Shown: positions 1-64,000 of the stretch, in pieces
How positions within the stretch are numbered: position 1 is the first letter of the stretch
Layout: each line of letters starts with the position of its first letter
DNA from: Flavobacterium sp. ov086
GTDB taxonomy: Bacteria > Bacteroidota > Bacteroidia > Flavobacteriales > Flavobacteriaceae
Direction: 5' to 3'
Length of the DNA: 64,000 bases
Assembly: GCF_900187965.1 (NCBI RefSeq)
Contig: NZ_FZNL01000007.1
Coordinates: 1 to 64,000 of the forward strand
The notes under the pieces: model-generated
The model's database searches: none
The model's input: only the letters and a program-made list of their open reading frames with translations
What the model was told of the DNA's origin: nothing
Position numbers and translations under genes: made by a program

Positions 1-1170
1 GCAGTTTCTTCAAACTACACCATTAGTTATATTGATGGAAATCTAACGGTAACTACAGCAACTTTAACTATTACAGCCGACGATCAAAGTAAAACTTACG
101 GATCAGCAAATCCAGCTTTAACAGCAAGTTATGCAGGATTTGTAAATGGAGATACTGTCGCAAATCTGGCAACAGCACCAACGCTTAACACCACAGCTAC
201 AACGACAAGTCCCGTAGGTACTTATCCAATTACAGCTAGCGGAGCGGTAGATCTAAATTATGCAATCACTTATGTTCCGGGGATATTAACCGTAGTATCA
301 TCCAGTAATGTAAATCTGGCAAGTTTATCTATTAATAGTGGATTGCTTAATCCAGTTTTTTCACCAAATACGCTCGTATATAATGTAAATGTTGGAAATG
401 ACATTCACACAGAAACGATAACTGTTTCTTCTGAAGATCCTTTAGCAAAAATAACTATTAACGGAATTATCGTTGTAAATGGAGGGTCTTTAACTCCGGT
501 TTCATTAGTAACAGGTATTAATACAATGATGATAAAAGTGACATCACCAGATGGCTCAGTTACCAAAACCTATACATTAAATATTATAAAGGAAAGTTCA
601 GATGTAGCAACTTTATCTAATTTATCTATTAGTAATGGTGTATTAGAACCGGTATTTGAATCCGATGTAAAAAATTATAATACTGTTGTTAAGTATGATG
701 TAGCGTCTATAACCGTGACTCCAATAGTTACTGATCTTAATGCTGTTGTAACAGTAAATGGTGTGCCTGTTTTGAATGCTACTGCAAGTACTCCGATAAT
801 TTTAAATACTGGAGAAAATATTATTAAAACAATAGTTACGGCTGAAGATGGTATAACCAAAGAAACTTATACAATTACAGTTTACAAAGCTGTTGGACCG
901 GACAAAGTAGTGGCAACTAATGTTTTATCGCCAAATGGAGACGGGAAAAATGATTTCTGGGAAATTAAAGATATCCTTTTATACCCTAACAACATGGTCA
1001 CGGTATACGACAGAGCGGGACGAATAGTATATTCTAAAAAATCATATAGCAATGATTGGGGCGGAATATACAACGGATCTCCGTTAAACAATGATACTTA
1101 TTATTATCTAATTGATTTGGGCGATGCACTGCCTAAAATTAAAGGTTTTATAACCATTATCAGAGATTAA
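1..1170 (+). CDS. C-terminal part of a giant T9SS type B surface protein (partial)
   Basis: The reading frame is open from base 1, so only the C-terminal 389 residues are present. Bases about 58-297 encode an MBG-type repeat (TITADDQSKTYG...). Bases about 301-594 and 598-885 encode two similar Cadherin-like beta-sandwich units (N-LASLSIN-G-L-PVF and the ending T-TYT-TI). From about 901 comes the gliding-motility-associated C-terminal domain with the SPNGDGKND motif, the type B sorting signal of the type IX secretion system. The protein should therefore be exported across the outer membrane and held at the surface or released, probably as an adhesin. The following PorP/SprF gene is the usual neighbour of type B cargo. 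The ATG at 343 is internal. Confidence 0.9.
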   Translation, partial: AVSSNYTISYIDGNLTVTTATLTITADDQSKTYGSANPALTASYAGFVNGDTVANLATAPTLNTTATTTSPVGTYPITASGAVDLNYAITYVPGILTVVSSSNVNLASLSINSGLLNPVFSPNTLVYNVNVGNDIHTETITVSSEDPLAKITINGIIVVNGGSLTPVSLVTGINTMMIKVTSPDGSVTKTYTLNIIKESSDVATLSNLSISNGVLEPVFESDVKNYNTVVKYDVASITVTPIVTDLNAVVTVNGVPVLNATASTPIILNTGENIIKTIVTAEDGITKETYTITVYKAVGPDKVVATNVLSPNGDGKNDFWEIKDILLYPNNMVTVYDRAGRIVYSKKSYSNDWGGIYNGSPLNNDTYYYLIDLGDALPKIKGFITIIRD

Positions 1171-1248
1171 TTAAGATCGTAAAAAGGCTAAATAGTATAA
1201 TTATTATATCATAACCATATAGATATGAGTACAAGTAAAAGAGTAATT

Positions 1249-2148
1249 ATGAAATTATCTATCATTAGACAAATTCTGTTTTTGAGTATAGTTTTATTGG
1301 TATCAAATTCGGCTAACGCACAGTTAAACAGATTTGAAGCCATGTATTATCAAAACCAATATATAGGTAACCCCGCCATGGCGGGACTAAATAAGGGGAT
1401 CAGTATGAATATTGGATATCAGGGGCAGTGGAGTGACGTACCAGGTAGTCCTGCATTAATGTATCTAACTTTAGAATATAATCCGGAAAGCCGAGTTGCT
1501 TATGGGCTTAATTTTAATAATGACAAAGCCGGTTTAATTACCAATACAAGAGTTTTAGGAACCTTTGCTTATCATTTACCATTAGATGGTGACGATCGCA
1601 AATTAAATTTCGGATTATCTCTAGGAACCAGAATTCTCTCGCTTGATAATAGTAAAGTAAGTGGAGATATAGATGATCCTTCAATTCAGAATTTTAATCA
1701 AGGCGCTGCTCTCGATGGTGATTTCGGAATTTCGTATACCACAAAATTATTAACCGTTCAAGCCTCGGTACCAAATTTAAACAATGTATTTTTTGAGAAC
1801 GACAATGGCGAAAGAAGATACGTAGACAATCAGATATTTTATTCTGCCATAAGCTATAAAGTATACCTGTCCAGTCGAATAAATGACTTTAACATCGAGC
1901 CTCTTTTGGCTTATAGAGGCATTAGAGGATATAAAGATATAGTAGATCTTGGAGCAAGATTCAACATGCCGGAGTACAAGATAAATATATCGGCAATGTA
2001 TCACACGAATCAAGCTATTTCGGGAGCTTTTGGACTTCAATTGAACAAACTTGGAATCTTTCTGGCGTATTCCAGTTATATTGGCAACAATGGCGCATTT
2101 GCCAATGATACTTTTGAGCTAGGATTACGTTATAACTTTTTAGATTAA
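1249..2148 (+). CDS. PorP/SprF family type IX secretion membrane protein
   Basis: About 300 residues, the usual size of PorP/SprF proteins. The protein begins with a signal peptide ending in SANA-Q, followed by the family opening in which residues like NRFEAMYYQNQYIGNPAMAG are typical, and ends as an outer-membrane beta-barrel with a terminal aromatic strand (ELGLRYNFLD). Family members such as SprF assist secretion or surface attachment of one particular type B cargo protein. It lies about 80 bp after such a cargo gene on the same strand, so the two are probably an operon. An in-frame ATG at 1225 would add MSTSKRVI; I prefer 1249 because it gives a compact signal peptide. Confidence 0.88.
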   Translation: MKLSIIRQILFLSIVLLVSNSANAQLNRFEAMYYQNQYIGNPAMAGLNKGISMNIGYQGQWSDVPGSPALMYLTLEYNPESRVAYGLNFNNDKAGLITNTRVLGTFAYHLPLDGDDRKLNFGLSLGTRILSLDNSKVSGDIDDPSIQNFNQGAALDGDFGISYTTKLLTVQASVPNLNNVFFENDNGERRYVDNQIFYSAISYKVYLSSRINDFNIEPLLAYRGIRGYKDIVDLGARFNMPEYKINISAMYHTNQAISGAFGLQLNKLGIFLAYSSYIGNNGAFANDTFELGLRYNFLD

Positions 2149-2778
2149 GTTTAAATAATAGACTTTAATATTTAATATTTTGGATAGGAAGATAAAATTT
2201 TGTAGAAATACATTATTTTGTTCTTCCTATTCAAGTATTAGATAATAAATAATTTTTTATAAATGAGTTTTTGTTATCCTTGCAACAGAACAATAAAAAA
2301 ACAGGATCAAAAGCATCTTAGAATTGACAAAATTAGAATCACTTTCAGACAATCTGTTTTTTGTAAAATTTAAACCTTCCTTTTAAATTAAACTATATCA
2401 AATGCTAATTTTTGAAGTAAAATCACTTTGTTGTTTTCGGTAGTTATTGGCAATATCTTTTGGTTAATCAAAATTAAACCAGAGCCAAATTTGGTTAATG
2501 CTATTATTTTAAGTGTAAATTGTTATTATCACAATTCAGAAAAAAATTATGTTCAAAATGAAATAAGTTTTTTTTAGAATAATTTAATTCAGAAGCAATA
2601 ATTTGTTTTTGAAATTTATTGTAAGGTGTTTAAAATTAATTTGTTAAATAATTTTAAAGTGCGCTTTTTCTTTTTCAGCAGTAACTAATCTACAGATTGT
2701 TTTGACCAATAAGTAGCGTTCGGTTTTCTTCTTTAAATCATTTTCCTGTAGTTTAAATCTTTCTTTTTTTTATATTAA
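2149..2778. other. AT-rich non-coding stretch
   Basis: No supportable gene is seen here. Just after the PorP/SprF stop there is a weak inverted repeat (GGATAGGAAGA near 2181 and TCTTCCTATTC near 2221) that could end transcription, but its loop is about 30 bases. The rest is AT-rich, stop-rich DNA leading into the nrd control region. Confidence 0.5.
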
Positions 2779-2945
2779 TGTTGATAACTGTTTTAGCCAA
2801 GAGTTGTTTTAACATAGCTTTTAATGTTGATAACTTTATTTAGAAACTTTATAAATAGCTATGAGTTTGAGATTTAGAAACTATTGTGCGTGTTGATAAA
2901 AAGAAAATTTTCATCTCATTTCAATGCACCAAAAGCTGTTGATAA
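2779..2945 (+). promoter_or_regulatory. Four identical DnaA-box-like nonamers upstream of nrdBA
   Basis: The nonamer TGTTGATAA occurs exactly four times in the same orientation, at 2779-2787, 2825-2833, 2891-2899 and 2937-2945. The start-to-start spacings are 46, 66 and 46 bp. The first two copies share the longer word TTAATGTTGATAACT. The nonamer differs at one position from TGTGGATAA, the complement of the classical DnaA box TTATCCACA. In E. coli the class Ia nrd operon is controlled by DnaA, so a cluster directly before nrdBA makes DnaA or another replication-linked factor a reasonable candidate. That it is bound by DnaA is inference. Confidence 0.5.
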
Positions 2946-2994
2946 TTGGTCGGTTTTTTAACATCAAAATGGGGATGAAAGAAGAACAGTGGCT

Positions 2995-3002
2995 TAATTT
3001 TG
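2995..3002 (+). promoter_or_regulatory. Predicted -7 box of the nrdBA promoter
   Basis: TAATTTTG fits the Bacteroidota sigma-A -7 consensus TAnnTTTG. It lies 78 bp before the nrdB ATG and 50 bp after the last DnaA-like nonamer. No clear TTG -33 element is visible 19-20 bp upstream, as expected for a promoter that needs or responds to a regulator. Confidence 0.45.
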
Positions 3003-3079
3003 TAAATATAAAAACAACGTTAAATTTCTTAAACGAATGTTTTTTTTCTTATTCAATTCACCATTAAATACTTATTTAT

Positions 3080-4054
3080 ATGTCTATTTTCGATAAAAGA
3101 ATCAATTATAAGCCTTTTGAGTATCCAGAGGTATTACAATTTACAGAAGCCATCAATAAAGCATATTGGGTTCATACCGAAGTTGATTTTACTGCTGATA
3201 CGCAGGATTTTCACTCCCATTTAAATACTGCTGAGAAAACGGCAATCAAAAACAGTTTATTGGCGATTGCACAAATAGAAGTAGCCGTAAAAAGTTTTTG
3301 GGGAAATATCTATGAGCATTTTCCAAAACCGGAATTCAACGGATTAGGAAGTACGTTTGCCGAATGCGAGTTCAGACATTCAGAAGCTTATTCCCGTCTT
3401 TTGGAAGTTTTGGGATATAATGATGAATTTGAGAAATTAATGGAGATTCCTGTGATTCGTAAACGTGTCGATTATCTTTCGGATGTTTTAAAAGATACCA
3501 AATCACAAGACAATAAAAAGTACGTAGTATCGTTAATTCTGTTCAGTATTTTGATCGAAAATGTATCGCTTTTCAGTCAGTTTGCGATTTTATTATCGTT
3601 TACAAGATTTAAAGGTTATATGAAAAATGTGAGTAATATTATTGCATGGACTTCAATCGACGAACAAATTCATGCTAATGGTGGAATTTTTATTGTAAAC
3701 AAAATACGCGAGGAATTCCCTAATTATTTTGATGAAGAAACATTAACACTGATTAAAGAAACGGTTAAGAATTCGATTGATGTAGAAGCAGATATATTAG
3801 ATTGGATTTTTGAAGATGGTGAAATCGAAACCATTAAAAAAGCTGATTTGGTGAACTTTATGAAATTTAGAATAGACGAAAGTCTTACTCAAATCAATAT
3901 TCCAACCATTTTTAACGTTCCAGCCGAAGATTATCGTGCCATGGCGTGGTTCGAAGAAGAAGTTTTTGCCAATAGTCTGGATGATTTTTTTGCAAAAAGA
4001 CCCGTAGAATATACCAAACACGACAAAAGTATTACTGCAAACGACCTTTTCTAA
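3080..4054 (+). CDS. nrdB: Ribonucleoside-diphosphate reductase small (radical) subunit
   Basis: 324 residues, the length of a bare NrdB core. It generates the radical that NrdA uses to reduce NDPs to dNDPs. The di-metal ligands can be placed by eye as E67, E97, H100, E160, E195 and H198 (motifs E-F-R-H and DEQIH). Y104 follows H100 by four residues, as the radical tyrosine Y122 follows H118 in E. coli. The first ligand appears to be Glu rather than the Asp of E. coli. The protein starts straight with the core and has no N-terminal ATP-cone, unlike some Bacteroidota NrdB proteins. The gene is 15 bp upstream of nrdA on the same strand, so the two form an operon. Confidence 0.95.
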   Translation: MSIFDKRINYKPFEYPEVLQFTEAINKAYWVHTEVDFTADTQDFHSHLNTAEKTAIKNSLLAIAQIEVAVKSFWGNIYEHFPKPEFNGLGSTFAECEFRHSEAYSRLLEVLGYNDEFEKLMEIPVIRKRVDYLSDVLKDTKSQDNKKYVVSLILFSILIENVSLFSQFAILLSFTRFKGYMKNVSNIIAWTSIDEQIHANGGIFIVNKIREEFPNYFDEETLTLIKETVKNSIDVEADILDWIFEDGEIETIKKADLVNFMKFRIDESLTQINIPTIFNVPAEDYRAMAWFEEEVFANSLDDFFAKRPVEYTKHDKSITANDLF

Positions 4055-4069
4055 TTAGCCGAAAACAAC

Positions 4070-5767
4070 ATGAATACAATAGATACAATTACAGGAAATA
4101 GAGCTCCGTTAAGCAATGCCGACAATAAAATGTGGTGGAAAAACTCTGAAAGTGAACAAATACTAAACCGTGGTTATCTTTTAAAAGGGGAAACTGTAGA
4201 AGGTGCAATTGACAGAATTTGTACCGCTGCCGCGAAAAGACTATATAAACCAGAACTAAAAGATTCATTTGTAGAAATGATCGAACGCGGCTGGATGAGT
4301 ATTAGTTCGCCTGTTTGGGCTAATATGGGAACAGAACGCGGTTTGCCAATTTCATGTTTTAATGTACATGTTCCGGACGAAATAGAAGGGATTACACATA
4401 AATTAGGCGAAGTAATCATGCAAACCAAAATTGGTGGAGGAACATCCGGATATTTTGGAGAATTGCGCGAAAGAGGAAGCGCTGTAACCGATAACGGAAA
4501 GAGTAGTGGAGCAGTAAGTTTTATGAAGCTTTTTGACACAACAATGGATACTATTTCGCAAGGAGGCGTTCGCCGAGGTGCGTTTGCAGCTTACTTAGAT
4601 GTAGATCATCCGGATATTGAAGAATTTTTGAAGATTAAAAGCATCGGTAACCCAATCCAGAATTTGTTTACCGGAATCTGTGTACCCGATTATTGGATGC
4701 AGGAAATGATTGATGGCGATAGCGATAAAAGACAAATCTGGGCAAAAGTTCTCGAAAGCCGTCAGCAAAAAGGGTTGCCATATATCTTTTTTAGTGACAA
4801 CGTAAACAAGAATAAACCACAAGTATATAAAGATAAAAACCTGCGTATAAACGCCAGTAATTTATGCAGCGAAATCATGCTTCCGTCAGATATTGACGAA
4901 TCATTTATTTGCTGTCTTTCATCAATGAATCTGGAGCTTTACGAAGAATGGAAAGATACAGAAGCAGTAAAATTAGCCATCTTTTTTCTTGATGCCGTAT
5001 TACAGGAATTCATCGAAAAAACAGAAGGCAACTATTATCTTTCGGCAGCCAATCGTTTTGCCAAAAGACACCGTGCACTTGGACTTGGAGTTTTGGGCTG
5101 GCATTCGTATTTGCAAAAGAATATGATTCCGTTTGAAGGTCTGGAAGCCAAAATGAAAACCACAGAAATTTTCCAACATATTAGCGATAAAGCAGATAAA
5201 GCAACTCAGGATTTAGCAAGAATCTACGGTGAACCTGAATTATTAAAAGGATACGGACGACGCAATACAACCACAATGGCAATTGCGCCAACAACTTCAT
5301 CATCGGCTATTTTGGGGCAAACTTCACCAGGAATTGAACCCTTTAGCAGTAATTATTACAAAGCAGGATTGAGTAAAGGTAATTTTATGCGTAAGAATAA
5401 ATACCTTAAAATATTATTGGAAGAAAAAGGTCTTGACAACGAAGAAGTTTGGAGAGAAATCATGCTTAATGGCGGAAGTGTGCAACATATGAGCCAACTG
5501 AGCCAGACAGAAAAAGATGTTTTTAAAACCTTCAAAGAAATCAGTCAGTTAGAAATTATTCAGCAAGCTTCGATCAGACAAAAATTTGTAGATCAGGGAC
5601 AAAGTATAAACCTTAATATTCCGGCAGAATTGCCTGTCAAAGAAGTAAACCGACTTCTTATAGAAGCTTGGCAATTAGGGATTAAAAGTCTTTATTACCA
5701 ACGCAGTCAGAGCGTATCAAAAGAACTTGTTGCAAGTCTTGTTACCTGCAGCAGTTGTGAATCATAA
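4070..5767 (+). CDS. nrdA: Ribonucleoside-diphosphate reductase large (catalytic) subunit, short form
   Basis: 565 residues, about 200 shorter than E. coli NrdA, yet all active-site elements are visible. These are C96 (PISCFN), the N264-x-C266-x-E268 catalytic triad (NLCSE), C282 in FICCLSSMN, the paired radical-transfer tyrosines Y542-Y543 (SLYYQRS), and the C-terminal redox pair C560/C563 (CSSCES). The N-terminus (MNTIDTITGN) runs straight into the barrel and lacks an ATP-cone, so overall-activity inhibition by dATP is not encoded here. The specificity site may remain. It is co-transcribed with nrdB and followed by a strong terminator. Confidence 0.95.
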   Translation: MNTIDTITGNRAPLSNADNKMWWKNSESEQILNRGYLLKGETVEGAIDRICTAAAKRLYKPELKDSFVEMIERGWMSISSPVWANMGTERGLPISCFNVHVPDEIEGITHKLGEVIMQTKIGGGTSGYFGELRERGSAVTDNGKSSGAVSFMKLFDTTMDTISQGGVRRGAFAAYLDVDHPDIEEFLKIKSIGNPIQNLFTGICVPDYWMQEMIDGDSDKRQIWAKVLESRQQKGLPYIFFSDNVNKNKPQVYKDKNLRINASNLCSEIMLPSDIDESFICCLSSMNLELYEEWKDTEAVKLAIFFLDAVLQEFIEKTEGNYYLSAANRFAKRHRALGLGVLGWHSYLQKNMIPFEGLEAKMKTTEIFQHISDKADKATQDLARIYGEPELLKGYGRRNTTTMAIAPTTSSSAILGQTSPGIEPFSSNYYKAGLSKGNFMRKNKYLKILLEEKGLDNEEVWREIMLNGGSVQHMSQLSQTEKDVFKTFKEISQLEIIQQASIRQKFVDQGQSINLNIPAELPVKEVNRLLIEAWQLGIKSLYYQRSQSVSKELVASLVTCSSCES

Positions 5768-5774
5768 AAGTAAA

Positions 5775-5796
5775 AGTCGGATAATCCGGCTTTTTT
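5775..5796 (+). terminator. Rho-independent terminator after nrdA
   Basis: AGTCGGATAATCCGGCT folds into a 7-bp stem (one G-U pair) with a TAA loop, followed directly by six Ts. It starts 7 bp after the nrdA stop codon. Confidence 0.85.
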
Positions 5797-5817
5797 ATTG
5801 ATATTAGTATAAAAAAC

Positions 5818-6016
5818 CATTGAGCAATGTTATTAAGTTAAGCTTTTAGAAAATTAAACTATTACAAATCAAATCCGTTTTTATCCGTGTTTTTACGAAG
5901 TAAATCTGTTTTATCTGTGTCAAAATTAGACGCTGATTTTACTGATTCGCTAAAGCGAAAACGCTGATAAAACGGATTTTTCTAATTACTTTCCTGATTA
6001 AACTGTTAAGCAATTT
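5818..6016 (+). repeat. ~190-bp dispersed intergenic repeat, copy 1
   Basis: This block begins CATTGAGCAATG, contains TTTTTACGAAGTAAATC and TTCGCTAAAGCGAA, and ends near CTGTTAAGCAATTTT. The reverse complement of 48519-48717 matches it almost base for base over the whole length (judged by eye at roughly 85-90%). A shorter relative lies at 11213-11310. The core TTCGCTAAAGCGAA is a perfect palindrome. It is non-coding in all frames and probably a mobile or REP/MITE-like element. Confidence 0.75.
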
Positions 6017-6026
6017 TAAAAGGCAA

Positions 6027-8507
6027 TTATCTTCGGCCTCTAAATCCTCCACCACCTCTAAATCCTCCACCGCCGCCACCTAAACGGCCGCCGTCTCTTT
6101 GGAAATTTTGAAATCTTTGTGTTTGCTCCTCACCACGATCTCTGGAGAATGCTGAGCGATCAAGATCATTTGTAATATCAGGACGACCAGCTTCTCCCAG
6201 AGGTTTGTCAGGATGTCCAAGTGTTTGGTTTGATTTTGGAAAGTTATCGTGTTGGAGTCCTTCGCCTGTATTACGGGTAGCGCCTCCAAGTGTTTGGGCT
6301 GATTTAGGTAAGTTATCATGTTGGATTCTTTCACCACCGGTATTACGGGTTGCGCCACCAAGATTTTGATCAGGTTTATTGCGCTGTATTTCGTTGCCGG
6401 ATTTTTTTGATGAACCCAGAGTACCCGCTTGCGTCCAGCCACCATTGCCATTGTTATAATGACTCCAGTTTCCGTTTTGGTCTCTTTTATATACATGTCC
6501 GTCATGTCCCGCATATAAATTATTATTGGTTCGAACCGTAGTTCCGCCACCTCTGTGATGCGTGATTACACCTTCTTTACCACCAGAAGTTTGATAACCA
6601 ATTGCAGTACCGCGTCGTGTTGTAATATGCCCTGATTGTACCCATTGATTGCCATTTGTAGCTGCAGAATGTCCCCATTGTGCATAAGCATTATGACCTT
6701 GAGCAGTTCTGGCATAGTTTCCTGTCCACGGATTATAGGAGGCGGCCACAGTACGACCTCCGTACCATCCCTGAACACTTGCAGAACGTCCGTATCTACC
6801 CGTTGCAGGATTGTACCAGGCAGATGTTCCTGCAGATCCGTAAGGACCGTAAACTCTTCTTCCGGCAGCCCAGCCACCTGTCCAAGGATTGTAAACTGCT
6901 CCGCCTCCGTAAGTATAAGGCCAAGGGCGATAAATTGGATATAAACCACCATAATAAATATAAGGCGGATAGTAAAATCCTGTACCGTATGTTAGTAAGG
7001 CACCTACAGTTGCACCAATAACAAAAGCACCAAAATAACCCGCTGTAGTACTGCTTTCAACAGTTGTATCAGTGGTAGTTTGCGTTACATATGTCACATT
7101 ATATACAGGAGAACTTGGCGGGATAGTGTAAATTTCTTTAGGTACAGAATCAGCTGTTTTCCAAGGTCCGTTTGGACTTGTAGACATGAACCAAACTGCC
7201 TGAAAACACAAATAATATAAATCACCCACCTTTATAACCTTATCCTGAGTATTACTTGCATACTGCATTTTTGTACCTTCGATAGGTTTAAATTGTGGAG
7301 TTCCATCATAGGTAACTTTTGCTTTTGCTTCGGCATCAGCTTTGTTTATAACTGCCATTGTTGGAACCTGAGCTAACATCACAGCATCCTGAGCTTCCTG
7401 CGTTCCGGGTACAGAAGCCAAAACATTGGCTCTTGGAGAATCTTTAGGAATTTTAGCAAAATCAGAAGGAAGTTTATTTCCGGCATACGTCCATGGTCCG
7501 GTTAATTCCTTAGATCCAAACCATCTTCCGGATAATAATACATAATATTGACCATTGCCTTCGCTGGCAAAAATATCATTTTCGGTATTGTCGATATACA
7601 TCAATTTGGTTCCGGGTATTTTTACAAATTTTGGACTTCCGTTTACGGCAATTAACTCAGCAGGTTTGTTGCTAAAAAAAACTTCTGGTGCTGTGCCTGT
7701 TGATGGGGGTGGAATCATTTTTTTGACATCATCAAAGTTTTGACCTGATGGCAGATTACTCAAACCAGAAGGAAGGTTTGTGGTTTTTGCCCATTTTCCG
7801 TTTAAGTTTTTTGAAGTAAGCCAAATATTATCTGCAAGCAAATAGTAATCCTTGGATGTTTTATCAAAAAACAAATCCCAATTTGTATTGACCACGTATT
7901 GTATATCTGTTCTTTCAACCGGTACCAAAACAGGCTCTCCTTGTACAATAAGCAGTACTGCCGGATTAGTGCTGTAAAAAATTTGAGGAGGATCATTCTT
8001 TGCAGCAATTCCTTTTGATGGATTCTTGGTTTGGTTTAAATCTGTCAGAATTCGGTCCACAGAAATTGGATCACCACTTTTGGGCAATGTTTCTTTGAAC
8101 AACTTTTCCATTTCAGGAACTTTTTTTTCATCAAGTGCAGGAAATCGAACATCTGTTACCTGAATATTTTTAAAAAAAACGTTTCGATTGTCTTTATCGA
8201 CCAATGTTTCTGCTTTTAAAGAAGCTACACCCAAAACTTGTTTTCCATCTTTGGGAGTTAAAGAAAAAGCTAATCTGGCTGTAATTTCTTTATAATCTTT
8301 CCAATCATCGACCTGAGGTTGATAATAAACCAATTTTGTTCCATTATTAGTAGTTTCACGAGGCCAGCCATTATCGGCAAGCGCACTAGAATCAGCGGTG
8401 GCAGACTGTGATGCTTCCGGATTTGCTGAATCTGGATTTTTTTCTTTCTTACAAGAGAAAAAAAAGGAACTAACACAAAGTATAATTATTAGAATGCTTT
8501 TTTTCAT
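6027..8507 (-). CDS. Large repeat-containing lipoprotein with Gly/Arg-rich tail
   Basis: 826 residues. The signal peptide ends in a lipobox with Cys19 (FFFSC-KK), so a lipid-anchored envelope protein is expected. Three related units occupy about residues 174-246, 274-346 and 382-456, each with the pattern P-x(4)-S-x-P-A-x-L-I ... G-P ... G-x-W (for example YYVLLSGRWF and LTGPW). The hydrophobic-glycine segment 490-510 (GYFGAFVIGATVGALL) is followed by a Tyr/Gly/Pro-rich region full of NPWTG and NPATG words. The tail has repeated GGATRNTG/LGGATRN units and ends in GGGGGFRG-type repeats. Similar proteins are sometimes labelled carbohydrate-binding family V/XII, but no catalytic motif is visible and the function is unknown. 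It stands alone, with no operon partner. Confidence 0.85.
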   Translation of the reverse strand: MKKSILIIILCVSSFFFSCKKEKNPDSANPEASQSATADSSALADNGWPRETTNNGTKLVYYQPQVDDWKDYKEITARLAFSLTPKDGKQVLGVASLKAETLVDKDNRNVFFKNIQVTDVRFPALDEKKVPEMEKLFKETLPKSGDPISVDRILTDLNQTKNPSKGIAAKNDPPQIFYSTNPAVLLIVQGEPVLVPVERTDIQYVVNTNWDLFFDKTSKDYYLLADNIWLTSKNLNGKWAKTTNLPSGLSNLPSGQNFDDVKKMIPPPSTGTAPEVFFSNKPAELIAVNGSPKFVKIPGTKLMYIDNTENDIFASEGNGQYYVLLSGRWFGSKELTGPWTYAGNKLPSDFAKIPKDSPRANVLASVPGTQEAQDAVMLAQVPTMAVINKADAEAKAKVTYDGTPQFKPIEGTKMQYASNTQDKVIKVGDLYYLCFQAVWFMSTSPNGPWKTADSVPKEIYTIPPSSPVYNVTYVTQTTTDTTVESSTTAGYFGAFVIGATVGALLTYGTGFYYPPYIYYGGLYPIYRPWPYTYGGGAVYNPWTGGWAAGRRVYGPYGSAGTSAWYNPATGRYGRSASVQGWYGGRTVAASYNPWTGNYARTAQGHNAYAQWGHSAATNGNQWVQSGHITTRRGTAIGYQTSGGKEGVITHHRGGGTTVRTNNNLYAGHDGHVYKRDQNGNWSHYNNGNGGWTQAGTLGSSKKSGNEIQRNKPDQNLGGATRNTGGERIQHDNLPKSAQTLGGATRNTGEGLQHDNFPKSNQTLGHPDKPLGEAGRPDITNDLDRSAFSRDRGEEQTQRFQNFQRDGGRLGGGGGGFRGGGGFRGRR

Positions 8508-8792
8508 AAATTAAAAATTAGATTACGATTTACTGAAAAATTTATTTTTATGAATACACTCATAAAAATTGTTGCAGATAAAATTAAACGTGCAAAAAAT
8601 ATAAAGCTACTAATCTGGGGATAAATTGGTTTCATTTTAGAAAATGAAACGCCTCTTTGTAGTTTTTCAAAAATAAAAATAGCGTAAGAAGTTATACTTC
8701 ATGCAATTCTCAATGTTATGTCAATCTTGTTAAGACTATAAAAGTCAAAAGTAAATTTGTAAGTTTTTGATTTATTAACGTTGAATACAGGC
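8508..8792. other. Intergenic region upstream of the large lipoprotein
   Basis: No gene is seen. The region must hold the minus-strand promoter of the 826-aa lipoprotein, but I could not place a convincing TAnnTTTG box. Confidence 0.4.
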
Positions 8793-8826
8793 AAAAAAAA
8801 AGCCCAATCCGTACGAATTGAGCTTT
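8793..8826 (-). terminator. Rho-independent terminator of the regulator-SMR operon
   Basis: Read on the minus strand, AAAGCTCAAT and ATTGGGCTTT form a stem around TCGTACGG, followed by a run of Ts (the A-run at 8793-8801 on the plus strand). It lies about 80 bp after the SMR gene stop. Confidence 0.75.
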
Positions 8827-8902
8827 AAGTAAATATCCAGATTAGATTTTATAAACTTTAGACTAAACAAAAGTTTATAAATTAAAAAACGATCAATTTT
8901 TA

Positions 8903-9229
8903 TTAATGTGAAACAGCTTTAAGGCCAATGATTGAACCAACTAATGTTGCAAGAAAAAGCAATCTCCAAAATTCAGCGGGTTCTTTAAAAACAAAGATTC
9001 CCATTAATACCGTTCCTACAGCACCAATTCCTGTCCAGACCGCATAAGCAGTTCCAATAGGTAAAGTTTCAGTTGCTTTAATAAGCAGCAACATACTTAT
9101 GGTTAGCGATACAAAAAAGCCCGTGTACCATAAATAGGCATCAGTACCAACAGCTTCTTTTGCTTTTCCGAGACAAGTTGCAAACGAAACTTCAAAAAGT
9201 CCCGCAATAATTAGAATAATCCAGTTCAT
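8903..9229 (-). CDS. Small multidrug resistance (SMR) family exporter, SugE/Gdx-like
   Basis: 108 residues with four membrane helices, the standard SMR size. The essential glutamate is E13 (AGLFEV). The stretch GTAYAVWTGIGAVG (residues 59-72) and the ending IIGLK are signatures of the SugE/Gdx branch, whose characterised members export guanidinium by proton antiport as dual-topology dimers. Position 16 is Phe where Gdx proteins usually carry Trp, so the substrate could differ (guanidinium versus quaternary ammonium compounds). The gene is 73 bp downstream of a Crp/Fnr-like regulator on the same strand, probably one transcript. No guanidine riboswitch was recognised. Confidence 0.88.
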   Translation of the reverse strand: MNWIILIIAGLFEVSFATCLGKAKEAVGTDAYLWYTGFFVSLTISMLLLIKATETLPIGTAYAVWTGIGAVGTVLMGIFVFKEPAEFWRLLFLATLVGSIIGLKAVSH

Positions 9230-9302
9230 ATTGTTAAAATTTTATGTGGCAAAGTTCCTTCTCCTGACGCAAATAAAATTTAACAAATGATAAAAAATGA
9301 AA

Positions 9303-9866
9303 TTATTTTATGTCCGCCCGTATTCTGCTTAAACTTACTTGTGTAATTCCGAGATAAGAAGCAATATGTCCCAATTGAATTCTTCTAATCAATTCAGGAT
9401 GATTCGTTAATAATTCTAAATAACGATCCGTAGCATTTTTAAACTGACGTGAAATCAACCGTTCTTCTGTTTTTACAAGTTCTATTTCGGCAAATTTTCT
9501 GCCCCAGTTTGCAATATGAATATCAGTTTCAAATAATTTTTGAAGATTTTCTTTCTTTAATTCATAAAGTTCGCAATCTTCCAGAAGTTCAATAGTTTCA
9601 TATCCTTTTTCTTCTTGCGTATAGCTTTTCATCGAAATCACGGTTTGTCCTTCTTTTCCAAACCAAAAAGTAATTTCGTTATCATCTTGCTCAACATAAG
9701 CGCGCACAATTCCTTTTTTTATAAAATAGATATTCGATTCGACTTTACCCGCATTCAAGAGAATGTGTCCTTTTGGATATTTTATCTGAGAGATATTCAG
9801 TTTTAAAGCCGTTTTTGATGCTTCCGGTAATTTAAATATTTCGTCAAGAATTGTGTCGATTTCCAT
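9303..9866 (-). CDS. Crp/Fnr family transcriptional regulator
   Basis: 187 residues. Residues about 30-120 form a cyclic-nucleotide-binding-like jelly roll (GHILLNAGKVESNIYFIKKG, ITFWFGKEGQ). The C-terminus carries the winged helix-turn-helix ending HIASYLGITQVSLSRIR. This is the common Bacteroidota subtype, in which the canonical cAMP-binding residues are mostly absent, so the ligand is unknown. It lies immediately upstream of the SMR exporter gene and is the natural candidate for its regulator. Confidence 0.88.
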   Translation of the reverse strand: MEIDTILDEIFKLPEASKTALKLNISQIKYPKGHILLNAGKVESNIYFIKKGIVRAYVEQDDNEITFWFGKEGQTVISMKSYTQEEKGYETIELLEDCELYELKKENLQKLFETDIHIANWGRKFAEIELVKTEERLISRQFKNATDRYLELLTNHPELIRRIQLGHIASYLGITQVSLSRIRADIK

Positions 9867-10150
9867 TTTGAAGTTGTTTTGTCAAGTGATTTAATCTAGA
9901 ACCCGACGCTTTATTTAGAACGATAAAGTTATAAAATTTACCGAATTGGAGGATAAAAGAATCGTCGCATTATTACAATCAAATCAGACTTGATTTTAGT
10001 GTTATATCGTCAATGTTTTTCAAATGATAACGATATACAACATTTTACCTTCACTTTTTAGTTTGTAAAGCCTTGTATTTGTAGGAATTAGTGTCTTAGG
10101 CACAATTCTAGCCTATTAGAAAGTATTTAACAACATTTAAATTTAAAATC

Positions 10151-11164
10151 ATGAAATCAATTTCTAACCAAAATTTATGGTCAAAAACTTCAAAAGGTTT
10201 CTTTGGCCTGTTAATAATCAGTTTTTTATCATTTGCATCCTGCAATAAAAAAGAAGAACCAATAAAAGCGGCTGCCGAAGAATCAATTACTACAGCAGAT
10301 TCAGCAGTAACAAAACCGGCAGTTCCACCGGCAAATTTTAAACATGAAACCGCATTGGTCAATGGCGTAAAGATTCATTATGTAATTGGCGGAAAAGGTG
10401 ATCCATTAGTATTAGTTCATGGTTTTGGTCAAAACTGGTACATGTGGGATCGCCTGCTTCCGGAGCTTTCTAAACATTTTACGGTTATCGCACCGGATTT
10501 AAGAGGAGTAGGAGAGTCGGACAAACCAGAAGGTGGTTATGATAAAAAAACGATGGCAACGGATATTCACGAATTGGTTAAAAAATTAGGCTACACAAAT
10601 ATCAATCTTGCTGGTCATGATATCGGTTTAATGGTGGCTTATGCATATGCGGCGCAATATGGCAGCGAAGTAAAAAAACTTGCTTTAATGGATGCTTTAC
10701 TTCCTGGAATTGAGCCGGTTTGGTCACAAGTTTCGGCTTCAGCATGGTGGTTTGGATTTTTTGCCTGGCCAGCTTCCGGAGATATTGTTAAAGGAAAAGA
10801 AAAAGAGTTTTTAACCAACTTCTGGCCAATGGTTGGACATGTAAAAGATCCTTTTACACCCGAAGAAATAGCAGAGTTTGTAAGAGCGTATGCAGTAAAA
10901 GATGCAGCAAAATCAAGTTTTAAATGGTTCGGGAATTTTCCGCAGGACGGAAAAGACAATTTAATCTTCATGAAAACAAAATTAAAAATGCCTTTGCTGG
11001 CAATGGGAGGAGAATATTTTGCAGCAGCATTCTTAAAAGACCACTCCAAATTAGTTGCTGTGAATGTAACCGAATCCAAAATTGCAGGTTCAGGACATTG
11101 GCTGGTTCAGGAAAATACGGCTCAGGTTCAAAAAGATCTATTAGCCTTTTTTCTGGCAAAATAA
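10151..11164 (+). CDS. Alpha/beta hydrolase lipoprotein, epoxide hydrolase/dehalogenase type
   Basis: 337 residues. Signal peptide with lipobox Cys31 (SFASC-NKKEE), then an alpha/beta hydrolase fold from about residue 62. The oxyanion-hole motif is HGFGQ (90-94). The nucleophile elbow is GHDIG with Asp157 instead of Ser, which is typical of epoxide hydrolases and haloalkane dehalogenases, and the catalytic base is probably His316 (SGHW). The substrate cannot be told. An enzyme of this class anchored in the envelope is somewhat unusual. It is a single-gene unit sharing a bidirectional terminator with the convergent SDR gene. Confidence 0.88.
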   Translation: MKSISNQNLWSKTSKGFFGLLIISFLSFASCNKKEEPIKAAAEESITTADSAVTKPAVPPANFKHETALVNGVKIHYVIGGKGDPLVLVHGFGQNWYMWDRLLPELSKHFTVIAPDLRGVGESDKPEGGYDKKTMATDIHELVKKLGYTNINLAGHDIGLMVAYAYAAQYGSEVKKLALMDALLPGIEPVWSQVSASAWWFGFFAWPASGDIVKGKEKEFLTNFWPMVGHVKDPFTPEEIAEFVRAYAVKDAAKSSFKWFGNFPQDGKDNLIFMKTKLKMPLLAMGGEYFAAAFLKDHSKLVAVNVTESKIAGSGHWLVQENTAQVQKDLLAFFLAK

Positions 11165-11212
11165 CTTTAGTAATTTTGATATTAATAAGAGTATAATTTT
11201 CAAAATATCTAT

Positions 11213-11310
11213 TTTTTTTATTCGCGTTTTTACGAAGTAAATCCGTGTTATAAAAAGACGCTGATTTAACTGATTCGCTAAAGCGAAAACGCGGATAAAA
11301 ACGGATTTTA
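11213..11310 (+). repeat. Partial copy of the dispersed ~190-bp repeat
   Basis: Contains TTTTTACGAAGTAAATCCG, GACGCTGATTTAACTG and TTCGCTAAAGCGAAAACGC in the same order as 5895-5990. It matches only the central half of the full element. Confidence 0.65.
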
Positions 11311-11361
11311 AATTTAAATCATTGCTAAATTTTATTTTTTTTAGATTTCTTATTAGAACAT

Positions 11362-11401
11362 AAAAAACTGCGTAAAACCTATTTGATTTTACGCAGTTTT
11401 T
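11362..11401. terminator. Bidirectional terminator between hydrolase and SDR
   Basis: A perfect stem AAAACTGCGTAAAA / TTTTACGCAGTTTT with a 9-base loop, flanked by A and T runs on both sides. It serves the convergent genes ending at 11164 and 11426. Confidence 0.9.
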
Positions 11402-11425
11402 ATATTTTATAAATGCAGGATTTAA

Positions 11426-12238
11426 TTATCCGTGTGCAGCAACAGAAACGTCATTCCATTCTTCCCAGGTAGCAAGTTTTTGTTCGTAAGTTTGTTTTGC
11501 AAATGGCAACGCAACTTTTCCTAAGAATAAACGTAATGGTGGATTTTCTGCTTCGACTAGTTTAATAATTGCCGGAACTGTAGCGTTTGATTTTCCGAAA
11601 GAATCAGGATCATGTCCATCTACAATGGCTTTTTTAAGTCCGTCATAAGCAGGTATGCTTTCACTGTTGAAGCCGTTACCCCAGATATCGGTAACATAAC
11701 CGTTTGGTTCTACCAAAGTAACATTTATACCAAATTGTTTTACCTCTTGAGCTAATGTTTCGGTAAGACCTTCTACAGCAAATTTAGTGGCATTATAAAG
11801 ACCTAAATTTGGTAAAGCTACAATTCCTAAAATAGAAGAAACCTGAATGATATGACCACTTTGTTGTTTTCTCATTATGGGTAGAACCGCTTGTGTTAAC
11901 CATAAAGTTCCAAAGAAATTAGTTTCGAATTGTGCTCTTGCTTCTTTTTCAGAAGCTTCTTCAACAGCACCGTTTAAAGCATAACCGGCATTGTTGATCA
12001 GGATATCGATAGTTCCAAAATGCTCTTTTACTTTTTGTACAACAGCAAATGAATCTTCTCGATTATTTACGTCAAGCGTAAGTGGTAAAATTGCATCTCC
12101 GTATTTAGCTTTTAAATCCTGGAGAGATTCGATATTTCTGGCTGTTGCAGCTACCTTATATCCTTTTTCTAAAAATGCTTCTGTCCAGGCTCTTCCAAAT
12201 CCTTTTGTTGATCCTGAAATTAAAATTGTTTTTGACAT
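11426..12238 (-). CDS. Short-chain dehydrogenase/reductase (classical SDR)
   Basis: 270 residues. The NAD(P)-binding motif is GSTKGFG (residues 9-15), the structural motif NNAG is at 82-85, and the catalytic residues are S135, Y148 and K152 (YNATK). Basic residues after beta-2 (TARN) suggest NADP(H). The substrate is unknown. Upstream, at 12331-12348, lies a palindrome almost identical to the one in the promoter of the adjacent tetR gene. The gene is therefore very likely under that regulator, a common arrangement for xenobiotic-responsive SDRs. Confidence 0.9.
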   Translation of the reverse strand: MSKTILISGSTKGFGRAWTEAFLEKGYKVAATARNIESLQDLKAKYGDAILPLTLDVNNREDSFAVVQKVKEHFGTIDILINNAGYALNGAVEEASEKEARAQFETNFFGTLWLTQAVLPIMRKQQSGHIIQVSSILGIVALPNLGLYNATKFAVEGLTETLAQEVKQFGINVTLVEPNGYVTDIWGNGFNSESIPAYDGLKKAIVDGHDPDSFGKSNATVPAIIKLVEAENPPLRLFLGKVALPFAKQTYEQKLATWEEWNDVSVAAHG

Positions 12239-12330
12239 GATTTCTTAATTGTTAAATGTTAATGGTGAGTTGTAAATTGATATTGAACTTATTTTTTATT
12301 TTTATTGTTATTGATTTTTGATATTCAAAA

Positions 12331-12348
12331 AATGACTGATCGGTCATT
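12331..12348. promoter_or_regulatory. TetR-type operator upstream of the SDR gene
   Basis: AATGACTGATCGGTCATT is a near-perfect inverted repeat, and the symmetry continues outward (TTCAAAAAATGAC against its mirror, off by one base). It shares the half-site TGACCGAT/GGTCA with the operator at 12984-12999. It lies about 93 bp upstream of the SDR start and just after the tetR stop. Confidence 0.7.
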
Positions 12349-12366
12349 TTTTTGAATAAAAAAAAA

Positions 12367-12954
12367 TTATATACTGTTTTCTTCTATTAAATTTTTTAAG
12401 GTTTTAATGATTACTTTCATCTTATCATTATTGCCTGACATTCTTGACATTAAATGACCGCCTTCCATCATGGCAAACATTACGGTTGCAAAATCTCCTG
12501 CGTTCCAATCGGATTTAAATTCTCCGTTGGCAATTCCTTTAGTAATACCATTTTCTAATAATTGTTGATTGAGTTGAATTCCTTTATTTATTTTCTCTTT
12601 TACAACTGGGTTAGTATCATCAGCTTCTGTACCAAAATTCAATAAAGGACAACCGCCAGTAAGGGGTGGATTTACAGCATTGCTAAAGAATTCTATGTAG
12701 GTATATAATTCTTCTTTTGCAGTTTTTGCTTTGCTTATTTGAGCTATAAGTTTATCACCCAGAATTTTCATATTATGATCGACCGCAGCGCAAGCCAATA
12801 CATCTTTGTTTTCAAAATGAACATACATACTTCCTTTAGACAATTTCGTAGCCTCCATAATATCACTCATAGCGGTTGCGGCAATCCCTTTTGTATTAAA
12901 AATCGGGGCAGCTTTTTCTATAATGAATTGTTTGGTTTCTTCTCCCTTTGTCAT
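12367..12954 (-). CDS. TetR/AcrR family transcriptional repressor
   Basis: 195 residues from the preferred start. The N-terminal helix-turn-helix has the family pattern IFNTKGIAATAMSDIMEATKLSKGSMYVHFENKD, here described by its conserved GI-A-TAMSDI and KGSMY-HF-NK positions. The C-terminus is a ligand-binding helical domain ending in MMEGGHLMSRM. The frame is open to an ATG at 12999, but that ATG lies inside the operator and upstream of a perfect -7 box (12977-12984). Translation must therefore begin at the ATG at 12954 (or at 12966, which would leave a leader of only about 5 nt). The operator overlapping its own promoter implies autoregulation, and the second operator implies control of the SDR gene. 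Confidence 0.9.
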   Translation of the reverse strand: MTKGEETKQFIIEKAAPIFNTKGIAATAMSDIMEATKLSKGSMYVHFENKDVLACAAVDHNMKILGDKLIAQISKAKTAKEELYTYIEFFSNAVNPPLTGGCPLLNFGTEADDTNPVVKEKINKGIQLNQQLLENGITKGIANGEFKSDWNAGDFATVMFAMMEGGHLMSRMSGNNDKMKVIIKTLKNLIEENSI

Positions 12955-12976
12955 GGTAGTTTTCATTTTACGAGTA

Positions 12977-12984
12977 CAAATATA
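12977..12984 (-). promoter_or_regulatory. -7 box of the tetR promoter
   Basis: On the minus strand this reads TATATTTG, a perfect TAnnTTTG match. The predicted transcript starts near 12971, which rules out the longer reading of the regulator from 12999. Confidence 0.7.
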
Positions 12985-12999
12985 TGACCGATTGGTCAT
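12984..12999. promoter_or_regulatory. TetR autoregulatory operator
   Basis: ATGACCGATTGGTCAT is an inverted repeat abutting the -7 box in the -33/-7 spacer, so repressor binding would block RNA polymerase. Confidence 0.75.
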
Positions 13000-13055
13000 T
13001 TGTGCAAGTGTTTTTTAAAATTTTGTGATAAGTTTCACATTTTTAGATTGCTTGT

Positions 13056-13315
13056 TTTGCCACGAAGGCGCTAAGACACAAAGTTTTATTTTTAGAAGAA
13101 TCGCGCAAAGACACTAAGTCGCAAAGTTTTTGTTTCACGCAGATTCTGCAGATTTAATTGTATTTCCTGTGAATATTAATCGCGCAAAGACGCAAAGTCG
13201 CAAAGTTTTATTTTTATAGCCACAGATTAAAGAATTAAAATGATTAAAAAAATCTGCTTGATTTGCTAAATCTGCGAGAAACAAAAACTTTGTGTCTTAT
13301 TGCCTTCGTGGCAAA
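13056..13315. repeat. 260-bp intergenic long inverted repeat (GCAAAG/GCAGAT family)
   Basis: The outer arms are TTTGCCACGAAGGC and GCCTTCGTGGCAAA (perfect), continuing as AAGACACAAAGTTTT against AAAACTTTGTGTCTT. Further inside, TTTCACGCAGATTCTGCAGA faces AATCTGCGAGAAAC. Between them two direct repeats CGCGCAAAGAC-C-AAGTCGCAAAG sit near 13112 and 13181. The whole region is one large imperfect hairpin built of short repeated words (GCAAAG, GCAGAT). It is non-coding and fills most of the gap between tetR and the GNAT gene. Confidence 0.75.
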
Positions 13316-13353
13316 TAAATCATAAAATATTTTTATTTATGTATTTAACTACG

Positions 13354-13361
13354 TAGTTTTG
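13354..13361 (+). promoter_or_regulatory. -7 box of the GNAT-marR promoter
   Basis: TAGTTTTG matches TAnnTTTG and lies 18 bp before the ATG at 13380. It overlaps the TTG at 13359, which excludes that codon as the start. Confidence 0.6.
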
Positions 13362-13379
13362 TGTTTTAATTTTATTGAT

Positions 13380-13871
13380 ATGAAACCGATAATTATCCCA
13401 ATTGAAAATAAATATGCAGATGCTGTAGTAGATTTAGTTTTAAGCATTCAGCAGAAGGAGTTTAATGTTCCTATTACATTAGAAGATCAACCGGATTTAT
13501 TGAATATAACAAACTTTTATTATGCCAGTGGTGGTGGATTCTGGGGCGCTTTTATCGATGATGAATTGGTTGGGACAATTGCTTTAGTGAAGTTTAATGA
13601 CAGTGAAGCTGCAATAAGAAAGATGTTTGTAAAAAAGGAATTCCGCGGAAAAGAGTTCTCCATTGCGCAGAAATTATTAGAGACTTTGATTGATTATTGC
13701 AAAGAAAATCAAATTGATGATTTATATTTGGGAACAATAACGATACTGGAAGCTGCTTTGCGTTTTTACGAAAGAAATGATTTTGTACGCATCGCCAAAG
13801 AATCGCTTCCGGCGACTTTTCCGATAATGAGTGCCGACAATGTATTTTGTCATTTACAACTAAAAAAATAA
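13380..13871 (+). CDS. GNAT family N-acetyltransferase
   Basis: 163 residues. Central GNAT core: a beta-4 strand with an acidic bulge (DDELVGTIALV), the conserved IRKMFVKKEFRGK acetyl-CoA pyrophosphate-binding segment and the C-terminal ALRFYERNDFVRI motif, typical of small-molecule or amino-group acetyltransferases. The substrate is unknown. Only 3 bp separate it from the marR gene, so they form an operon, and the MarR protein probably controls both. Confidence 0.88.
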   Translation: MKPIIIPIENKYADAVVDLVLSIQQKEFNVPITLEDQPDLLNITNFYYASGGGFWGAFIDDELVGTIALVKFNDSEAAIRKMFVKKEFRGKEFSIAQKLLETLIDYCKENQIDDLYLGTITILEAALRFYERNDFVRIAKESLPATFPIMSADNVFCHLQLKK

Positions 13872-13874
13872 GGA

Positions 13875-14363
13875 ATGAATATTATTAACGAATCTGGAAT
13901 TTTAGCTATTTCAACGCGATTACAGCGTCTAAGTGAGCAATTGCGTAAAGACGGTGCGTTATTCTATAAATCATACGGAATTGATTTTGAGCCTAAGTGG
14001 TTTCCGGTAATTTATACCTTGCATCACAAAGGAGTTTTAAGTGTTGTTGAGATTGCAAATGAAATTGGTTATACACATCCTTCAACGATTAGTCTGCTAA
14101 AAGAATTGGAAAAACAAAAACTGATTCGTTCCAAAAAAGATAAAGTAGACGAACGCAAACGACTGATAGTTTTGACGGCAAAAGGGCAGGAGCTTATCTC
14201 TCAAATGGAACCTGTTTGGGGCGTAATGACACAAATTCTCTCTGATATTGCCGACAATCAGAATAATTTGCTCAAAGCTATTGACGAAGCCGAAAACAAG
14301 ATTTTACATCAGAGTTTCTTACAAAGAGCTTTACAATTAAAGAGTGAAAAGGAGAATCAATAA
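13875..14363 (+). CDS. MarR family transcriptional regulator
   Basis: 162 residues with a winged helix-turn-helix: SVVEIANEIGYTHPSTISLLKELEKQ as recognition region and the wing DKVDERKRLIVLT, both standard for MarR. A dimerising helix follows (WGVMTQILSDI). It is translated directly after the acetyltransferase, an arrangement in which the MarR protein usually senses the substrate of its partner enzyme. Confidence 0.9.
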   Translation: MNIINESGILAISTRLQRLSEQLRKDGALFYKSYGIDFEPKWFPVIYTLHHKGVLSVVEIANEIGYTHPSTISLLKELEKQKLIRSKKDKVDERKRLIVLTAKGQELISQMEPVWGVMTQILSDIADNQNNLLKAIDEAENKILHQSFLQRALQLKSEKENQ

Positions 14364-14373
14364 TATTCGCTTT

Positions 14374-15195
14374 CTAATTTATCTGATGATCAACACGAAG
14401 TAATTCTGTGGCAGTGTAACCAAATTGCTTTTTAAAGGCATAAGAGAAATGCGATAAGTTCTCAAAACCCACTTCATAACAAACATCAATTGTTTTTTTC
14501 TTGTTTTTAGTTAATTGGTAATGTGCCAGATCAAGCCGTTTTTTGGTCAGCCATTTTTGCGGAGTGGTATTAAAATACTTCTTGAAATCTCTATTAAAAG
14601 TCGACAAACTTCTGCCTGTTAGATAACCTAATCTTTCGAGTGGCATATTGAACATAAAATTACGTTCCATAAAATTAACCAAATCAATTTTTCCCGGTTC
14701 TTCAAAATTTGCCAGGATATTATCTATTTCGCTGTCAATTGATCTGAGAATACTAATTGCTTCGGTTATTTTTAAGTCGGCGATATTCTCAGGAAGCGTT
14801 GTCATCTCAAAATACGGAATTAACGACGCAAGACAACTTTCGAGTAACGGATGATTCTTATAAGAATATATTTTTGGCTGAATATTGGGTTTTGGTTTTA
14901 CATCTAGTTTTGCATAGAAATCTTTCAGTTTTTCGGTAGACAAATGCATAACGACGGTTTTATGAGGTTGCCCGTCTTTTGGATAATTTATAATCGTCGC
15001 CAGTTGATTTCTGGGAATCAGAAAAATATCTCCTTTCTTAAAAATATGGATTCCATCAGTCTGCACAATCTTAGTTTCACCCGAAATAAACCAAACCAAC
15101 ATGTGCTGATCAAACATAATATCAGATTTAAAAAACTTATCCTCATAACATGAAAGTTTAATATCCGGTGTTATATATTTTGCTTCGTATTCCAT
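14374..15195 (-). CDS. AraC family transcriptional regulator with cupin sensor
   Basis: 273 residues. An N-terminal AraC-type cupin (VWFISGETKIVQ, KKGDIFLIPRNQ) is followed by two helix-turn-helix motifs from about residue 175, with RSLSTFNRDFKKYFNTTPQKW and VGFENLSHFSYAFKKQFG as the recognition segments. It is convergent with marR, ending only 10 bp from it. The regulated genes cannot be told; the upstream neighbours are orphan genes. Confidence 0.9.
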   Translation of the reverse strand: MEYEAKYITPDIKLSCYEDKFFKSDIMFDQHMLVWFISGETKIVQTDGIHIFKKGDIFLIPRNQLATIINYPKDGQPHKTVVMHLSTEKLKDFYAKLDVKPKPNIQPKIYSYKNHPLLESCLASLIPYFEMTTLPENIADLKITEAISILRSIDSEIDNILANFEEPGKIDLVNFMERNFMFNMPLERLGYLTGRSLSTFNRDFKKYFNTTPQKWLTKKRLDLAHYQLTKNKKKTIDVCYEVGFENLSHFSYAFKKQFGYTATELLRVDHQIN

Positions 15196-15208
15196 TTTGT
15201 GGTGATTT

Positions 15209-15739
15209 TTAAGGAAAAAGCAATTTTAATGCCCTTCTTGTTATACTTAATGTATAGAGGTTATGTCCAGGACCTTCTAAAAAATTCCATGAAATTATGA
15301 AATAAAATAGGACTGTTGGCAAACTAGAAACTAAAATATAGGTTTGTAAATTGAATTTTGGTTTTCCTATTTTTTCAATAAAATCGTTTTCCCAACTTTT
15401 GTAATACAATATAGAGTAAAACCCGGATAAACTGATGATAAATGCTCCAAATATTGCGATTGGGATTACTCTATTAATAACACTTAAAAATGGTATTATG
15501 ATGAAGAAAAAAAGAAAAGATAATATAAATAGAATTAACCAAAAGATAAATGCTAATTTGTTTTGTTTTGGATATGTTTGTAATTTATATTCTAAGATTC
15601 TATTCTTAGTAATCTCAATTAATTTGTCAAATTCAATAGAGTTTATTTTTTGTCGCTCTAAGAACTTTTCAATTTCATAATCATCATAACCAGCATTTAT
15701 TTTGTCTATAATAACTTCTATAATTCTTTTATCTTCCAT
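15209..15739 (-). CDS. Hypothetical membrane protein
   Basis: 176 residues. The N-terminal third (about 1-58) is charged and helical, and then come about four hydrophobic segments (FIFWLILFILSFLFFFIII; IPIAIFGAFIISLSGFYSI; ILVSSLPTVLFYFIISW). I do not recognise the family. It is the last of three small same-strand orphan genes (16641-15209) that follow the truncated SDR relic. Confidence 0.6.
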   Translation of the reverse strand: MEDKRIIEVIIDKINAGYDDYEIEKFLERQKINSIEFDKLIEITKNRILEYKLQTYPKQNKLAFIFWLILFILSFLFFFIIIPFLSVINRVIPIAIFGAFIISLSGFYSILYYKSWENDFIEKIGKPKFNLQTYILVSSLPTVLFYFIISWNFLEGPGHNLYTLSITRRALKLLFP

Positions 15740-15807
15740 TATTTTTTTATTTCGTTAATATTGTTTTAATCCCTTCTTCAACGTAAAAGCTTTTTAGATA
15801 AATTAAT

Positions 15808-16161
15808 TTACCCATTCCTTAGATAATCAATCCAAGCTTGAGTAATAACACGAAAATGATGCAACGGAATAGATTGACTAATTATAAAAGATTCTCTATT
15901 GTTAAATGTTACAGAAAATGCAGATACATCAATAAAATCACCATTTCCTACAGTTAGATCATTATCTACTGGAAAAGGATTTCCATTTAAATAATGATCA
16001 ATCAATTGAATTATTTCTGTTTCAATATTGTCCGGATCTCTGAAATAAGTAAAGAACATTTCCATTTCTCCACCTCCATAAAAAAGCTTTGAATAAGAAT
16101 CATTATCTTTAACTTTGATAAAATTTATGTCATGTAAGTCTAAAATTTGAGCTATCGTCAT
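15808..16161 (-). CDS. Hypothetical protein, small acidic orphan
   Basis: 117 residues from the ATG at 16161; an upstream in-frame ATG at 16182 would add MILIKYI. No signal peptide or membrane segment. The composition is acidic, with a central GGGEMEMFF and a C-terminal IPLHHFRVITQAWIDYLR. The size and neighbourhood resemble the small proteins found in immunity or accessory gene arrays, but I cannot assign a family. Confidence 0.5.
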   Translation of the reverse strand: MTIAQILDLHDINFIKVKDNDSYSKLFYGGGEMEMFFTYFRDPDNIETEIIQLIDHYLNGNPFPVDNDLTVGNGDFIDVSAFSVTFNNRESFIISQSIPLHHFRVITQAWIDYLRNG

Positions 16162-16284
16162 AATATATTTAATTAAAATCAAATTGATCCGGGGTTCATA
16201 ATTTTATTAGAAATCTATGAAATTGCACAAAATAGCAGACATTTGACCGATTTTTCATAGGAAGACTTTGTAGAACATGAGCGA

Positions 16285-16641
16285 TTAATTTATAAATCCA
16301 AGTAATGATTTTAAAATTTCTTTAATATCTAAAAGAGGATAACTTTCTAAGGTTTGATCATAGTGATCTTCGAGAAATAAATCAAAAGTCATATTATTTT
16401 GAATTATCCCTGTATAGATTTGTAAGCCCATCTCTACACTCCATTCTTTATCATCAGGAGAAATTGAGTTTCCTTCAAGTGATAAATTTAATGTAGTTAT
16501 AAGATCTTCTAACATTCTTTTTTGCCTTGTTAACATGTATAAATAAGGATTTAAACTCCTTAAATTTGAATTGATTATTATGTTACCATTACTTTGTTTA
16601 CTAAAAGTAATTCCATACTGATTTAAAATAGTATAATTCAT
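16285..16641 (-). CDS. Hypothetical protein, small orphan
   Basis: 118 residues from the ATG at 16641 (MNYTILNQYG); an in-frame ATG at 16674 would add 11 residues. It is soluble and acidic near the C-terminus (FDLFLEDHYDQTLES). Family not recognised. It begins 47-80 bp from the duplicated segment 16688-16919, in the same relation that the orphan gene starting at 21898 has to the second copy. Confidence 0.5.
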   Translation of the reverse strand: MNYTILNQYGITFSKQSNGNIIINSNLRSLNPYLYMLTRQKRMLEDLITTLNLSLEGNSISPDDKEWSVEMGLQIYTGIIQNNMTFDLFLEDHYDQTLESYPLLDIKEILKSLLGFIN

Positions 16642-16687
16642 TTGTTTTTTTATTGAAATGAAATCTGAAAACAAAATATCAAGAAAT

Positions 16688-16919
16688 CAGAACTTTTACC
16701 AAATTTAGTAAAATCACAATCATTCCGAAATTTAAAATAAATCAAAGAAACAATCTTTATCCAATAGAAAGTTGCCGCTTCAAAATAACGACAATTTTAT
16801 TAGCATCTTTCATCTCAAAAAGACATCTTACTAGAAAACGCATTTAAAAAACATCAAATATTATTGCTGTCATTTCTTCACTAAGCAACCATAATTCCTT
16901 CGTCAAGCAAATATAATTT
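16688..16919. repeat. Duplicated segment, copy A (paralogous to 21944-22205)
   Basis: From CAGAACTTTT through AATTTAGTAAAATCA, CAATCATTCC and AGTTGCC to TTCTTCACTAAGCAACC, this segment follows 21944-22205 base by base with small gaps. Copy B includes the 3' end of an intact SDR gene; copy A contains only its relic. The segment shows an old local duplication or recombination. Confidence 0.7.
16844..16919 (-). pseudogene. Frameshifted 3' relic of an SDR gene
   Basis: Read on the minus strand, this piece encodes the same C-terminus as the SDR at 22119-23114 (LWLLSEEMT-IIFDV then stop). It has lost 11 bases after the LDE codons, which shifts the frame, and it has no upstream part. It is therefore a non-functional remnant of a second copy of that SDR gene. 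Confidence 0.65.
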
Positions 16920-17052
16920 ATGTTTAAAAGAGTGTAATTGTATAACTTTTCTCATAAATTATATAATTTTTTTTAATTTTAATTTGAGATTTTTGTTTTG
17001 TTGTAAATTAGAATATCTACCATTTTTTTTTAATCATTAAAACCCCAAAACT

Positions 17053-18279
17053 ATGAGAACTATTAACCAAATTGCTATTGTTTTGAGCATGCTAATGACC
17101 TTATTTGGCTGCGGAAACGACAAAGATATAGATTCAAATCCAGGTACAGTTACGAATCCTGTTGAAGGAAATGCCGCTAACACAACCTATAAACCCGCAT
17201 TCGCAGGGCAAACCCGTATAAATGGCGTTCAAACGAATACACCTTATGCCGGAGTTGTTCTTGCTACAACCTTATCAAGTCCTTGGGGAATAAAAAGTCT
17301 TCCGGATGGCAGATTATTAATTACCGAGAAAAATGGAACTATGCGTATTGCAACGACAGCCGGAGTTTTGAGTGCGCCTATAACTGGTATTCCTGCTGTT
17401 AATGCTGCCGGACAAGGCGGTTTATTAGGATTAACTATTGATCCGGAATTTACTGCAAATCGTATGATTTACTGGGTTTTTGCAGAAGCTACAACAGGCG
17501 GAAATAATACCGCTGTGGCCAAAGGAAAATTATCTGCTGACGAAAAAACAATCGAAGGAGCAACCGTAATTTACAGAGCTAAACCTGCCAACGCAAGTAC
17601 GCTGCATTATGGCGGACGTATTCTTTTTGATAAAACGGGTTCGCTTGTAATAAGTACTGGAGAACGTTCTGTGTTAGAAACAAGACCATTGGCACAATCT
17701 GTTGCAACAGGTTTGGGAAAAGTAATCAGAATAACAAAAGACGGGCAGCCAGCAACTGGAAATCCTACTTTTACGCAAACCGGAGCTTTACCTGAATTGT
17801 ACAGTTATGGTCATAGAAATCCACAAGGTTTGGCACTTAATCCCGTAACAAATGAAATCTGGCTGGCAGAGCACGGACCAAGAGGAGGAGACGAAATCAA
17901 CCGCATCAAACCAGGCGCAAATTACGGATGGCCAACAATTACATACGGAATCGAATATAGCGGAGAAAAAGTTGGTGCAGGAATTCAGCAGCAAGATGGT
18001 TTAGAACAACCTGTTTATTACTGGGATCCGGTAGTTTCGCCAAGCGGAATGACTTTTTATACCGGTAATCGTGTTCCTGAATGGCAAAATAATCTTTTCA
18101 TAGGCGCTTTGAGCGGAATGCATATCGTGCGTCTTGCCATAAAAGACAATAAAGTAATTGGTGAAGAAAGACTTCTGGCTTCAGAAAATCAACGTTTCAG
18201 AGATGTAACACAAGGAAACGACGGAGCTTTATACGCTGTTACAGATGGTGGAAGATTATATAAAATCGACAAAAAATAA
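17053..18279 (+). CDS. PQQ-dependent sugar (aldose) dehydrogenase lipoprotein
   Basis: 408 residues. Lipobox at Cys20 (TLFGC). The rest is the six-bladed propeller of the soluble glucose/sorbosone dehydrogenase family: SPWGIKSLPDGRLLITEK, LLGLTIDPEF, catalytic-type His185 in TLHYGGR, YGHRNPQGL, and the signature WLAEHGPRGGDEINR with NYGWP. These enzymes oxidise aldoses at C1 using pyrroloquinoline quinone in the periplasm. No PQQ biosynthesis genes are in the window, so the cofactor may be scavenged. It is a single-gene unit with its own terminator. Confidence 0.9.
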   Translation: MRTINQIAIVLSMLMTLFGCGNDKDIDSNPGTVTNPVEGNAANTTYKPAFAGQTRINGVQTNTPYAGVVLATTLSSPWGIKSLPDGRLLITEKNGTMRIATTAGVLSAPITGIPAVNAAGQGGLLGLTIDPEFTANRMIYWVFAEATTGGNNTAVAKGKLSADEKTIEGATVIYRAKPANASTLHYGGRILFDKTGSLVISTGERSVLETRPLAQSVATGLGKVIRITKDGQPATGNPTFTQTGALPELYSYGHRNPQGLALNPVTNEIWLAEHGPRGGDEINRIKPGANYGWPTITYGIEYSGEKVGAGIQQQDGLEQPVYYWDPVVSPSGMTFYTGNRVPEWQNNLFIGALSGMHIVRLAIKDNKVIGEERLLASENQRFRDVTQGNDGALYAVTDGGRLYKIDKK

Positions 18280-18325
18280 AAATCAATTTCAACATATGTT
18301 CTTTTCCTATAAAAGAATGCAAAAA

Positions 18326-18351
18326 ATGGCGCTAAACAGCGCCATTTTTTT
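18326..18351 (+). terminator. Terminator after the sugar dehydrogenase gene
   Basis: ATGGCGCT AAAC AGCGCCAT is a perfect 8-bp stem with a 4-base loop, preceded by As and followed by Ts. Confidence 0.9.
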
Positions 18352-18371
18352 GTTAGGCAAAAAACGTTAAC

Positions 18372-18379
18372 TATATTTG
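18372..18379 (+). promoter_or_regulatory. -7 box of the araC promoter
   Basis: TATATTTG is a perfect match to TAnnTTTG, 22 bp before the TTG start codon at 18401. It fixes the transcript start near 18385 and supports the TTG start. Confidence 0.6.
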
Positions 18380-18400
18380 ATACAGCTTAAAATTAAATAA

Positions 18401-19264
18401 TTGAAGAATAAAATTGCAACATACTCGCTCGCACATCATAAGAGTTTGTTTACCGATATTAACAATAATAAAGATTATTTTTATGTTCAGGCAAAAGATC
18501 ATCCCTATATCAGCGAACCGTATCGGGCAGAAAGTTATGCTATAGAATTTCTAAGAAAGGGGAGCATTGTTATGCAAACCAGACTAAAAAAAGTTGTAGT
18601 GCATGCACCGGCCATAATCACATTAGGACCTTCGGTGATTAGAAGTTTTACAAAAGACGGCGACGAAATTTTAATCGATATTATCTTTTTTAAACCACAA
18701 TTTTTTCTTCATAATCAGGCCAATGTTTTCTTTCTGTCCCAATATGAATTTTTCGATAATAGCGAAATGCACGTTTTTAATCTCGAGAAAAAAAACAAAT
18801 TAAAGTTTGAGCAAATCTTTTCGTTGCTAAGACAATCGCTCGACAATAATTCGAATCATCAGCCTTCGATTCTTAGAGGTTATCTTTATATTCTAATTTA
18901 CGAACTCGATTTCATAAAACAAACAATCTTAACCGAAACGACCCAAAATTCTTTGTTTGAAAAGTTCAAAGAAATACTTTTTAAAGATTTCTTACACCAA
19001 AGATCCGTTCAGTATTATGCTGATGCGCTCAACGTTACCAGAAAATATTTATCAGAAGTCATCAAAAATAATAGCGGCAAAACAGCAAGCGATTGGATAG
19101 AAGATATTGTAGTCCTCGAAGCCAAAGTATTACTTCAAAACAAAGATCTGACCATCAACCAAATTAGCGATATACTAAACTTCCCGAATCAATCGACTTT
19201 TGGTAGATTTTTCAAAAAAGCAACAGAAATTTCGCCACTCGAATATCGCAGAAAAAATATTTAG
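18401..19264 (+). CDS. AraC family transcriptional regulator
   Basis: 287 residues, read from a TTG codon. The next ATG in frame comes only after a large part of the sensor domain, and the -7 box at 18372 is well placed for the TTG. The N-terminal cupin-like part (EFLRKGSIVMQTR) is followed by two C-terminal helix-turn-helices (SVQYYADALNVTRKYLSEVIK; NQISDILNFPNQSTFGRFFKKATEISP-EYR, the classical AraC signature). This type often activates a nearby SDR gene. The SDR at 22119 has a direct-repeat site suitable for such an activator. Confidence 0.88.
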   Translation: MKNKIATYSLAHHKSLFTDINNNKDYFYVQAKDHPYISEPYRAESYAIEFLRKGSIVMQTRLKKVVVHAPAIITLGPSVIRSFTKDGDEILIDIIFFKPQFFLHNQANVFFLSQYEFFDNSEMHVFNLEKKNKLKFEQIFSLLRQSLDNNSNHQPSILRGYLYILIYELDFIKQTILTETTQNSLFEKFKEILFKDFLHQRSVQYYADALNVTRKYLSEVIKNNSGKTASDWIEDIVVLEAKVLLQNKDLTINQISDILNFPNQSTFGRFFKKATEISPLEYRRKNI

Positions 19265-19292
19265 ACTATTTATAATACTTTGGGCGAGCCAC

Positions 19293-19346
19293 CATCCTGA
19301 CAAGAGGGCAATTTAGTTTGCGCATATACGCCCTCTTGCCAGGATG
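19293..19346. repeat. GC-rich hairpin element
   Basis: CATCCTGACAAGAGGGC and GCCCTCTTGCCAGGATG form a 17-bp stem with one mismatch around a 20-base loop. The following bases (to about 19410) are unusually GC-rich for this genome (GCTCCGTCGCGGCGG, CTCTCGCGAGCG). It is non-coding and looks like a dispersed palindromic element. Confidence 0.65.
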
Positions 19347-19424
19347 CTGTCGGGCTATACGCTCCGTCGCGGCGGATAGCTTCTATCCCTCTCGCGAGCG
19401 AACGGAATCTATATTTGGGGCTTA

Positions 19425-19529
19425 ATTTGTCATTTCGTGAAACGAGAAATCACACTTGAAACTCCGCAAAGAGAATAAAAATCTTTGTCGATATACGCGT
19501 ATGATTTCTCGTTTTGCGAAATGACAAAT
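19425..19529. repeat. Inverted repeat with 28-base arms (GTCATTTCG family)
   Basis: The arms 19425-19452 and 19502-19529 match as inverted repeats at 26 of 28 positions (core ATTTGTCATTTCG and AACGAGAAATCA). The loop is about 49 bases. A related single arm (GTCATTTCGAGCGAAGGGAG) lies at 55311. This and the preceding hairpin fill the gap between araC and the GNAT-like gene. Confidence 0.7.
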
Positions 19530-19649
19530 CAAACGAAAACACCCTTGTAAAAAAATAGCTTCGGACTTTTTGAACAAATTAAAAGACTTTTAGCTCTTTT
19601 TTCATCCATCAAATCATCTCAACTTTGCACTATAATAAAAACATAAAAC

Positions 19650-20153
19650 ATGTCAAAAGCAGCAAAATTCGTAGTGAAAATAAATGATAATATCATTTGG
19701 ATGGAAGAGAAAGCCCTTAAGTTTTATTCTGATTTATTTGGATCATCGAAAGAAATAGGAGAGAAGTACACAACGGAAAATCTTTCACGCCAAAAGTTTT
19801 TCAAAATTCAAAATGATTTTTCGGTCGAAATGTTGATGGTTTACGAAAACGAAAATCCTTTGTCATTTATGAAGTTAAATTCCTCCCGACTTTCCAATCA
19901 AAATCTAGGAGCCAATAAAGCGATTGGAGTAGCTGATATCGTTTACTTTAATCCGGATGATTTAATCGTACTTTTTAAACGTGCGGAAGAAGTTGCCTTG
20001 CAAAGAAAACACGATTTGATTTGGGCAAAAGCTTTTGAAATTGATGCAGTTTTAATCCAAACTTTAAAATCTTTAGGATATCAGGAATTCAGTTATAAAA
20101 ATGAAGATAATCAGGAAAATCCAAACCAACTTTACTTTAAAAAAGCAGTTTAG
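19650..20153 (+). CDS. GNAT-like acetyltransferase domain protein
   Basis: 167 residues, soluble. The central strand and turn (FSVEMLMVYENENPLSFMKLNSSR) and the later AIGVADIVYFNPDDL... LIQTLKSLGYQEFSY resemble the beta-4/beta-5 and C-terminal parts of GNAT proteins, but the usual R/Q-x-x-G-x-G/A acetyl-CoA loop is not clear. I consider it a divergent GNAT; substrate unknown. It stands alone between repeat elements and the orphan block. Confidence 0.6.
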   Translation: MSKAAKFVVKINDNIIWMEEKALKFYSDLFGSSKEIGEKYTTENLSRQKFFKIQNDFSVEMLMVYENENPLSFMKLNSSRLSNQNLGANKAIGVADIVYFNPDDLIVLFKRAEEVALQRKHDLIWAKAFEIDAVLIQTLKSLGYQEFSYKNEDNQENPNQLYFKKAV

Positions 20154-20190
20154 TTATTAGTTGTTTCCTATAAAATCTAATTGGCTTTTA

Positions 20191-20799
20191 TCATATGCTT
20201 GCCCTTATATCTTCTGATGTATCAGAAATAATACTTCTGGTATTTCCATTTATTATTATGGTTCTTACTTTGTTTGAAGTTTTATTGTAAATGTCAATAT
20301 AATATTCGGGTCGATTAATATTCGATAATCCTTGAGGAAATCTAATAACTGACAATCCTTCTCTATCTTTATTGAGGTCAATTTTTAATTTTTTATTTAC
20401 AAATAATATAAGATCATTTACTGTAAAGTTCTCAAAACCTTTATCATAATTCTTTTTTTTGATAAGATTACCGGTCTTATCATATCTTTTTTCAACACCG
20501 ATATCCATGCTTTTAAATCGTAGATTTTCACTTTTAAGAATAAGTGTTTTTTTATAATAATATGAAATTTTTTGAAAATTTTGACCAACAGGTTTTACTC
20601 TTAATATATAGTCTAATTCTGTTTCTGTTAACGTAAAAAGAGTGTCATTAATGATTTTTTTATATTTCCCTTTTGCCTTAAATTCCTTTATTATTTTTGT
20701 TTCTAATTTTTTAGGAGTAGCATTTTGTTTCTTTTCTTGTCCTGTAAAATGCATTGGAAAAAGACAAATGCCTATTAATATTATTATTAACTTTTTCAT
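20191..20799 (-). CDS. Hypothetical secreted protein
   Basis: 202 residues from the ATG at 20799 (MKKLIIILIGICLFPMHFTGQ, a clear signal peptide); an ATG at 20811 would put MDTN in front of it. The mature part is lysine-rich with a YDKTGNLIKKKNYDKG turn reminiscent of MORN-type or antitoxin-repeat (YwqK) proteins, followed by a basic C-terminus. Family not recognised. Third gene of the second orphan block. Confidence 0.55.
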   Translation of the reverse strand: MKKLIIILIGICLFPMHFTGQEKKQNATPKKLETKIIKEFKAKGKYKKIINDTLFTLTETELDYILRVKPVGQNFQKISYYYKKTLILKSENLRFKSMDIGVEKRYDKTGNLIKKKNYDKGFENFTVNDLILFVNKKLKIDLNKDREGLSVIRFPQGLSNINRPEYYIDIYNKTSNKVRTIIINGNTRSIISDTSEDIRASI

Positions 20800-20864
20800 A
20801 TTTGTATCCATTATGATTGACTTCGTATGACGAAGGTTAATTTACATATTTTATGCTATATCAC

Positions 20865-21284
20865 CTAAAAATAAGTTCCGTTGGCTAAATAAACTGCGGT
20901 CACATAGAAAACAAGAAATGTTGCTAAAGAATATAAAACTCCAATCCATGCAATTTTTCTATTTTGTTCTTTATAAATGTTTTCATAAAAAGAGACGATT
21001 CTTATGTAGTTTTCGTTCTTTAAAAAGTAATGATTGCAGATAAAATACCAAATAAGAAAAACTGATCCAATCAGTAATTTTAGAATGATATTATACGGGA
21101 ATAAACTAAAATAGCCTTTTGGAAAAATATATCTTGTTAAAAAAAAGATCATTAAGGAATGGGTTGACAATAAAACAGAAAAAAATATCGACGCCAAATT
21201 CTCATCTTTTTCTCCCACTCTTTTTATTGATGCAAACATCCTATATAAACAATAAAACAAAAAATCAAATATTCTCATTTTCAA
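20865..21284 (-). CDS. Hypothetical membrane protein
   Basis: 139 residues with about four hydrophobic segments (ASIFFSVLLSTHSLMIFFL; IILKLLIGSVFLIWYFIC; WIGVLYSLATFLVFYVTAVYL). Similar small inner-membrane proteins are common in flavobacterial orphan-gene clusters. No function can be assigned. Only 23 bp separate it from the gene upstream (ending 21308), so the two are probably co-transcribed. Confidence 0.6.
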   Translation of the reverse strand: MKMRIFDFLFYCLYRMFASIKRVGEKDENLASIFFSVLLSTHSLMIFFLTRYIFPKGYFSLFPYNIILKLLIGSVFLIWYFICNHYFLKNENYIRIVSFYENIYKEQNRKIAWIGVLYSLATFLVFYVTAVYLANGTYF

Positions 21285-21307
21285 AATAATTTATTACAAT
21301 TTTAGAT

Positions 21308-21898
21308 CTAACTAATCAAAGATCGTTTATTTGCATATTGATAAAAAACAATTAATCTCCCCATTTTTTTCATTTCCGTCCATTTTTCTGGTGTAATATC
21401 AAATCCTTGGGTAGTATCGGAACCCCTATGATATTTGGTAGATTTCATTTTGTCATAGTTTGTTTCATCGATTTTCGTAACATCTATAAAAAAAGATCCT
21501 TTTTTGAATTCTGGAATTTCTAAATAAAAACGTATGCGTTCTTTTCTATCAAATTTTGCAACATAAATTACCATTTTGTCTACGTCTCTTATTTTGTGCG
21601 TGTAAACAGAATCTTTTAAATATACTTTTCTTCCTTTCCATGTTTCATCGCCGGCATCCGTAATATTTTTATAAATGTTAAATTTAAAATATGCAATACC
21701 TAAACTATCCTTAATATAATGTGGGTCTATAAAAAAACAATCATTAAGATCAAAACTTGGAGATAAACTGCATGTTAATTCATCATTTCCTTTTAGAGCT
21801 ATTTTTATTCCTGTTTCAGAATTACACTCAGGAATAGGCTGAGCATTTAGCGAATAAAAAGAAAGAAGTAAGATGGTAAATAATATTATTTTTTTCAT
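21308..21898 (-). CDS. Hypothetical secreted protein
   Basis: 196 residues with a signal peptide ending in LNA-QPIPEC. The mature part is rich in charged beta-strand-like segments and has several Cys residues (C25, C43 and C54 region). No motif recognised. First gene of the minus-strand orphan block that follows the SDR gene at 22119. Confidence 0.55.
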   Translation of the reverse strand: MKKIILFTILLLSFYSLNAQPIPECNSETGIKIALKGNDELTCSLSPSFDLNDCFFIDPHYIKDSLGIAYFKFNIYKNITDAGDETWKGRKVYLKDSVYTHKIRDVDKMVIYVAKFDRKERIRFYLEIPEFKKGSFFIDVTKIDETNYDKMKSTKYHRGSDTTQGFDITPEKWTEMKKMGRLIVFYQYANKRSLIS

Positions 21899-21943
21899 GC
21901 TTAAAATAGATTATTGGCTATAGGAGTAATTCTTTTTCCAAAA

Positions 21944-22205
21944 CAGAACTTTTCCCAAATTTAATAAAATCAAAATCATTCCAAGATTTAAAATAAACAA
22001 TGAAACAATTTATATTCAATAGTGAGTTGCCATCCAAAACAACGACAACTCACTATTTAACATTTTACATCTCACAAATGACATTTTACAAATGACATTT
22101 TACAAAAGACATTTCAAATTAAAGAACATCAAAAATTATTCCCGTCATTTCTTCACTAAGTAACCATAATCTTTTGGCATTGTCTTCGTCAAGCGAATAT
22201 AATTT
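21944..22205. repeat. Duplicated segment, copy B (paralogous to 16688-16919)
   Basis: Includes the downstream flank and last ~87 bases of the SDR gene. Relative to copy A it has an extra block with three tandem copies of ACAAATGACATTTT-like units (about 22073-22112). Confidence 0.7.
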
Positions 22206-23114
22206 CACTCCGGGAGTTACGGAAGGTTCGGTTGAAATCGAAGCAACTTCAACATCTTCACAATAAACGCCTCCAATATTCTCAAGAAGCGGACTTGTAG
22301 CGCACCAAACCGTTGTAGCAGCGCCTTGCGGAATAGTTTTTAAATTGGCCAAGATTTTCGGTAAAATATTTCCATCGGCATCGCATAATCCCATTTTCTG
22401 GAATAACTCTAATGAAGCTTCTCTCGCCAATTCGGTACCATTAATAGAACCAGGATGTAGAGAATAAGATCTCACACCAAATTCCTGACCGCGATTGTCT
22501 AATTCTAAAGCAAATAAATTACAAGCCGTTTTTGATTGTCCGTAAGCTTCTAAAGTTTCGTATTCTTTGTATAAAAAATTAGGATCATTAAAATCAAAAG
22601 TACCAAATTGATGTCCTTGCGATGAAACACTAATTACTCTGGCAGATTTGGCTTTTTTGAGCGCTGACCATAATCTCGCCGTAAGCTGAAATTGTGCCAA
22701 ATAATTGGTTGCCAATTGCGATTCGATTCCGCGATTGTCTCGACGATACGGAACCCACATAATTCCGGCATTATTAATCAATAAATGCAAAGGTCTTTGC
22801 GACGAAAGGAATTTTTGTGCAAAAGCATCTATAGAATCAGGATTCATTAAATCCATAATTTCCAATTCTACATTTGGGATTCTGTCTAAATTTTTCCTTG
22901 CTTTCTCTATATCTCTCGCAGGAACGATTACTGTTGCGCCGGCGTTGGCAAGAGTTTTTACGGTTTCTAATCCAATTCCGGTATTTCCGCCGGTTACAAT
23001 CGCAATTTTTCCCGTAAGGTCAATTCCTTTAATAACTTCGTTTGTGGTTGATTTTGCATTAAATCCGGAACCAATTGGTTTCTGGAAAGTTCCCTGATAA
23101 TTGTTTGTTTTCAT
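22119..23114 (-). CDS. Short-chain dehydrogenase/reductase (retinol-dehydrogenase-like)
   Basis: 331 residues. A 30-residue N-terminal extension precedes the Rossmann fold: TGGNTGIG (41-48), NNAG (114-117), Ser164/165, Tyr191 and Lys195 (YGQSK). The length and the FDFNDPNF... YGQSKTACNLFA pattern match the RDH/WW-domain oxidoreductase-like SDR group; the substrate is unknown. The upstream region has a -7 box at 23147-23154 and two direct repeats ideally placed for an AraC-type activator. A frameshifted relic of its 3' end lies at 16844. Confidence 0.9.
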   Translation of the reverse strand: MKTNNYQGTFQKPIGSGFNAKSTTNEVIKGIDLTGKIAIVTGGNTGIGLETVKTLANAGATVIVPARDIEKARKNLDRIPNVELEIMDLMNPDSIDAFAQKFLSSQRPLHLLINNAGIMWVPYRRDNRGIESQLATNYLAQFQLTARLWSALKKAKSARVISVSSQGHQFGTFDFNDPNFLYKEYETLEAYGQSKTACNLFALELDNRGQEFGVRSYSLHPGSINGTELAREASLELFQKMGLCDADGNILPKILANLKTIPQGAATTVWCATSPLLENIGGVYCEDVEVASISTEPSVTPGVKLYSLDEDNAKRLWLLSEEMTGIIFDVL

Positions 23115-23146
23115 TTTGTGTATTTTTTTATCTAATTGTTATAAGA

Positions 23147-23154
23147 CAAAATTA
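23147..23154 (-). promoter_or_regulatory. -7 box of the SDR promoter
   Basis: Reads TAATTTTG on the minus strand (TAnnTTTG), 33 bp before the ATG at 23114. Confidence 0.55.
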
Positions 23155-23184
23155 AAGGGAAGCTAAAAGATGGAGTTTGTTCAG

Positions 23185-23217
23185 AATGTCATTTTACTTT
23201 GTTTAAAATGTCATTTT
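23185..23217 (-). promoter_or_regulatory. Direct-repeat activator site upstream of the SDR promoter
   Basis: AATGTCATTTT occurs at 23185-23195 and again at 23207-23217, a 22-bp period that puts both half-sites on the same DNA face. The pair sits about 30-70 bp upstream of the -7 box, the classical place for an AraC/XylS-family activator. Confidence 0.5.
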
Positions 23218-23264
23218 GTTTTTGGAGGTTTTAAGTCGAGATTTTGCAAGATGAAATTAATTAA

Positions 23265-23600
23265 GAGGTAGAGCAATGTCATTAAGTTAAGACAAAATCC
23301 GATGGAATAAGTTATTAAGGACAATATCACGTCAGGTTATTTGTTTATTAGAAAATAAATCAATTTCATTAAGATAGATATTCATATTTGTTTTTTGTTC
23401 CATCGGAACATCTCATCGGTAGTCAAATAAATACGACATTTTGTACGTTCCGTAGGAACGTTTGATTTTATACATACAGATAGAGACACAATTTGTCAAA
23501 CGTCCTTACAGGACGATATTTCTCACGATCTATTTTTTTTCTACCAATGTGATATTCCGATGGAACAAATTGTTGTTGACAATATCTTATCATGTTGTTT
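23265..23600. repeat. Cluster of degenerate palindromic repeats
   Basis: Contains GAGCAATGTCATTAAGTTAAG (the same word as at 5822 and, degenerate, at 48497 and 48698), CCGATGGAA/TTCCATCGG at about 23299, 23399 and 23556, and CGTTCCGTAGGAACG (perfect palindrome) at about 23446. It also has ACGTCCTTACAGGACG at about 23500. An apparent 64-codon frame on the minus strand lies inside these repeats and is not credible. The rest of the gap up to 23967 is AT-rich leader sequence of the TonB-receptor gene. Confidence 0.55.
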
Positions 23601-23967
23601 TGCATAAATCTGACATACATAATAACAATGATCTCCAATGAATAAATTTTGTAAAATATCATTCAAAAAGTTTACTATTTGTAAATAAGTAGAAGATTTC
23701 AAAACTGAATTGTTACCGAATGTTTACTTCGAAATCGTTTACTTTTTTGTTCAAAAGAGTCTTCTAAATAGATTGTTTGCCCCGTATTTAAAGGAGTTTT
23801 TATATCATTTTCAATTGATTAACGATTTTTGTTTTTACAAATCCTTAACAAAGAAGCCTCTTAAATTTGCTTTTCTTTAACAATTACATAATTTTCATTT
23901 ATTTACTATTTATAAAAATCATTGTTTATTTGCTTTAATAAATTTAATATTTGTAAACAAATTAACC

Positions 23968-26844
23968 ATGAAAACAATTTACAAGGCAATTTTTATTTTT
24001 TCGGTTGCACTTTTTGCGCAGAACATGACGGCGCAAAAAGCTACAATAAGCGGAACCGTTACCGACTCACAATCTCCATTGCCGGGAGCAACTATTATAT
24101 TATCTAATAATCAAAAAGCAACAACTGATTTCAGTGGTTATTTTACAATTCAGGATGTTAGATCTGGTAGTTTAGAATTACAAATCGCATATATAGGATA
24201 TGAAACAAAAAATATAAAGATTGAAGTAAAAGACAATCAACAAGTTCGTTTAGGAATCATTCGTTTAGAAACCAATTCAAAAGAATTAAGCGAAGTTGTG
24301 GTAAGCGGAATGAGCCAAAGAAATAGTGAAGCAAGAGCGCTGAACATGCAAAAGAAATCAATGAGCATTGTAAATGTAATTGCTGCTGACGGAATAGGAA
24401 AACTTCCGGATCGTAATGCTGCCGAAACCGTTCAGCGTATGCCGGGAGTTTCAATCGAAAGAGATCAGGGCGAGGGACGTTTCGTTTCGGTGAGAGGTTT
24501 ACCACCATTTTGGTCATCGACTACAATCAACGGAAACAGAATCCCAACTGCCGAAGAAGAAACCACTTCGAGAGCCACGGCATTTGACTTTTTTCCGTCA
24601 GATCTTATTGCTTATGTTGAAGCTACAAAAGCGCTTACGCCAGATATGGATGGTGATGCAATTGGTGGTAGCGTGAATTTTACAACGCAGACTGCTCCAA
24701 CAAAAAGAACGATTAAAGCAAGTATTTTTAGCGGATACAATCAAAAATCAGATAAAGGAATTTACAGCGGATCAATTACTATTGGTGACAAAAGTAAAAA
24801 CGGAAAATTTGGATACATTATTAATGGTACATATTGGGACAGAAACTGGGCAACAGATAATTACGAAGCCAGAAGAAATGGTGATCAGGGAGTTTACAGA
24901 TTAGAATTAAGAGATTATACGGGAGTTAGAAAAACAACGGGTTTAAACGGTGCAATGGAATTTAATCCTTCTTCGAGAGATAAAATTTTCCTGAAAGCAA
25001 CTTACGGCGGACTTTCGGATACTGAAACGCATTACAAACACAGAATCAGATTTGACAAATTCAACAGTACTACAAATGCTTTAACAGTTGAACAACAGGA
25101 TATTCACAACGAATTGATGACACAATTTATTGGTATTGATTTGGGGGGAAAACATCAATTGGCAAACGGAAATTTAGATTGGAGTCTGGCTTCATACAGA
25201 AATCAGTTTAAATACGGAAACATTCCGAATGCAGAAGACAACAGTTATTTTTTAATCCAGTTTAACCAAACCGGAGTTGGCGTTAAACCGGAATATTTAA
25301 ACACGGTTCCTGTTGCAAATGGCGGAGCTGGCGGACCAAGAGCATATTGGGCTGCTGATGGCGGAATGCTTGACCCTAATAACCCGAAATCAATATTTGA
25401 TTTTTATTCAGATCCAAATTTCAAAACAGATCCAACAAAAATGAAGTTTTCTACATTGGAACTTTATAAAATAAGCATTGTAGAAAGAGACAATATTATT
25501 GCAGCGGTAAACTATGAGCACAATTTTAATGAAAGTCTAAAAATGAAGTTTGGCGCAAAATTGACAGACAAAGATCGTATTGCGACTTTTAGAGACGAAT
25601 ATTACAATTGGGTAGGTTCTCCAACGCCTTATTTATCAAATTACGGTTCAGATTTAATCAATCAGCCGGGCGGAACTGATTATATGAGAAGAGAAACCGG
25701 AACGAATATAGGAAACACTTTTGGGCCTGTTTTATCCGGAAACGGAATGAATAATTTATTCAATACATCTCAGGCAAATTTAGTTTTGAATCCCGTAGAT
25801 TCTCAAATTCCTGAATTAGGAAAAGGTTTAGGAAGAAACTTTAATGTTGGCGAAACTACATCATCTGCCTATGCGATGGCAACCTATTCAATAACAGATA
25901 AATGGACCGTTTTAGGAGGGGTTAGAGTAACCAATACAATCACACAAGTTACGGGTAAAACGGTAGAAAACAATGTAGTTATTGATGCGGAAAACACAAA
26001 AACATATACATCAGTATTGCCAATGTTGCATATTAAATATACTCCTGTTGAGAATTTAAACCTTCGCTTTGCTACAACCAGAACATTTGCAAGACCAAAC
26101 TTTGGTGACATTTCTCCAGCCGGATCATTGAACACGATTGATGGCGAATATGCAGGTGGAAACCCGAATTTGAATCCAACATATTCCTGGAATTTTGATT
26201 TATTAGGAGAATATTTTCTGGATGAAGTAGGAGTAATCAACGCTGGAGTTTTCTACAAATCGATTACAGATCCAATTTTTGATGACACTTATCAAGGTAC
26301 CATAAACGGAATTCCGAATATCGAAATCAGTTCACCAACAAATGGCGGAAATGCATGGATTGGCGGAGTAGAATTTGGAATCACAAAAAGATTCAGCTTC
26401 TTACCGGGATTCCTTAAATATTTTGGAACACAGATCAATGCAACTTTCATGAATTCTGAAATGACTTTGGGGCAAAACACCAATAATCCAAACGGAAGAA
26501 AAGTATCAACTCCTTATCAGGCAAAAGAATTATACAACTTACAATTGTTTTATGAGACAGGTAAACTTAACGTGAGAGCAGCATTTAACCATAAAGGAGC
26601 TTATGCAATAAGTTTTGACGCCAATGCCAAGAATACAGACATGAATGATATTTATTACGGTAAATACAACTCACTTGATTTCTCGGCTTCTTATAAAGTA
26701 GGTGATCATTTTACAATCTTCAGTGATTTAAATAATGTTTTGAATGAGCCTTTGATGTATCATTTTGGAGAAACTCCAAATAGACCAAAACAGGTAGAAT
26801 ATTACGGAGCAAAATTCAATCTTGGTTTAAAATATAATTTATAG
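23968..26844 (+). CDS. TonB-dependent receptor heading a phosphonate-like uptake locus
   Basis: 958 residues. Signal peptide (ending MTAQ-KATISG), then a CarboxypepD_reg-like domain (about 24-105, ISGTVTDSQSPLPGATI). The plug has the CirA-type signature KLPDRNAAETVQRMPGVSIERDQGEGRFVSVRG, split here as KLPDRNAAETVQRMPGV and RDQGEGRFVSVRG. A beta-barrel ends in FNLGLKYNL. It imports a ligand across the outer membrane using TonB energy. There is no SusD partner. The genes behind it (MFS, FAD oxidoreductase, phosphonatase-like HAD, alkaline-phosphatase family lipoprotein) suggest a phosphonate or phosphoester ligand; that is inference. Confidence 0.93.
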   Translation: MKTIYKAIFIFSVALFAQNMTAQKATISGTVTDSQSPLPGATIILSNNQKATTDFSGYFTIQDVRSGSLELQIAYIGYETKNIKIEVKDNQQVRLGIIRLETNSKELSEVVVSGMSQRNSEARALNMQKKSMSIVNVIAADGIGKLPDRNAAETVQRMPGVSIERDQGEGRFVSVRGLPPFWSSTTINGNRIPTAEEETTSRATAFDFFPSDLIAYVEATKALTPDMDGDAIGGSVNFTTQTAPTKRTIKASIFSGYNQKSDKGIYSGSITIGDKSKNGKFGYIINGTYWDRNWATDNYEARRNGDQGVYRLELRDYTGVRKTTGLNGAMEFNPSSRDKIFLKATYGGLSDTETHYKHRIRFDKFNSTTNALTVEQQDIHNELMTQFIGIDLGGKHQLANGNLDWSLASYRNQFKYGNIPNAEDNSYFLIQFNQTGVGVKPEYLNTVPVANGGAGGPRAYWAADGGMLDPNNPKSIFDFYSDPNFKTDPTKMKFSTLELYKISIVERDNIIAAVNYEHNFNESLKMKFGAKLTDKDRIATFRDEYYNWVGSPTPYLSNYGSDLINQPGGTDYMRRETGTNIGNTFGPVLSGNGMNNLFNTSQANLVLNPVDSQIPELGKGLGRNFNVGETTSSAYAMATYSITDKWTVLGGVRVTNTITQVTGKTVENNVVIDAENTKTYTSVLPMLHIKYTPVENLNLRFATTRTFARPNFGDISPAGSLNTIDGEYAGGNPNLNPTYSWNFDLLGEYFLDEVGVINAGVFYKSITDPIFDDTYQGTINGIPNIEISSPTNGGNAWIGGVEFGITKRFSFLPGFLKYFGTQINATFMNSEMTLGQNTNNPNGRKVSTPYQAKELYNLQLFYETGKLNVRAAFNHKGAYAISFDANAKNTDMNDIYYGKYNSLDFSASYKVGDHFTIFSDLNNVLNEPLMYHFGETPNRPKQVEYYGAKFNLGLKYNL

Positions 26845-26857
26845 ACAACTATAAGTT

Positions 26858-26928
26858 AACTCGTTGGATGTTGGGAGATTTTATTTTTACAGTTTATTTT
26901 TTTTGAATCAACTACATCCAGCGAGTTT
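26858..26928 (+). repeat. Intercistronic hairpin, TonB receptor/MFS junction
   Basis: AACTCGTTGGATGT pairs with ACATCCAGCGAGTT (13 Watson-Crick pairs and one G-U) around a 42-base AT-rich loop. It starts 14 bp after the receptor stop codon. It could act as an attenuator or an mRNA end. Confidence 0.65.
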
Positions 26929-26997
26929 CTAAAAAACTATAGAGAAACACACATTAAAACTTTACAACCATCTATTACCTTAAATATTTAAGAACTA

Positions 26998-28278
26998 ATG
27001 TCTAAAAAAGCATCTAATTTCAGGTTTATATTAAAAACATCCATTGCGGCATTTGGTACTTATTTTTGTATGTATGCTTTCCGTAAACCCTTTACGGTAG
27101 CCACATTTGACCATATGGCTTTCTGGGGAATTGACTATAAAATCTTGTTGATTCTGGCTCAGGTTTTAGGATATACACTTTCTAAATTTTTAGGAATTAA
27201 AATAATATCGGAGCTAAAATCGGCTAAGAGAATTTTATATTTAATCAGTTTTATAGCCATTTCAGAATTGGCTTTACTAGGATTTGCATTAGTTCCGGCG
27301 CCTTACAATATTTTGTTTTTATTCATAAACGGATTGCCTTTAGGAATGATCTGGGGAATCGTTTTCTCTTATATCGAAGGAAGAAAAACCACCGAATTAT
27401 TAGGCGTTATTCTCTGTTCGAGTTTTATAGTTTCCTCCGGAGCGGCAAAATCTGTGGGAATATTTGTCTTGACGGTTTTGGGATGCAATGAGTTTTGGAT
27501 GCCTTTTGTTTCGGGATTAATTTTTATAATTCCGTTAATTGTATTTTCATTGTTTTTGGAGAAAATCCCAAATCCTGATAGCGAAGATTTAGCTTTAAGG
27601 TCAAAACGAAAACCACTGAGCAAAAAAGAACGCGCATCCTTATTTCAGCAATTTGCATTTCCGTTAACGGCAATAATTATATTCTACGCCATGCTAACGG
27701 CAATGAGAGAATTCAGGGATAATTTTGCCAGAGAATTGTGGGATACTTTGGGATATAAAGAAAGTATTTCGATTTATATGTATTCAGAAATTCCAATTGC
27801 GATCTCGGTTCTTGTTATTCTAGGATTTTTAGGAAGCATGAAAAACAACTACAAAGCCTTCAAAAATTATCATTTAGTCTTGTTTTTAGGTTCATTACTT
27901 GTAGGTGTAACAACGTTCATGTTTCAAAAGCATTTAATGTCACCACTTCCGTGGATGATAATCTCAGGATTTGGAATGTATGTTTGTTATATTCCGTTTA
28001 ACGGTTTGTTTTTTGACCGAATGATTGCGACTTATAAAATAGACGGAAACACAGGATTTTTAATCTACATAGCTGATGCTTTTGGATATTTAGGAAGCGT
28101 TTTGGTTTTGTTTTTCAAAAACTTTGGAGACAAGAATATTTCCCTATTAAGCTTTTTTACCACTTGTATTTATCTGTTATCCTTTGTTGGGATAATCACC
28201 ACGATAATGTCTTTTAATTATTTTAAAAGGAAATTCAAAAAAACATCAAAAATTACTACAACGCCATTGTACACTTGA
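26998..28278 (+). CDS. MFS transporter, DUF5690/organophosphate-type
   Basis: 426 residues, about 12 membrane helices. The opening RFILKTSIAAFGTYFCMYAFRKPF has the Y-x-MYAFRKPF pattern of the DUF5690 family and recalls the organophosphate:phosphate antiporters (UhpC/GlpT), where FRK-like residues line the phosphate site. Other conserved points are GLPLGMIWGIVFSYIEGRKTTE (residues about 113-134) and the TAMREFRDNFARELW loop. Probably it imports the phosphorus-containing ligand, or a product of it, through the inner membrane. It is third-party evidence for the phosphonate reading that such a transporter sits between the receptor and the catabolic genes. Confidence 0.85.
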   Translation: MSKKASNFRFILKTSIAAFGTYFCMYAFRKPFTVATFDHMAFWGIDYKILLILAQVLGYTLSKFLGIKIISELKSAKRILYLISFIAISELALLGFALVPAPYNILFLFINGLPLGMIWGIVFSYIEGRKTTELLGVILCSSFIVSSGAAKSVGIFVLTVLGCNEFWMPFVSGLIFIIPLIVFSLFLEKIPNPDSEDLALRSKRKPLSKKERASLFQQFAFPLTAIIIFYAMLTAMREFRDNFARELWDTLGYKESISIYMYSEIPIAISVLVILGFLGSMKNNYKAFKNYHLVLFLGSLLVGVTTFMFQKHLMSPLPWMIISGFGMYVCYIPFNGLFFDRMIATYKIDGNTGFLIYIADAFGYLGSVLVLFFKNFGDKNISLLSFFTTCIYLLSFVGIITTIMSFNYFKRKFKKTSKITTTPLYT

Positions 28279-28360
28279 AATAAAGAAAAGGAATAGAATA
28301 AAATAAAAAATAAATATGACTATCCACGACGAATACCAAGCCAAAATAATATAAAAAAAG

Positions 28361-28501
28361 TTTGCCACGAATTTCTCAAATTAACCCGAATTATTTTAAT
28401 TGTACAGATTAAAAATCTGCATAAATCGGTGCAATTTATAGCTGGTTTTTTAAGTATTTTCAAAATAAAAATTAGAGAAAATTAGAGAAATTCGTGGCAA
28501 A
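28361..28501. repeat. Intercistronic inverted repeat, MFS/FAD junction (CCACGAATT family)
   Basis: TTTGCCACGAATTTCTC at 28361-28377 and GAGAAATTCGTGGCAAA at 28485-28501 are perfect 17-bp inverted arms. The interior contains further GAATT/AATT and GCAGAT-like words. Confidence 0.8.
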
Positions 28502-28565
28502 AAAAACAAATTTGGTACTCTTTGCGGATTGTCATAAAAACACAAATTACACAAAACACAAACAC

Positions 28566-29723
28566 ATGAAAGAGAAATATGATTTATTAATCGTTGGGTC
28601 AGGAGTTTTAGGTACATTTCATGCCTATCACGCTTTACAAAAAGGATTGTCAGTTGCCATTTTAGAAAAAAACAGCAAACCCGAAGGTGCAACAGTTAGA
28701 AATTTTGGACAGGTTGTACCATCAGGAATGGACAGAAAATGGCAAAACTTCGGAAAAGAAAGTTTAAATATTTACAAAGATATCCAGTCGCAGTTTGATA
28801 TTAGTATTCGTCAAAACGGAACGGTTTATTTGGCTTCAAACGAAGAAGAAATGCAATTGATTGAAGAGTTGCACCAAATAAATATCTCGAATGATTACGA
28901 ATCAAATTTGCTGACAAAAGAACAATGTCTGGCAAAATACGCCGGATTACGCTCTGATTATTGTACAGGAGGATTGTTTTTTCCGCAAGAAGTTACGGTT
29001 GAACCTTCGACTATGATTCATAAGTTACATCAATATATGACCGCCAATTTAGGTGTTGATTTATTTATGAATACAACTGTTTTAAATACTGAAAACAGAA
29101 ATGAGGAAGTAGTAGCAACAACTTCAGCCGGACTAGAATACAAAGCTTCGAAAATGATTATTTGCAACGGAAGCGATTTCAAAATACTATATCCGGAGAT
29201 TTATAATAATAGCGATTTAGTTGTTTCTAAACTTCAGATGTTACAAACAAAACCTCAAAATAATTACAAATTAGACGGTTCTATTCTAACGGGTTTAACC
29301 ATTAGAAGATATGAATCTTTTGAAGAATGCAAATCGTATGCAGCAATTAAAGCCAAAGAAAATCCGGATAGTTTTGAGAAAAAATACGGTGTTCATATCT
29401 TATTCAAACAGGCTTTGGATGGATCTGTAATTCTTGGAGATTCACACGAATACGCGCCTGCAAAAGATATAGATTCTCTGGGATTTGATTTGAATATGGA
29501 TATCGATAATTTCATGATTGAAGAAGCCAAAAAGATAATCGATTTGCCAACCTACGAAATACAGAACAGATGGTTCGGAATGTATTCGCAATGTAAAAAC
29601 AAAGATATTTTTGAACATACAATTGGCGAAAACATTCATATCATAACGGGAATTGGAGGTAAAGGAATGACCGGAAGCGCAGGATTTGCAAAACATAATA
29701 TCGATAAAATTTTTAATGCTTAA
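28566..29723 (+). CDS. FAD-dependent oxidoreductase, TIGR03364-like
   Basis: 385 residues. Rossmann FAD motif at the N-terminus (LLIVGSGVLGTFHAYHALQ), the DAO-type ADP-ribose strand end (VAILEKN), then EGATVRNFGQVVPSG, characteristic of the TIGR03364 group, and a C-terminal GIGGKGMTGSAGFA flavin loop. TIGR03364 members are found beside phosphonatase-like hydrolases. Related flavoenzymes oxidise 2-aminoethylphosphonate or its N-methyl derivatives to phosphonoacetaldehyde. The start at 28566 is chosen because the longer frame would begin with a GTG at 28494 inside the palindromic repeat. Confidence 0.85.
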   Translation: MKEKYDLLIVGSGVLGTFHAYHALQKGLSVAILEKNSKPEGATVRNFGQVVPSGMDRKWQNFGKESLNIYKDIQSQFDISIRQNGTVYLASNEEEMQLIEELHQINISNDYESNLLTKEQCLAKYAGLRSDYCTGGLFFPQEVTVEPSTMIHKLHQYMTANLGVDLFMNTTVLNTENRNEEVVATTSAGLEYKASKMIICNGSDFKILYPEIYNNSDLVVSKLQMLQTKPQNNYKLDGSILTGLTIRRYESFEECKSYAAIKAKENPDSFEKKYGVHILFKQALDGSVILGDSHEYAPAKDIDSLGFDLNMDIDNFMIEEAKKIIDLPTYEIQNRWFGMYSQCKNKDIFEHTIGENIHIITGIGGKGMTGSAGFAKHNIDKIFNA

Positions 29724-29740
29724 GCTAAAAAAATATTGAA

Positions 29741-29800
29741 CCATTAAGAGATTAAGAAAAATTAAGTGCTACTTCTTAATATAACTTAATCTCTTAATGG
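29741..29800. repeat. Intercistronic inverted repeat, FAD/HAD junction (ATTAAG family)
   Basis: CCATTAAGAGATTAAG and CTTAATCTCTTAATGG are perfect 16-bp arms within a 60-bp hairpin. The interior repeats the word ATTAAG/CTTAAT. Confidence 0.8.
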
Positions 29801-29822
29801 TAAAAAAACAAATACACACAAA

Positions 29823-30503
29823 ATGAAAATCAATGAAATTGAAATGGTCGTTTTTGATATGGCCGGAACAACCATAAACGAACAAAATATAGTTTATAAA
29901 TCTTTACATAAATCCATCAATAAATTCGGAATAGATGTTTCTCTTGAATTAGTGCTTTCCTTGGGAGCAGGCAAAGAAAAACATCAGGCGATAAAAGATA
30001 TTTTGAAACACATCAATATTACAGATTCCAATAAATCTCAGGAGATATTCGAATATTTCAAAGAAACATTAGACGAGGAATATCTTATGGCTAAAGTTTT
30101 ACCAATAGAAGGAATTGAAAATGTACTTCAAAACCTGAAAAAAGACGGTGTAAAAGTAGTTTTAAATACAGGCTACAGTAGTCATGTTGCCAACACTTTA
30201 TTGGAAAAATTAGAGTGGAAAAAAGACAATCAATACGATGCTTTAATCACAGCTGATGATGTAGAATTGGGACGTCCGTTTCCGGATATGATCCACAAAG
30301 CAATGCAATTATTCGGAATCAAAGACGCTTCAAAAGTATTGAAAGCAGGAGACTCTGCAATTGATATTGAAGAAGGAAAAAATGCTCAATGTGGTATTAC
30401 AGTTGGCGTTCTTTCAGGAGCGCAAACAAGGTCCCAACTTGAAGAGGCAAAACCAGATTATATTCTGGATTCACTTGCATCATTATATAGTATTGAGAAT
30501 TAA
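29823..30503 (+). CDS. Phosphonatase-like HAD hydrolase
   Basis: 226 residues. HAD motif I is VVFDMAGTT (Asp12 nucleophile and the AGTT signature shared with phosphonoacetaldehyde hydrolase PhnX). Motif II is VLNTGYSS, motif III is Lys339-type K in LKAGDSAIDIEEG with the GDS-D acidic pair, and the cap-domain segment is LSLGAGKEKH. By eye, Lys51 in GAGKEKH lines up with the Schiff-base lysine of PhnX (MGLLK-DH). The ADDVELGRPFPDM stretch is also PhnX-like. Predicted reaction: C-P bond cleavage of phosphonoacetaldehyde or a close analogue, acting after the upstream FAD oxidoreductase. Best match is the TIGR03351 group. Confidence 0.87.
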   Translation: MKINEIEMVVFDMAGTTINEQNIVYKSLHKSINKFGIDVSLELVLSLGAGKEKHQAIKDILKHINITDSNKSQEIFEYFKETLDEEYLMAKVLPIEGIENVLQNLKKDGVKVVLNTGYSSHVANTLLEKLEWKKDNQYDALITADDVELGRPFPDMIHKAMQLFGIKDASKVLKAGDSAIDIEEGKNAQCGITVGVLSGAQTRSQLEEAKPDYILDSLASLYSIEN

Positions 30504-30512
30504 TTTTTTTTC

Positions 30513-30570
30513 GCCACGAATTTCACGAATCAACACGAATTAATTAGTGAAAATTAGTGCAATTCGTGGC
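30513..30570. repeat. Intercistronic inverted repeat, HAD/phosphatase junction (CCACGAATT family)
   Basis: GCCACGAATT and AATTCGTGGC are perfect 10-bp ends of a 58-bp imperfect palindrome. Inside, CACGAAT on the left faces ATTAGTG on the right in two further rounds. Same family as 28361-28501. Confidence 0.8.
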
Positions 30571-30694
30571 TAACATTTTTAATCTACGTTAAAGTTAAGC
30601 ACATAATAATAGACTAATTAGTTAAAATAAAATCCCTGCAGGAAATAGTTTTAAACAAGTAAATAAATAGTAATCAATAAAACAATTCAACCCA

Positions 30695-32374
30695 ATGAAA
30701 AAGATTTTTAGATTAAGTTACATTACAATTCTTGCAAGTGTACTTTTAGTCACTTCCTGTACCAATGAACCAACGCTTGCGAGTGATGAGAATTCAGCGA
30801 ATGCAAAAACTATTTTAAACACTGGTAAAGTTGCCGCAAGCGGAACTAAAAAACTGCTTATTATAGGTATCGACGGCTGTCGCGGAGATGCTTTAATGGG
30901 AGCCAATACGCCAAATGTTCACGGATTACTTCCTAATTCGGTTTACAGTTTAGATGCTTTAACCGAAGCGCCAACATGGAGCGGAAACGGCTGGTCGACA
31001 ATGCTTAGCGGTGTAACGCATTTAAAACACGGCGTTACAGACAATTCTTTTTCAAGTCCAAATTTTGGAACTTATCCAAGTTTTTTAAAACGTCTTGAAA
31101 CGTATAATACGGCTTTAAGAACAATGTCAATCGTGCATTGGGCGCCAATCAATACTTATATTGTAGATGGTATTGATGTGGAGAAAACTTTAACGACAGA
31201 TTTAGCCGTTAAAAATGAAGTAGTTGCTGCATTGACAAACGACAATCCGGATGCTTTATTTTTGCATTTTGACGATGTAGATCACGCAGGTCACAGTTAT
31301 GGATTTTCGTTGAATGTACCACAATACAAATCTTCAATCGAAACTACAGACGGTTATATTGGTGAAATCTTAACGGCTTTAAAAAACAGACCTAATTATG
31401 CCAACGAGGATTGGTTGGTGATTGTGGCGCCGGATCATGGCGGAATCGTAACTGGCTCTACAGGTTCTCACGGAGGTTCATCTTATGAGGAAAGAAATAT
31501 TTTTACAATCTTCAATAATAAGAATTTCACTTCGACTAAAATCGAAAAACCGGTTGATCCTACAACATCGATTACAGGTAAATTTGCCAATTTTAATTCG
31601 AATAGTATTTATGCTTCGACAACTAATGCACTTTACAATTTTGGAAGTTCAAGTTTTACAGTAGAATGCAGAATAAAAACTTCTGGTTATTCAAGTGATC
31701 CATCAATAGTTTCTAATAAAAATTGGGTAAGTGGTAAAAATCGCGGATTTGTGATTTGTGCCAATACCGGAGGAACCTGGAAAGTAAATATTGGTGATAC
31801 ACAAAATCGCGTAGATATTTCGGGAGGTACAATCAATGACGGAAAATGGCATCATTTAACTATGGTCGTTGATCGTACTGCGAAGTTGGTTAAAACCTAT
31901 CAAGACGGTGCTTTTGTTGGCCAAGCAGCAATTGTGAGCTCTTTTGGTAGTTTAACTTCGGGATTGCCATTTGCTGTTGGACAAGACGGAACTTTGACGT
32001 ATGGCGCCAATGTAAACGGAAATATTGCTGAAGTTCGTGTTTGGAATAAAGCACTATCTGAAACTTCAATTTTCAATTATACCTGTTCATCGGTTACAAG
32101 TTCTCATCCTGATTACGCAAATCTTATTGGATATTGGAAAGGAGATAATGGTTTAGGAAACAGTTTTACAGATTCAAGCGCACAGCAAATCGCTCTTGCT
32201 TTTCCTAACACACCAACATGGACTACAAGTACAACAACTTTAAAATGCGGAACCGCAACCGGAGTAGTTCCTAAAATGGTAGATATCGCATATTCTTCAC
32301 TGCAATGGTTTGGCGTACCAATCAATTCTGGTTGGTCGCTGGACGGTCGCTCTTGGCTTCCTGCAGGAAATTAA
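30695..32374 (+). CDS. Alkaline-phosphatase-superfamily phosphodiesterase lipoprotein with nested LamG domain
   Basis: 559 residues. Lipobox Cys22 (LLVTSC). Metal and catalytic motifs of the nucleotide pyrophosphatase/phosphodiesterase type are GIDGCRGD (Asp60), the nucleophile region APTWSGNGWSTMLSG (Thr94 or Ser96), DDVDHAGH (Asp196, His200), APDHGG (Asp247, His248) and SHGG (His259). A LamG/concanavalin-like domain follows at about residues 295-510 (FTVECRIKTSG, DGKWHHLTMVVDR, IAEVRVWNKALSE). The last 40 residues (MVDIAYSSLQWFGVPI, WSLDG) look like the normal C-terminal end of the phosphatase domain, so LamG is inserted inside it. It probably releases phospho- or phosphono-groups from glycan- or lipid-bound substrates at the cell surface. 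Confidence 0.87.
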   Translation: MKKIFRLSYITILASVLLVTSCTNEPTLASDENSANAKTILNTGKVAASGTKKLLIIGIDGCRGDALMGANTPNVHGLLPNSVYSLDALTEAPTWSGNGWSTMLSGVTHLKHGVTDNSFSSPNFGTYPSFLKRLETYNTALRTMSIVHWAPINTYIVDGIDVEKTLTTDLAVKNEVVAALTNDNPDALFLHFDDVDHAGHSYGFSLNVPQYKSSIETTDGYIGEILTALKNRPNYANEDWLVIVAPDHGGIVTGSTGSHGGSSYEERNIFTIFNNKNFTSTKIEKPVDPTTSITGKFANFNSNSIYASTTNALYNFGSSSFTVECRIKTSGYSSDPSIVSNKNWVSGKNRGFVICANTGGTWKVNIGDTQNRVDISGGTINDGKWHHLTMVVDRTAKLVKTYQDGAFVGQAAIVSSFGSLTSGLPFAVGQDGTLTYGANVNGNIAEVRVWNKALSETSIFNYTCSSVTSSHPDYANLIGYWKGDNGLGNSFTDSSAQQIALAFPNTPTWTTSTTTLKCGTATGVVPKMVDIAYSSLQWFGVPINSGWSLDGRSWLPAGN

Positions 32375-32399
32375 AACGTTTGTGTTTTTTGTTTTTAAA

Positions 32400-32435
32400 A
32401 GGTTATCTCCATTTTTGGAGGTAGCCTTTTTATTG
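32400..32435 (+). terminator. Terminator of the phosphonate-like operon
   Basis: GGTTATCTCC and GGAGGTAGCC form a 10-bp stem (two non-Watson-Crick G-U type pairs) with a TTTTT-containing loop, followed by TTTTTATT, 25 bp after the phosphatase stop. Confidence 0.7.
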
Positions 32436-32437
32436 TT

Positions 32438-32593
32438 TAACCGCAAAGTGCGCCAAGGTTAAATTTTGTATTACGCACAGAAAACACATCCCGAAGCTTC
32501 GGGACGCAAAGCTAGATCAAGACAAAGCTTTGCGACCTTTGCGTTTGTCAACACATTTAGAGTAAAAAAAACTTTGCGCACTTTGCGGTTAAA
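32438..32593. repeat. Intergenic inverted repeat (GCAAAG family)
   Basis: TTTAACCGCAAAGTGCGC at the left faces GCGCACTTTGCGGTTAAA at the right as perfect 18-bp arms. The interior holds CCCGAAGCTTCGGG (perfect palindrome) and further GCAAAG/CTTTGC words. It lies between the convergent phosphatase and XRE genes. Confidence 0.8.
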
Positions 32594-32612
32594 AATTATG
32601 CAGTAAAATAAA

Positions 32613-33197
32613 TTAACTATTACTTTCAGAATAGAAGTAAAGTACCAGCATCACACAATTTTCTGTGGTTCTGTTTTCTGGTACGTGCGGATGTCTTCCG
32701 TTGAAACATAAAGAATCGCCTTCGTTTACGATAACTTCAACATCATCAATAATATAAGTTACGCTTCCTTTAATGATAAATTTGAATTCCCAAGCATCTG
32801 TAATCACCTTTTCGCGTTTACAATTAGGCTCAACGTCAAGAATTACGGCTTCAAAACCTATAGAATTGATGCTTTTACTGAAGATATGATAGTAATTAAA
32901 ACCGGTTGTTTCGGCTTTGTCTTCTTTTTCTATTTTTTGGTAATCTTCTTTTTTAATATGGATGTATTTGGCATTTTTGGTGTTTTCAACGCCTTCAAAA
33001 AAGTAACTTACATCAGTATTTAAAGATTGTATCAGTTCGATTAAAACTGGTAAGGATGGAATAGTTCTTCCGTTTTCTATTCTGGAAATCAAACCATTAC
33101 TAACGCCCGCCATATTGGCAACTTCGTGAATGGTCAGTGAATTTTTCTTTCTAATTTCTTTTAATCTTTTTCCGATACCAATTAAAAAATCTTCCAT
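32613..33197 (-). CDS. XRE family regulator with C-terminal cupin sensor
   Basis: 194 residues. HTH_3 domain at residues about 10-65 (RLKEIRKKNSLTIHEVANMAG, NGLISRIENGRTIPSL) and a cupin at about 120-190 (WEFKFIIKGSVTYIIDD, VNEGDSLCFNGRHPHVPEN). This HTH-cupin layout senses a small ligand in the cupin barrel. It is convergent with the last gene of the phosphonate-like locus and is the closest candidate regulator of that locus. Confidence 0.88.
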   Translation of the reverse strand: MEDFLIGIGKRLKEIRKKNSLTIHEVANMAGVSNGLISRIENGRTIPSLPVLIELIQSLNTDVSYFFEGVENTKNAKYIHIKKEDYQKIEKEDKAETTGFNYYHIFSKSINSIGFEAVILDVEPNCKREKVITDAWEFKFIIKGSVTYIIDDVEVIVNEGDSLCFNGRHPHVPENRTTENCVMLVLYFYSESNS

Positions 33198-33280
33198 AAT
33201 AAAAACTTCGGTTTAAATGGTAAATATATACAATTAGCATTGAAATTTTTTAAGATATTGAAAGAAGAAAAATTTAATAG

Positions 33281-33844
33281 TTAATTCACTTTTACACTTC
33301 GTCCTTTGACTTTTTTAATGAGATGAAGCGAGTCTCTGATTAAAGCTTTTATTTCTATTGAAGGTAATATTTTGCGGGCTTCGTACATATTTTGTCTGAT
33401 GCCGTCGATATTCATTTTTGCGGTGAGTAAATCAGTTTCGAAAGCTTTCAGGATGTGGTTTTCTATATTTAATTTTTTTTTATAATAATGGATTGCATTA
33501 TGAAGATCTTCGATTTGTCCTGTGAAATCTAAGATCGCTTTTTTGGAAATAGCTCTGCTATAATAAATGGAAAACTCTAGTGGATTCATTTCTATTGCTT
33601 TGTCAAAATCTTCAATTGCGTTGTAATGATAATCTAGTTTTTGAAGACAATTACCTCTGACTATGTATACTCCATTATCAAATCCTAAATTGATGGCGCT
33701 GTCCAGATACAATAATGCGTCCTGAAATTTATTGGACAAATAGAGTTGCTTTCCTTTCTCTAAATGAGCAAAACCTTCATCCGATTTTGATTTTGAAAAT
33801 CGTCGTTTTAAGCCTTCTAGTATTGAATTGAAAAACCATTTCAT
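33281..33844 (-). CDS. TPR repeat protein
   Basis: 187 residues. Residues about 24-130 contain tetratricopeptide repeats (A-L-YLDSAINLGFDNGVYIVRGNCL; YNAIEDFDKAIEMNPLEFSIYYSRAIS; QIEDLHNAIHYYKKK). The N-terminus and C-terminus are basic (RRFSKSKSDE; LIKKVKGRSVKV). No signal peptide is visible. Likely a protein-protein interaction adaptor; partner unknown. Confidence 0.75.
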   Translation of the reverse strand: MKWFFNSILEGLKRRFSKSKSDEGFAHLEKGKQLYLSNKFQDALLYLDSAINLGFDNGVYIVRGNCLQKLDYHYNAIEDFDKAIEMNPLEFSIYYSRAISKKAILDFTGQIEDLHNAIHYYKKKLNIENHILKAFETDLLTAKMNIDGIRQNMYEARKILPSIEIKALIRDSLHLIKKVKGRSVKVN

Positions 33845-34187
33845 ATTTTCTCGATTTTGATTGATCAGATAAATTGGAACATAAATGATTCATTAGAAGT
33901 GGGGACATTAAAATTAGGTTAATTTTTTGAAAAACAATTCATTATATTTTTGTTTTAATTTGAGAATTTTGTGTTTTAAACTCAATTTTAAAAACTTTTT
34001 CAATGTTTTAGCGGTATTCGGAGGCATCTGTTTTTTTGTTATTTAAATTAAACTGAAAAGAATATTTTATGATTATAAAAATTGCTTTACAGAAATCCGT
34101 AAAAAGAATACAAATTACCCGAATTAGTATTATTTGCAATACTCCTTCTAACCAGACCTTTGTATCATTAATTTAAGATATGAAAAA
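33845..34187. other. Intergenic region without recognisable features
   Basis: AT-rich divergent promoter region between the TPR gene and the SDR gene. No convincing -7 box, palindrome or small gene is seen. Confidence 0.4.
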
Positions 34188-35003
34188 ATGAACAAAACAA
34201 TTTTAATTACAGGTGCAAGCAGTGGTATTGGAAAAGAAACTGCAAAATTATTTCAGGCAAAAGGATGGAATGTTATCGCAACGATGCGTACTCCGGAAAA
34301 CGAAACAGAATTAACAAAATTAGAAAATGTATTGGTTACGAAATTAGATGTATTAGATGTAGCATCTATCGAAAAAGCGGTAAAAGAAGGTATCGCAAAA
34401 TTTGGAAAAATAGATGTATTATTAAACAATGCAGGGTATGGCGCTTATGGTACTTTAGAATCATTTTCGAGAGAGAAAATTATTCGTCAGTTTGATACCA
34501 ATGTAATCGGACTTTTGGATGTTACCAAGACAATATTGCCCCACTTTCGTGGAAATAAAAGCGGTACAATCATAAACATTTCGTCGATTGGCGGAAAAAT
34601 GACTTTCCCTTTAGGCTCTTTGTATCACGGAACTAAATTTGCTGTTGAAGGTATTTCGGAATCCTTGGTTTATGAGATGGAACAATTTGGAGGAAAAGTA
34701 AAAATCGTTGAGCCAGGCGCTATTGCAACTGATTTTGCAGGACGTTCTTTTGATTATAACAATGACGAAACTCTTGTTGAGTATCAAAATTTAGTTGGGA
34801 AAGTTATGGCAGCTTTACCTGCATTATTTGACACCGCTTCGCCGGCAAGTGTCGTTGCCAATGTAATTTATGAAGCAGCAACAGATGGTACAAATAAACT
34901 GAGATATTCTGCAGGAGAAGACGCAAAAGCAATTATTGAAAACCGCAAACAATTGGACGATGAAACATTTATTGACGGAATGAAAACACAATTCGGATTA
35001 TAA
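34188..35003 (+). CDS. Short-chain dehydrogenase/reductase
   Basis: 271 residues. Motifs: TGASSGIG (8-15), NNAGYG (80-85), Ser133, Tyr146 and Lys150 (YHGTK), and the PG motif EPGAIATDF. Basic residues after beta-2 (MRTPEN) favour NADP(H). The substrate is unknown. It is followed by a terminator and then an AraC gene on the same strand that probably regulates it, echoing the SDR/AraC pairing seen elsewhere in the window. Confidence 0.92.
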   Translation: MNKTILITGASSGIGKETAKLFQAKGWNVIATMRTPENETELTKLENVLVTKLDVLDVASIEKAVKEGIAKFGKIDVLLNNAGYGAYGTLESFSREKIIRQFDTNVIGLLDVTKTILPHFRGNKSGTIINISSIGGKMTFPLGSLYHGTKFAVEGISESLVYEMEQFGGKVKIVEPGAIATDFAGRSFDYNNDETLVEYQNLVGKVMAALPALFDTASPASVVANVIYEAATDGTNKLRYSAGEDAKAIIENRKQLDDETFIDGMKTQFGL

Positions 35004-35025
35004 TTCAATACTTTGTGATTAAATT

Positions 35026-35069
35026 AAAACGATGAGAATCATTACGTTGATTCTGATTCTCATCGTTTT
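35026..35069. terminator. Terminator after the SDR gene
   Basis: AAAACGATGAGAATC and GATTCTCATCGTTTT form a perfect 15-bp stem with a 14-base loop. The flanking A and T runs allow it to act in both directions. Confidence 0.85.
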
Positions 35070-35105
35070 ATTAAAATGGATATATTTACAGTAACAATTA
35101 ATTTT

Positions 35106-36017
35106 ATGAGCGCATTTATACATTTACAAACGATCTCAGATTTGTTTAAGTTTTTTGAACTTGAACATTCAATTCAGCATCCATTGATTGCGGTGATCGA
35201 TTTTAGTCAGGTAAATGAACATATTAACGAAGACACTAAAATTTCTTTGGATTTTTACGCTTTGATATTCAAAAACTACAATAGAAACAACATTAAATAC
35301 GGACGAAAAATTGTCGATTTTCAAGACGGAAGTTTAATTTGTCTGGCTCCAAACCAAGTGGTTGAAATGGATAATGATATCGAAGTTTCGCCTGCGATGG
35401 AAGGTTGGGGCGTGTTTTTTCATCCGGATTTAATCAGGGCAACTTCATTAAACGATAAATTAAAAGAGTATAGTTTTTTCTCTTATGAAATAAAAGAAGC
35501 GCTTCATTTATCCGAAAAAGAAAAACAAATTCTCTACGATTGTATTCTTAAGATCGAAGGAGAATTAAAAGAAAACATCGACATACACAGTCAGGATATT
35601 ATTGTTTCGACCATTGAATTACTTTTAAATTATTGTTCCCGTTTTTACGGAAGACAATTTATTACCCGAAAAAACTCTAATAACTCGGTAGTAATTCAGA
35701 TAGAAAAAATTCTGAATGAGTATTTTAATGAAAAGAATATTAAAGAAAAAGGACTGCCAACAGTAAAATATTTGGCTGAACAAGTATTTCTTTCATCAGG
35801 ATATTTAAGTGATTTACTCAAAAAGGAAACCGGCAAAAATGCTCAGGACCACATCCATTTTTATTTAATAGAAGAAGCCAAAAATATTTTAATGAACACA
35901 GACAAATCTGTTGGAGAAATAGCGTATTCACTAGGATTTGAATATCCACAATACTTTAATAAACTTTTCAAGCAGAAGACGGGAAAAACTCCTGTAGAAT
36001 TTAGAAATTTGAATTGA
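35106..36017 (+). CDS. AraC family transcriptional regulator
   Basis: 303 residues from the ATG at 35106 (MSAFIHLQTISDL...). An in-frame ATG at 35076 would add 10 residues, but a -7-like sequence TATATTTA at 35081-35088 favours the inner start. The sensor half (HPLIAVIDFSQV, LICLAPNQVVEM) is followed by two HTH motifs (TVKYLAEQVFLSSGYLSDLLKK; VGEIAYSLGFEYPQYFNKLFKQKTGKTP-EFR, classical AraC signature). It probably regulates the upstream SDR gene. Confidence 0.88.
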   Translation: MSAFIHLQTISDLFKFFELEHSIQHPLIAVIDFSQVNEHINEDTKISLDFYALIFKNYNRNNIKYGRKIVDFQDGSLICLAPNQVVEMDNDIEVSPAMEGWGVFFHPDLIRATSLNDKLKEYSFFSYEIKEALHLSEKEKQILYDCILKIEGELKENIDIHSQDIIVSTIELLLNYCSRFYGRQFITRKNSNNSVVIQIEKILNEYFNEKNIKEKGLPTVKYLAEQVFLSSGYLSDLLKKETGKNAQDHIHFYLIEEAKNILMNTDKSVGEIAYSLGFEYPQYFNKLFKQKTGKTPVEFRNLN

Positions 36018-36124
36018 TACATAAACCACACTTTTTTGAGATAACAGAAAGATTTAAAAGCATTTTTTTTAGAATTCTAAGGTATAATATGTTTTAAATC
36101 AATTTAGTTTAGAAGATTTCGTTT

Positions 36125-36793
36125 TTATAGAAAGCCTAATTGTTTTGCTTTGTTTAATAATTCGATATCTCCTCCTTTTTCTAATAATAAATGGCTCTTT
36201 ATATAAGCTTTTCGTTTTTCTATGGAGCTCAATGATAGTGGTATATGGTTTGGAATATCAACCATTTTAACACCTTGAGAAAGTAAAATTAAAATCTGGC
36301 TGTCGTATTCGCCCCAATATAAATTTTTTTGAATCAATTTCTTTTGAGATTTTATTATTTCATCGCTATATACAATTCCCTCTGATAGGATTTTTTTGCA
36401 GATAGCAGGAAATGATTCGAAATTAATTTCACTTTTAGAAACAAACCCATCAGGTTGTATTTCTTTAATAATTCGATTTACGATAAAAGCTTCGGTATGC
36501 ATAGTTAAAAGTAAAATTTTGCATAATGGATGGTTTTTTCGAACTAAAAGAGCCAAGTCAATACCACTAGAGATATTTTGTTCAGGAAAAGGTGGTAAAT
36601 TAACGTCAAGTATTGCAAAATCAATTTTTTGATCTTGTTTTTTAAGTAATATTGTTTCTTTATAGGCAGTTTCACAATTATAACTTTTGATAAAAAACGG
36701 TTCAATGATATTGAAATACTCGTCCGATAGCAAGTTGACATAACTATCTACTGTCATTGGATGATCGTCAACAATCAGAATATTATATGCCAT
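36125..36793 (-). CDS. Response regulator, NarL/LuxR-like
   Basis: 222 residues. Receiver domain at about 1-135 with acidic pair D9-D10, phosphoacceptor D63 (AILDVNLP), T96-region (LLLTMH) and K119 (VSKS). The output half has a LuxR-like HTH (QILILLSQGVKMVDIPNHIPLSLSSIEKRKAYIK), rather divergent from NarL. It is transcribed divergently from the histidine kinase gene at 37001, its obvious partner. Confidence 0.88.
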   Translation of the reverse strand: MAYNILIVDDHPMTVDSYVNLLSDEYFNIIEPFFIKSYNCETAYKETILLKKQDQKIDFAILDVNLPPFPEQNISSGIDLALLVRKNHPLCKILLLTMHTEAFIVNRIIKEIQPDGFVSKSEINFESFPAICKKILSEGIVYSDEIIKSQKKLIQKNLYWGEYDSQILILLSQGVKMVDIPNHIPLSLSSIEKRKAYIKSHLLLEKGGDIELLNKAKQLGFL

Positions 36794-36969
36794 TTAGAAA
36801 AAATTTATGTAAAAGTAATTAATGCTCTTTAGAAATTTTTGAAAAGAAAGGTTTTCTAAACATTTTTTTTGATTTAAAAGGAATTCATTCAAATTTTAAT
36901 AAAGTAATATTATTTGCTCTTTCTGTGATCCATATTATTACAGAAGTGTTAATATTCTGCTTTAATTTA

Positions 36970-36977
36970 TATATTTG
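36970..36977 (+). promoter_or_regulatory. -7 box of the histidine kinase gene
   Basis: TATATTTG is a perfect TAnnTTTG match, 24 bp before the TTG start codon at 37001, which it supports. Confidence 0.55.
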
Positions 36978-37000
36978 AATCAAACTAACGAGTAGCAATT

Positions 37001-39031
37001 TTGAAATTTAGATTTAAATTTTTTCTTCCGATAATTTTTTCACTTATGATAATTTCTTTCGTATTATGGAGGAAAAAACAAGCTGTAAGTAAAACCACGG
37101 ATGTTATTCGTTTTGATCAAGAGCACTTTAATAAAATTCCGGGTTCTCAAAAGGAAAAATACTTAGATTCAATTGTAATTATACTTAAGAATCAAAAAAA
37201 TGAATCTATTGTTAGGGAACTGTACTTAAAAACGGGGGAAGAATATTATTATTTGAATAATATAGTAAAGTCGTATTCGTCTAGTTTAATTGCTTTGCGA
37301 TTATCTAATCAAGAAAAGGATAGTTCCAGAATTGCCAAATCCTTTTATTATATTGGAGATTGTTATGAAGTCTCACAAAAGGACAGTGCATATTACTATT
37401 ATCTGCAAGCTCAAAAGATTTACACACAACTTCAGGATTATAAAAAATTGGGACGTATACATTTTAACAAGGCTTACATTTTGTTTTATGATGGCAGGTT
37501 TGTAGAGTGCGAAGTAGAGCTGACAAAAGCTTTGAAATATTTAAAAGATTCTAACAATACAAAGCTTTTGTACACAGTCAATAATTTGATGGGTAATTGT
37601 TTAGAGAAACTTTTTATGTATGATCAGGCGTTAAAATATCATCAATTGGGATTGAGGAATTTGCAAGTTTTAAAGAATGAAAATATGGACACAGATGAAG
37701 TTAATAATTATAATGCATCGTCTGTAATAAATATTTGTAACTTATATGACATTAAAGGCGATTATTCACATTCAATTAAAGAATTAAGTAAGTTGCTAAC
37801 AAAAGATTTAAGGCGTAAATGGCCATATGTATATGCCAGTGTTCTATCAAATTTAGCTTATTCTAAAATGAAGAATAAAGAATATAAAAATGTGGAATCC
37901 ATGTATTTTGAATCTTTAAAAATCATAGATAGCCTTGGCGTCCGTAGTAGTGTTGCTTATAAAAAATTTCATTTAGGAGAGCTTTATTTAGCTCAAAAAG
38001 ACACTTTAAAAGCTGTAAAAATTTTAAAAGAAGGTTATAAGATTGGAGTTGAAACAAGAAGCATAACCGAAATTTTAAGTATTCTAAAGTTACTTTCGAA
38101 AATTGATAATAAAAGGAAATTGTTTTTTGCAAATCAATACATAGAAATCAGCGATAGCATTAATAGCCTGCAAAGCAGAACTAGTAATAAATATGCGAGA
38201 ATAGAATATGAAACAACAAATGTAGAGAATGAGAATAAAGTTTTAACCAAGAAGAACTTTTATATTTTAATTTTTTCTTTTGGTCTCTTTTTGATTTTGT
38301 CTGCAATTTTTGTTTTCAATTATTTAAAATATAAAAATAAAGAGTTAAAGTTTGTAAAACAACAGCAAAGTGACAGCGATGAAATTTATCAATTGTTAAG
38401 TGAACAACAGGAAAAAATAAACAATGCCAAAGAGGAAGAGAAGAATAAAATAGCTAAAGAATTACATGATGGCATTATGAACAGGGTTTATGGAGTAAGA
38501 ATGAATCTTGGTTTTTTTAATTCTAAAGTAGACGAGAAAACAATTGAAAAAAGAAAAGAGTATATTTTTGAATTAGAAAATATTGAAAATGAAATAAGAT
38601 CAATTTCTCATGATTTAAGTCGGGATTCGTTTTTAGAAAATAGTGATTTTAATACTTTAATATCAGATTTAATCAAAGATCAAAAAGAGTTAAGTGCTAC
38701 AGTATTTAATTATATTATTGATAAAGAATTTGATTGGGAAAGTATTGCCAATATTTATAAAATAAATTTTTACCGTATAATTCAGGAAGCGCTTTTAAAT
38801 ATTCATAAGTATTCTGATGCTGAAAAAGTTGATGTGAAAATTCAATTAATTGATAATCATATTTTAAAATTATCGATTATTGACGATGGTATTGGGTTCG
38901 ATGTTCAGTCAACAAAAAAAGGAATTGGTCTTCGTAATATTAAAGAAAGAGCCAACTCCCTAAATGGTAATTTTGAAATAAAATCCAAGATTGGTGAGGG
39001 AACAGAAATTACAGTGACATTTACTATTTAA
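37001..39031 (+). CDS. TPR-containing sensor histidine kinase
   Basis: 676 residues, starting with TTG. An N-terminal membrane anchor (about 6-23) precedes a periplasmic TPR-like helical region (about 75-390), a second membrane helix (about 420-442), a coiled coil and a HisKA_3-type box with His489 (KIAKELHDGIMNRV). The HATPase_c domain (about 580-676) carries IIQEALLNIHKYS (N box), DDGIGFD (G1) and GIGLRNIKERA (G2). This NarX-like kinase architecture with external TPRs is typical of Bacteroidota. It pairs with the divergent response regulator. The signal is unknown. Confidence 0.92.
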   Translation: MKFRFKFFLPIIFSLMIISFVLWRKKQAVSKTTDVIRFDQEHFNKIPGSQKEKYLDSIVIILKNQKNESIVRELYLKTGEEYYYLNNIVKSYSSSLIALRLSNQEKDSSRIAKSFYYIGDCYEVSQKDSAYYYYLQAQKIYTQLQDYKKLGRIHFNKAYILFYDGRFVECEVELTKALKYLKDSNNTKLLYTVNNLMGNCLEKLFMYDQALKYHQLGLRNLQVLKNENMDTDEVNNYNASSVINICNLYDIKGDYSHSIKELSKLLTKDLRRKWPYVYASVLSNLAYSKMKNKEYKNVESMYFESLKIIDSLGVRSSVAYKKFHLGELYLAQKDTLKAVKILKEGYKIGVETRSITEILSILKLLSKIDNKRKLFFANQYIEISDSINSLQSRTSNKYARIEYETTNVENENKVLTKKNFYILIFSFGLFLILSAIFVFNYLKYKNKELKFVKQQQSDSDEIYQLLSEQQEKINNAKEEEKNKIAKELHDGIMNRVYGVRMNLGFFNSKVDEKTIEKRKEYIFELENIENEIRSISHDLSRDSFLENSDFNTLISDLIKDQKELSATVFNYIIDKEFDWESIANIYKINFYRIIQEALLNIHKYSDAEKVDVKIQLIDNHILKLSIIDDGIGFDVQSTKKGIGLRNIKERANSLNGNFEIKSKIGEGTEITVTFTI

Positions 39032-39038
39032 AAATTAA

Positions 39039-40154
39039 CTAAATAGTTTTTTTCTTTTTCTTTCTTCCTAACCAAATTATAAGCCCCGTAACAGGCAATG
39101 TTACCGCAAAAAGACAAACCAAAAACGCGATTATTTTGGTAGGCAAACCATAAATACTTCCGGTGTGAATAGGATAGTTTAGGCGTCTTATTTTATCTCC
39201 GGTTGTAAATTTACTGTAAGGTCTTGCCTCAATTTCTTCGGTGGTATATTTATCAAAATAAGCCGCGCTGGATTGATTTGGAATCGTAATTTCTGAATAT
39301 TCTTTTAATACCAAAATGCTGTTGACTGTATCAGCCGGCATTCTAATTTGAATGTTTCCGGTGTACGGAAAAATGCTGTCGGCCTTATTGTAAATGTTTT
39401 GGTAAAAGGCAGTATTGTTGAGTTTTGGATCTATTTTGGTTGGGTTTTCTACTTTAGCCGAAGGTTTTTTGGTTGTGCCTTCAGTCAAAAAGTAAACACC
39501 ATTTTGAAACCAGGTAAAAGCAAAAGATAATCCGCTTAGCGAAATAATCAATAAAACTAAAAAGCTATAGAAACCAAAAGTAGAGTGGAAGTCCCAATTA
39601 ACCCTTTTGAAAGAACCGCTCCATTTTACGGTTAATCTTTGCTTTAGATTTTTTATTTTTTTTGGCCACCATAATATAAGACCTGAAATCAGCATAAAAG
39701 CAAAAATCAAACAAGAAGTTCCCATGATAATTTCGCCCGATTCTCCCAACAACAATTGTCTGTGTATGGATAAAACCACAACAAAAAACCTGCTTTCTTG
39801 TGGAGTTGTAGCCAGAACTTTTCCCGTATAAGGATCAATAGAAAAAAATTGTGCTTTTTTATCTGAATCCTTTCCCAAAATTTGCATGGTGCGCGAAGGA
39901 TCATTATACGTATAAATTCGGGTGATTTTTTTTATAGCATATTGTTTCTGAAGTATGTCTGTGCAGTAATCTATAGTCTTTTTTGTTTTGCCAATTGTGG
40001 TAACATTATAATATTCGGGATTTATAGCCTTGTCAATTTCTTTTTCAAAAACCAAAATACTGCCCGTTAGTGCAGCGATAAAAACAATTAATCCGGAACC
40101 AAGTCCAAACCATAAATGCAATAGGCCAATATTTTTCTTAAATCCTTTCTTCAT
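39039..40154 (-). CDS. PepSY-associated transmembrane protein, probable ferrisiderophore reductase
   Basis: 371 residues with four membrane segments: residues about 12-36 (GLGSGLIVFIAALTGSILVF), 140-165, 190-215 and 338-362. Paired His residues near the membrane (LLHLWFG, SIHRQLLLG, WDFHSTFG, YPIHTGS) could bind haem. This PepSY_TM family includes FpvG-type inner-membrane reductases that release iron from siderophores. It lies back to back with a siderophore-type TonB receptor and faces the siderophore operon, so it most likely reduces the imported ferrisiderophore. Confidence 0.82.
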   Translation of the reverse strand: MKKGFKKNIGLLHLWFGLGSGLIVFIAALTGSILVFEKEIDKAINPEYYNVTTIGKTKKTIDYCTDILQKQYAIKKITRIYTYNDPSRTMQILGKDSDKKAQFFSIDPYTGKVLATTPQESRFFVVVLSIHRQLLLGESGEIIMGTSCLIFAFMLISGLILWWPKKIKNLKQRLTVKWSGSFKRVNWDFHSTFGFYSFLVLLIISLSGLSFAFTWFQNGVYFLTEGTTKKPSAKVENPTKIDPKLNNTAFYQNIYNKADSIFPYTGNIQIRMPADTVNSILVLKEYSEITIPNQSSAAYFDKYTTEEIEARPYSKFTTGDKIRRLNYPIHTGSIYGLPTKIIAFLVCLFAVTLPVTGLIIWLGRKKKKKTI

Positions 40155-40524
40155 ATATGCTGTTTTCCAGTATCAGTCAATTCTATTTGGTAATTTGATG
40201 GTGTTACAAAAGAATTGCTCGTTTATTCGAAAATTCTGCCACAAATTTATACTTATTTAGACTTAATATAGACTATCTTTCGAAAAAAATATTCTTTTTT
40301 TAATTTTAAGTGAAATTTTCAGAGTTTTAGTATAAAATAAAAAAGTGGAAGACCTTAAAAAGGTAATTTACCTGTTAAATTCATTGATATTACTGGTATT
40401 CGCAACTATTCAGAAGAATTGAAGATTACTTTATTGACACCGATAAAATTGATAAAACCATTTTTGTTCAGTGTAAAGAAGTGTATAGGAAAGACAATTC
40501 TATCGAATAAAATAGAATTAATAC

Positions 40525-40554
40525 TTGTTAAACAACTATTAATTTCTATTTTTG
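40525..40554 (+). promoter_or_regulatory. Promoter of the siderophore receptor gene
   Basis: A -33 TTG at 40525-40527 and a -7 box TATTTTTG at 40547-40554, with 19 bases between the two elements, fit the Bacteroidota promoter well. The predicted leader is about 50 nt. No obvious Fur palindrome is seen here. Confidence 0.55.
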
Positions 40555-40610
40555 CACTGTTTTTATTGATTCTAAATAAAGACAAAAATACTAACCAAAA
40601 TCCAAAATCA

Positions 40611-42950
40611 ATGAAATATCTTAGTTTAAGAACGTCAAAGTTTTTACTTATTATGAATCTTTTATTTTCGGTCTTTTCGTCTTTTGCACAACAAAACCAC
40701 GGAAAAATAAAAGGACAAATCACAACTTCTGATGGCAAACCGGCATCAGATGTCAATATAACACTTAAAGATTCAAAATACGGTACCACTACCAACGAAG
40801 ATGGTAATTTTGAAATTAACAGAGTAAGAGAGAATAGATACACATTACAAATTTCTCTTGCAGGTTATGAAACTTCAGAAAAAGAAGTTATGGTTAAAAA
40901 CAATAAAATAGAGATCATAAATGTACAATTAAGGGTTTCGAATAAAGAGTTGCAGGAGGTTGTGATTACTAATAAAAAAAGTCTTATTTCTAAAAAAACG
41001 CAATATGTTGCGAGAATGCCACTTAAAAACATAGAAAATCCTCAGGTTTATAATGTTATACACAAAGAACTTATACAGGAACAAATTGTAACTGATGTTG
41101 CGGGAGCCATAAGAAATGCACCCGGAGTTGTGCCGCTTAATTATCCGTCAGGTGGATTTGCGGTTATTTTTAGAGGCTTTACGGTTGGGATTAATTCCAG
41201 AAACGGAATGGAAACACTGTCCGGAAGATCGACTGTTGGGATTGCCAATGTTGAGCGAATTGAGGTATTAAAAGGACCTTCGGGAACTTTATTTGGTTCT
41301 TCTGCTTCTTCTTTTGGAGGGGTTGTTAATTTGGTTACTAAAAAGCCTTTTGAAGCATCAGCGACTGAGGTTTCTTATACAACAGGAAGTTTTGGTTTGA
41401 ACCGACTTACGGTTGATATAAATACTCCTTTGACCAAAGATAAAAATGTACTTTTCAGACTTAATGCGGCTGTTAATAACGAGAAAAGTTTCTTGGATTA
41501 TGGGTTTAATAAAACGGTTTCTTTTACGCCAAGTATTACTTTTAAAGCAAGTGAAAAACTTACTTTCAATATTGATGCTGAGTTGTTTAAGGTGAATAAT
41601 ACCAAACCATTATTCCCAACGATTACCGCTGCATCAGGAATTACTAATGCTGCAGATATAAAATTAGATTACAGAAAGTCATTGGTTTATGATGATGCCG
41701 ATGCAAAATCTTCTTCATCAAAAGCATTTGTTCAGGCTGAATATCAAATATCCGATCGTTGGAAATCGACCACTCTGTTTTCTTATGTAAATGAAGATTT
41801 AGATTATAGTTATCAGGTTTTGCCAACGTGGACTTCGCCAACTACGGCTACGATTCGTGCGACGCTTTTTGGACCTATTTCGAGTAATTATACCAATGTT
41901 CAGGAAAATATTAATGGTGAATTTACGACCGGAATTTTAAAACATAAAATATTGGTTGGTGCCAATTACAGGTATTATACGGATACTTTTTCGTCTACGC
42001 CAACTCAAGCAGCTCCTTTTAGAACAATTGACGTTGCAACGAATTTTGCTCCGATTAGAAGAAGCGAAATTGATAAAGTATTGTTGGCTCCAGTTATCAG
42101 AGCGGGAAGAGACGAATATACTTTTAGTGGATATGCGTCTTATGTGTTGGGTGTTGCAGACAGATTATATGCAATGGCAAGTTTACGTTTGGATAATTTT
42201 GATCGAAAAGAAAGCGGAACTGTGCCAGGTTACAGCCAAAACTCTTTGTCTCCAAAATTAGGAATTGTATATCAGGTTGTGAAAGATCAGGTTTCTGTTT
42301 TTGGAAATTACATGAATGGATTTCAGAATTTAGCTCCTGTTACACAACCTTCAGGAGAACAATTGATATTAGATCCGCTTTATGCCAATCAATATGAAGC
42401 AGGTATCAAAACGGAATTGTTTAATAAAAAATTAAGTGCTACGGTTAGTTATTATAAAATTACGAATGATAACGCTGTAATAAGACAAGCAGATTTAGTG
42501 TATCAACAAGATGGTAAACAGGTAAGTAAAGGTGTTGAATTTGAATTTTTGGCAAATCCTCTTCCTGGTTTAGACATCACAGCAGGTTATGCTTATAATG
42601 ATAATCGTATCGTAAAAACAAATGCGGCAAACAAAGCTATCGAAGGCAATAAAGCACAAGATGCGCCTGAAGATGTGGTAAACTTTTGGGCTTCATATAA
42701 ATTTCAAACTGTTCTAAAAGGTCTTGGTATTGGTGTTGGAGCAAATTATGTAGACAAAAGTTATATGTCGACAGCGAATACTTTTTATATTCCGTCATAC
42801 ACTATTTACAATCAGACTTTATTCTATGAGCAATCCAACTGGAGAGTGGGAGTTAAAATCAATAACTTAAGCAATAAAAAATATTGGAGTTCATGGGGAG
42901 CGCCACAGGCTCCGGCGAATTTCTTAGTAAATCTGACTTTAAAATTCTAA
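40611..42950 (+). CDS. TonB-dependent siderophore receptor
   Basis: 779 residues from the ATG at 40611. The frame is open to 40419, but the inner start gives a signal peptide (SLRTSKFLLIMNLLFSVFSSFAQQ) and lies after the promoter. Domains: CarboxypepD_reg-like (about 30-115, GQITTSDGKPASDVNITLKD), plug with RNAPGVVPLNYPSGGFAVIFRG and VERIEVLKGPSGTLFGSSASSFGGVVN, barrel with a siderophore-receptor ending (NNLSNKKYWSSWGAPQAPANFLVNLTLKF). The FhuA/FecA-like sequence and its position opposite the biosynthetic operon indicate it imports the siderophore made here. Confidence 0.92.
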   Translation: MKYLSLRTSKFLLIMNLLFSVFSSFAQQNHGKIKGQITTSDGKPASDVNITLKDSKYGTTTNEDGNFEINRVRENRYTLQISLAGYETSEKEVMVKNNKIEIINVQLRVSNKELQEVVITNKKSLISKKTQYVARMPLKNIENPQVYNVIHKELIQEQIVTDVAGAIRNAPGVVPLNYPSGGFAVIFRGFTVGINSRNGMETLSGRSTVGIANVERIEVLKGPSGTLFGSSASSFGGVVNLVTKKPFEASATEVSYTTGSFGLNRLTVDINTPLTKDKNVLFRLNAAVNNEKSFLDYGFNKTVSFTPSITFKASEKLTFNIDAELFKVNNTKPLFPTITAASGITNAADIKLDYRKSLVYDDADAKSSSSKAFVQAEYQISDRWKSTTLFSYVNEDLDYSYQVLPTWTSPTTATIRATLFGPISSNYTNVQENINGEFTTGILKHKILVGANYRYYTDTFSSTPTQAAPFRTIDVATNFAPIRRSEIDKVLLAPVIRAGRDEYTFSGYASYVLGVADRLYAMASLRLDNFDRKESGTVPGYSQNSLSPKLGIVYQVVKDQVSVFGNYMNGFQNLAPVTQPSGEQLILDPLYANQYEAGIKTELFNKKLSATVSYYKITNDNAVIRQADLVYQQDGKQVSKGVEFEFLANPLPGLDITAGYAYNDNRIVKTNAANKAIEGNKAQDAPEDVVNFWASYKFQTVLKGLGIGVGANYVDKSYMSTANTFYIPSYTIYNQTLFYEQSNWRVGVKINNLSNKKYWSSWGAPQAPANFLVNLTLKF

Positions 42951-42971
42951 AAATTTACTTTAGTTAAAACT

Positions 42972-43011
42972 AAAAAATCACCTCTATGTTTTTGATAGAG
43001 GTGATTTTTTT
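42972..43011. terminator. Bidirectional terminator between receptor and siderophore operon
   Basis: AAAATCACCTCTAT and ATAGAGGTGATTTT form a perfect stem with a 7-base loop and A/T runs on both sides. It separates the convergent genes ending at 42950 and 43034. Confidence 0.9.
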
Positions 43012-43033
43012 GGATATTTATAATAGTTATTTA

Positions 43034-44422
43034 TTACACTAGAATCTCTGACTCTAAAGATTCCCTAAGCAACGGATAATTTACTTTTCCGTTTGGCGTA
43101 AGTGGCACATCTTCGATAGGCATTACTTTTAAAGAATTGGCATGAAGATTCAGCTTTGCTTTTAAGACTTTCAGAATTAACTCTTTGTTCAAATTCTTGT
43201 CCGTGTACATAACCGCCAAATGTTTATCGTTTATTCCTAAACAAATAAATGTTTGTCCGCCCAGAGAGTCTTTTAGAAGCAATTCTGTTTCGTCAAGATT
43301 AAGTCGTACACCAAATAATTTTACAATTCGTTTTATTCTGCCAACAATATAATAGTAACCTTCGTCGTCTTTTCGGGCTTTGTCTCCGGTATGCAATTTT
43401 TCCTGTTGTTCAAAAAACTGAAGATCGCCTCTAACATTAGCATATCCGCCAAAAACATTTGGACCGCTATAAATAAGTTCTTCGGTTTCATTGTCAATTT
43501 CGAAGCTTCCGTTTTTGACAGGTTTTCCAATCGAAGTTCCTTTTCTTAGTAGATCTTTTGGCGGCAAATAAGCCATTCGTCCGCAAGCTTCGGTTTGACC
43601 GTATTGTGCAAAGAATTGTTTTCCGAATTTCTCGCTGAAATCTGCAATAGCTTCGATCAATTTATGGTTTAACATTCCGCCGGTATGCGTAAGATATCTT
43701 AGCGATGGATGATCTTTTTTGAAAAACCCGATGCTGTATAACATCTCATAAAAATAAGGAACTCCGCCTAAAGTAGAATATCCATATTTCTTGAAATCCG
43801 CCCAAAATTCCTTCTGAAAAGCATCTTTATCTGTGCAAACAATCTGATTGGCTTTGATGCAATTTGTGGTGAAAATTGATAAGCCGTAAACAAAATTTAT
43901 TGGCACATTTAAAGGCACAACATCATCTGTTCGAATTGGCATATATTCCATAATTGACTTCGCATTCTGAACCAGGTTTTCATCTGAAAGCCTCACAAAT
44001 TTTGGTGAACCCGTTGTTCCGGAAGTACTCAGCAGAAGCTTGATTTTGGCATGTATCGGATAAATTAAATTGACATTTCGTTTAAATAATACTATCGTTT
44101 CTGAAGCATTCACAGCAGTGTAACCTTCAATTTCAGAACGGGTAGGATCGAAGATATAGTAGGGAGTATATTTTTGTTCTAAGTTCTCCTTAAAATCCTC
44201 CAATAATCCCATTCCTAGTAAGGCAACAGTATATCTGCTTTGATAAAAATTCAGTAATGTTTCGATTGCCGGCAACTGATTATCGTTGTAGATAAAAACG
44301 ACAGAACGAAGATTTTCAATTTCCAGAGATTGATGCATTTCTGCAATAGATTTTGAAAGTCCTGTGCTGGAATCTGTAAAAGTCAGTTTTTCGTTTTTCC
44401 TGATTAAATCATATAGTTCCAT
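43034..44422 (-). CDS. AMP-dependent acyl ligase (adenylation enzyme) of the siderophore operon
   Basis: 462 residues, a freestanding ANL enzyme. Visible core motifs are A3 LLSTSGTTGSPKFV, A5 QYGQTEACG, A7 LHTGDKARKDDEGYYYIVGR, A8 RIVKLFGVRLN and A10 PLTPNGKVNYPLL with the catalytic Lys. It should activate a carboxylic acid as the adenylate and load it onto the carrier protein encoded just upstream (44734-44976). Its acid substrate cannot be read from the sequence. The pair recalls AsbC/AsbD of petrobactin synthesis. It is the last gene of the operon, separated from the carrier gene by a 243-bp palindromic element. Confidence 0.85.
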   Translation of the reverse strand: MELYDLIRKNEKLTFTDSSTGLSKSIAEMHQSLEIENLRSVVFIYNDNQLPAIETLLNFYQSRYTVALLGMGLLEDFKENLEQKYTPYYIFDPTRSEIEGYTAVNASETIVLFKRNVNLIYPIHAKIKLLLSTSGTTGSPKFVRLSDENLVQNAKSIMEYMPIRTDDVVPLNVPINFVYGLSIFTTNCIKANQIVCTDKDAFQKEFWADFKKYGYSTLGGVPYFYEMLYSIGFFKKDHPSLRYLTHTGGMLNHKLIEAIADFSEKFGKQFFAQYGQTEACGRMAYLPPKDLLRKGTSIGKPVKNGSFEIDNETEELIYSGPNVFGGYANVRGDLQFFEQQEKLHTGDKARKDDEGYYYIVGRIKRIVKLFGVRLNLDETELLLKDSLGGQTFICLGINDKHLAVMYTDKNLNKELILKVLKAKLNLHANSLKVMPIEDVPLTPNGKVNYPLLRESLESEILV

Positions 44423-44468
44423 AAGTTTTGGTCTATTTTAATCTGTTGAATGTAATTCGTAAAAGATG

Positions 44469-44711
44469 ATTTAACACATAGTAACTAAATTAAGTTAAGT
44501 TTTTTTAAACGCAATCTTGTCAGGCTGAGCGGAGTCGAAGCCCACGTGAGTAACTCGACAAATAAAATTTTACCGCAAAGTTCACAAAGGATTACGCAAA
44601 GTTCACAAAGGATTACGCAAAGTTCACAAAGTTTTATGAATTGCGCTTTGCTTTGAGATCGCAAAGGGATTTTGTAAAAGCTTAACTTAATTTAGTTACC
44701 ATGTGTTAAAT
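44469..44711. repeat. 243-bp inverted-repeat element inside the siderophore operon (MITE-like)
   Basis: The ends are ATTTAACACATAGTAACTAA on the left and TTTAGTTACCATGTGTTAAAT-like on the right, mirror images over about 30 bp (with CTTAACTTAA/TTAAGTTAAG inside). Within it the 16-mer CGCAAAGTTCACAAAG is repeated three times at exact 21-bp steps (44574, 44595, 44616). A GC-richer piece GTCAGGCTGAGCGGAGTCG lies near 44519. The termini resemble those of the element at 48470-48744. Confidence 0.75.
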
Positions 44712-44733
44712 AAAATCACATCAAACAGGTTGT

Positions 44734-44976
44734 TTAATTAATTTCGAATCCGTATTTTTTAAGGATATCTTTAATTTTAGTTACACTTCCCATTTCCAGA
44801 ATATCTTCCATTTCGATAGAAATATTATAAGTGCTTTCCAGTTCTTCTACCAAAACTAGATGGCTCATAGAATCCCATTCGGCAATAGCCTGATATTCTA
44901 ATTCGTCGTTTACTGCTTCAACAGGAATTTCAAAAGCTCTTGCAAATACTCCGTGTAATTGTTCTATTGTACTCAT
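44734..44976 (-). CDS. Acyl/peptidyl carrier protein
   Basis: 80 residues, four-helix carrier. Ser36 in EWDSMSHL is the phosphopantetheine attachment site (DSM instead of the fatty-acid-synthase DSL), and acidic helix II (VLVEELESTYNISIE) is typical. Freestanding, next to a freestanding adenylation enzyme and a GNAT-containing siderophore synthetase. Its role would be to carry the acyl group that is finally transferred to the hydroxylated diamine. It is unlikely to be the housekeeping ACP because of its position and the DSM motif. Confidence 0.88.
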   Translation of the reverse strand: MSTIEQLHGVFARAFEIPVEAVNDELEYQAIAEWDSMSHLVLVEELESTYNISIEMEDILEMGSVTKIKDILKKYGFEIN

Positions 44977-45023
44977 TATTTTTATTATTTAAATTAAATT
45001 GATATTTTATTTTGTGTTGATTT

Positions 45024-45150
45024 TTTCACGCAGATTTGCTTCGCCAGTTCGCTATCGCTCGGGTTACAGATTATAGCAGATTATAACAGATTTTTTTTGA
45101 GCTAATAATCTGCGCACATCTGCTTAAATCCTTTTTAAATCTGCGTGAAA
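45024..45150. repeat. Inverted repeat between MATE and carrier genes (GCAGAT family)
   Basis: TTTCACGCAGATTT and AAATCTGCGTGAAA are perfect 14-bp arms. The interior has GCAGAT/ATCTGC words again (GATTATAGCAGATTATAACAG; AATCTGCGCACATCTGC). Same family as the inner part of 13056-13315. Confidence 0.78.
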
Positions 45151-45174
45151 CAAAATCTTTAAATTGATTAATTC

Positions 45175-46581
45175 TTAAACTTTAGTATGTTTCCATTTTC
45201 CTTTTCGGAAGATCACAATACAGGCAACCGCCAATATAATTTCTGAAACCAGAATGGCAGTAAAAACACCATTTGATCCTAAATCAAACGAGATTCCTAA
45301 AGTATAGGCTAGTGGAATCTGAACCATGTAAAACATCAGAATATAAAGCCAGGTTACGACCTTGACTTCGCCCGCAGCGTTGAGCGCCCTCGAAATAACC
45401 ATCGTATATCCCAAAAGAATGTACGCCATAGAAATAAGATGGATATACATCGTACTAAAGGAAATCACTTCGGGAATATCGGTGAAGATTTTGACTATGG
45501 GAACAGCGAGGAAAATCCAGCTAATTCCAATCAAAACCAGAAAACCCATGTTGAGCATTCCGGCTCTCCAAACCGATTTTTCGGCTCTTTCGGGTTGTTT
45601 TGCTCCAAGATTTTGTCCTGTTAATATTCCTGCTGCGTTCCCAAGACCCCAAGCGGGCATTGTGGCAATAGATGTTACTCTTTGTGCCAAAATATATCCT
45701 GCAAGTGCGCTTTCGCCAAAATGAGACATTATCTTGATCATAAATACCCAACTTGAAGCGGGAATAATAAACTGAACCGTTCCGCCAAAAGCCAGTTTTA
45801 CAACTCTTTTGAAAATGGCAAGATTGAAAACCAATTGTGCCAATCCTATTTTCATAACCGTTTTGCCTCTTATAAGATACCAAGCCTGATAAAGTACTCC
45901 AATAACTCTGGCAATTAAAGTTGCTAATCCAACGCCAAGTAATCCGTAAGCAGGAATTGGTCCCCAGCCAAAAATAAGTATGGGACATAACGCAATGTTT
46001 ATCGCGTTCGAAACCCAAAGTATTCTCATTGCCGTTGAAGCATCTCCGACACCACGAAATATTCCGTTGATGACGATACGCAGAATTAAAAATCCGCTTG
46101 ACGCAAACATGACAATTCCGTAAGGCGTTCCTTCCTGAACCATAGCGTCAGAAAGTCCCATGGCGCTCATAATATCGGTTGTCCAGATCGTACAAACTAC
46201 ACTAATAAGTACCGCAACGGGCATTGTTACATAAATTACCTGCATTGCAGTTTGTCCGGCGGCTTTGAATTTTTTCTCGCCAATTCTTCTCGAAATCATG
46301 GCTGATGCTGCAATTCCAAGTCCTATTGAAACCGAATAACAAAAGGTGATAAAAGTGGTTGTTGCTCCGGCGATCGAAATGGCACTTGTGCCTAATCGAC
46401 TCACAAAGAAAAGATTGGAACACACAAATAAGGATTCCATTAAGAGTTCTGCAACCATTGGTACAGACAACAAAATAATGGTTTTGTTGATACTTCCCGA
46501 AGTAAAGTTACTTTCGCTTCCGGCAAGTGAACGCCTTAAAAGACCAAAGAAAGAGCGTGTTTTTAGAATTGCTTCTTTCAT
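45175..46581 (-). CDS. MATE family efflux transporter, probable siderophore exporter
   Basis: 468 residues, about 12 membrane helices. The MATE features include an N-terminal SINKTIILLSVPMVAELLMESLF segment and the pseudo-repeat LVFNLAIFKRVVKLAFGGTVQF, with FRGVGDASTAMR between them. The start codon overlaps the stop of the upstream IucA/IucC gene by one base (TAATG), so translation is coupled. In this context it most likely exports the finished siderophore, a job more often done by MFS carriers. Confidence 0.9.
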   Translation of the reverse strand: MKEAILKTRSFFGLLRRSLAGSESNFTSGSINKTIILLSVPMVAELLMESLFVCSNLFFVSRLGTSAISIAGATTTFITFCYSVSIGLGIAASAMISRRIGEKKFKAAGQTAMQVIYVTMPVAVLISVVCTIWTTDIMSAMGLSDAMVQEGTPYGIVMFASSGFLILRIVINGIFRGVGDASTAMRILWVSNAINIALCPILIFGWGPIPAYGLLGVGLATLIARVIGVLYQAWYLIRGKTVMKIGLAQLVFNLAIFKRVVKLAFGGTVQFIIPASSWVFMIKIMSHFGESALAGYILAQRVTSIATMPAWGLGNAAGILTGQNLGAKQPERAEKSVWRAGMLNMGFLVLIGISWIFLAVPIVKIFTDIPEVISFSTMYIHLISMAYILLGYTMVISRALNAAGEVKVVTWLYILMFYMVQIPLAYTLGISFDLGSNGVFTAILVSEIILAVACIVIFRKGKWKHTKV

Positions 46582-48413
46582 TAGTTTTCTTTCTCTGTTA
46601 ATAATTCTTCAGTAATCAATTGATGCAGCGGATTCGGAATAAAACCGCTTTTTTTCATGTGCGGAAAACCTGCCGTTTCTTCATAACCGTTATATAAACG
46701 TCGGCTATTGAAAATAAGACGTTTAAATTCAGGAATAAACATATTGTATTTGTCAAATATGTCCCGAAGTTCAGGATGTTCTGACTGGTATTCTGTGATG
46801 ATTTCGTAAACACAATTCCAAAACTCAGTTTCAGAATAGTTTGCGGTAGTAATCATAACATCACTCAGATATCTGAAAAATGCATCAAAAATGGCGATCA
46901 ATATTGTTAACGGAGCATTTTCAGGATTTGGAGAAGCTACAAACATGTTTTCAATAAATTCCTGTGGCAGCTTTTTCTTTGCTTCTTCATTAATTAGAAT
47001 ATCTCCCACAAAGTCCTGCAAAGCAATTCGTGTTGGAACATAATCTTTTAGGATAAGAATCACATTTTGCCCGTGCGGATCTATCGATAAAGAATGTTGG
47101 TAATAGATTTGAAGCACTGGTTTAAGATACGCCGTCATATAAGCCTTTAACCATTGTTCTGTCGAAAGTCCTGATTTTTCGATAAGTTCTTCGACCAGAC
47201 TTTTACCGCTATTGTCAACATATAATAATGCTGCCATTGTCATTAATTTTTCTCCTTCTTTTAAAGAATTCACTGGACTTTCGCGCCACAAAGCACCCAA
47301 ATATTCATTGTACTGATAAGGTGTGTTTACAATTTTACTATAACTTGGATGTGTATAAGTTACCGAAACCATTTCGCCCAAAAGCAGAACGCCCATTTTT
47401 TGTAAATGCTCGTCTTTTTTCAGAATATCTTTTATATATGCCGTAAGACGTGGCGCTATAGACAATTGTTTTGCCGACAAACCTCTGACATGGCTTGTAT
47501 TTAAGATAGACATTGAGGTTTTTACATAATGTTTATGTGGCGCACTTTCGTTAAAAAATGTACGGATACTTTGCTGTGGACTGTAAATATCTTCTGTTAA
47601 TTCTAACGGAATAAGGTGTTTAGAAGCAATGTCATTAGAAAACTGCATCACAAGTTTATTCTGCCATTGCCATAAATGAACCGGAATAAAAACATAATCG
47701 TCGGGGTTAACTTCTAACTCTATTAATTTGTTTCTAAAAACATCCAGTTTTTGTTTCCCGATTTCATATTCATAGAAAGTCTGATCCGTCATATCGGTTT
47801 GCAAATGCAAAGTTGCTCTGTTTTTATGAGCGGCAAGCCAGATCAAACGTGTTTTTTGATCTGATTCTGGAGTGTAATTTTTATAATCTTCAGAGTCAAA
47901 ACCAATTCGGCCTTTGTTGACAATTACCCATGGATGACCGTCCAGACTGTGTTCGATAGTTTGAAAATCGGCATCGGCTAATTTTCCGGCAGGCAAACGA
48001 CGGTTCGAATGAATATAGGCATCAGCATATAAAGTGTGCAGCAATTCCTCGATATAATGGGCAAGTGTAAAAGAATTGATGCCAAAAGTTTCCTGAAGTT
48101 CGATAAAGAAATTAGGCACATCAACATGGTCTAGTTTTACGTCATATTCTATTTTGGAAATGCTGTTTTTGACGATATGCCAATAATTTAGAAATCGTTG
48201 ATATGCCGAAAAGCTATAGTAAATACTTTCAGTATCGGTTTTTAAAATAAAGTGGGTAAGACCATCTTCGTCTTTACCTGTTATTTCTGGTTTTGCGACA
48301 TCTTCGCGCATTAATTCTGAAATACTTTTTGCCAGTAAGTTTCGATTTACCTGATTCCAAACAGCAGCGTTAAGGTGCTGGGCATCTTTGAAGGTGTTTT
48401 CTGGGGTTATCAT
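46581..48413 (-). CDS. IucA/IucC family NIS siderophore synthetase (DesD/AlcC-like)
   Basis: 610 residues, the normal length for a single NIS synthetase. ATP/substrate motifs are GHPWVIVNKGRIGF, VHLWQWQN, SIRTFF, KTSMSILNTSHVRGLS, and the C-terminal DPHGQNVILIL with DYVPTRIALQDF. It forms an amide by adenylating a carboxylate with ATP. The sequence resembles the late-acting, DesD/AlcC-like group that condenses an N-hydroxylated, acylated diamine with a second carboxylate. It is translationally coupled to the MATE gene and separated from the hydroxylase gene by a 275-bp repeat element. Confidence 0.92.
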   Translation of the reverse strand: MITPENTFKDAQHLNAAVWNQVNRNLLAKSISELMREDVAKPEITGKDEDGLTHFILKTDTESIYYSFSAYQRFLNYWHIVKNSISKIEYDVKLDHVDVPNFFIELQETFGINSFTLAHYIEELLHTLYADAYIHSNRRLPAGKLADADFQTIEHSLDGHPWVIVNKGRIGFDSEDYKNYTPESDQKTRLIWLAAHKNRATLHLQTDMTDQTFYEYEIGKQKLDVFRNKLIELEVNPDDYVFIPVHLWQWQNKLVMQFSNDIASKHLIPLELTEDIYSPQQSIRTFFNESAPHKHYVKTSMSILNTSHVRGLSAKQLSIAPRLTAYIKDILKKDEHLQKMGVLLLGEMVSVTYTHPSYSKIVNTPYQYNEYLGALWRESPVNSLKEGEKLMTMAALLYVDNSGKSLVEELIEKSGLSTEQWLKAYMTAYLKPVLQIYYQHSLSIDPHGQNVILILKDYVPTRIALQDFVGDILINEEAKKKLPQEFIENMFVASPNPENAPLTILIAIFDAFFRYLSDVMITTANYSETEFWNCVYEIITEYQSEHPELRDIFDKYNMFIPEFKRLIFNSRRLYNGYEETAGFPHMKKSGFIPNPLHQLITEELLTEKEN

Positions 48414-48469
48414 TCTGATTATTTTTTATAATTGTTTAATGATTCGTTTAAATTTTGGGTGTCATTAAT

Positions 48470-48744
48470 TTTAACATATAGAGAAATAGTTTTAGTCATT
48501 AAGTTAAGGGGAAATCTATAGAATTACTTAACCGTTTAATCAGGAAAGTAATTAGAAAAATCTGATTTTATCAGCGTTTTCGCTTTAGCGAATCAGTAAA
48601 ATCAGCGTCTAATTTTGACGCGGATAAAACAGATTTACTTCGTAAAAACGCAGATAAAAACGGATTTGATTTGCACTAATTTTATTTTTCTAAAAACTTA
48701 GTTTAATGACATTGAGCTTCGAGACTATGTTTCTATGTGTTAAA
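48470..48744. repeat. 275-bp inverted-repeat element inside the siderophore operon (MITE-like, second copy)
   Basis: The left end TTTAACATATAGAGAAATAG...CATTAAGTTAAG faces the right end CTTAGTTTAATG...CTATGTGTTAAA. These termini match those of 44469-44711. Its interior (48519-48717) is the full dispersed ~190-bp repeat in inverted orientation relative to 5818-6016, including the perfect palindrome TTCGCTTTAGCGAA. It is non-coding. Confidence 0.72.
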
Positions 48745-48761
48745 TAATTATTCACAATGTG

Positions 48762-50102
48762 TTACTCGTTTATCAGTTCCAAAACTTTAGCTTCCCTTAA
48801 TTCTGATGTAGATTTTTGTACACCAAATTGTTGAAATGCAATTCGTTTTTCGACCTTATATACTTCGCGATTTGCGATTTGGTTTATGATGTAGGAATTT
48901 CGGTAAGCGCCCATTCCTAAATCCGGAGTCGAAAGTCCATGCGTATGCAATTCAGCATTTTGAACAAAAATATCCGTCCCGTTTTTATCAATGGTATAAT
49001 TGCGGTTCACCTTGAATAATCCATTTGGTAAACGACCAATTTTGTTTGCAATTCCCGAAAGTATAGCGGGTTCTTTGTATTTGTAACCCGTTGCCAGAAT
49101 TACATAATCACTTTGATCTTCATAAGGCTGATCAAGTTCTGTGTGCATGAAATCAAGTGAATAAGAACCATCAGAATCTTCATTAACCGAAGTAAGGCGC
49201 ATATTCGAACGTAATTCAACATTAAGTGGTGTATCTTCTAAACTCATTTCATAGAGACTATCGAAAATTTCATTAATCAATTCGTGATCGATACCTTTAT
49301 AGAGTCCGTGTTGTTTGTCTAAAAGGTTTTTGCGTTTTTCATCTGATAAACTATGAAAATGATCTACATATTCAGGAGAAGTAAGTTCTAAAGTCAGCTT
49401 TGATTTATTATCCAAAGGGAAAAAGTGTGACGAACGCGTAAACCATTTCAGTTGTAAACCATTTTCGGTTGCAGGCAAAAGATCGCGAAAAACTTCGGCG
49501 GCGCTTTGTCCGGAACCAATTATAGTCACTGATGCATTTTTTGGAATGCGAGATTTGAAAGGCAAATAATTCGAAGCATGAGTTACATTTGGCAAAGCTT
49601 CCTGATTTATAAATCCCGGAATATGTGGCGAAGTTCCTGTTCCCAGAACAATTTTCTCTGCATAATAAGTAGCCGTAATGCAAGTTTGAGTGTTGATGAC
49701 CATTATTTTATAAACGCCATCAACATGATCTACAGATACTACTTTGTGAGAGAACTTACAGTTTGACAACTGATTAGCAACCCATTTGCAATACTCGTTG
49801 TATTCTTTTCTGTAAATAAAGAAGTTTTCACGAATGTAAAATTTATAGATTCGTCCGCTTTCTTTGATATAATTAAGGAAGCTATATTTATTTGTTGGAT
49901 CAGCCATTGTTACCAAATCAGCCAAAAACGGAACCTGAAGTGTCGCATTGTTCAACATAAGTCCCGGATGCCAGTCAAAACCTTCTGATTGATCAAAAAA
50001 TAGTGCTGATAAATCTTCTACAGGTTCGATAAGCGCGGCAAGTCCAAGATTAAAAGGTCCAATTCCGATGCCTATTACTGAATATATTTTTTCTGTACTC
50101 AT
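48762..50102 (-). CDS. Lysine/ornithine/diamine N-hydroxylase (IucD/SidA/AlcA family)
   Basis: 446 residues. FAD motif GIGIGPFNLGLAAL (residues about 11-24), NADPH motif TIIGSGQSAAEVFRDL (about 193-208) and the C-terminal DIFVQNAELHTHGLSTPDLGMGAYRNS that defines the siderophore N-monooxygenases. It hydroxylates a primary amine (cadaverine, putrescine or 1,3-diaminopropane after decarboxylation) to make the future hydroxamate. It lies 17 bp after the synthetase-GNAT gene in the same operon. Confidence 0.93.
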   Translation of the reverse strand: MSTEKIYSVIGIGIGPFNLGLAALIEPVEDLSALFFDQSEGFDWHPGLMLNNATLQVPFLADLVTMADPTNKYSFLNYIKESGRIYKFYIRENFFIYRKEYNEYCKWVANQLSNCKFSHKVVSVDHVDGVYKIMVINTQTCITATYYAEKIVLGTGTSPHIPGFINQEALPNVTHASNYLPFKSRIPKNASVTIIGSGQSAAEVFRDLLPATENGLQLKWFTRSSHFFPLDNKSKLTLELTSPEYVDHFHSLSDEKRKNLLDKQHGLYKGIDHELINEIFDSLYEMSLEDTPLNVELRSNMRLTSVNEDSDGSYSLDFMHTELDQPYEDQSDYVILATGYKYKEPAILSGIANKIGRLPNGLFKVNRNYTIDKNGTDIFVQNAELHTHGLSTPDLGMGAYRNSYIINQIANREVYKVEKRIAFQQFGVQKSTSELREAKVLELINE

Positions 50103-50119
50103 TGTTATTTTTTTGGGGA

Positions 50120-52561
50120 TTAAACTTGAGGTGCCGAAACCGTATTATTTTGAAACTCTTTGGCAGCAGGAAATTTTGCCCAATACCATTCTCTGTAACA
50201 GAAGTTTAGATTGGCTTTTTTATGTGGCATTTCGATTACTTTCTGAATCTTAAATCCAACGTGAGCTTTGTTCATCATCGATGCAATTGAATCTACAGAA
50301 CCTTCGCCAACCATTTTGCCTACTTTTGGTTCACTCAAAACAAAATCCATCATAGATTGTGTTGCCGGAGAACCGTATTTTAATTTCGGATCAGTTGGCG
50401 CAATAAATTGATGTGTTCCATAATCTGAGGGTAATGCGTCATAATATTCACCAACAATGTCTCGGCTTGGCAAGTACACTTCGATATTAAAAGTTGGAAC
50501 GCCATTTGCTTCGCCAATATAACTGTGCGAATGACCTCCGGGAAGCATCATGCGATAGAATGCTTCCAACTCACGAATTGGCCAGTTCATTTGCCAGATT
50601 TTCAAAGCATGCTCGCGGTGAAACCATTCGTGGAGCATCTCTAAATCTTTGTCAAGATCTACGGGACGCAAGGTTATGGTTACATTTTCTTTTTCGAAAA
50701 AGCGACTGAAAACGGTTGTGTTTTCTTTGGGCTGAATCAGTTTTTTAGAGAAAAAGTGTTTGTTTAAAGGATTTGGATATGTTTTATAAACTGCCGGATT
50801 TGTTCTCGGCGCGCTTGCTTCATCCATATTATTTAAACTCGTCAGGAGATTTCCTTTTACGATCAATTTTACACTTTCGGTAAAATGTGAAACTAAACCT
50901 GTAGTATCTGATTCTTCTTCTTTCTTTAAAGTTTCGTAGATGATGTCAAGCAATACATTTTCGTCAGCAAGTTTGGTTTTGCCCAAAATGCTTACGATCC
51001 CAAACAAATGATTGATTAATAGATAATATCCCCAGAAGTCAATAATTCTTTTTTCGGCAATAAAAGATCGGCTGTCTTTCCCAAATTCCGGAATTAAACG
51101 TTCCAGTTCTTCTACTTTTCCCTGACGGAAAAAATAACCCTGATTGTCTCTGAAGTAAAGTTTTGATGGGAAAAGATTTTCGTCAAATTCAACCAAAACA
51201 TTCTGTTGATGAAATTCGGATCCAAAACCGTATTTATTAAAAATCCCAATCAAAGGCGTGATACTAATATTCAGATATTGTCTGAACCAAGCTATGGCAG
51301 TTTCAGATACGGATGCATCTTGTCTTTTGGCTGCTTCCTTAATAAGATTTAATATTCTGGGTGATTCATTCAAAACACCATCTTGTGAAAGTGAAGCTAC
51401 AAGGGTAACATTTTTACTGGCATTTGCTCCATGAAAAGGATTTTGACGAATACTGGTGCTGAAACCATCAATAATTTTATCCTCATAAACTACCGTAATA
51501 TAAGCAGGATCAGTAATAAGGTGAATTTGCGGATAGTCTTTCTGAATGCCTTTTCCCCAATCAGTTTTCATTAATTGTGCCGAATCATATCCACGATTAA
51601 GTTCATGAAGATAATTGACACGGAAGGAATTGGTGATTTTTACATGAAGAGAAAATTTATACATCCATTCGCTTTCCGAATTATAAACCGTACGCACTGA
51701 AGAAGTTGCTGCATAAGAAGGTCCAAATTGTCCGAGACTGAAAAGAAGCTGTTTAGATTGCATTTCTTTCACCTCTTTTTGATCCAATAAATAATTGGCT
51801 TCCCAAGGATGTGCAGGTACTACTTTGTATTGTGTATAGAAATCCAATAATTCTTTGGCTTCTTTAGTCGCATATTTTGAAATTTCTTTTCTCAGATAAT
51901 CGGTCATCAAATAGTCTTCGGCACTTTTTTCGACTACATTTTCAGGGTGAACCAGAAAAAAGTGTAACGGAAACTTTCCTTCGGTTTCAGGAGAATATTG
52001 AAGTAATTCGTCTTTGGTAAATCCTTCTCTGCTTTTTGGTAAAGGATGTACGGTATGTCCTAAAATCAGAGATTGTTCAGATGTGATAAATGTTTGTTCA
52101 GGATTGTTGGCAGAACGATCACTATTTTTATAATGCTCGAGATAAAGTGCCAGATTTTCAATACTGTTTTGCATGCGTTTTTGCGTAGGAACAGCGTCTA
52201 CATCAGGAAATTCTGTTTTAGAATAAGCAGCAACAAGTGCCGTAAATTCGATAGGATTTATTTCTCTGAATTCGTCCGTTTCAATAGCGCGTGAAACTAT
52301 AGGAAAGCCAAAAGTATGTACGCCACTTTCAGAAAAATACTGTAAAGGAGCAAAAACTTCCTGACCAATTGTGCTAAAGTCAAATCTTAGAAAAGAGCAG
52401 TGGTTGATTGTTTGCATGAAATCAGCCAAAGTCTGATCGTATTTCGGAATTCCTTCGTAACGGCTCCAATTGTTGAATTCTCTGCAATAACAATTAAGAA
52501 GAGATTTGTAATTTACTTGTTCTGCCAGTTGCTGTAAATTAGTTAAGTCTGTGGTATTCAT
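50120..52561 (-). CDS. IucA/IucC synthetase fused to an IucB/AlcB-type GNAT acyltransferase
   Basis: 813 residues, about 200 longer than a normal NIS synthetase. Residues about 1-600 are IucA/IucC (GHTVHPLPKSREGF, VPAHPWE, SSVRTVY, KITNSFRVN, SIRQNPFHG, EFHQQNVLVEF). Residues about 635-800 are the siderophore acyltransferase domain (ITLRPVDLDKDLEMLHEWF, IWQMNWP, YIGEANGVPTFNIEVY, DYGTHQF, VGFKIQKVIEMP) that acylates the hydroxylamine. One polypeptide thus combines hydroxamate formation with condensation. Its start overlaps the decarboxylase stop by 23 bp, indicating coupling. The acyl donor may be acyl-CoA or the operon's own carrier protein. Confidence 0.92.
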   Translation of the reverse strand: MNTTDLTNLQQLAEQVNYKSLLNCYCREFNNWSRYEGIPKYDQTLADFMQTINHCSFLRFDFSTIGQEVFAPLQYFSESGVHTFGFPIVSRAIETDEFREINPIEFTALVAAYSKTEFPDVDAVPTQKRMQNSIENLALYLEHYKNSDRSANNPEQTFITSEQSLILGHTVHPLPKSREGFTKDELLQYSPETEGKFPLHFFLVHPENVVEKSAEDYLMTDYLRKEISKYATKEAKELLDFYTQYKVVPAHPWEANYLLDQKEVKEMQSKQLLFSLGQFGPSYAATSSVRTVYNSESEWMYKFSLHVKITNSFRVNYLHELNRGYDSAQLMKTDWGKGIQKDYPQIHLITDPAYITVVYEDKIIDGFSTSIRQNPFHGANASKNVTLVASLSQDGVLNESPRILNLIKEAAKRQDASVSETAIAWFRQYLNISITPLIGIFNKYGFGSEFHQQNVLVEFDENLFPSKLYFRDNQGYFFRQGKVEELERLIPEFGKDSRSFIAEKRIIDFWGYYLLINHLFGIVSILGKTKLADENVLLDIIYETLKKEEESDTTGLVSHFTESVKLIVKGNLLTSLNNMDEASAPRTNPAVYKTYPNPLNKHFFSKKLIQPKENTTVFSRFFEKENVTITLRPVDLDKDLEMLHEWFHREHALKIWQMNWPIRELEAFYRMMLPGGHSHSYIGEANGVPTFNIEVYLPSRDIVGEYYDALPSDYGTHQFIAPTDPKLKYGSPATQSMMDFVLSEPKVGKMVGEGSVDSIASMMNKAHVGFKIQKVIEMPHKKANLNFCYREWYWAKFPAAKEFQNNTVSAPQV

Positions 52562-54059
52562 TTCCGTTTTGTTTTATAAGGTTAAGAATGTTTTTAATAT
52601 CGTTTAGGGTTGTAAGCGGATTTAAAATCGTGAATTTGAGATAGAATTCTCCATTTACTTTGGTGCTGGCTACTAGAACTTCACCGCTAAAAAAGAGTTT
52701 TTCTTTGATGTATTTATTGACTTCACAAGAGTTGGATTCAAGTGGTCCGTCAAGATATCTGAATAATAAAACACCAATATCAGAGTGACATAACAATTGA
52801 AAATTAGGATCAGATTCAAGATATGCGGCAGTTTGTTGGGTAGTTTCAATTAAAGTGTCAGTAAATTGTCCCAACTTTTTCTTGCCCATATAACGAAGGG
52901 TAAACCAAAGTTTCAGCGCATCAAAACGGCGTGTTGTCTGTATAACCGATTTATTAACCTGCGCAGGAAGTGCATCGTAATTTTGCTCCTTTGGATTTAA
53001 ATAATCAGCATGGTGCTTGATCATATTGAGGTGAAGTTTATTTTTTACAATAAACGCACTACTGCTCACGGGCTGGAAAAATGATTTGTGATAATCGATC
53101 GTTACGGAATCTGCCAGTTCAATTCCGTTTAATAAATGCCTTTGTTTCTCAGTCAAGAGCAATCCACAGCCATAAGCAGCGTCGACATGTAACCACAATT
53201 TATGTTTTGCAGCAATATTGGCAATTGCTTTTAAAGGATCTATGTTACCAAAATCTGTAGTTCCGGCAGTAGCGGTGATGGCAATTGGAATATTTCCTTT
53301 TTCGATTTCGTCAGCGATGGCTTTTTCCAGTTTTTCAGGATCCATGCGGTATCTTTGATCTACGCCAACATTTATGATTGCTTGTTCGCCAAGACCTAAA
53401 ACCCATGTCGTTTTATGATTGCTGAAATGTGCTTTGTCCGATACAAAAATTCTGAATTTGGATGCATCAGACGGAAGTCCATCAAGTTTGATATTCCATT
53501 TTTGATATTTCAATGCATAATAATCTCTTGCCAAAAGCAAGCCCATTAAATTACTTTGAGATCCTCCAGCGGTAAAAACGCCATCGCCATGTTTAAAACC
53601 AACTTCTTCGCTAGTCCAGTCAATTAATTTTCTTTCTATAAAAGTTCCGCCGGCACTTTGGTCGTAGGTATCTTGTGATGAATTTATGGCGCTTATTATA
53701 ACTTCTGCAGCCAGTGCGGGTATTACAACAGGGCAATTTAAGTGCGCTATATATTCCGGAAGATGAAAAGCGGTGGCGTGGTTAACATAAAGTTCATCGA
53801 CTTCATCAAGCAGACTTTCGTAATCGGGTAGTGGGATTTCAAAATCAACCTTATCAATTTTAGCTTTAATTTCTGCGGGTTTGATTCCGCTGAAAGGTTT
53901 TTTATTGTTTTTCAGGAAATCTGAAACACGTTCTTGTGCTAATTTCACAGCCTGAGCATATTCGGTGCCGGAATTCTGATGGAAAATGTCTTTGTAAAAA
54001 TCCTGGTCCGGCTGGACTCCTATGGCAGACACTTCTGTACGGATCAATGTGGTATTCAT
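52539..54059 (-). CDS. PLP-dependent amino-acid decarboxylase (group II) of the siderophore operon
   Basis: 506 residues. The PLP lysine is K325 in DYHKSFFQPV, with the ring-stacking/aspartate segment HVDAAYGCG (Asp293) and FTAGGSQSNLMGLLLARD. This is the DesA/RhbB/Ddc subgroup that makes cadaverine, putrescine or 1,3-diaminopropane for siderophores. No diaminobutyrate aminotransferase (RhbA/Dat) is in the operon, which argues for lysine or ornithine as the substrate, though this is not decisive. Second gene of the operon. Confidence 0.92.
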   Translation of the reverse strand: MNTTLIRTEVSAIGVQPDQDFYKDIFHQNSGTEYAQAVKLAQERVSDFLKNNKKPFSGIKPAEIKAKIDKVDFEIPLPDYESLLDEVDELYVNHATAFHLPEYIAHLNCPVVIPALAAEVIISAINSSQDTYDQSAGGTFIERKLIDWTSEEVGFKHGDGVFTAGGSQSNLMGLLLARDYYALKYQKWNIKLDGLPSDASKFRIFVSDKAHFSNHKTTWVLGLGEQAIINVGVDQRYRMDPEKLEKAIADEIEKGNIPIAITATAGTTDFGNIDPLKAIANIAAKHKLWLHVDAAYGCGLLLTEKQRHLLNGIELADSVTIDYHKSFFQPVSSSAFIVKNKLHLNMIKHHADYLNPKEQNYDALPAQVNKSVIQTTRRFDALKLWFTLRYMGKKKLGQFTDTLIETTQQTAAYLESDPNFQLLCHSDIGVLLFRYLDGPLESNSCEVNKYIKEKLFFSGEVLVASTKVNGEFYLKFTILNPLTTLNDIKNILNLIKQNGNEYHRLN

Positions 54060-54091
54060 AAAATAGTTGTTTTAAGGGTTTTAGTTATAAT

Positions 54092-54724
54092 TCAGTCGAG
54101 ATAAACGACTTTTTTAGATAGAGGGGTTCTTTTCTTTGTGGATGGTTTTAGGGCTTCGGGATAATAGCCGAGATAGAGAAGCCCTAATGATTTTTCATTT
54201 TCCGAGAGACCAAATTTTGCGACATAATCGATAGCAACTCCTTTGGTACTCCAATAACTGCCAATTTTATGTGCGGTGCAGGTAAGCGCTATATTTTGAA
54301 CAGCAGAAGAAACTGCCGCAATTTCTTCCCATTCGGGCAAGGCAATTTTGGTGTTTTTTACCAGAATTACACCAATCATACAAGCGGCATTTAATGGATA
54401 GTTTTCGAGATAGGAAAGTTTGTCTTTTTGATCTTCAAGTGACAATTCACTATAGAAATCCTTGTAATAATCCGCCATGTATTCTCCATACTTCCTTAGG
54501 TATTTACCTCTAAAAATAATAAATTTCCATGGCTCTGTCATTTTATGATTAGGAGCCCAGGTTGCATTAATCAAGATTTCTTCCAGCAGCAATTCCGGTA
54601 TTTCTCCTTTGATAAACTGATTGGCGTAAATGCTTCTTCTTTCACGAATATTCTTTGACACTTTTTTCAGTTTATAAAGAGAATTTGACGGTTTGATTTT
54701 ACTGTATTTATTCTTAATTTTCAT
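54092..54724 (-). CDS. Nitroreductase-family FMN protein, first gene of the siderophore operon
   Basis: 210 residues. Typical nitroreductase N-terminus RERRSIYANQFIKGEI and core ATWAPNHKMTEPWKFIIF, then AAVSSAVQNIALTCTAHKIGSYW and LGLLYLGYYPE. FMN-dependent NAD(P)H oxidoreductase fold. It is 32 bp upstream of the decarboxylase and under the predicted iron-regulated promoter. It may reduce ferric siderophore or tailor the product; neither can be decided. Confidence 0.85.
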   Translation of the reverse strand: MKIKNKYSKIKPSNSLYKLKKVSKNIRERRSIYANQFIKGEIPELLLEEILINATWAPNHKMTEPWKFIIFRGKYLRKYGEYMADYYKDFYSELSLEDQKDKLSYLENYPLNAACMIGVILVKNTKIALPEWEEIAAVSSAVQNIALTCTAHKIGSYWSTKGVAIDYVAKFGLSENEKSLGLLYLGYYPEALKPSTKKRTPLSKKVVYLD

Positions 54725-54794
54725 ATGTTTTCGGATAATTATTTAAGAAAATTCTTTTTTATCTTTATTGAATAAAATGAATTTGTAAGTAAGT

Positions 54795-54813
54795 CTTATT
54801 TAGAATAAATAAG
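54795..54813. promoter_or_regulatory. Fur-box-like palindrome at the siderophore operon promoter
   Basis: CTTATTT AGAAT AAATAAG is a perfect 7-bp inverted repeat of 19 bp in total, the size of a Fur box. On the minus strand it lies just downstream of the -7 box at 54826-54833, over the predicted transcript start, so a bound repressor would block transcription. Its base match to the classical Fur consensus is only partial. Confidence 0.45.
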
Positions 54814-54825
54814 AATAGTATAAAG

Positions 54826-54833
54826 CAAAAGTA
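54826..54833 (-). promoter_or_regulatory. -7 box of the siderophore operon
   Basis: Reads TACTTTTG on the minus strand (TAnnTTTG), about 100 bp before the nitroreductase ATG. Confidence 0.5.
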
Positions 54834-55061
54834 TAAATTAATCTCATTAAAAAAAATAAATCTGAAAAAAATATACGAATGAACGTACATATTAACGTTA
54901 AGTATATTTTGTGTTAACATATAATGTATTTGTTATCAGGTAATTGTATTTAAATGAGATTGCGTTTTTATAGCCGAAATTTTTTTTTAAAGAGGGAAGT
55001 TTGAAGGTTTTGTTTCAGAAAAATAAATGTAAAAAATACTTTTTATTTTTAAATTCTTACA

Positions 55062-55148
55062 ATGTGGATAAAGGCGCTAGAAATGGAGGTTGAGAAGGAA
55101 TATTTGAGAGAAAAACAGGATGTTTTGTCACAAATATCTAAAAATTAA
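55062..55148 (+). CDS. Possible small protein of 28 residues
   Basis: An ATG frame of 28 codons (begins MWIKALEMEVEKEY, ends SQISKN) lies in an otherwise gene-free region and ends 1 bp before a strong terminator. The peptide is a charged amphipathic helix without a signal. The tight spacing to the terminator is the main reason to note it. It may equally be chance. Confidence 0.25.
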   Translation: MWIKALEMEVEKEYLREKQDVLSQISKN

Positions 55149-55149
55149 A

Positions 55150-55179
55150 AAGCCTCTAAAATTTATGTTTTAGAGGCTT
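55150..55179. terminator. Rho-independent terminator
   Basis: AAGCCTCTAAAA and TTTTAGAGGCTT form a perfect 12-bp stem with a 6-base loop. It either ends the short transcript carrying the 28-codon frame or, on the minus strand, the flavoprotein gene at 55376. Confidence 0.8.
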
Positions 55180-55194
55180 CTTGTTGTTTTGATT

Positions 55195-55375
55195 GCGAAT
55201 GATGGATTAAAATCCATCCCTACAATATGTTTTGTTCCTGTGGAACTGTCTAAAAAATTCCGGAGGAATGATTTAGAGATTTCTTGTTGTTTGTTATTTA
55301 GCGTTTTTTTGTCATTTCGAGCGAAGGGAGAAATCACATTAGTTGATCGACAAAGATTTGTCATTGCGATAAGTT
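55195..55375. repeat. Degenerate dispersed repeats
   Basis: Contains GATGGATTAAAATCCATC (perfect palindrome), TTCCTGTGGAA/TTCCGGAGGAA pieces and GTCATTTCGAGCGAAGGGAG, related to the arms at 19425-19529. Frames reported on either strand here are not credible genes. Confidence 0.55.
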
Positions 55376-55906
55376 TTACAACGCTTCCAGAAATGAGATA
55401 TATTCCTTCGTATTTTTTTCGACTTTTTCTGTGCTTAAATCATGTTCTGCTCCATAAAAAGCAAATAAGGGTTTATAATCGGCTTTGATATAATCAAAAG
55501 TGATTTCAAATGGTGCTGTAAGTTGTTCGAGGGTATATTTGTATCTTCCGTCTGTGCTGTAATCTTCTTTATTAATTCCTGCAGAAATACTTAAAGCAAT
55601 TTTTTTATTGGCTAATTTATAACTGCTTTCTCTGCCATAAGCCCATCCTGAGATTACGACTTCATCCAACCATTTTTTAAAAAGCGGAGGACAATTGAAC
55701 CAATAAAGCGGAAATTGAAATATGATCTTATCGTGATTTTCTACTAATTGCTGTTCGGCTTTAATATCAATTTTTTCATCAGGATAAAGACTGTATAAAT
55801 TATGTAATGTGTATTGATCTGGATATTTATTCAATTCCTCGATCCATCTTTTGTTTATTACAGAGTTTTCGAGATCAGGATGAATTATAATTACAAGTGT
55901 TTTCAT
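55376..55906 (-). CDS. NAD(P)H-dependent flavodoxin-like oxidoreductase (KefF/MdaB type)
   Basis: 176 residues. Flavodoxin-like fold: TLVIIIHPDLENSVINKRW at the N-terminus (phosphate loop), DKIIFQFPLYWFNCPPLFKKWLDEVVISGWAYG (the family's P-YW-N-P--KKW-D motif), and KIALSISAG. Probably a quinone or azo-type two-electron reductase. It is transcribed divergently from an HxlR regulator, the standard pairing for electrophile- or quinone-responsive control. Confidence 0.9.
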   Translation of the reverse strand: MKTLVIIIHPDLENSVINKRWIEELNKYPDQYTLHNLYSLYPDEKIDIKAEQQLVENHDKIIFQFPLYWFNCPPLFKKWLDEVVISGWAYGRESSYKLANKKIALSISAGINKEDYSTDGRYKYTLEQLTAPFEITFDYIKADYKPLFAFYGAEHDLSTEKVEKNTKEYISFLEAL

Positions 55907-55967
55907 TGATTTTAGGATTAAAATTTGCAGTTACAAAGTTCGAACTCGTTAATTAATAATACAATAA

Positions 55968-56002
55968 GGGATGAATTAGTCACATAGGGATTAATTAATC
56001 AC
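55968..56002. promoter_or_regulatory. Direct-repeat operator between flavoprotein and hxlR genes
   Basis: GGGATGAATTAGTCAC (55968-55983) and GGGATTAATTAATCAC (55987-56002) agree at 14 of 16 positions and are spaced 19 bp apart. The second also contains the palindrome ATTAATTAAT. They sit midway in the divergent promoter region, a likely HxlR binding site. Confidence 0.5.
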
Positions 56003-56035
56003 TATGGATTTTTCCTGTAAAAACTGTAATTGTTT

Positions 56036-56043
56036 TACTTTTG
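56036..56043 (+). promoter_or_regulatory. -7 box of the hxlR gene
   Basis: TACTTTTG matches TAnnTTTG, 20 bp before the ATG at 56063. Confidence 0.55.
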
Positions 56044-56062
56044 TAGTTCTAAATGATTTTTT

Positions 56063-56431
56063 ATGTATCAACGAAAAATACCTATTGATTATACTTGTGG
56101 ACTTATTGTGGCTATGGAAGTATTTGGTTCTAAATGGAAATTTTGTTTGCTGGATGAAATTTCAAAAGGCATAAAACGTCCCAAGGATCTTGTGAATGTT
56201 ATTACCGGAATTACAAAACGTGTATTACAAAACCAATTAAAAGAATTGGAATTTCATGGACTTTTAGGAAAAACGGTTCATAATGAAATCCCTTTACGAG
56301 TGGAATATTATCTAACAGAAACGGGAGAATCTCTTTTGCCTTTAATTTCTGCTCTTGATAAATGGGGATTGGAATTTGCACCGCAATTAAAAAGCATTTT
56401 AGAAAATCAGGCTGTCGAAGCAGAAAGCTAA
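56063..56431 (+). CDS. HxlR family transcriptional regulator
   Basis: 122 residues with the HxlR winged HTH: DYTCGLIVAMEVFGSKWKFCLLDEI, RPKDLVNVITGITKRVLQNQLKELE and the wing REVxYYLTETG-like stretch (RVEYYLTETGESLLPLI). The Cys residues at C10- and C28-type positions could sense electrophiles, as in related YodB/QorR proteins. It probably controls the divergent flavoprotein gene. Confidence 0.92.
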   Translation: MYQRKIPIDYTCGLIVAMEVFGSKWKFCLLDEISKGIKRPKDLVNVITGITKRVLQNQLKELEFHGLLGKTVHNEIPLRVEYYLTETGESLLPLISALDKWGLEFAPQLKSILENQAVEAES

Positions 56432-56711
56432 ATTTCTATTTTAGAAGCTTTTTATTTTTGAATATACTTCCTTTTTTGTTAAGTTTTCTTTTAAATTAAT
56501 TTATAGTTTATTTATGACTGAAATATTTTTGCCTCGGTAAAAGTGTTACAATAATCACTACATTTGATATTGTAATTCATTTTATATCAACTTATGATGA
56601 ATTACCTACCAAATTCTCCCTTTTAAATCAAATCCATAATAGGCGTAAAAGCAGTTTTACTATCTAGGACTCAGGTTACAATTTATTTTTTAATTTAAAT
56701 TAAATTCAGGT

Positions 56712-58052
56712 ATGAGATCATTTATGATAAGTACTTTTATGGTAATTTTTATTATTCATTGTTTGCCTATTAATGGGCAAACTATTGAACAAAATCAGTT
56801 ACCGGCAGTATGGAATTTGGAACAATGTATTGCCTATTCTAAGCAGCAAAATATTCAGATTAATACTTTACGCTTGACGACAAAATCTACAGAACAGGAT
56901 TTGTTGTTGTCTAAAGCAGCAAGATATCCTAATCTTTTGGGTAACGCCTCACAGACATTTACGAATGCTAAAAATGCAGATCCGGTTGTTGGCGGTTTTC
57001 AGACGCAATCTAGTTTTGCAGGAAACTATTCGTTGGGTTCGTCGATGGTTTTGTATAATGGAGGTTATCTAAATAATGATATAAAACAGAAAGAACTCTT
57101 TACAAAATCGGCGCAATTTAATGCAGAAGCTGCTGAGAATGATATCACCATTCAAATCACACAAGCTTATTTGACTATTTTACTGGCTAAAGAAAATAGT
57201 ATTTATTTGGACGAAATTGTTGAAACTTCTAATGCGCAACTCAAATTAGGAGAGTTAAAATACAATGCCGGAAGTATCGCCAAAAAAGATTATGTTTTAC
57301 TGAAAGCACAGTTGGCTACGGATAATTATAATTTAATTGCTTCTCAAAATAGCGAACGTCAGACTATTTTGACTTTAAAACAATTGCTGCAACTTCCGTC
57401 AGGATATAATTTAAATATTCAGAAACCTGAAACTTTAGAGCCTAATTTGCCTGTTGTAAATCTGGAAGAAGCTCAGAAAACTGCTTTAGAACAAAGGCCG
57501 GAAATAAAAAGCAGTCAGATTGAAAAGGAAGCTGCTGATCTGGAATTACAAAAATCCAAGGCTGGTTTTTTACCTACACTTAGCGCCAGCGGAACTTTGG
57601 CTTCGGGATATTCTGATAACCAAAGCACGCCTTATCCTTCGCAAATTGATAATAATTTTTATCAGCGTGTGGGACTTTCGTTGTCTGTTCCGGTATTTAA
57701 TAACCGAATCACGAAAACTAGTGTCGAAAAATCAAAAATTGCAATTGATCAGTCAAAACTGGATTTAACGAATACTGAAACGGTGCTTTCGCAAAAAGTA
57801 GAACAGGCTTATATCAATGTACTAAATGCGCAATCTCAGTTTACAGCTGCTCAGGAACAGCTTGACGCCAATACTGAAAATTATCGAATTGCAAATGAAC
57901 AATTGAGATTGGGCGGTATTAGTACGGTCGATTATCTTCTGGAAAAGAATTTATATGTTCAGGCTTTTCAAAATTTCATACAATCGAAATACAATGCTGT
58001 AGTGAGTTTAAAAATATATGATTTCTATAAAGGAGATCCAATCAAACTATAA
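56712..58052 (+). CDS. TolC family outer-membrane efflux protein
   Basis: 446 residues. Signal peptide ending INGQ-TIEQ, then two OEP repeats (about 35-230 and 250-435) with the family's coiled-coil helices (WNLEQCIAYSKQQNIQI; NLEEAQKTALEQRPEIKSSQIEKEAADLELQKSKAGFLPTLSASG-type pattern). It forms the outer-membrane tunnel of a tripartite pump with the three genes that follow. The gene is the first of a four-gene operon; 11 bp separate it from the adaptor. Confidence 0.93.
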   Translation: MRSFMISTFMVIFIIHCLPINGQTIEQNQLPAVWNLEQCIAYSKQQNIQINTLRLTTKSTEQDLLLSKAARYPNLLGNASQTFTNAKNADPVVGGFQTQSSFAGNYSLGSSMVLYNGGYLNNDIKQKELFTKSAQFNAEAAENDITIQITQAYLTILLAKENSIYLDEIVETSNAQLKLGELKYNAGSIAKKDYVLLKAQLATDNYNLIASQNSERQTILTLKQLLQLPSGYNLNIQKPETLEPNLPVVNLEEAQKTALEQRPEIKSSQIEKEAADLELQKSKAGFLPTLSASGTLASGYSDNQSTPYPSQIDNNFYQRVGLSLSVPVFNNRITKTSVEKSKIAIDQSKLDLTNTETVLSQKVEQAYINVLNAQSQFTAAQEQLDANTENYRIANEQLRLGGISTVDYLLEKNLYVQAFQNFIQSKYNAVVSLKIYDFYKGDPIKL

Positions 58053-58062
58053 AAAGGGCAAA

Positions 58063-59337
58063 ATGAAAAAAAGTAAATTAATTATCATCATCATCATTGG
58101 GGTGTTACTTATAGGATGTATAGGATACTTTATTTTTCATAAAGATGGTGATAAAGTAGAATTGATTACCGAAAAACCACATTATGGAGATATTGCCACA
58201 AGTGTAACTGCGACGGGAAAAATTCAGCCTGTTGATACTGTTGCTGTGGGAACTCAGGTTTCGGGCACGATACAAAAAGTGTTTGTCGATTTTAATTCGG
58301 TGGTTAAAAAAGGGCAATTATTGGCTCAAATCGACCAATCGTTATTCATTGCACAAGTGCAGCAGATTACAGCAAATTTGCAATTAGCAAAAAATAATCT
58401 GAGTTATCAGCAATCTAATTTTAATCGACAAAGTGAGTTGTACAATGCAGGAGGAATTAGCAGGGCCGATTTTGAAACGGCAAGAAACCAATATGCAGTA
58501 GCAAAAGACAATGTAAATAGTGTTGGGGCACAATTAAGATCGGTACAAAAAAGTCTTTCGTACACTAATATTTTTTCCCCTATTGATGGCACTGTTTTAT
58601 CCCGAAAAGTTAGCGAAGGACAAACAGTAGCGTCGAGTTTAAACACGCCAACTTTATTTAGTATTGCCAAAGATCTTACCAAAATGCAAGTTCAGGCGTC
58701 TGTGGATGAAGCAGATGTTGGGAATGTAAAGATTGGAGAAAACGCGACTTTTACGGTTGACGCTTTTCCTGATGATGTTTTTAAAGGTACGGTGATCGAA
58801 GTACGTTTGCAGCCCATGATTTCATCAAATGTGGTTACTTATACGACTATTATTAATGCTTCTAATAATGATTTGAAGCTAAAACCCGGAATGACGGCTA
58901 ATATTGTTATTTATACGAATGAGGTCAAAAATGCTTTGCTTATTTCTGCGAAAGCAATCGCTTTTCAGCCTGATTCGACTTTAGGAAAGCAATTTAAAAT
59001 TAGAAAATTGTATTTGGGTGAGCATAAAGGGAATCATAATGGTGGAAATGGTAAACAAAGTAAAAATGAAAGCGGACAATCGAATGCTAAAGTACCTGAT
59101 AATCTGGATCACAAAAAAGCAATTGTTTGGAAAAGGGTAGGAGATTCAATAATTCCTAAACACATCAAAATAGGATTGGATGATGATATTAATGTTCAGA
59201 TAATTAAAGGAATTACGGAGCAGGACGAGATTATTACGGGTGTTAATTCCTTAAAACAAGCTAAGGGTTCAAAAGGAGCAGATTCAAGTCCGTTTATGCC
59301 AAAACGTGGCGGCGGAGGCGGTGGTGGAAAAAGATAA
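58063..59337 (+). CDS. HlyD/MacA-type periplasmic adaptor
   Basis: 424 residues from the ATG at 58063 (MKKSKLIIIIIIGVLLIG, a membrane anchor). The frame is open to 58018, which would overlap the tolC end. Domains: biotinyl-lipoyl half (ATGKIQPVDTVAVGTQVSGTIQKVFVDFNSVVKKGQLLAQID), helical hairpin (about 90-150), second lipoyl half (TNIFSPIDGTVLSRKVSEGQTV), beta-barrel. An unusual Lys/Gly/Asn-rich insertion lies at about 325-350, and the C-terminus is a poly-Gly tail (PKRGGGGGGGKR). MacA subtype, matching the MacB-like permease downstream. Confidence 0.93.
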   Translation: MKKSKLIIIIIIGVLLIGCIGYFIFHKDGDKVELITEKPHYGDIATSVTATGKIQPVDTVAVGTQVSGTIQKVFVDFNSVVKKGQLLAQIDQSLFIAQVQQITANLQLAKNNLSYQQSNFNRQSELYNAGGISRADFETARNQYAVAKDNVNSVGAQLRSVQKSLSYTNIFSPIDGTVLSRKVSEGQTVASSLNTPTLFSIAKDLTKMQVQASVDEADVGNVKIGENATFTVDAFPDDVFKGTVIEVRLQPMISSNVVTYTTIINASNNDLKLKPGMTANIVIYTNEVKNALLISAKAIAFQPDSTLGKQFKIRKLYLGEHKGNHNGGNGKQSKNESGQSNAKVPDNLDHKKAIVWKRVGDSIIPKHIKIGLDDDINVQIIKGITEQDEIITGVNSLKQAKGSKGADSSPFMPKRGGGGGGGKR

Positions 59338-59363
59338 TAAGATTCTATTCTAAATAAATTGTA

Positions 59364-60125
59364 ATGGGAAAAAAGATTCTTGAAATACAAGATTTAAAAA
59401 GGGAGTTTACGATGGGATCTGAAACTGTCAGGGCTTTAAAAGGAATTTCGTTTGATGTTATGGAGGGCGAGTTCCTGACTATTATGGGAAGTAGTGGTTC
59501 AGGAAAAACGACATTGCTTAATATTTTGGGATGTTTGGATAAGCCTTCTGATGGAAATTATTTACTGGATGGAGTTAATGTAAAATCATTATCCAAAAAT
59601 GAATTGGCAGCCTTACGAAACTCAAAAATTGGTTTTATTTTTCAATCGTATAATTTATTGGCGCGAACTTCGGCAATAGAAAATGTTGAACTTCCTTTAT
59701 TGTATAATTCTAAAGTTTCGACTAAAGAAAGGAGAGAAAGAGCAATTTCGGCGTTAGAAGCGGTAAAACTTGCCGATCGTCTGGATCATTTTCCCAATCA
59801 GCTTTCGGGAGGACAGCAGCAGCGTGTTGCCATTGCAAGAGCATTAGTAAACGATCCTGTAATGATTCTTGCTGATGAGGCTACAGGAAATTTAGATACC
59901 AGAACATCTTATGAAATTATGGCTTTGGTTCAGGAATTGAATACCCAGGGAAAAACGATAATTTTTGTAACTCATGAACCTGATATTGCAGCTTTTAGCA
60001 ATAGAACTGTGATGCTTCGTGACGGAAGAATTATTAAAGATTTTAATAACCCAAACATAAAATTGGCCAAACAAATGCTGGCAGATTTTCATGTAGATGA
60101 AGATTATAAATATGAAAATAGCTAA
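59364..60125 (+). CDS. ABC transporter ATPase, MacB/LolD family
   Basis: 253 residues. Walker [10 protein letters not shown] (42-50), Q-loop FIFQSYN (Gln94), signature [15 protein letters not shown] (147-161), Walker [14 protein letters not shown] (166-178) and switch His in FVTHEP. Partner of the permease that overlaps its 3' end. It powers export of a peptide, antibiotic or lipoprotein-like substrate; the substrate is unknown. Confidence 0.95.
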
Positions 60126-61332
60126 TCTTTTTCTGATCGCTTTAAAGGCTTTGCGCCGTAATAAACTCCGGGCATTATTGACAATGCTGGGAATTATTAT
60201 TGGCGTGGCGTCTGTAATTGCAATGGTTGCTATTGGGCAGGGTTCTAAAAAAAGTATTCAGGATCAATTGTCGAGTATGGGTTCGAATATGATTACGATT
60301 CGGCCAAATAGTAATATTAGTGCCGGTGCGCGTTTGGATATATCGAGCGTACAAACCTTAACGCTTAGTGATGTTGACGCTCTTAAAAAAGAATCAAAAC
60401 ATTTAAACGCTATTTCTCCGGCAGTATCAAGCAAAGGGCAAGCTATAAACGGGGCGCTCAATTGGCCTACAAGTATGCAGGGAGTAAGTGTCGATTATTT
60501 AAAAATTAGAGATTGGCCGTTAAAAGAAGGAATTGCTTTTAGAGAATCGGATATTCATACGGCAAACAAAGTCTGTCTTATTGGGCAAACTGTGGTGGAT
60601 AATATTTTTCCGTATGGAGTAGATCCAATTGGGCAAGTAATCCGGTTTAATAAGATTCCGTTTAGAATTATTGGGGTTTTAGAATCAAAAGGGGAGAATG
60701 CTTTTGGACAAGATCAGGACGATATTATTATTGCGCCTTATAGTACGGTGCAAAAAAGAATAACAAATTCTATTTACCTGCAAAATATTTATGCTTCAAC
60801 TTCTGACGAAAGTCAAACGCAATTTGCCACAGATGAAATTGAACAAATTTTGCGCACGGCACATCACTTGAAAGTTAAAGATGAAGATGATTTTTCAGTA
60901 CGAACTCAGGCGGAATTAATCAATACGTTCAGTTCTACAAGTCAGTTATTGACGGTTTTGCTAACGGCGATTTCTGGAATTTCTCTTTTAATTGGCGGCA
61001 TCGGAATTATGAATATTATGTATGTTTCGGTTACCGAAAGAACGAAAGAAATTGGATTGCGAATGTCTATTGGAGCAAACGGAAGGGATATTTTATTGCA
61101 GTTTTTGGTTGAAGCAATATTAATTAGTATTACTGGCGGATTAATTGGAATTGTTCTGGGAATAGTGGCTTCAGAATTGATTCAGTTCTTTTTGCACTGG
61201 CCCACTTTAATTTCTGAATCTTCGGTTATTCTTTCGTTTTTAGTTTGTGCAATCACGGGAATTTTCTTTGGATATTATCCTGCATTAAAAGCATCAAAAT
61301 TAGATCCTATTGAAGCTCTACATTTTGAATAA
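60112..61332 (+). CDS. MacB-like ABC transporter permease
   Basis: 406 residues from the ATG at 60112, overlapping the ATPase gene by 14 bp; an ATG at 60097 would add five residues. One N-terminal helix (LRALLTMLGIIIGVASVIAMVAIG), a MacB periplasmic core domain (about 60-265), then FtsX-type helices with GGIGIMNIMYVSVTERTKEIGLRMSIGA and the final KASKLDPIEALHFE. ATPase and permease are split into two proteins, as usual in Bacteroidota, unlike the fused E. coli MacB. Confidence 0.95.
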   Translation: MKIANLFLIALKALRRNKLRALLTMLGIIIGVASVIAMVAIGQGSKKSIQDQLSSMGSNMITIRPNSNISAGARLDISSVQTLTLSDVDALKKESKHLNAISPAVSSKGQAINGALNWPTSMQGVSVDYLKIRDWPLKEGIAFRESDIHTANKVCLIGQTVVDNIFPYGVDPIGQVIRFNKIPFRIIGVLESKGENAFGQDQDDIIIAPYSTVQKRITNSIYLQNIYASTSDESQTQFATDEIEQILRTAHHLKVKDEDDFSVRTQAELINTFSSTSQLLTVLLTAISGISLLIGGIGIMNIMYVSVTERTKEIGLRMSIGANGRDILLQFLVEAILISITGGLIGIVLGIVASELIQFFLHWPTLISESSVILSFLVCAITGIFFGYYPALKASKLDPIEALHFE

Positions 61333-61426
61333 TATTTGAAGTTTGGATTATTATTTTTAAATTTATTTGATGTAAAGTGAATCTGCTTTTGATAACGAAA
61401 TTATAAATCTATAAAAAACAATAATT

Positions 61427-61849
61427 TTGAGTACTACTGAATTTCTAACTCGTCTTGTAATTGCTTTATTCGCTGGATTATTAATAGGTTTTGAGCGACA
61501 ATGGCATCATAAGGAAACTGGCCTTAAAACAAATATGCTGGTTGCAACCGGTGCAGCAGCTTTTGTATTGTTGTCTATAAAAGTTGCCGGAACTGCACCA
61601 AATATTGATGTTACTCGTATTACGGCTCAGGTTGTTATGGGGGTTGGTTTTCTAGGTGCGGGAGTTATTTTTAGGGAAGGTGCCAATGTCCACGGATTAA
61701 ATTCGGCGGCTACTATATGGTGCAGCGCTGCTATTGGTTGTATTGCTGCTTCAGGTTATTTTGCCGAGGCCTTGATTTGTACGTTTTTGGTCGTGATCGT
61801 AAATACAGTTCTTGAACCGGTAGAGAATTGGTTGAGAAACAGGAAATAG
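61427..61849 (+). CDS. MgtC/SapB family membrane protein
   Basis: 140 residues, about four membrane helices, the size of the short MgtC/SapB form. Conserved segments are LIGFERQWHHKETGLKTNMLVATGAAAFVLLS and QVVMGVGFLGAGVIFREGANVHGLNSAATIWCSAAIGC-type residues (GVGFLGAG-I, V-GL-TAA-IW). Role of such short forms is unclear; MgtC proteins influence ATP synthase and Mg homeostasis in other bacteria. Start is TTG at 61427, chosen because no ATG precedes the first helix. Confidence 0.88.
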   Translation: MSTTEFLTRLVIALFAGLLIGFERQWHHKETGLKTNMLVATGAAAFVLLSIKVAGTAPNIDVTRITAQVVMGVGFLGAGVIFREGANVHGLNSAATIWCSAAIGCIAASGYFAEALICTFLVVIVNTVLEPVENWLRNRK

Positions 61850-61912
61850 CAGCTCTATTATTACCAATCCATTGTACCTAACGACACAAGTTGTAGAATT
61901 TTAATTAAACAT

Positions 61913-61947
61913 AAAAAAGCCGATTTTCTTATTGAAAATCGGCTTTT
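61913..61947. terminator. Bidirectional terminator
   Basis: AAAAGCCGATTTTC and GAAAATCGGCTTTT form a perfect 14-bp stem with a 5-base loop, between convergent genes ending at 61849 and 61970. Confidence 0.92.
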
Positions 61948-61969
61948 AAATTTTGCTTTTGAGAAAGAT

Positions 61970-62821
61970 TTATCTCATAGCATATCTTAGTTTAAGTCCG
62001 TACGAAACTAATCTTACATCATTTGTATAAGGCGTGTTCAACGCACTGTTGTAGTGAAGCTGTACAGGTAGTTCCGGATTATAGTGAACCAGATTTTTGT
62101 TGTTATTTTTATCCACTATGTCATTTAATCCATAATCAAGATAAAGTCCAATATAAATAGAACTTCTGTCTCCAACTTTTTGTTTTAGACCGGTTTCAAA
62201 TGTTGCAGAATAAGAGGTCTTTGTATCCAGATTTTGTTTGCCTGCTTTGATGTCGTCTGTGCTTGCAAATCCTGCAAATGCCGGACCAAATAACTCTACA
62301 TTGTATTGCGGATAATAACCACTAGTGGTAAGATTCTCCATTTTTGTTTCATAGCTTCCGCTTACTGCGAATCCTATTTTAACTCCCGCAGCAAGATATA
62401 ATTTTGTAGGCCCCGGATTTTCATATTGAATTGTTATAGGAACATTTACATAGCCTAATTTTTGTTTTTCTCTCAGATCAGTTGCTTTGTATCTGAATTG
62501 AAAAGATTCATTTTCGGCATCAATTGTTGTATAGTAACCTGAAAGATAAGAGAATTTTAGATCCGAATTATACGTCTGATATTCTGCACCAATACCTACA
62601 CTTATGCCTTCATTTAAATAATACGAATAGCGAAGTCCGGCACTGATTCCGTTTCCGGGCACTACCTCTCCAACGGTATTATAATTAAGAAATGAAAACG
62701 GACCTGCTACAGAAATTGATATTTCCTGCTTTTTATCCTGAGCATATCCCTTCAGGCAACTTCCTAAAAGTGTTATAATCAGTACTGTTGATGCTATATA
62801 GTTAATTATATATTTTTTCAT
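61970..62821 (-). CDS. Outer-membrane beta-barrel protein
   Basis: 283 residues. Signal peptide ending KGYAQ-DKKQE (an upstream LLGSC could instead be a lipobox). The mature protein alternates hydrophobic and polar strands (GISAGLRYSYYLNEGISVGIGAEYQTY; LYLAAGVKIGFAVSG; SIYIGLYLDYGLNDI) and ends with the aromatic strand LVSYGLKLRYAMR, typical of OMP_b-brl/PorT-like proteins. Found directly downstream of a T9SS cargo gene; role unknown. Confidence 0.85.
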   Translation of the reverse strand: MKKYIINYIASTVLIITLLGSCLKGYAQDKKQEISISVAGPFSFLNYNTVGEVVPGNGISAGLRYSYYLNEGISVGIGAEYQTYNSDLKFSYLSGYYTTIDAENESFQFRYKATDLREKQKLGYVNVPITIQYENPGPTKLYLAAGVKIGFAVSGSYETKMENLTTSGYYPQYNVELFGPAFAGFASTDDIKAGKQNLDTKTSYSATFETGLKQKVGDRSSIYIGLYLDYGLNDIVDKNNNKNLVHYNPELPVQLHYNSALNTPYTNDVRLVSYGLKLRYAMR

Positions 62822-62872
62822 CTTTAATTGTTTTTTATGCCAGTACTATTATAGAAATAGTACTGGCAGATT

Positions 62873-64000
62873 TTATTTTTTTACAAGTACTTTTAGTGTT
62901 TTCTTGATATTTGGAGTTTCAACAACCACAATATACATACTACTTTCTGCCTGAGGTAATTCTATCTCAGTTTGAATTGTAGACGATTTCACTGTTTTAA
63001 TCAATTCACCGCTAACAGAATAAAGACTTATTTGCATATTAGCCAATTCTTCTGAAGGGATATCTGCTTCAACTGTAATTGTTTTTCCTGTTTGAATTGG
63101 ATTTGGATAAAGTTTAACTTCTGCTGTTTTCGACAGTATAATTTTACTGTTGCAAGTTTGCAGTACTTTTCCATCTTTGGTAGTCATTTTTACACTATAG
63201 TCAGCCGTAGGATCAAGTGTAGTTCCTAATGCATTTCCTGCCGTATAATATTGACCTGTTCCAATTGATTGCCCATTCTTGAACCATTCGTAAGAAACAA
63301 ATTCATAACCTCCATTGGTGTGAGGATTGTTGTTAACAAGAAGAACGTTGTTGAATTTTTGACGTACAATATCAAAGAACGCAAATGGTTTTTCTACAGT
63401 TATCGTATAGGTTTCTGTTACGCTTCCATCTTCAGATGTTATACTCACGTTTTGTGTATAAATTCCCGGTTTTGGCGTATTGATACTAAAGTTAGCTGAT
63501 GGAAGAATCGTTGCATTTGTTTCATTCAAAATAGAAATAACAGGATTGTTTTCATCGCATACCATTACATATTTTAGACTTTTTGAAGGAGTTTGAAATA
63601 CATGAGAACCAATAGTGATACTTGTCACTGTTACATTATTATTCTTAACAATAAGAACTTGTGAAACATCTGTGGCTGGCAAATAATTATTGTTTCCAAT
63701 CTGATGCGCAATAATTACGATTTGACCCGGTCTTAATAAGTTTACTACGCCTGTAGCCGAAAGCACTGTTGCAGCTGGTAGGGAAGTAGGTGATACATAT
63801 GAATATGTTACTGCCAATCCTGAACTTGAGATTGCATTTAAAGTAAAGGTATTGTTTACACCAAGGGTTTTCACCGGAATTGCTCCAAAAGTAATCTGTT
63901 GTGCAGCTTTGTTAATGGTAAGCTGTGCAGTAAGAGTAATAGGAGAACAATTTGGCGTGCTTGCAGACGGTGTTATTGTTGCAGTGATATTGTAAACACC
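62873..64000 (-). CDS. C-terminal part of a large T9SS type A surface protein (partial)
   Basis: The frame runs off the window end, so the N-terminus is missing; the GTG at 63874 is internal (42 further codons are open upstream). Visible from the N-terminal side: an Ig/MBG-like repeat unit (TLTAQLTINKAAQQITFGAIP...), a Cadherin-like unit ending SVTETYTITVEKP, a segment with FVSYEWFKNGQSIG (Ig-like/PKD type), and the type A sorting domain at the end (VKLYPNPIQTG-TITVEA, LYSVSGELIKT, MYIVVVE). Type A domains direct T9SS export and cell-surface anchoring. Probably an adhesin or repeat-rich hydrolase. Confidence 0.9.
   Translation of the reverse strand, partial: GVYNITATITPSASTPNCSPITLTAQLTINKAAQQITFGAIPVKTLGVNNTFTLNAISSSGLAVTYSYVSPTSLPAATVLSATGVVNLLRPGQIVIIAHQIGNNNYLPATDVSQVLIVKNNNVTVTSITIGSHVFQTPSKSLKYVMVCDENNPVISILNETNATILPSANFSINTPKPGIYTQNVSITSEDGSVTETYTITVEKPFAFFDIVRQKFNNVLLVNNNPHTNGGYEFVSYEWFKNGQSIGTGQYYTAGNALGTTLDPTADYSVKMTTKDGKVLQTCNSKIILSKTAEVKLYPNPIQTGKTITVEADIPSEELANMQISLYSVSGELIKTVKSSTIQTEIELPQAESSMYIVVVETPNIKKTLKVLVKK

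Follow-up and report, generated by a model that had tools for sequence, protein, structure and literature searches.

The window analysed here comprises 64,000 nt of Flavobacterium sp. ov086 (NZ_FZNL01000007.1, positions 1 to 64,000). The locus is defined by the following features:

23638..23967, + strand: candidate operator region 5' of the receptor gene, with four TTTGTAAA/TTTACAAA sites (a lead only)
23968..26844, + strand: TonB-dependent outer-membrane receptor (TBDR) with an N-terminal carboxypeptidase-regulatory-like domain (TIGR01782, 488 bits, cut-off 310; PF00593, PF07715, PF13715)
26998..28278, + strand: DUF5690 carrier of the MFS fold (PF18943, 557 bits)
28566..29723, + strand: PbfD-family FAD oxidoreductase (TIGR03364, 420 bits, cut-off 285.1)
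29823..30503, + strand: PhnX-like HAD (TIGR03351, 236 bits, cut-off 218.9)
30695..32374, + strand: AP-superfamily lipoprotein, NPP/PafA-like (PF01663, PF13385 (LamG_3), PF16356 (DUF4983))
32613..33197, - strand: HTH-cupin regulator, PuuR-like (PF01381 (HTH_3) and PF07883 (Cupin_2))

The arrangement described in the original prediction, five co-directional genes with a regulator alongside, is confirmed: all six open reading frames are found at these coordinates, and profile matches establish their families. In its listed version, the reading frame of the FAD enzyme starts at an upstream GTG at position 28494. The gene order is found again in relatives. Among 88 related loci, which are close relatives picked by similarity (two of them, L020 and L105, probably belong to the same genome), the complete order TBDR–DUF5690–FAD–HAD–AP occurs in 44. 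The inner block DUF5690–FAD–HAD is co-directional and in this order in 75 of the 88, with median gaps of 11 and 4 bases.

The FAD enzyme directly precedes the TIGR03351 protein and thus adjoins a PhnX-type HAD. Enzymes of the PbfD family (TIGR03364) convert N-methyl-AEP (M1AEP) and AEP to phosphonoacetaldehyde, whereas sarcosine, taurine, and beta-alanine gave no reaction with any enzyme tested (PMC10590968). The published PbfD and PhnX pathway shares with the window a TIGR03364 oxidase beside a PhnX-type HAD without PhnW, as for most pbfD2 genes; the HAD of the window differs in being of the PhnX-like TIGR03351 type. The available text of that source names neither a TonB receptor nor DUF5690. 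A search of the genome of strain ov086 itself for PhnW, true PhnX, PhnA, and PhnJ yields only matches below the cut-off for the first three and none for PhnJ. By analogy with the activity published for other family members, the FAD oxidase would use N-methyl-AEP and/or AEP together with O2 to form phosphonoacetaldehyde. With Asp12 as nucleophile and Lys53 forming the Schiff base, the HAD would then cleave the C–P bond and release acetaldehyde and phosphate.

Residues Asp12, Lys53, Thr116, Arg151, Asp177, and Asp181 are invariant in all 90 HAD rows and correspond to the nucleophile, Schiff-base, and core set of PhnX. The Schiff-base lysine had been assigned to Lys51, an assignment that we correct: the equivalent residue is Lys53 (90/90 HAD rows and 4/4 PhnX rows), and a lysine is present at position 51 in 47/90. 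In a pairwise phmmer alignment it is Lys51 that falls at the Schiff-base position, which makes the slip understandable.

Against the true PhnX model, TIGR01422, the HAD scores 102.5–108.1 bits, below the cut-off of 220. In PhnX, Met49, Cys22, and His56 surround the active site. At these positions the HAD has Ala49, Asn22, and Ala56, where the PhnX rows carry Met (4/4), Cys (4/4), and His (2/4). These deviations, and the NCBI status of both the TIGR03364 and TIGR03351 models, which is only 'hypoth_equivalog', would fit a pair acting on a substituted aminophosphonate, with the HAD cleaving an aldehyde other than phosphonoacetaldehyde. We regard this as unlikely, as the nucleophile, the Schiff-base lysine, and the core motifs are retained in every HAD row. 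Furthermore, on a Novosphingobium plasmid, TIGR03364 and DUF5690 are found together with an annotated phosphonoacetaldehyde hydrolase; no AP-type gene adjoins DUF5690 there.

The strongest point in favor of a role in aminophosphonate catabolism, absent from the original prediction, is that DUF5690 tracks such catabolism over three different routes. In 395 genomes of the phylum, DUF5690 is present in 42 (E ≤ 1e-20), TIGR03364 in 33 (E ≤ 1e-50; 32 over the cut-off), TIGR03351 in 29 (E ≤ 1e-30; 10 over the cut-off), and all three in 27. Fisher p values for the three pairs, uncorrected for kinship, are 6e-32, 2e-31, and 9e-34. TIGR03364 (PbfD) or PhnW accompanies DUF5690 in 35 of its 42 genomes, and five genomes (G178, G307, G339, G382, and G471) have TIGR03364 or PhnW without DUF5690. 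In G317 and G373, DUF5690 lies far from the TIGR03364/TIGR03351 pair. Within 148 genomes of the order, DUF5690 and TIGR03351 occur in the identical nine genomes, with 5/9 TIGR03351 matches over the cut-off.

The breakdown routes found beside DUF5690 are PbfD/PhnX-like, PhnW/PhnX, and PhnW/PhnY/PhnA. The second is represented by phnX–phnW in Bacteroides and Parabacteroides records, and the third by locus L109, where the enzymes are accompanied by SusCD. In addition, a PbfA cluster is present in 14/88 loci (L019: PbfA 715 bits, cut-off 525). A core gene is located within 9 kb in 74 of 80 named loci; the six without one are L037, L044, L045, L053, L057, and L060, and PbfA appears in the cluster list of L044, L053, L057, and L060.

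In the phylum set, DUF5690 genes number 47: 34 lie near aminophosphonate genes, and for the other 13 the surrounding sequence that was inspected contains none. Given these 13 solitary genes, transport within the family may extend to more than one substrate, and a strict reading of DUF5690 as phosphonate only is rejected. In a DUF5690 tree of 52 rows, 15 are labeled solitary: the 13 and, from the named loci, L037 and L044. For L044 the label is spurious, a product of the 9-kb cut, since SusCD, AP, and PbfA lie further out. The solitary label requires 7 changes on the tree, against a shuffled mean of 13.2; none of 500 shuffles gave so low a number. Seven of the 13 form a single clade with support of 100/99.

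The DUF5690 protein matches PF18943 over its full length (1–382 of 382) with 556.7 bits, against a gathering score of 25, and its predicted model has a pLDDT of 87.0 and a pTM of 0.86. A Foldseek search with this model places SLC37A4 at ranks 1–6. Alignment by VIA-align with SLC37A4/G6PT gives Z 32.1 and rmsd 3.4 over 364 aligned residues, at about 15% identity, and with GlpT (1pw4) Z 28.3 and rmsd 4.3 over 394. The margin is small, as other MFS proteins reach up to Z 30.8, within Z 2 of SLC37A4. Among PDB sequences, DUF5690 profile A2 matches only five SLC37A4 entries at E ≤ 10, the best with a non-significant E of 1.3, and the smaller profile A1 finds no PDB sequence at E ≤ 1. In this non-significant SLC37A4 alignment, R29–K30 is in register with the RK of TM1, and K63 with the SKF of TM2.

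The phosphate-binding Arg/Lys residues of GlpT in TM1, TM2, and TM7 are R45, K80, and R269. In DUF5690, Arg29, Lys48, Lys63, and Arg237 are invariant in 122/122 rows, with R237 assigned to TM7 by pattern only. Solitary DUF5690 copies retain the same Arg/Lys positions, which are therefore no marker of phosphonate. The role proposed for DUF5690, that of an MFS carrier of the organophosphate-antiporter type for an aminophosphonate, is known from AepP, the GlpT-like 2-AEP permease of Pseudomonas putida, which is 28% identical to GlpT (9e-37) (PMC8316502). AepP is clearly similar to GlpT in sequence, whereas the DUF5690 profile retrieves no GlpT chain at E ≤ 10, and we reject the identification of DUF5690 with AepP on this basis. 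The term DUF5690 was not found in open-licence literature. DUF5690 is probably an inner-membrane importer of aminophosphonates, separate from AepP by sequence; its neighbors, co-occurrence, and fold suggest an MFS carrier, resembling organophosphate antiporters, that would move an aminophosphonate across the inner membrane.

No SusD-like gene adjoins the TonB receptor of the window. In this the locus differs from the PusCD phosphate utilisation systems of Flavobacterium, which are characterised by a SusC/SusD pair and by induction on phosphate depletion (PMC8115612, whose available text names no DUF5690). Across the 88 DUF5690 loci, a receptor >50% identical to that of the window is present without SusCD in 49, SusCD takes its place in 26, both occur in one, and neither in 12. 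Passage of the outer membrane would fall to the receptor, with an (amino)phosphonate or small ester as its cargo; in relatives a SusCD pair is its substitute. A Maribacter SusCD pair, discussed in relation to laminarin, may belong to this locus type. Uptake of phosphonate by a TonB receptor had been proposed as unlike the usual ABC-based systems. The receptor is present, but the arrangement is not unprecedented: TonB/SusCD-type clusters with phosphonate-degrading enzymes have been mentioned in print (PMC8115612), so that non-ABC phosphonate uptake has precedent. Beyond that source, no description of such a gene set was found in the parts of the open-licence literature consulted. Bacteroidota apparently lack ABC transporters needed for small molecules (PMC8812569).

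A division of the locus into two adjacent units, a DUF5690–FAD–HAD operon for phosphonates and a TonB receptor and AP lipoprotein serving other nutrients, appears improbable. Two Cellulophaga loci (L036 and L040) do have DUF5690–FAD–HAD without AP or receptor within ~10 kb, the Bacteroides and Parabacteroides phnX–phnW records have neither gene adjoining, and 12/88 loci lack a near TBDR or SusCD, four of which are short stretches (L045, L090, L093, and L098) and one of which (L024) has a TBDR farther off. Against this, DUF5690 is repeatedly accompanied by AP-family enzymes and by a TBDR or SusCD, in different families and alongside differing catabolic genes, and AP is present in 61 of the 76 loci carrying both FAD and HAD.

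A lipobox-like LLVTSC is read from the sequence of the AP lipoprotein. The best PDB sequence matches of the enzyme are NPP chains, with Ser96 opposite the nucleophile Thr of NPP. Residues D60, S96, N117, D196, H200, D247, H248, and H259 are invariant in 20/20 AP rows and aligned with NPP chains; we take D60, D196, H200, D247, H248, and H259 to be the six metal ligands and S96 to be the nucleophile. The enzyme shares the core fold and metal-ligand pattern of NPP and PafA, and the spacing of 21 from Ser96 to Asn117 is like that between Thr and Asn in the residue numbering of NPP. It differs in having Ser rather than the Thr nucleophile of NPP and in its additional LamG_3 and DUF4983 domains. The predicted model is poor (pLDDT 55.9), and a fold search with it identifies the alkaline-phosphatase superfamily, with NPP, PafA, and SPAP tied and diesterase, monoesterase, and sulfatase not separated. 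This surface lipoprotein would hydrolyze extracellular esters of phosphonate (or phosphate). It may free glycan- or lipid-bound phosphonate at the surface, as originally proposed; it could also act on ordinary phosphate esters.

The best NCBIfam match of the HTH-cupin protein is PuuR, at 51 bits and below the cut-off of 211, and relatives of this protein are present in 71/88 loci. It probably responds to a substrate and regulates the locus. The TTTGTAAA/TTTACAAA motif, chosen after inspection, is found 5' of 15/34 HTH-cupin genes and of 24/242 other genes, the rows being related. The HTH gene of the window itself has no such site in the 200 bases preceding it. The 9-mer ATTTGTAAA has 7 matches in the whole window against a shuffle mean of 4.4, which is not above chance. 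A role of the TTTGTAAA/TTTACAAA sites as operator is a lead only.

We consider it likely that the locus serves aminophosphonate utilisation from the surface to the cytoplasm, with release by the AP enzyme, import by the TonB receptor and DUF5690, oxidation by the PbfD-family enzyme, and C–P cleavage by the HAD. The core of this proposal, already contained in the original prediction, is well supported by the families, gene order, and co-occurrence; Lys51 and the novelty of non-ABC uptake fall away. Ordinary phosphoester scavenging, with a plain surface phosphodiesterase, phosphate esters or amines as substrates of the FAD and HAD enzymes, and DUF5690 as carrier of phosphoethanolamine or some other organophosphate, would suit the resemblance of the AP enzyme to NPP and PafA, a DUF5690 fold closest to a sugar-phosphate exchanger, and the 13 solitary genes, but is very improbable in view of the substrate range of published PbfD enzymes and of the recurrence beside DUF5690 of PhnW, PhnX, PhnA, PhnY, and PbfA, which have phosphonate substrates.

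The aminophosphonate reading assigns a testable role to DUF5690, a family of unknown function that repeatedly accompanies aminophosphonate breakdown in many Bacteroidota as well as on at least one plasmid of an alphaproteobacterium. It also offers a possible scheme for the uptake by Bacteroidota of the commonest natural phosphonates, surface-bound ones included. More tentatively, DUF5690 might be a phosphonate:phosphate antiporter, taking aminophosphonate in and phosphate out. The locus would then mine N and C rather than P, be induced by its substrate through the HTH-cupin protein, and return phosphate to the outside. If true, widespread Bacteroidota of soil, sea, and gut would be phosphate-insensitive remineralisers of surface-bound phosphonates.

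Two of the solitary DUF5690 genes have neighbors with a possible distant relation to aminophosphonate genes. One (L111) adjoins an FAD oxidoreductase that is 20% identical to the FAD enzyme of the window and has no NCBIfam match at E ≤ 1e-60. The other (L116) has in its vicinity a class-III aminotransferase that shares 27% identity with PbfA.

The genes of the locus named in the original prediction were all found in the window at the positions it had assigned. Using NCBIfam and Pfam, we identified the receptor as a TIGR01782 TonB receptor with no adjoining SusD-like gene, the carrier as a full-length DUF5690 protein, the FAD enzyme as a member of TIGR03364 (420 bits, cut-off 285.1), and the HAD as a member of TIGR03351 (236 bits, cut-off 218.9). 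The lipoprotein carries an alkaline-phosphatase-superfamily (AP) domain, followed by LamG_3 and DUF4983. Assignment as an aminophosphonate locus, with enzymes known in kind, is well supported; what is new lies in assigning DUF5690 and in receptor types that can replace one another.

According to PMC10590968, PbfD1 of A. baumannii belongs to TIGR03364, PbfD enzymes convert N-methyl-AEP to phosphonoacetaldehyde with O2 and oxidise AEP less well, and phnW is absent from the clusters of most pbfD2 genes. In the genome of the window, the matches to PhnW, true PhnX, and PhnA all stayed under cut-off, and the C-P lyase protein PhnJ had no match, with an E. coli control positive for PhnJ.

An alignment of 90 HAD rows and four PhnX rows revealed twelve residues invariant in all 90: Asp12, Ala14, Gly15, Thr16, Gly50, Lys53, Thr116, Gly117, Arg151, Pro152, Asp177, and Asp181. 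The Schiff-base lysine had been placed at Lys51, a position occupied by Lys in only 47 of the 90 rows. Since five distant rows (L131–L135) read MG-x-x-K as in PhnX, and in agreement with the alignment, we reassign it to the invariant Lys53. The window HAD has Ala49, Asn22, and Ala56 at the Met, Cys, and His positions surrounding the PhnX site. Judged from its sequence, PhnX-type chemistry of this HAD is probable, not assured.

Within the order, 9 of 148 genomes have DUF5690, and the same nine have TIGR03351 (E ≤ 1e-40; five over cut-off). We compared gene order in 88 loci, comprising 20-kb stretches of the eight order genomes other than the window and the best 80 of 539 relatives; these loci were picked by similarity and are not independent. 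F. saccharophilum DSM 1811 (L026) is one Flavobacterium that carries the locus. In this set (best 80 of 539 relatives included), the HAD is found in 78 loci, the FAD enzyme in 76, and the HTH-cupin regulator and the AP enzyme in 71 each. DUF5690, FAD enzyme, and HAD share direction and order in 75 of the 88 (median spacing 11 and 4 bases), and the full order from TonB receptor to AP enzyme, whose conservation in relatives had been proposed as a check, recurs in 44. The receptor type varies across the same 88 loci (again, best 80 of 539 relatives included): 49 have a nearby TonB receptor without SusCD, 26 have SusCD without a nearby TonB receptor, one (L033) has both, and 12 have neither.

Additional genes accompany some of these loci. 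A PbfA-type (R)-1-hydroxy-AEP ammonia-lyase is encoded at 7586–8929 of L019 (715 bits, cut-off 525), and, L019 included, a PbfA-like lyase is present in 14 of the 88 loci (including the best 80 of 539 relatives), which suggests that hydroxy-AEP is an additional substrate in those loci. A Phn-HD-type protein (TIGR03276) recurs in versions with SusCD (L109, L132, L133, L135, L136, L140, and L146), that of L109 scoring 209 bits, just below the cut-off of 214.6; none was seen beside the genes of the window.

In general terms, phosphonate clusters of the TonB type are already in print, and DUF5690 is not named in the open-licence papers searched. PMC11345257 describes Maribacter forsetii P177_RS04595/RS04600 as the SusCD pair with the highest expression during growth on laminarin; the expressed genes around it include those for an alkaline phosphatase, a phosphonatase-like hydrolase, and an FAD-dependent oxidoreductase. 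The pair may belong to a locus of the type in the window rather than serve laminarin uptake.

Among 395 genomes of the phylum, DUF5690 occurs in 42, TIGR03364 in 33 (32 over cut-off), and TIGR03351 in 29 (10 over cut-off). The three families overlap pairwise in 30, 28, and 27 genomes and all together in 27; the Fisher p values are tiny but uncorrected for kinship. PhnW (TIGR02326) is found in 14 genomes, 13 over cut-off. At least one of TIGR03364 and PhnW is present in 40 of the 395 genomes; of the 42 DUF5690 genomes, 35 have one or both and seven (G206, G220, G250, G256, G398, G404, and G498) have neither. Among 14 control genomes, only Caulobacter vibrioides has a DUF5690 match. Aminophosphonate genes lie near 34 of the 47 DUF5690 genes; for 11 of these, coordinates by themselves placed TIGR03364 within ~1.2 kb, and the rest were assigned by reading of the stretch. 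The remaining 13 are L106–L108, L111, L113, L115–L118, and L120–L123; G317 and G373 have a TIGR03364/TIGR03351 pair elsewhere in the genome (L145, L146).

The enzymes beside DUF5690 differ between genomes. TIGR03364 and TIGR03351 adjoin it in the window and relatives; its neighbours on a Novosphingobium plasmid are TIGR03364 and a gene annotated as phosphonoacetaldehyde hydrolase, those in Bacteroides finegoldii and Parabacteroides distasonis records are phnX and phnW, and in L109 and the overlapping L139, with SusCD, it lies near PhnW (485 bits), PhnY (665), and PhnA (496), all over cut-off. DUF5690 is constant while the pathway changes, and therefore the shared substrate, an aminophosphonate, should be its cargo on the basis of gene context. 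Three TIGR03364 genomes without DUF5690 (G339, G382, and G471) have an MFS_1 carrier adjoining TIGR03364 (L143, L144) or one gene off (L142). All three loci contain TIGR03364, PhnA, PhnY, PbfA, and an AP enzyme, and their carrier is perhaps an AepP-like replacement.

The predicted DUF5690 model is good (pLDDT 87.0, pTM 0.86), and its top six Foldseek rows are all SLC37A4 (G6PT). VIA-align superposed it on SLC37A4 (Z 32.1, rmsd 3.4, 364 aligned) and GlpT 1pw4 (Z 28.3, rmsd 4.3, 394 aligned); the fold alone is not decisive, because other MFS proteins reach Z 30–31. At E ≤ 10, a sequence profile of the carrier retrieved five SLC37A4 sequences only, and this weak match (best E 1.3) sets R29-K30 and S62-K63-F64 in register with the SLC37A4 RK and SKF. 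All 122 DUF5690 rows, solitary copies included, have Arg29, Lys48, Lys63, and Arg237. In GlpT, the phosphate ligands are R45, K80, and R269. An antiporter-type AEP carrier has precedent, since PMC8316502 reports that P. putida requires AepP for AEP as N source; AepP is a GlpT relative, whereas DUF5690 forms a distinct family in sequence. Seven of the DUF5690 genes that lack aminophosphonate neighbours (L106, L107, L108, L113, L118, L120, and L121) form a supported clade (100/99). These proteins retain the Arg/Lys positions and possibly carry a different organophosphate.

In 20 AP rows, the metal ligands and the Ser nucleophile are invariant, and Asn117 comes 21 residues later; in NPP, the residues aligned with this Ser and Asn are Thr and Asn. 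The four Chryseobacterium rows of the alignment (L046, L061 twice, and L075) have a longer C-terminal tail that by reading resembles a type IX sorting signal, and an AP enzyme of L024 has a Por_Secre_tail domain, so export to the surface is likely from these sequence features. The AP lipoprotein is a candidate for cleaving phosphonate esters.

Palindromic repeats lie in the operon gaps and upstream, and a second motif precedes the receptor:
23394–23569, palindromic repeats
23638–23967, TTTGTAAA/TTTACAAA motif, with four sites ahead of the receptor
28361–28501, palindromic repeats
29740–29801, palindromic repeats
30510–30573, palindromic repeats
32431–32598, palindromic repeats

The repeat arm GCCACGAATTNCACGAATT has 54 copies in the genome compared with none for the reversed control, and the copies in the operon are 1–2 bases off it. 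In related loci (among the 88, including the best 80 of 539 relatives), the gap is at most 50 bases between DUF5690 and the FAD enzyme in 71 of 75 and between the FAD enzyme and the HAD in 63 of 75. No TTTGTAAA/TTTACAAA site was found within 200 bases upstream of the HTH gene in the window. The motif precedes 15 of 34 HTH-cupin genes compared with 24 of 242 other genes, and its sites are a possible operator.
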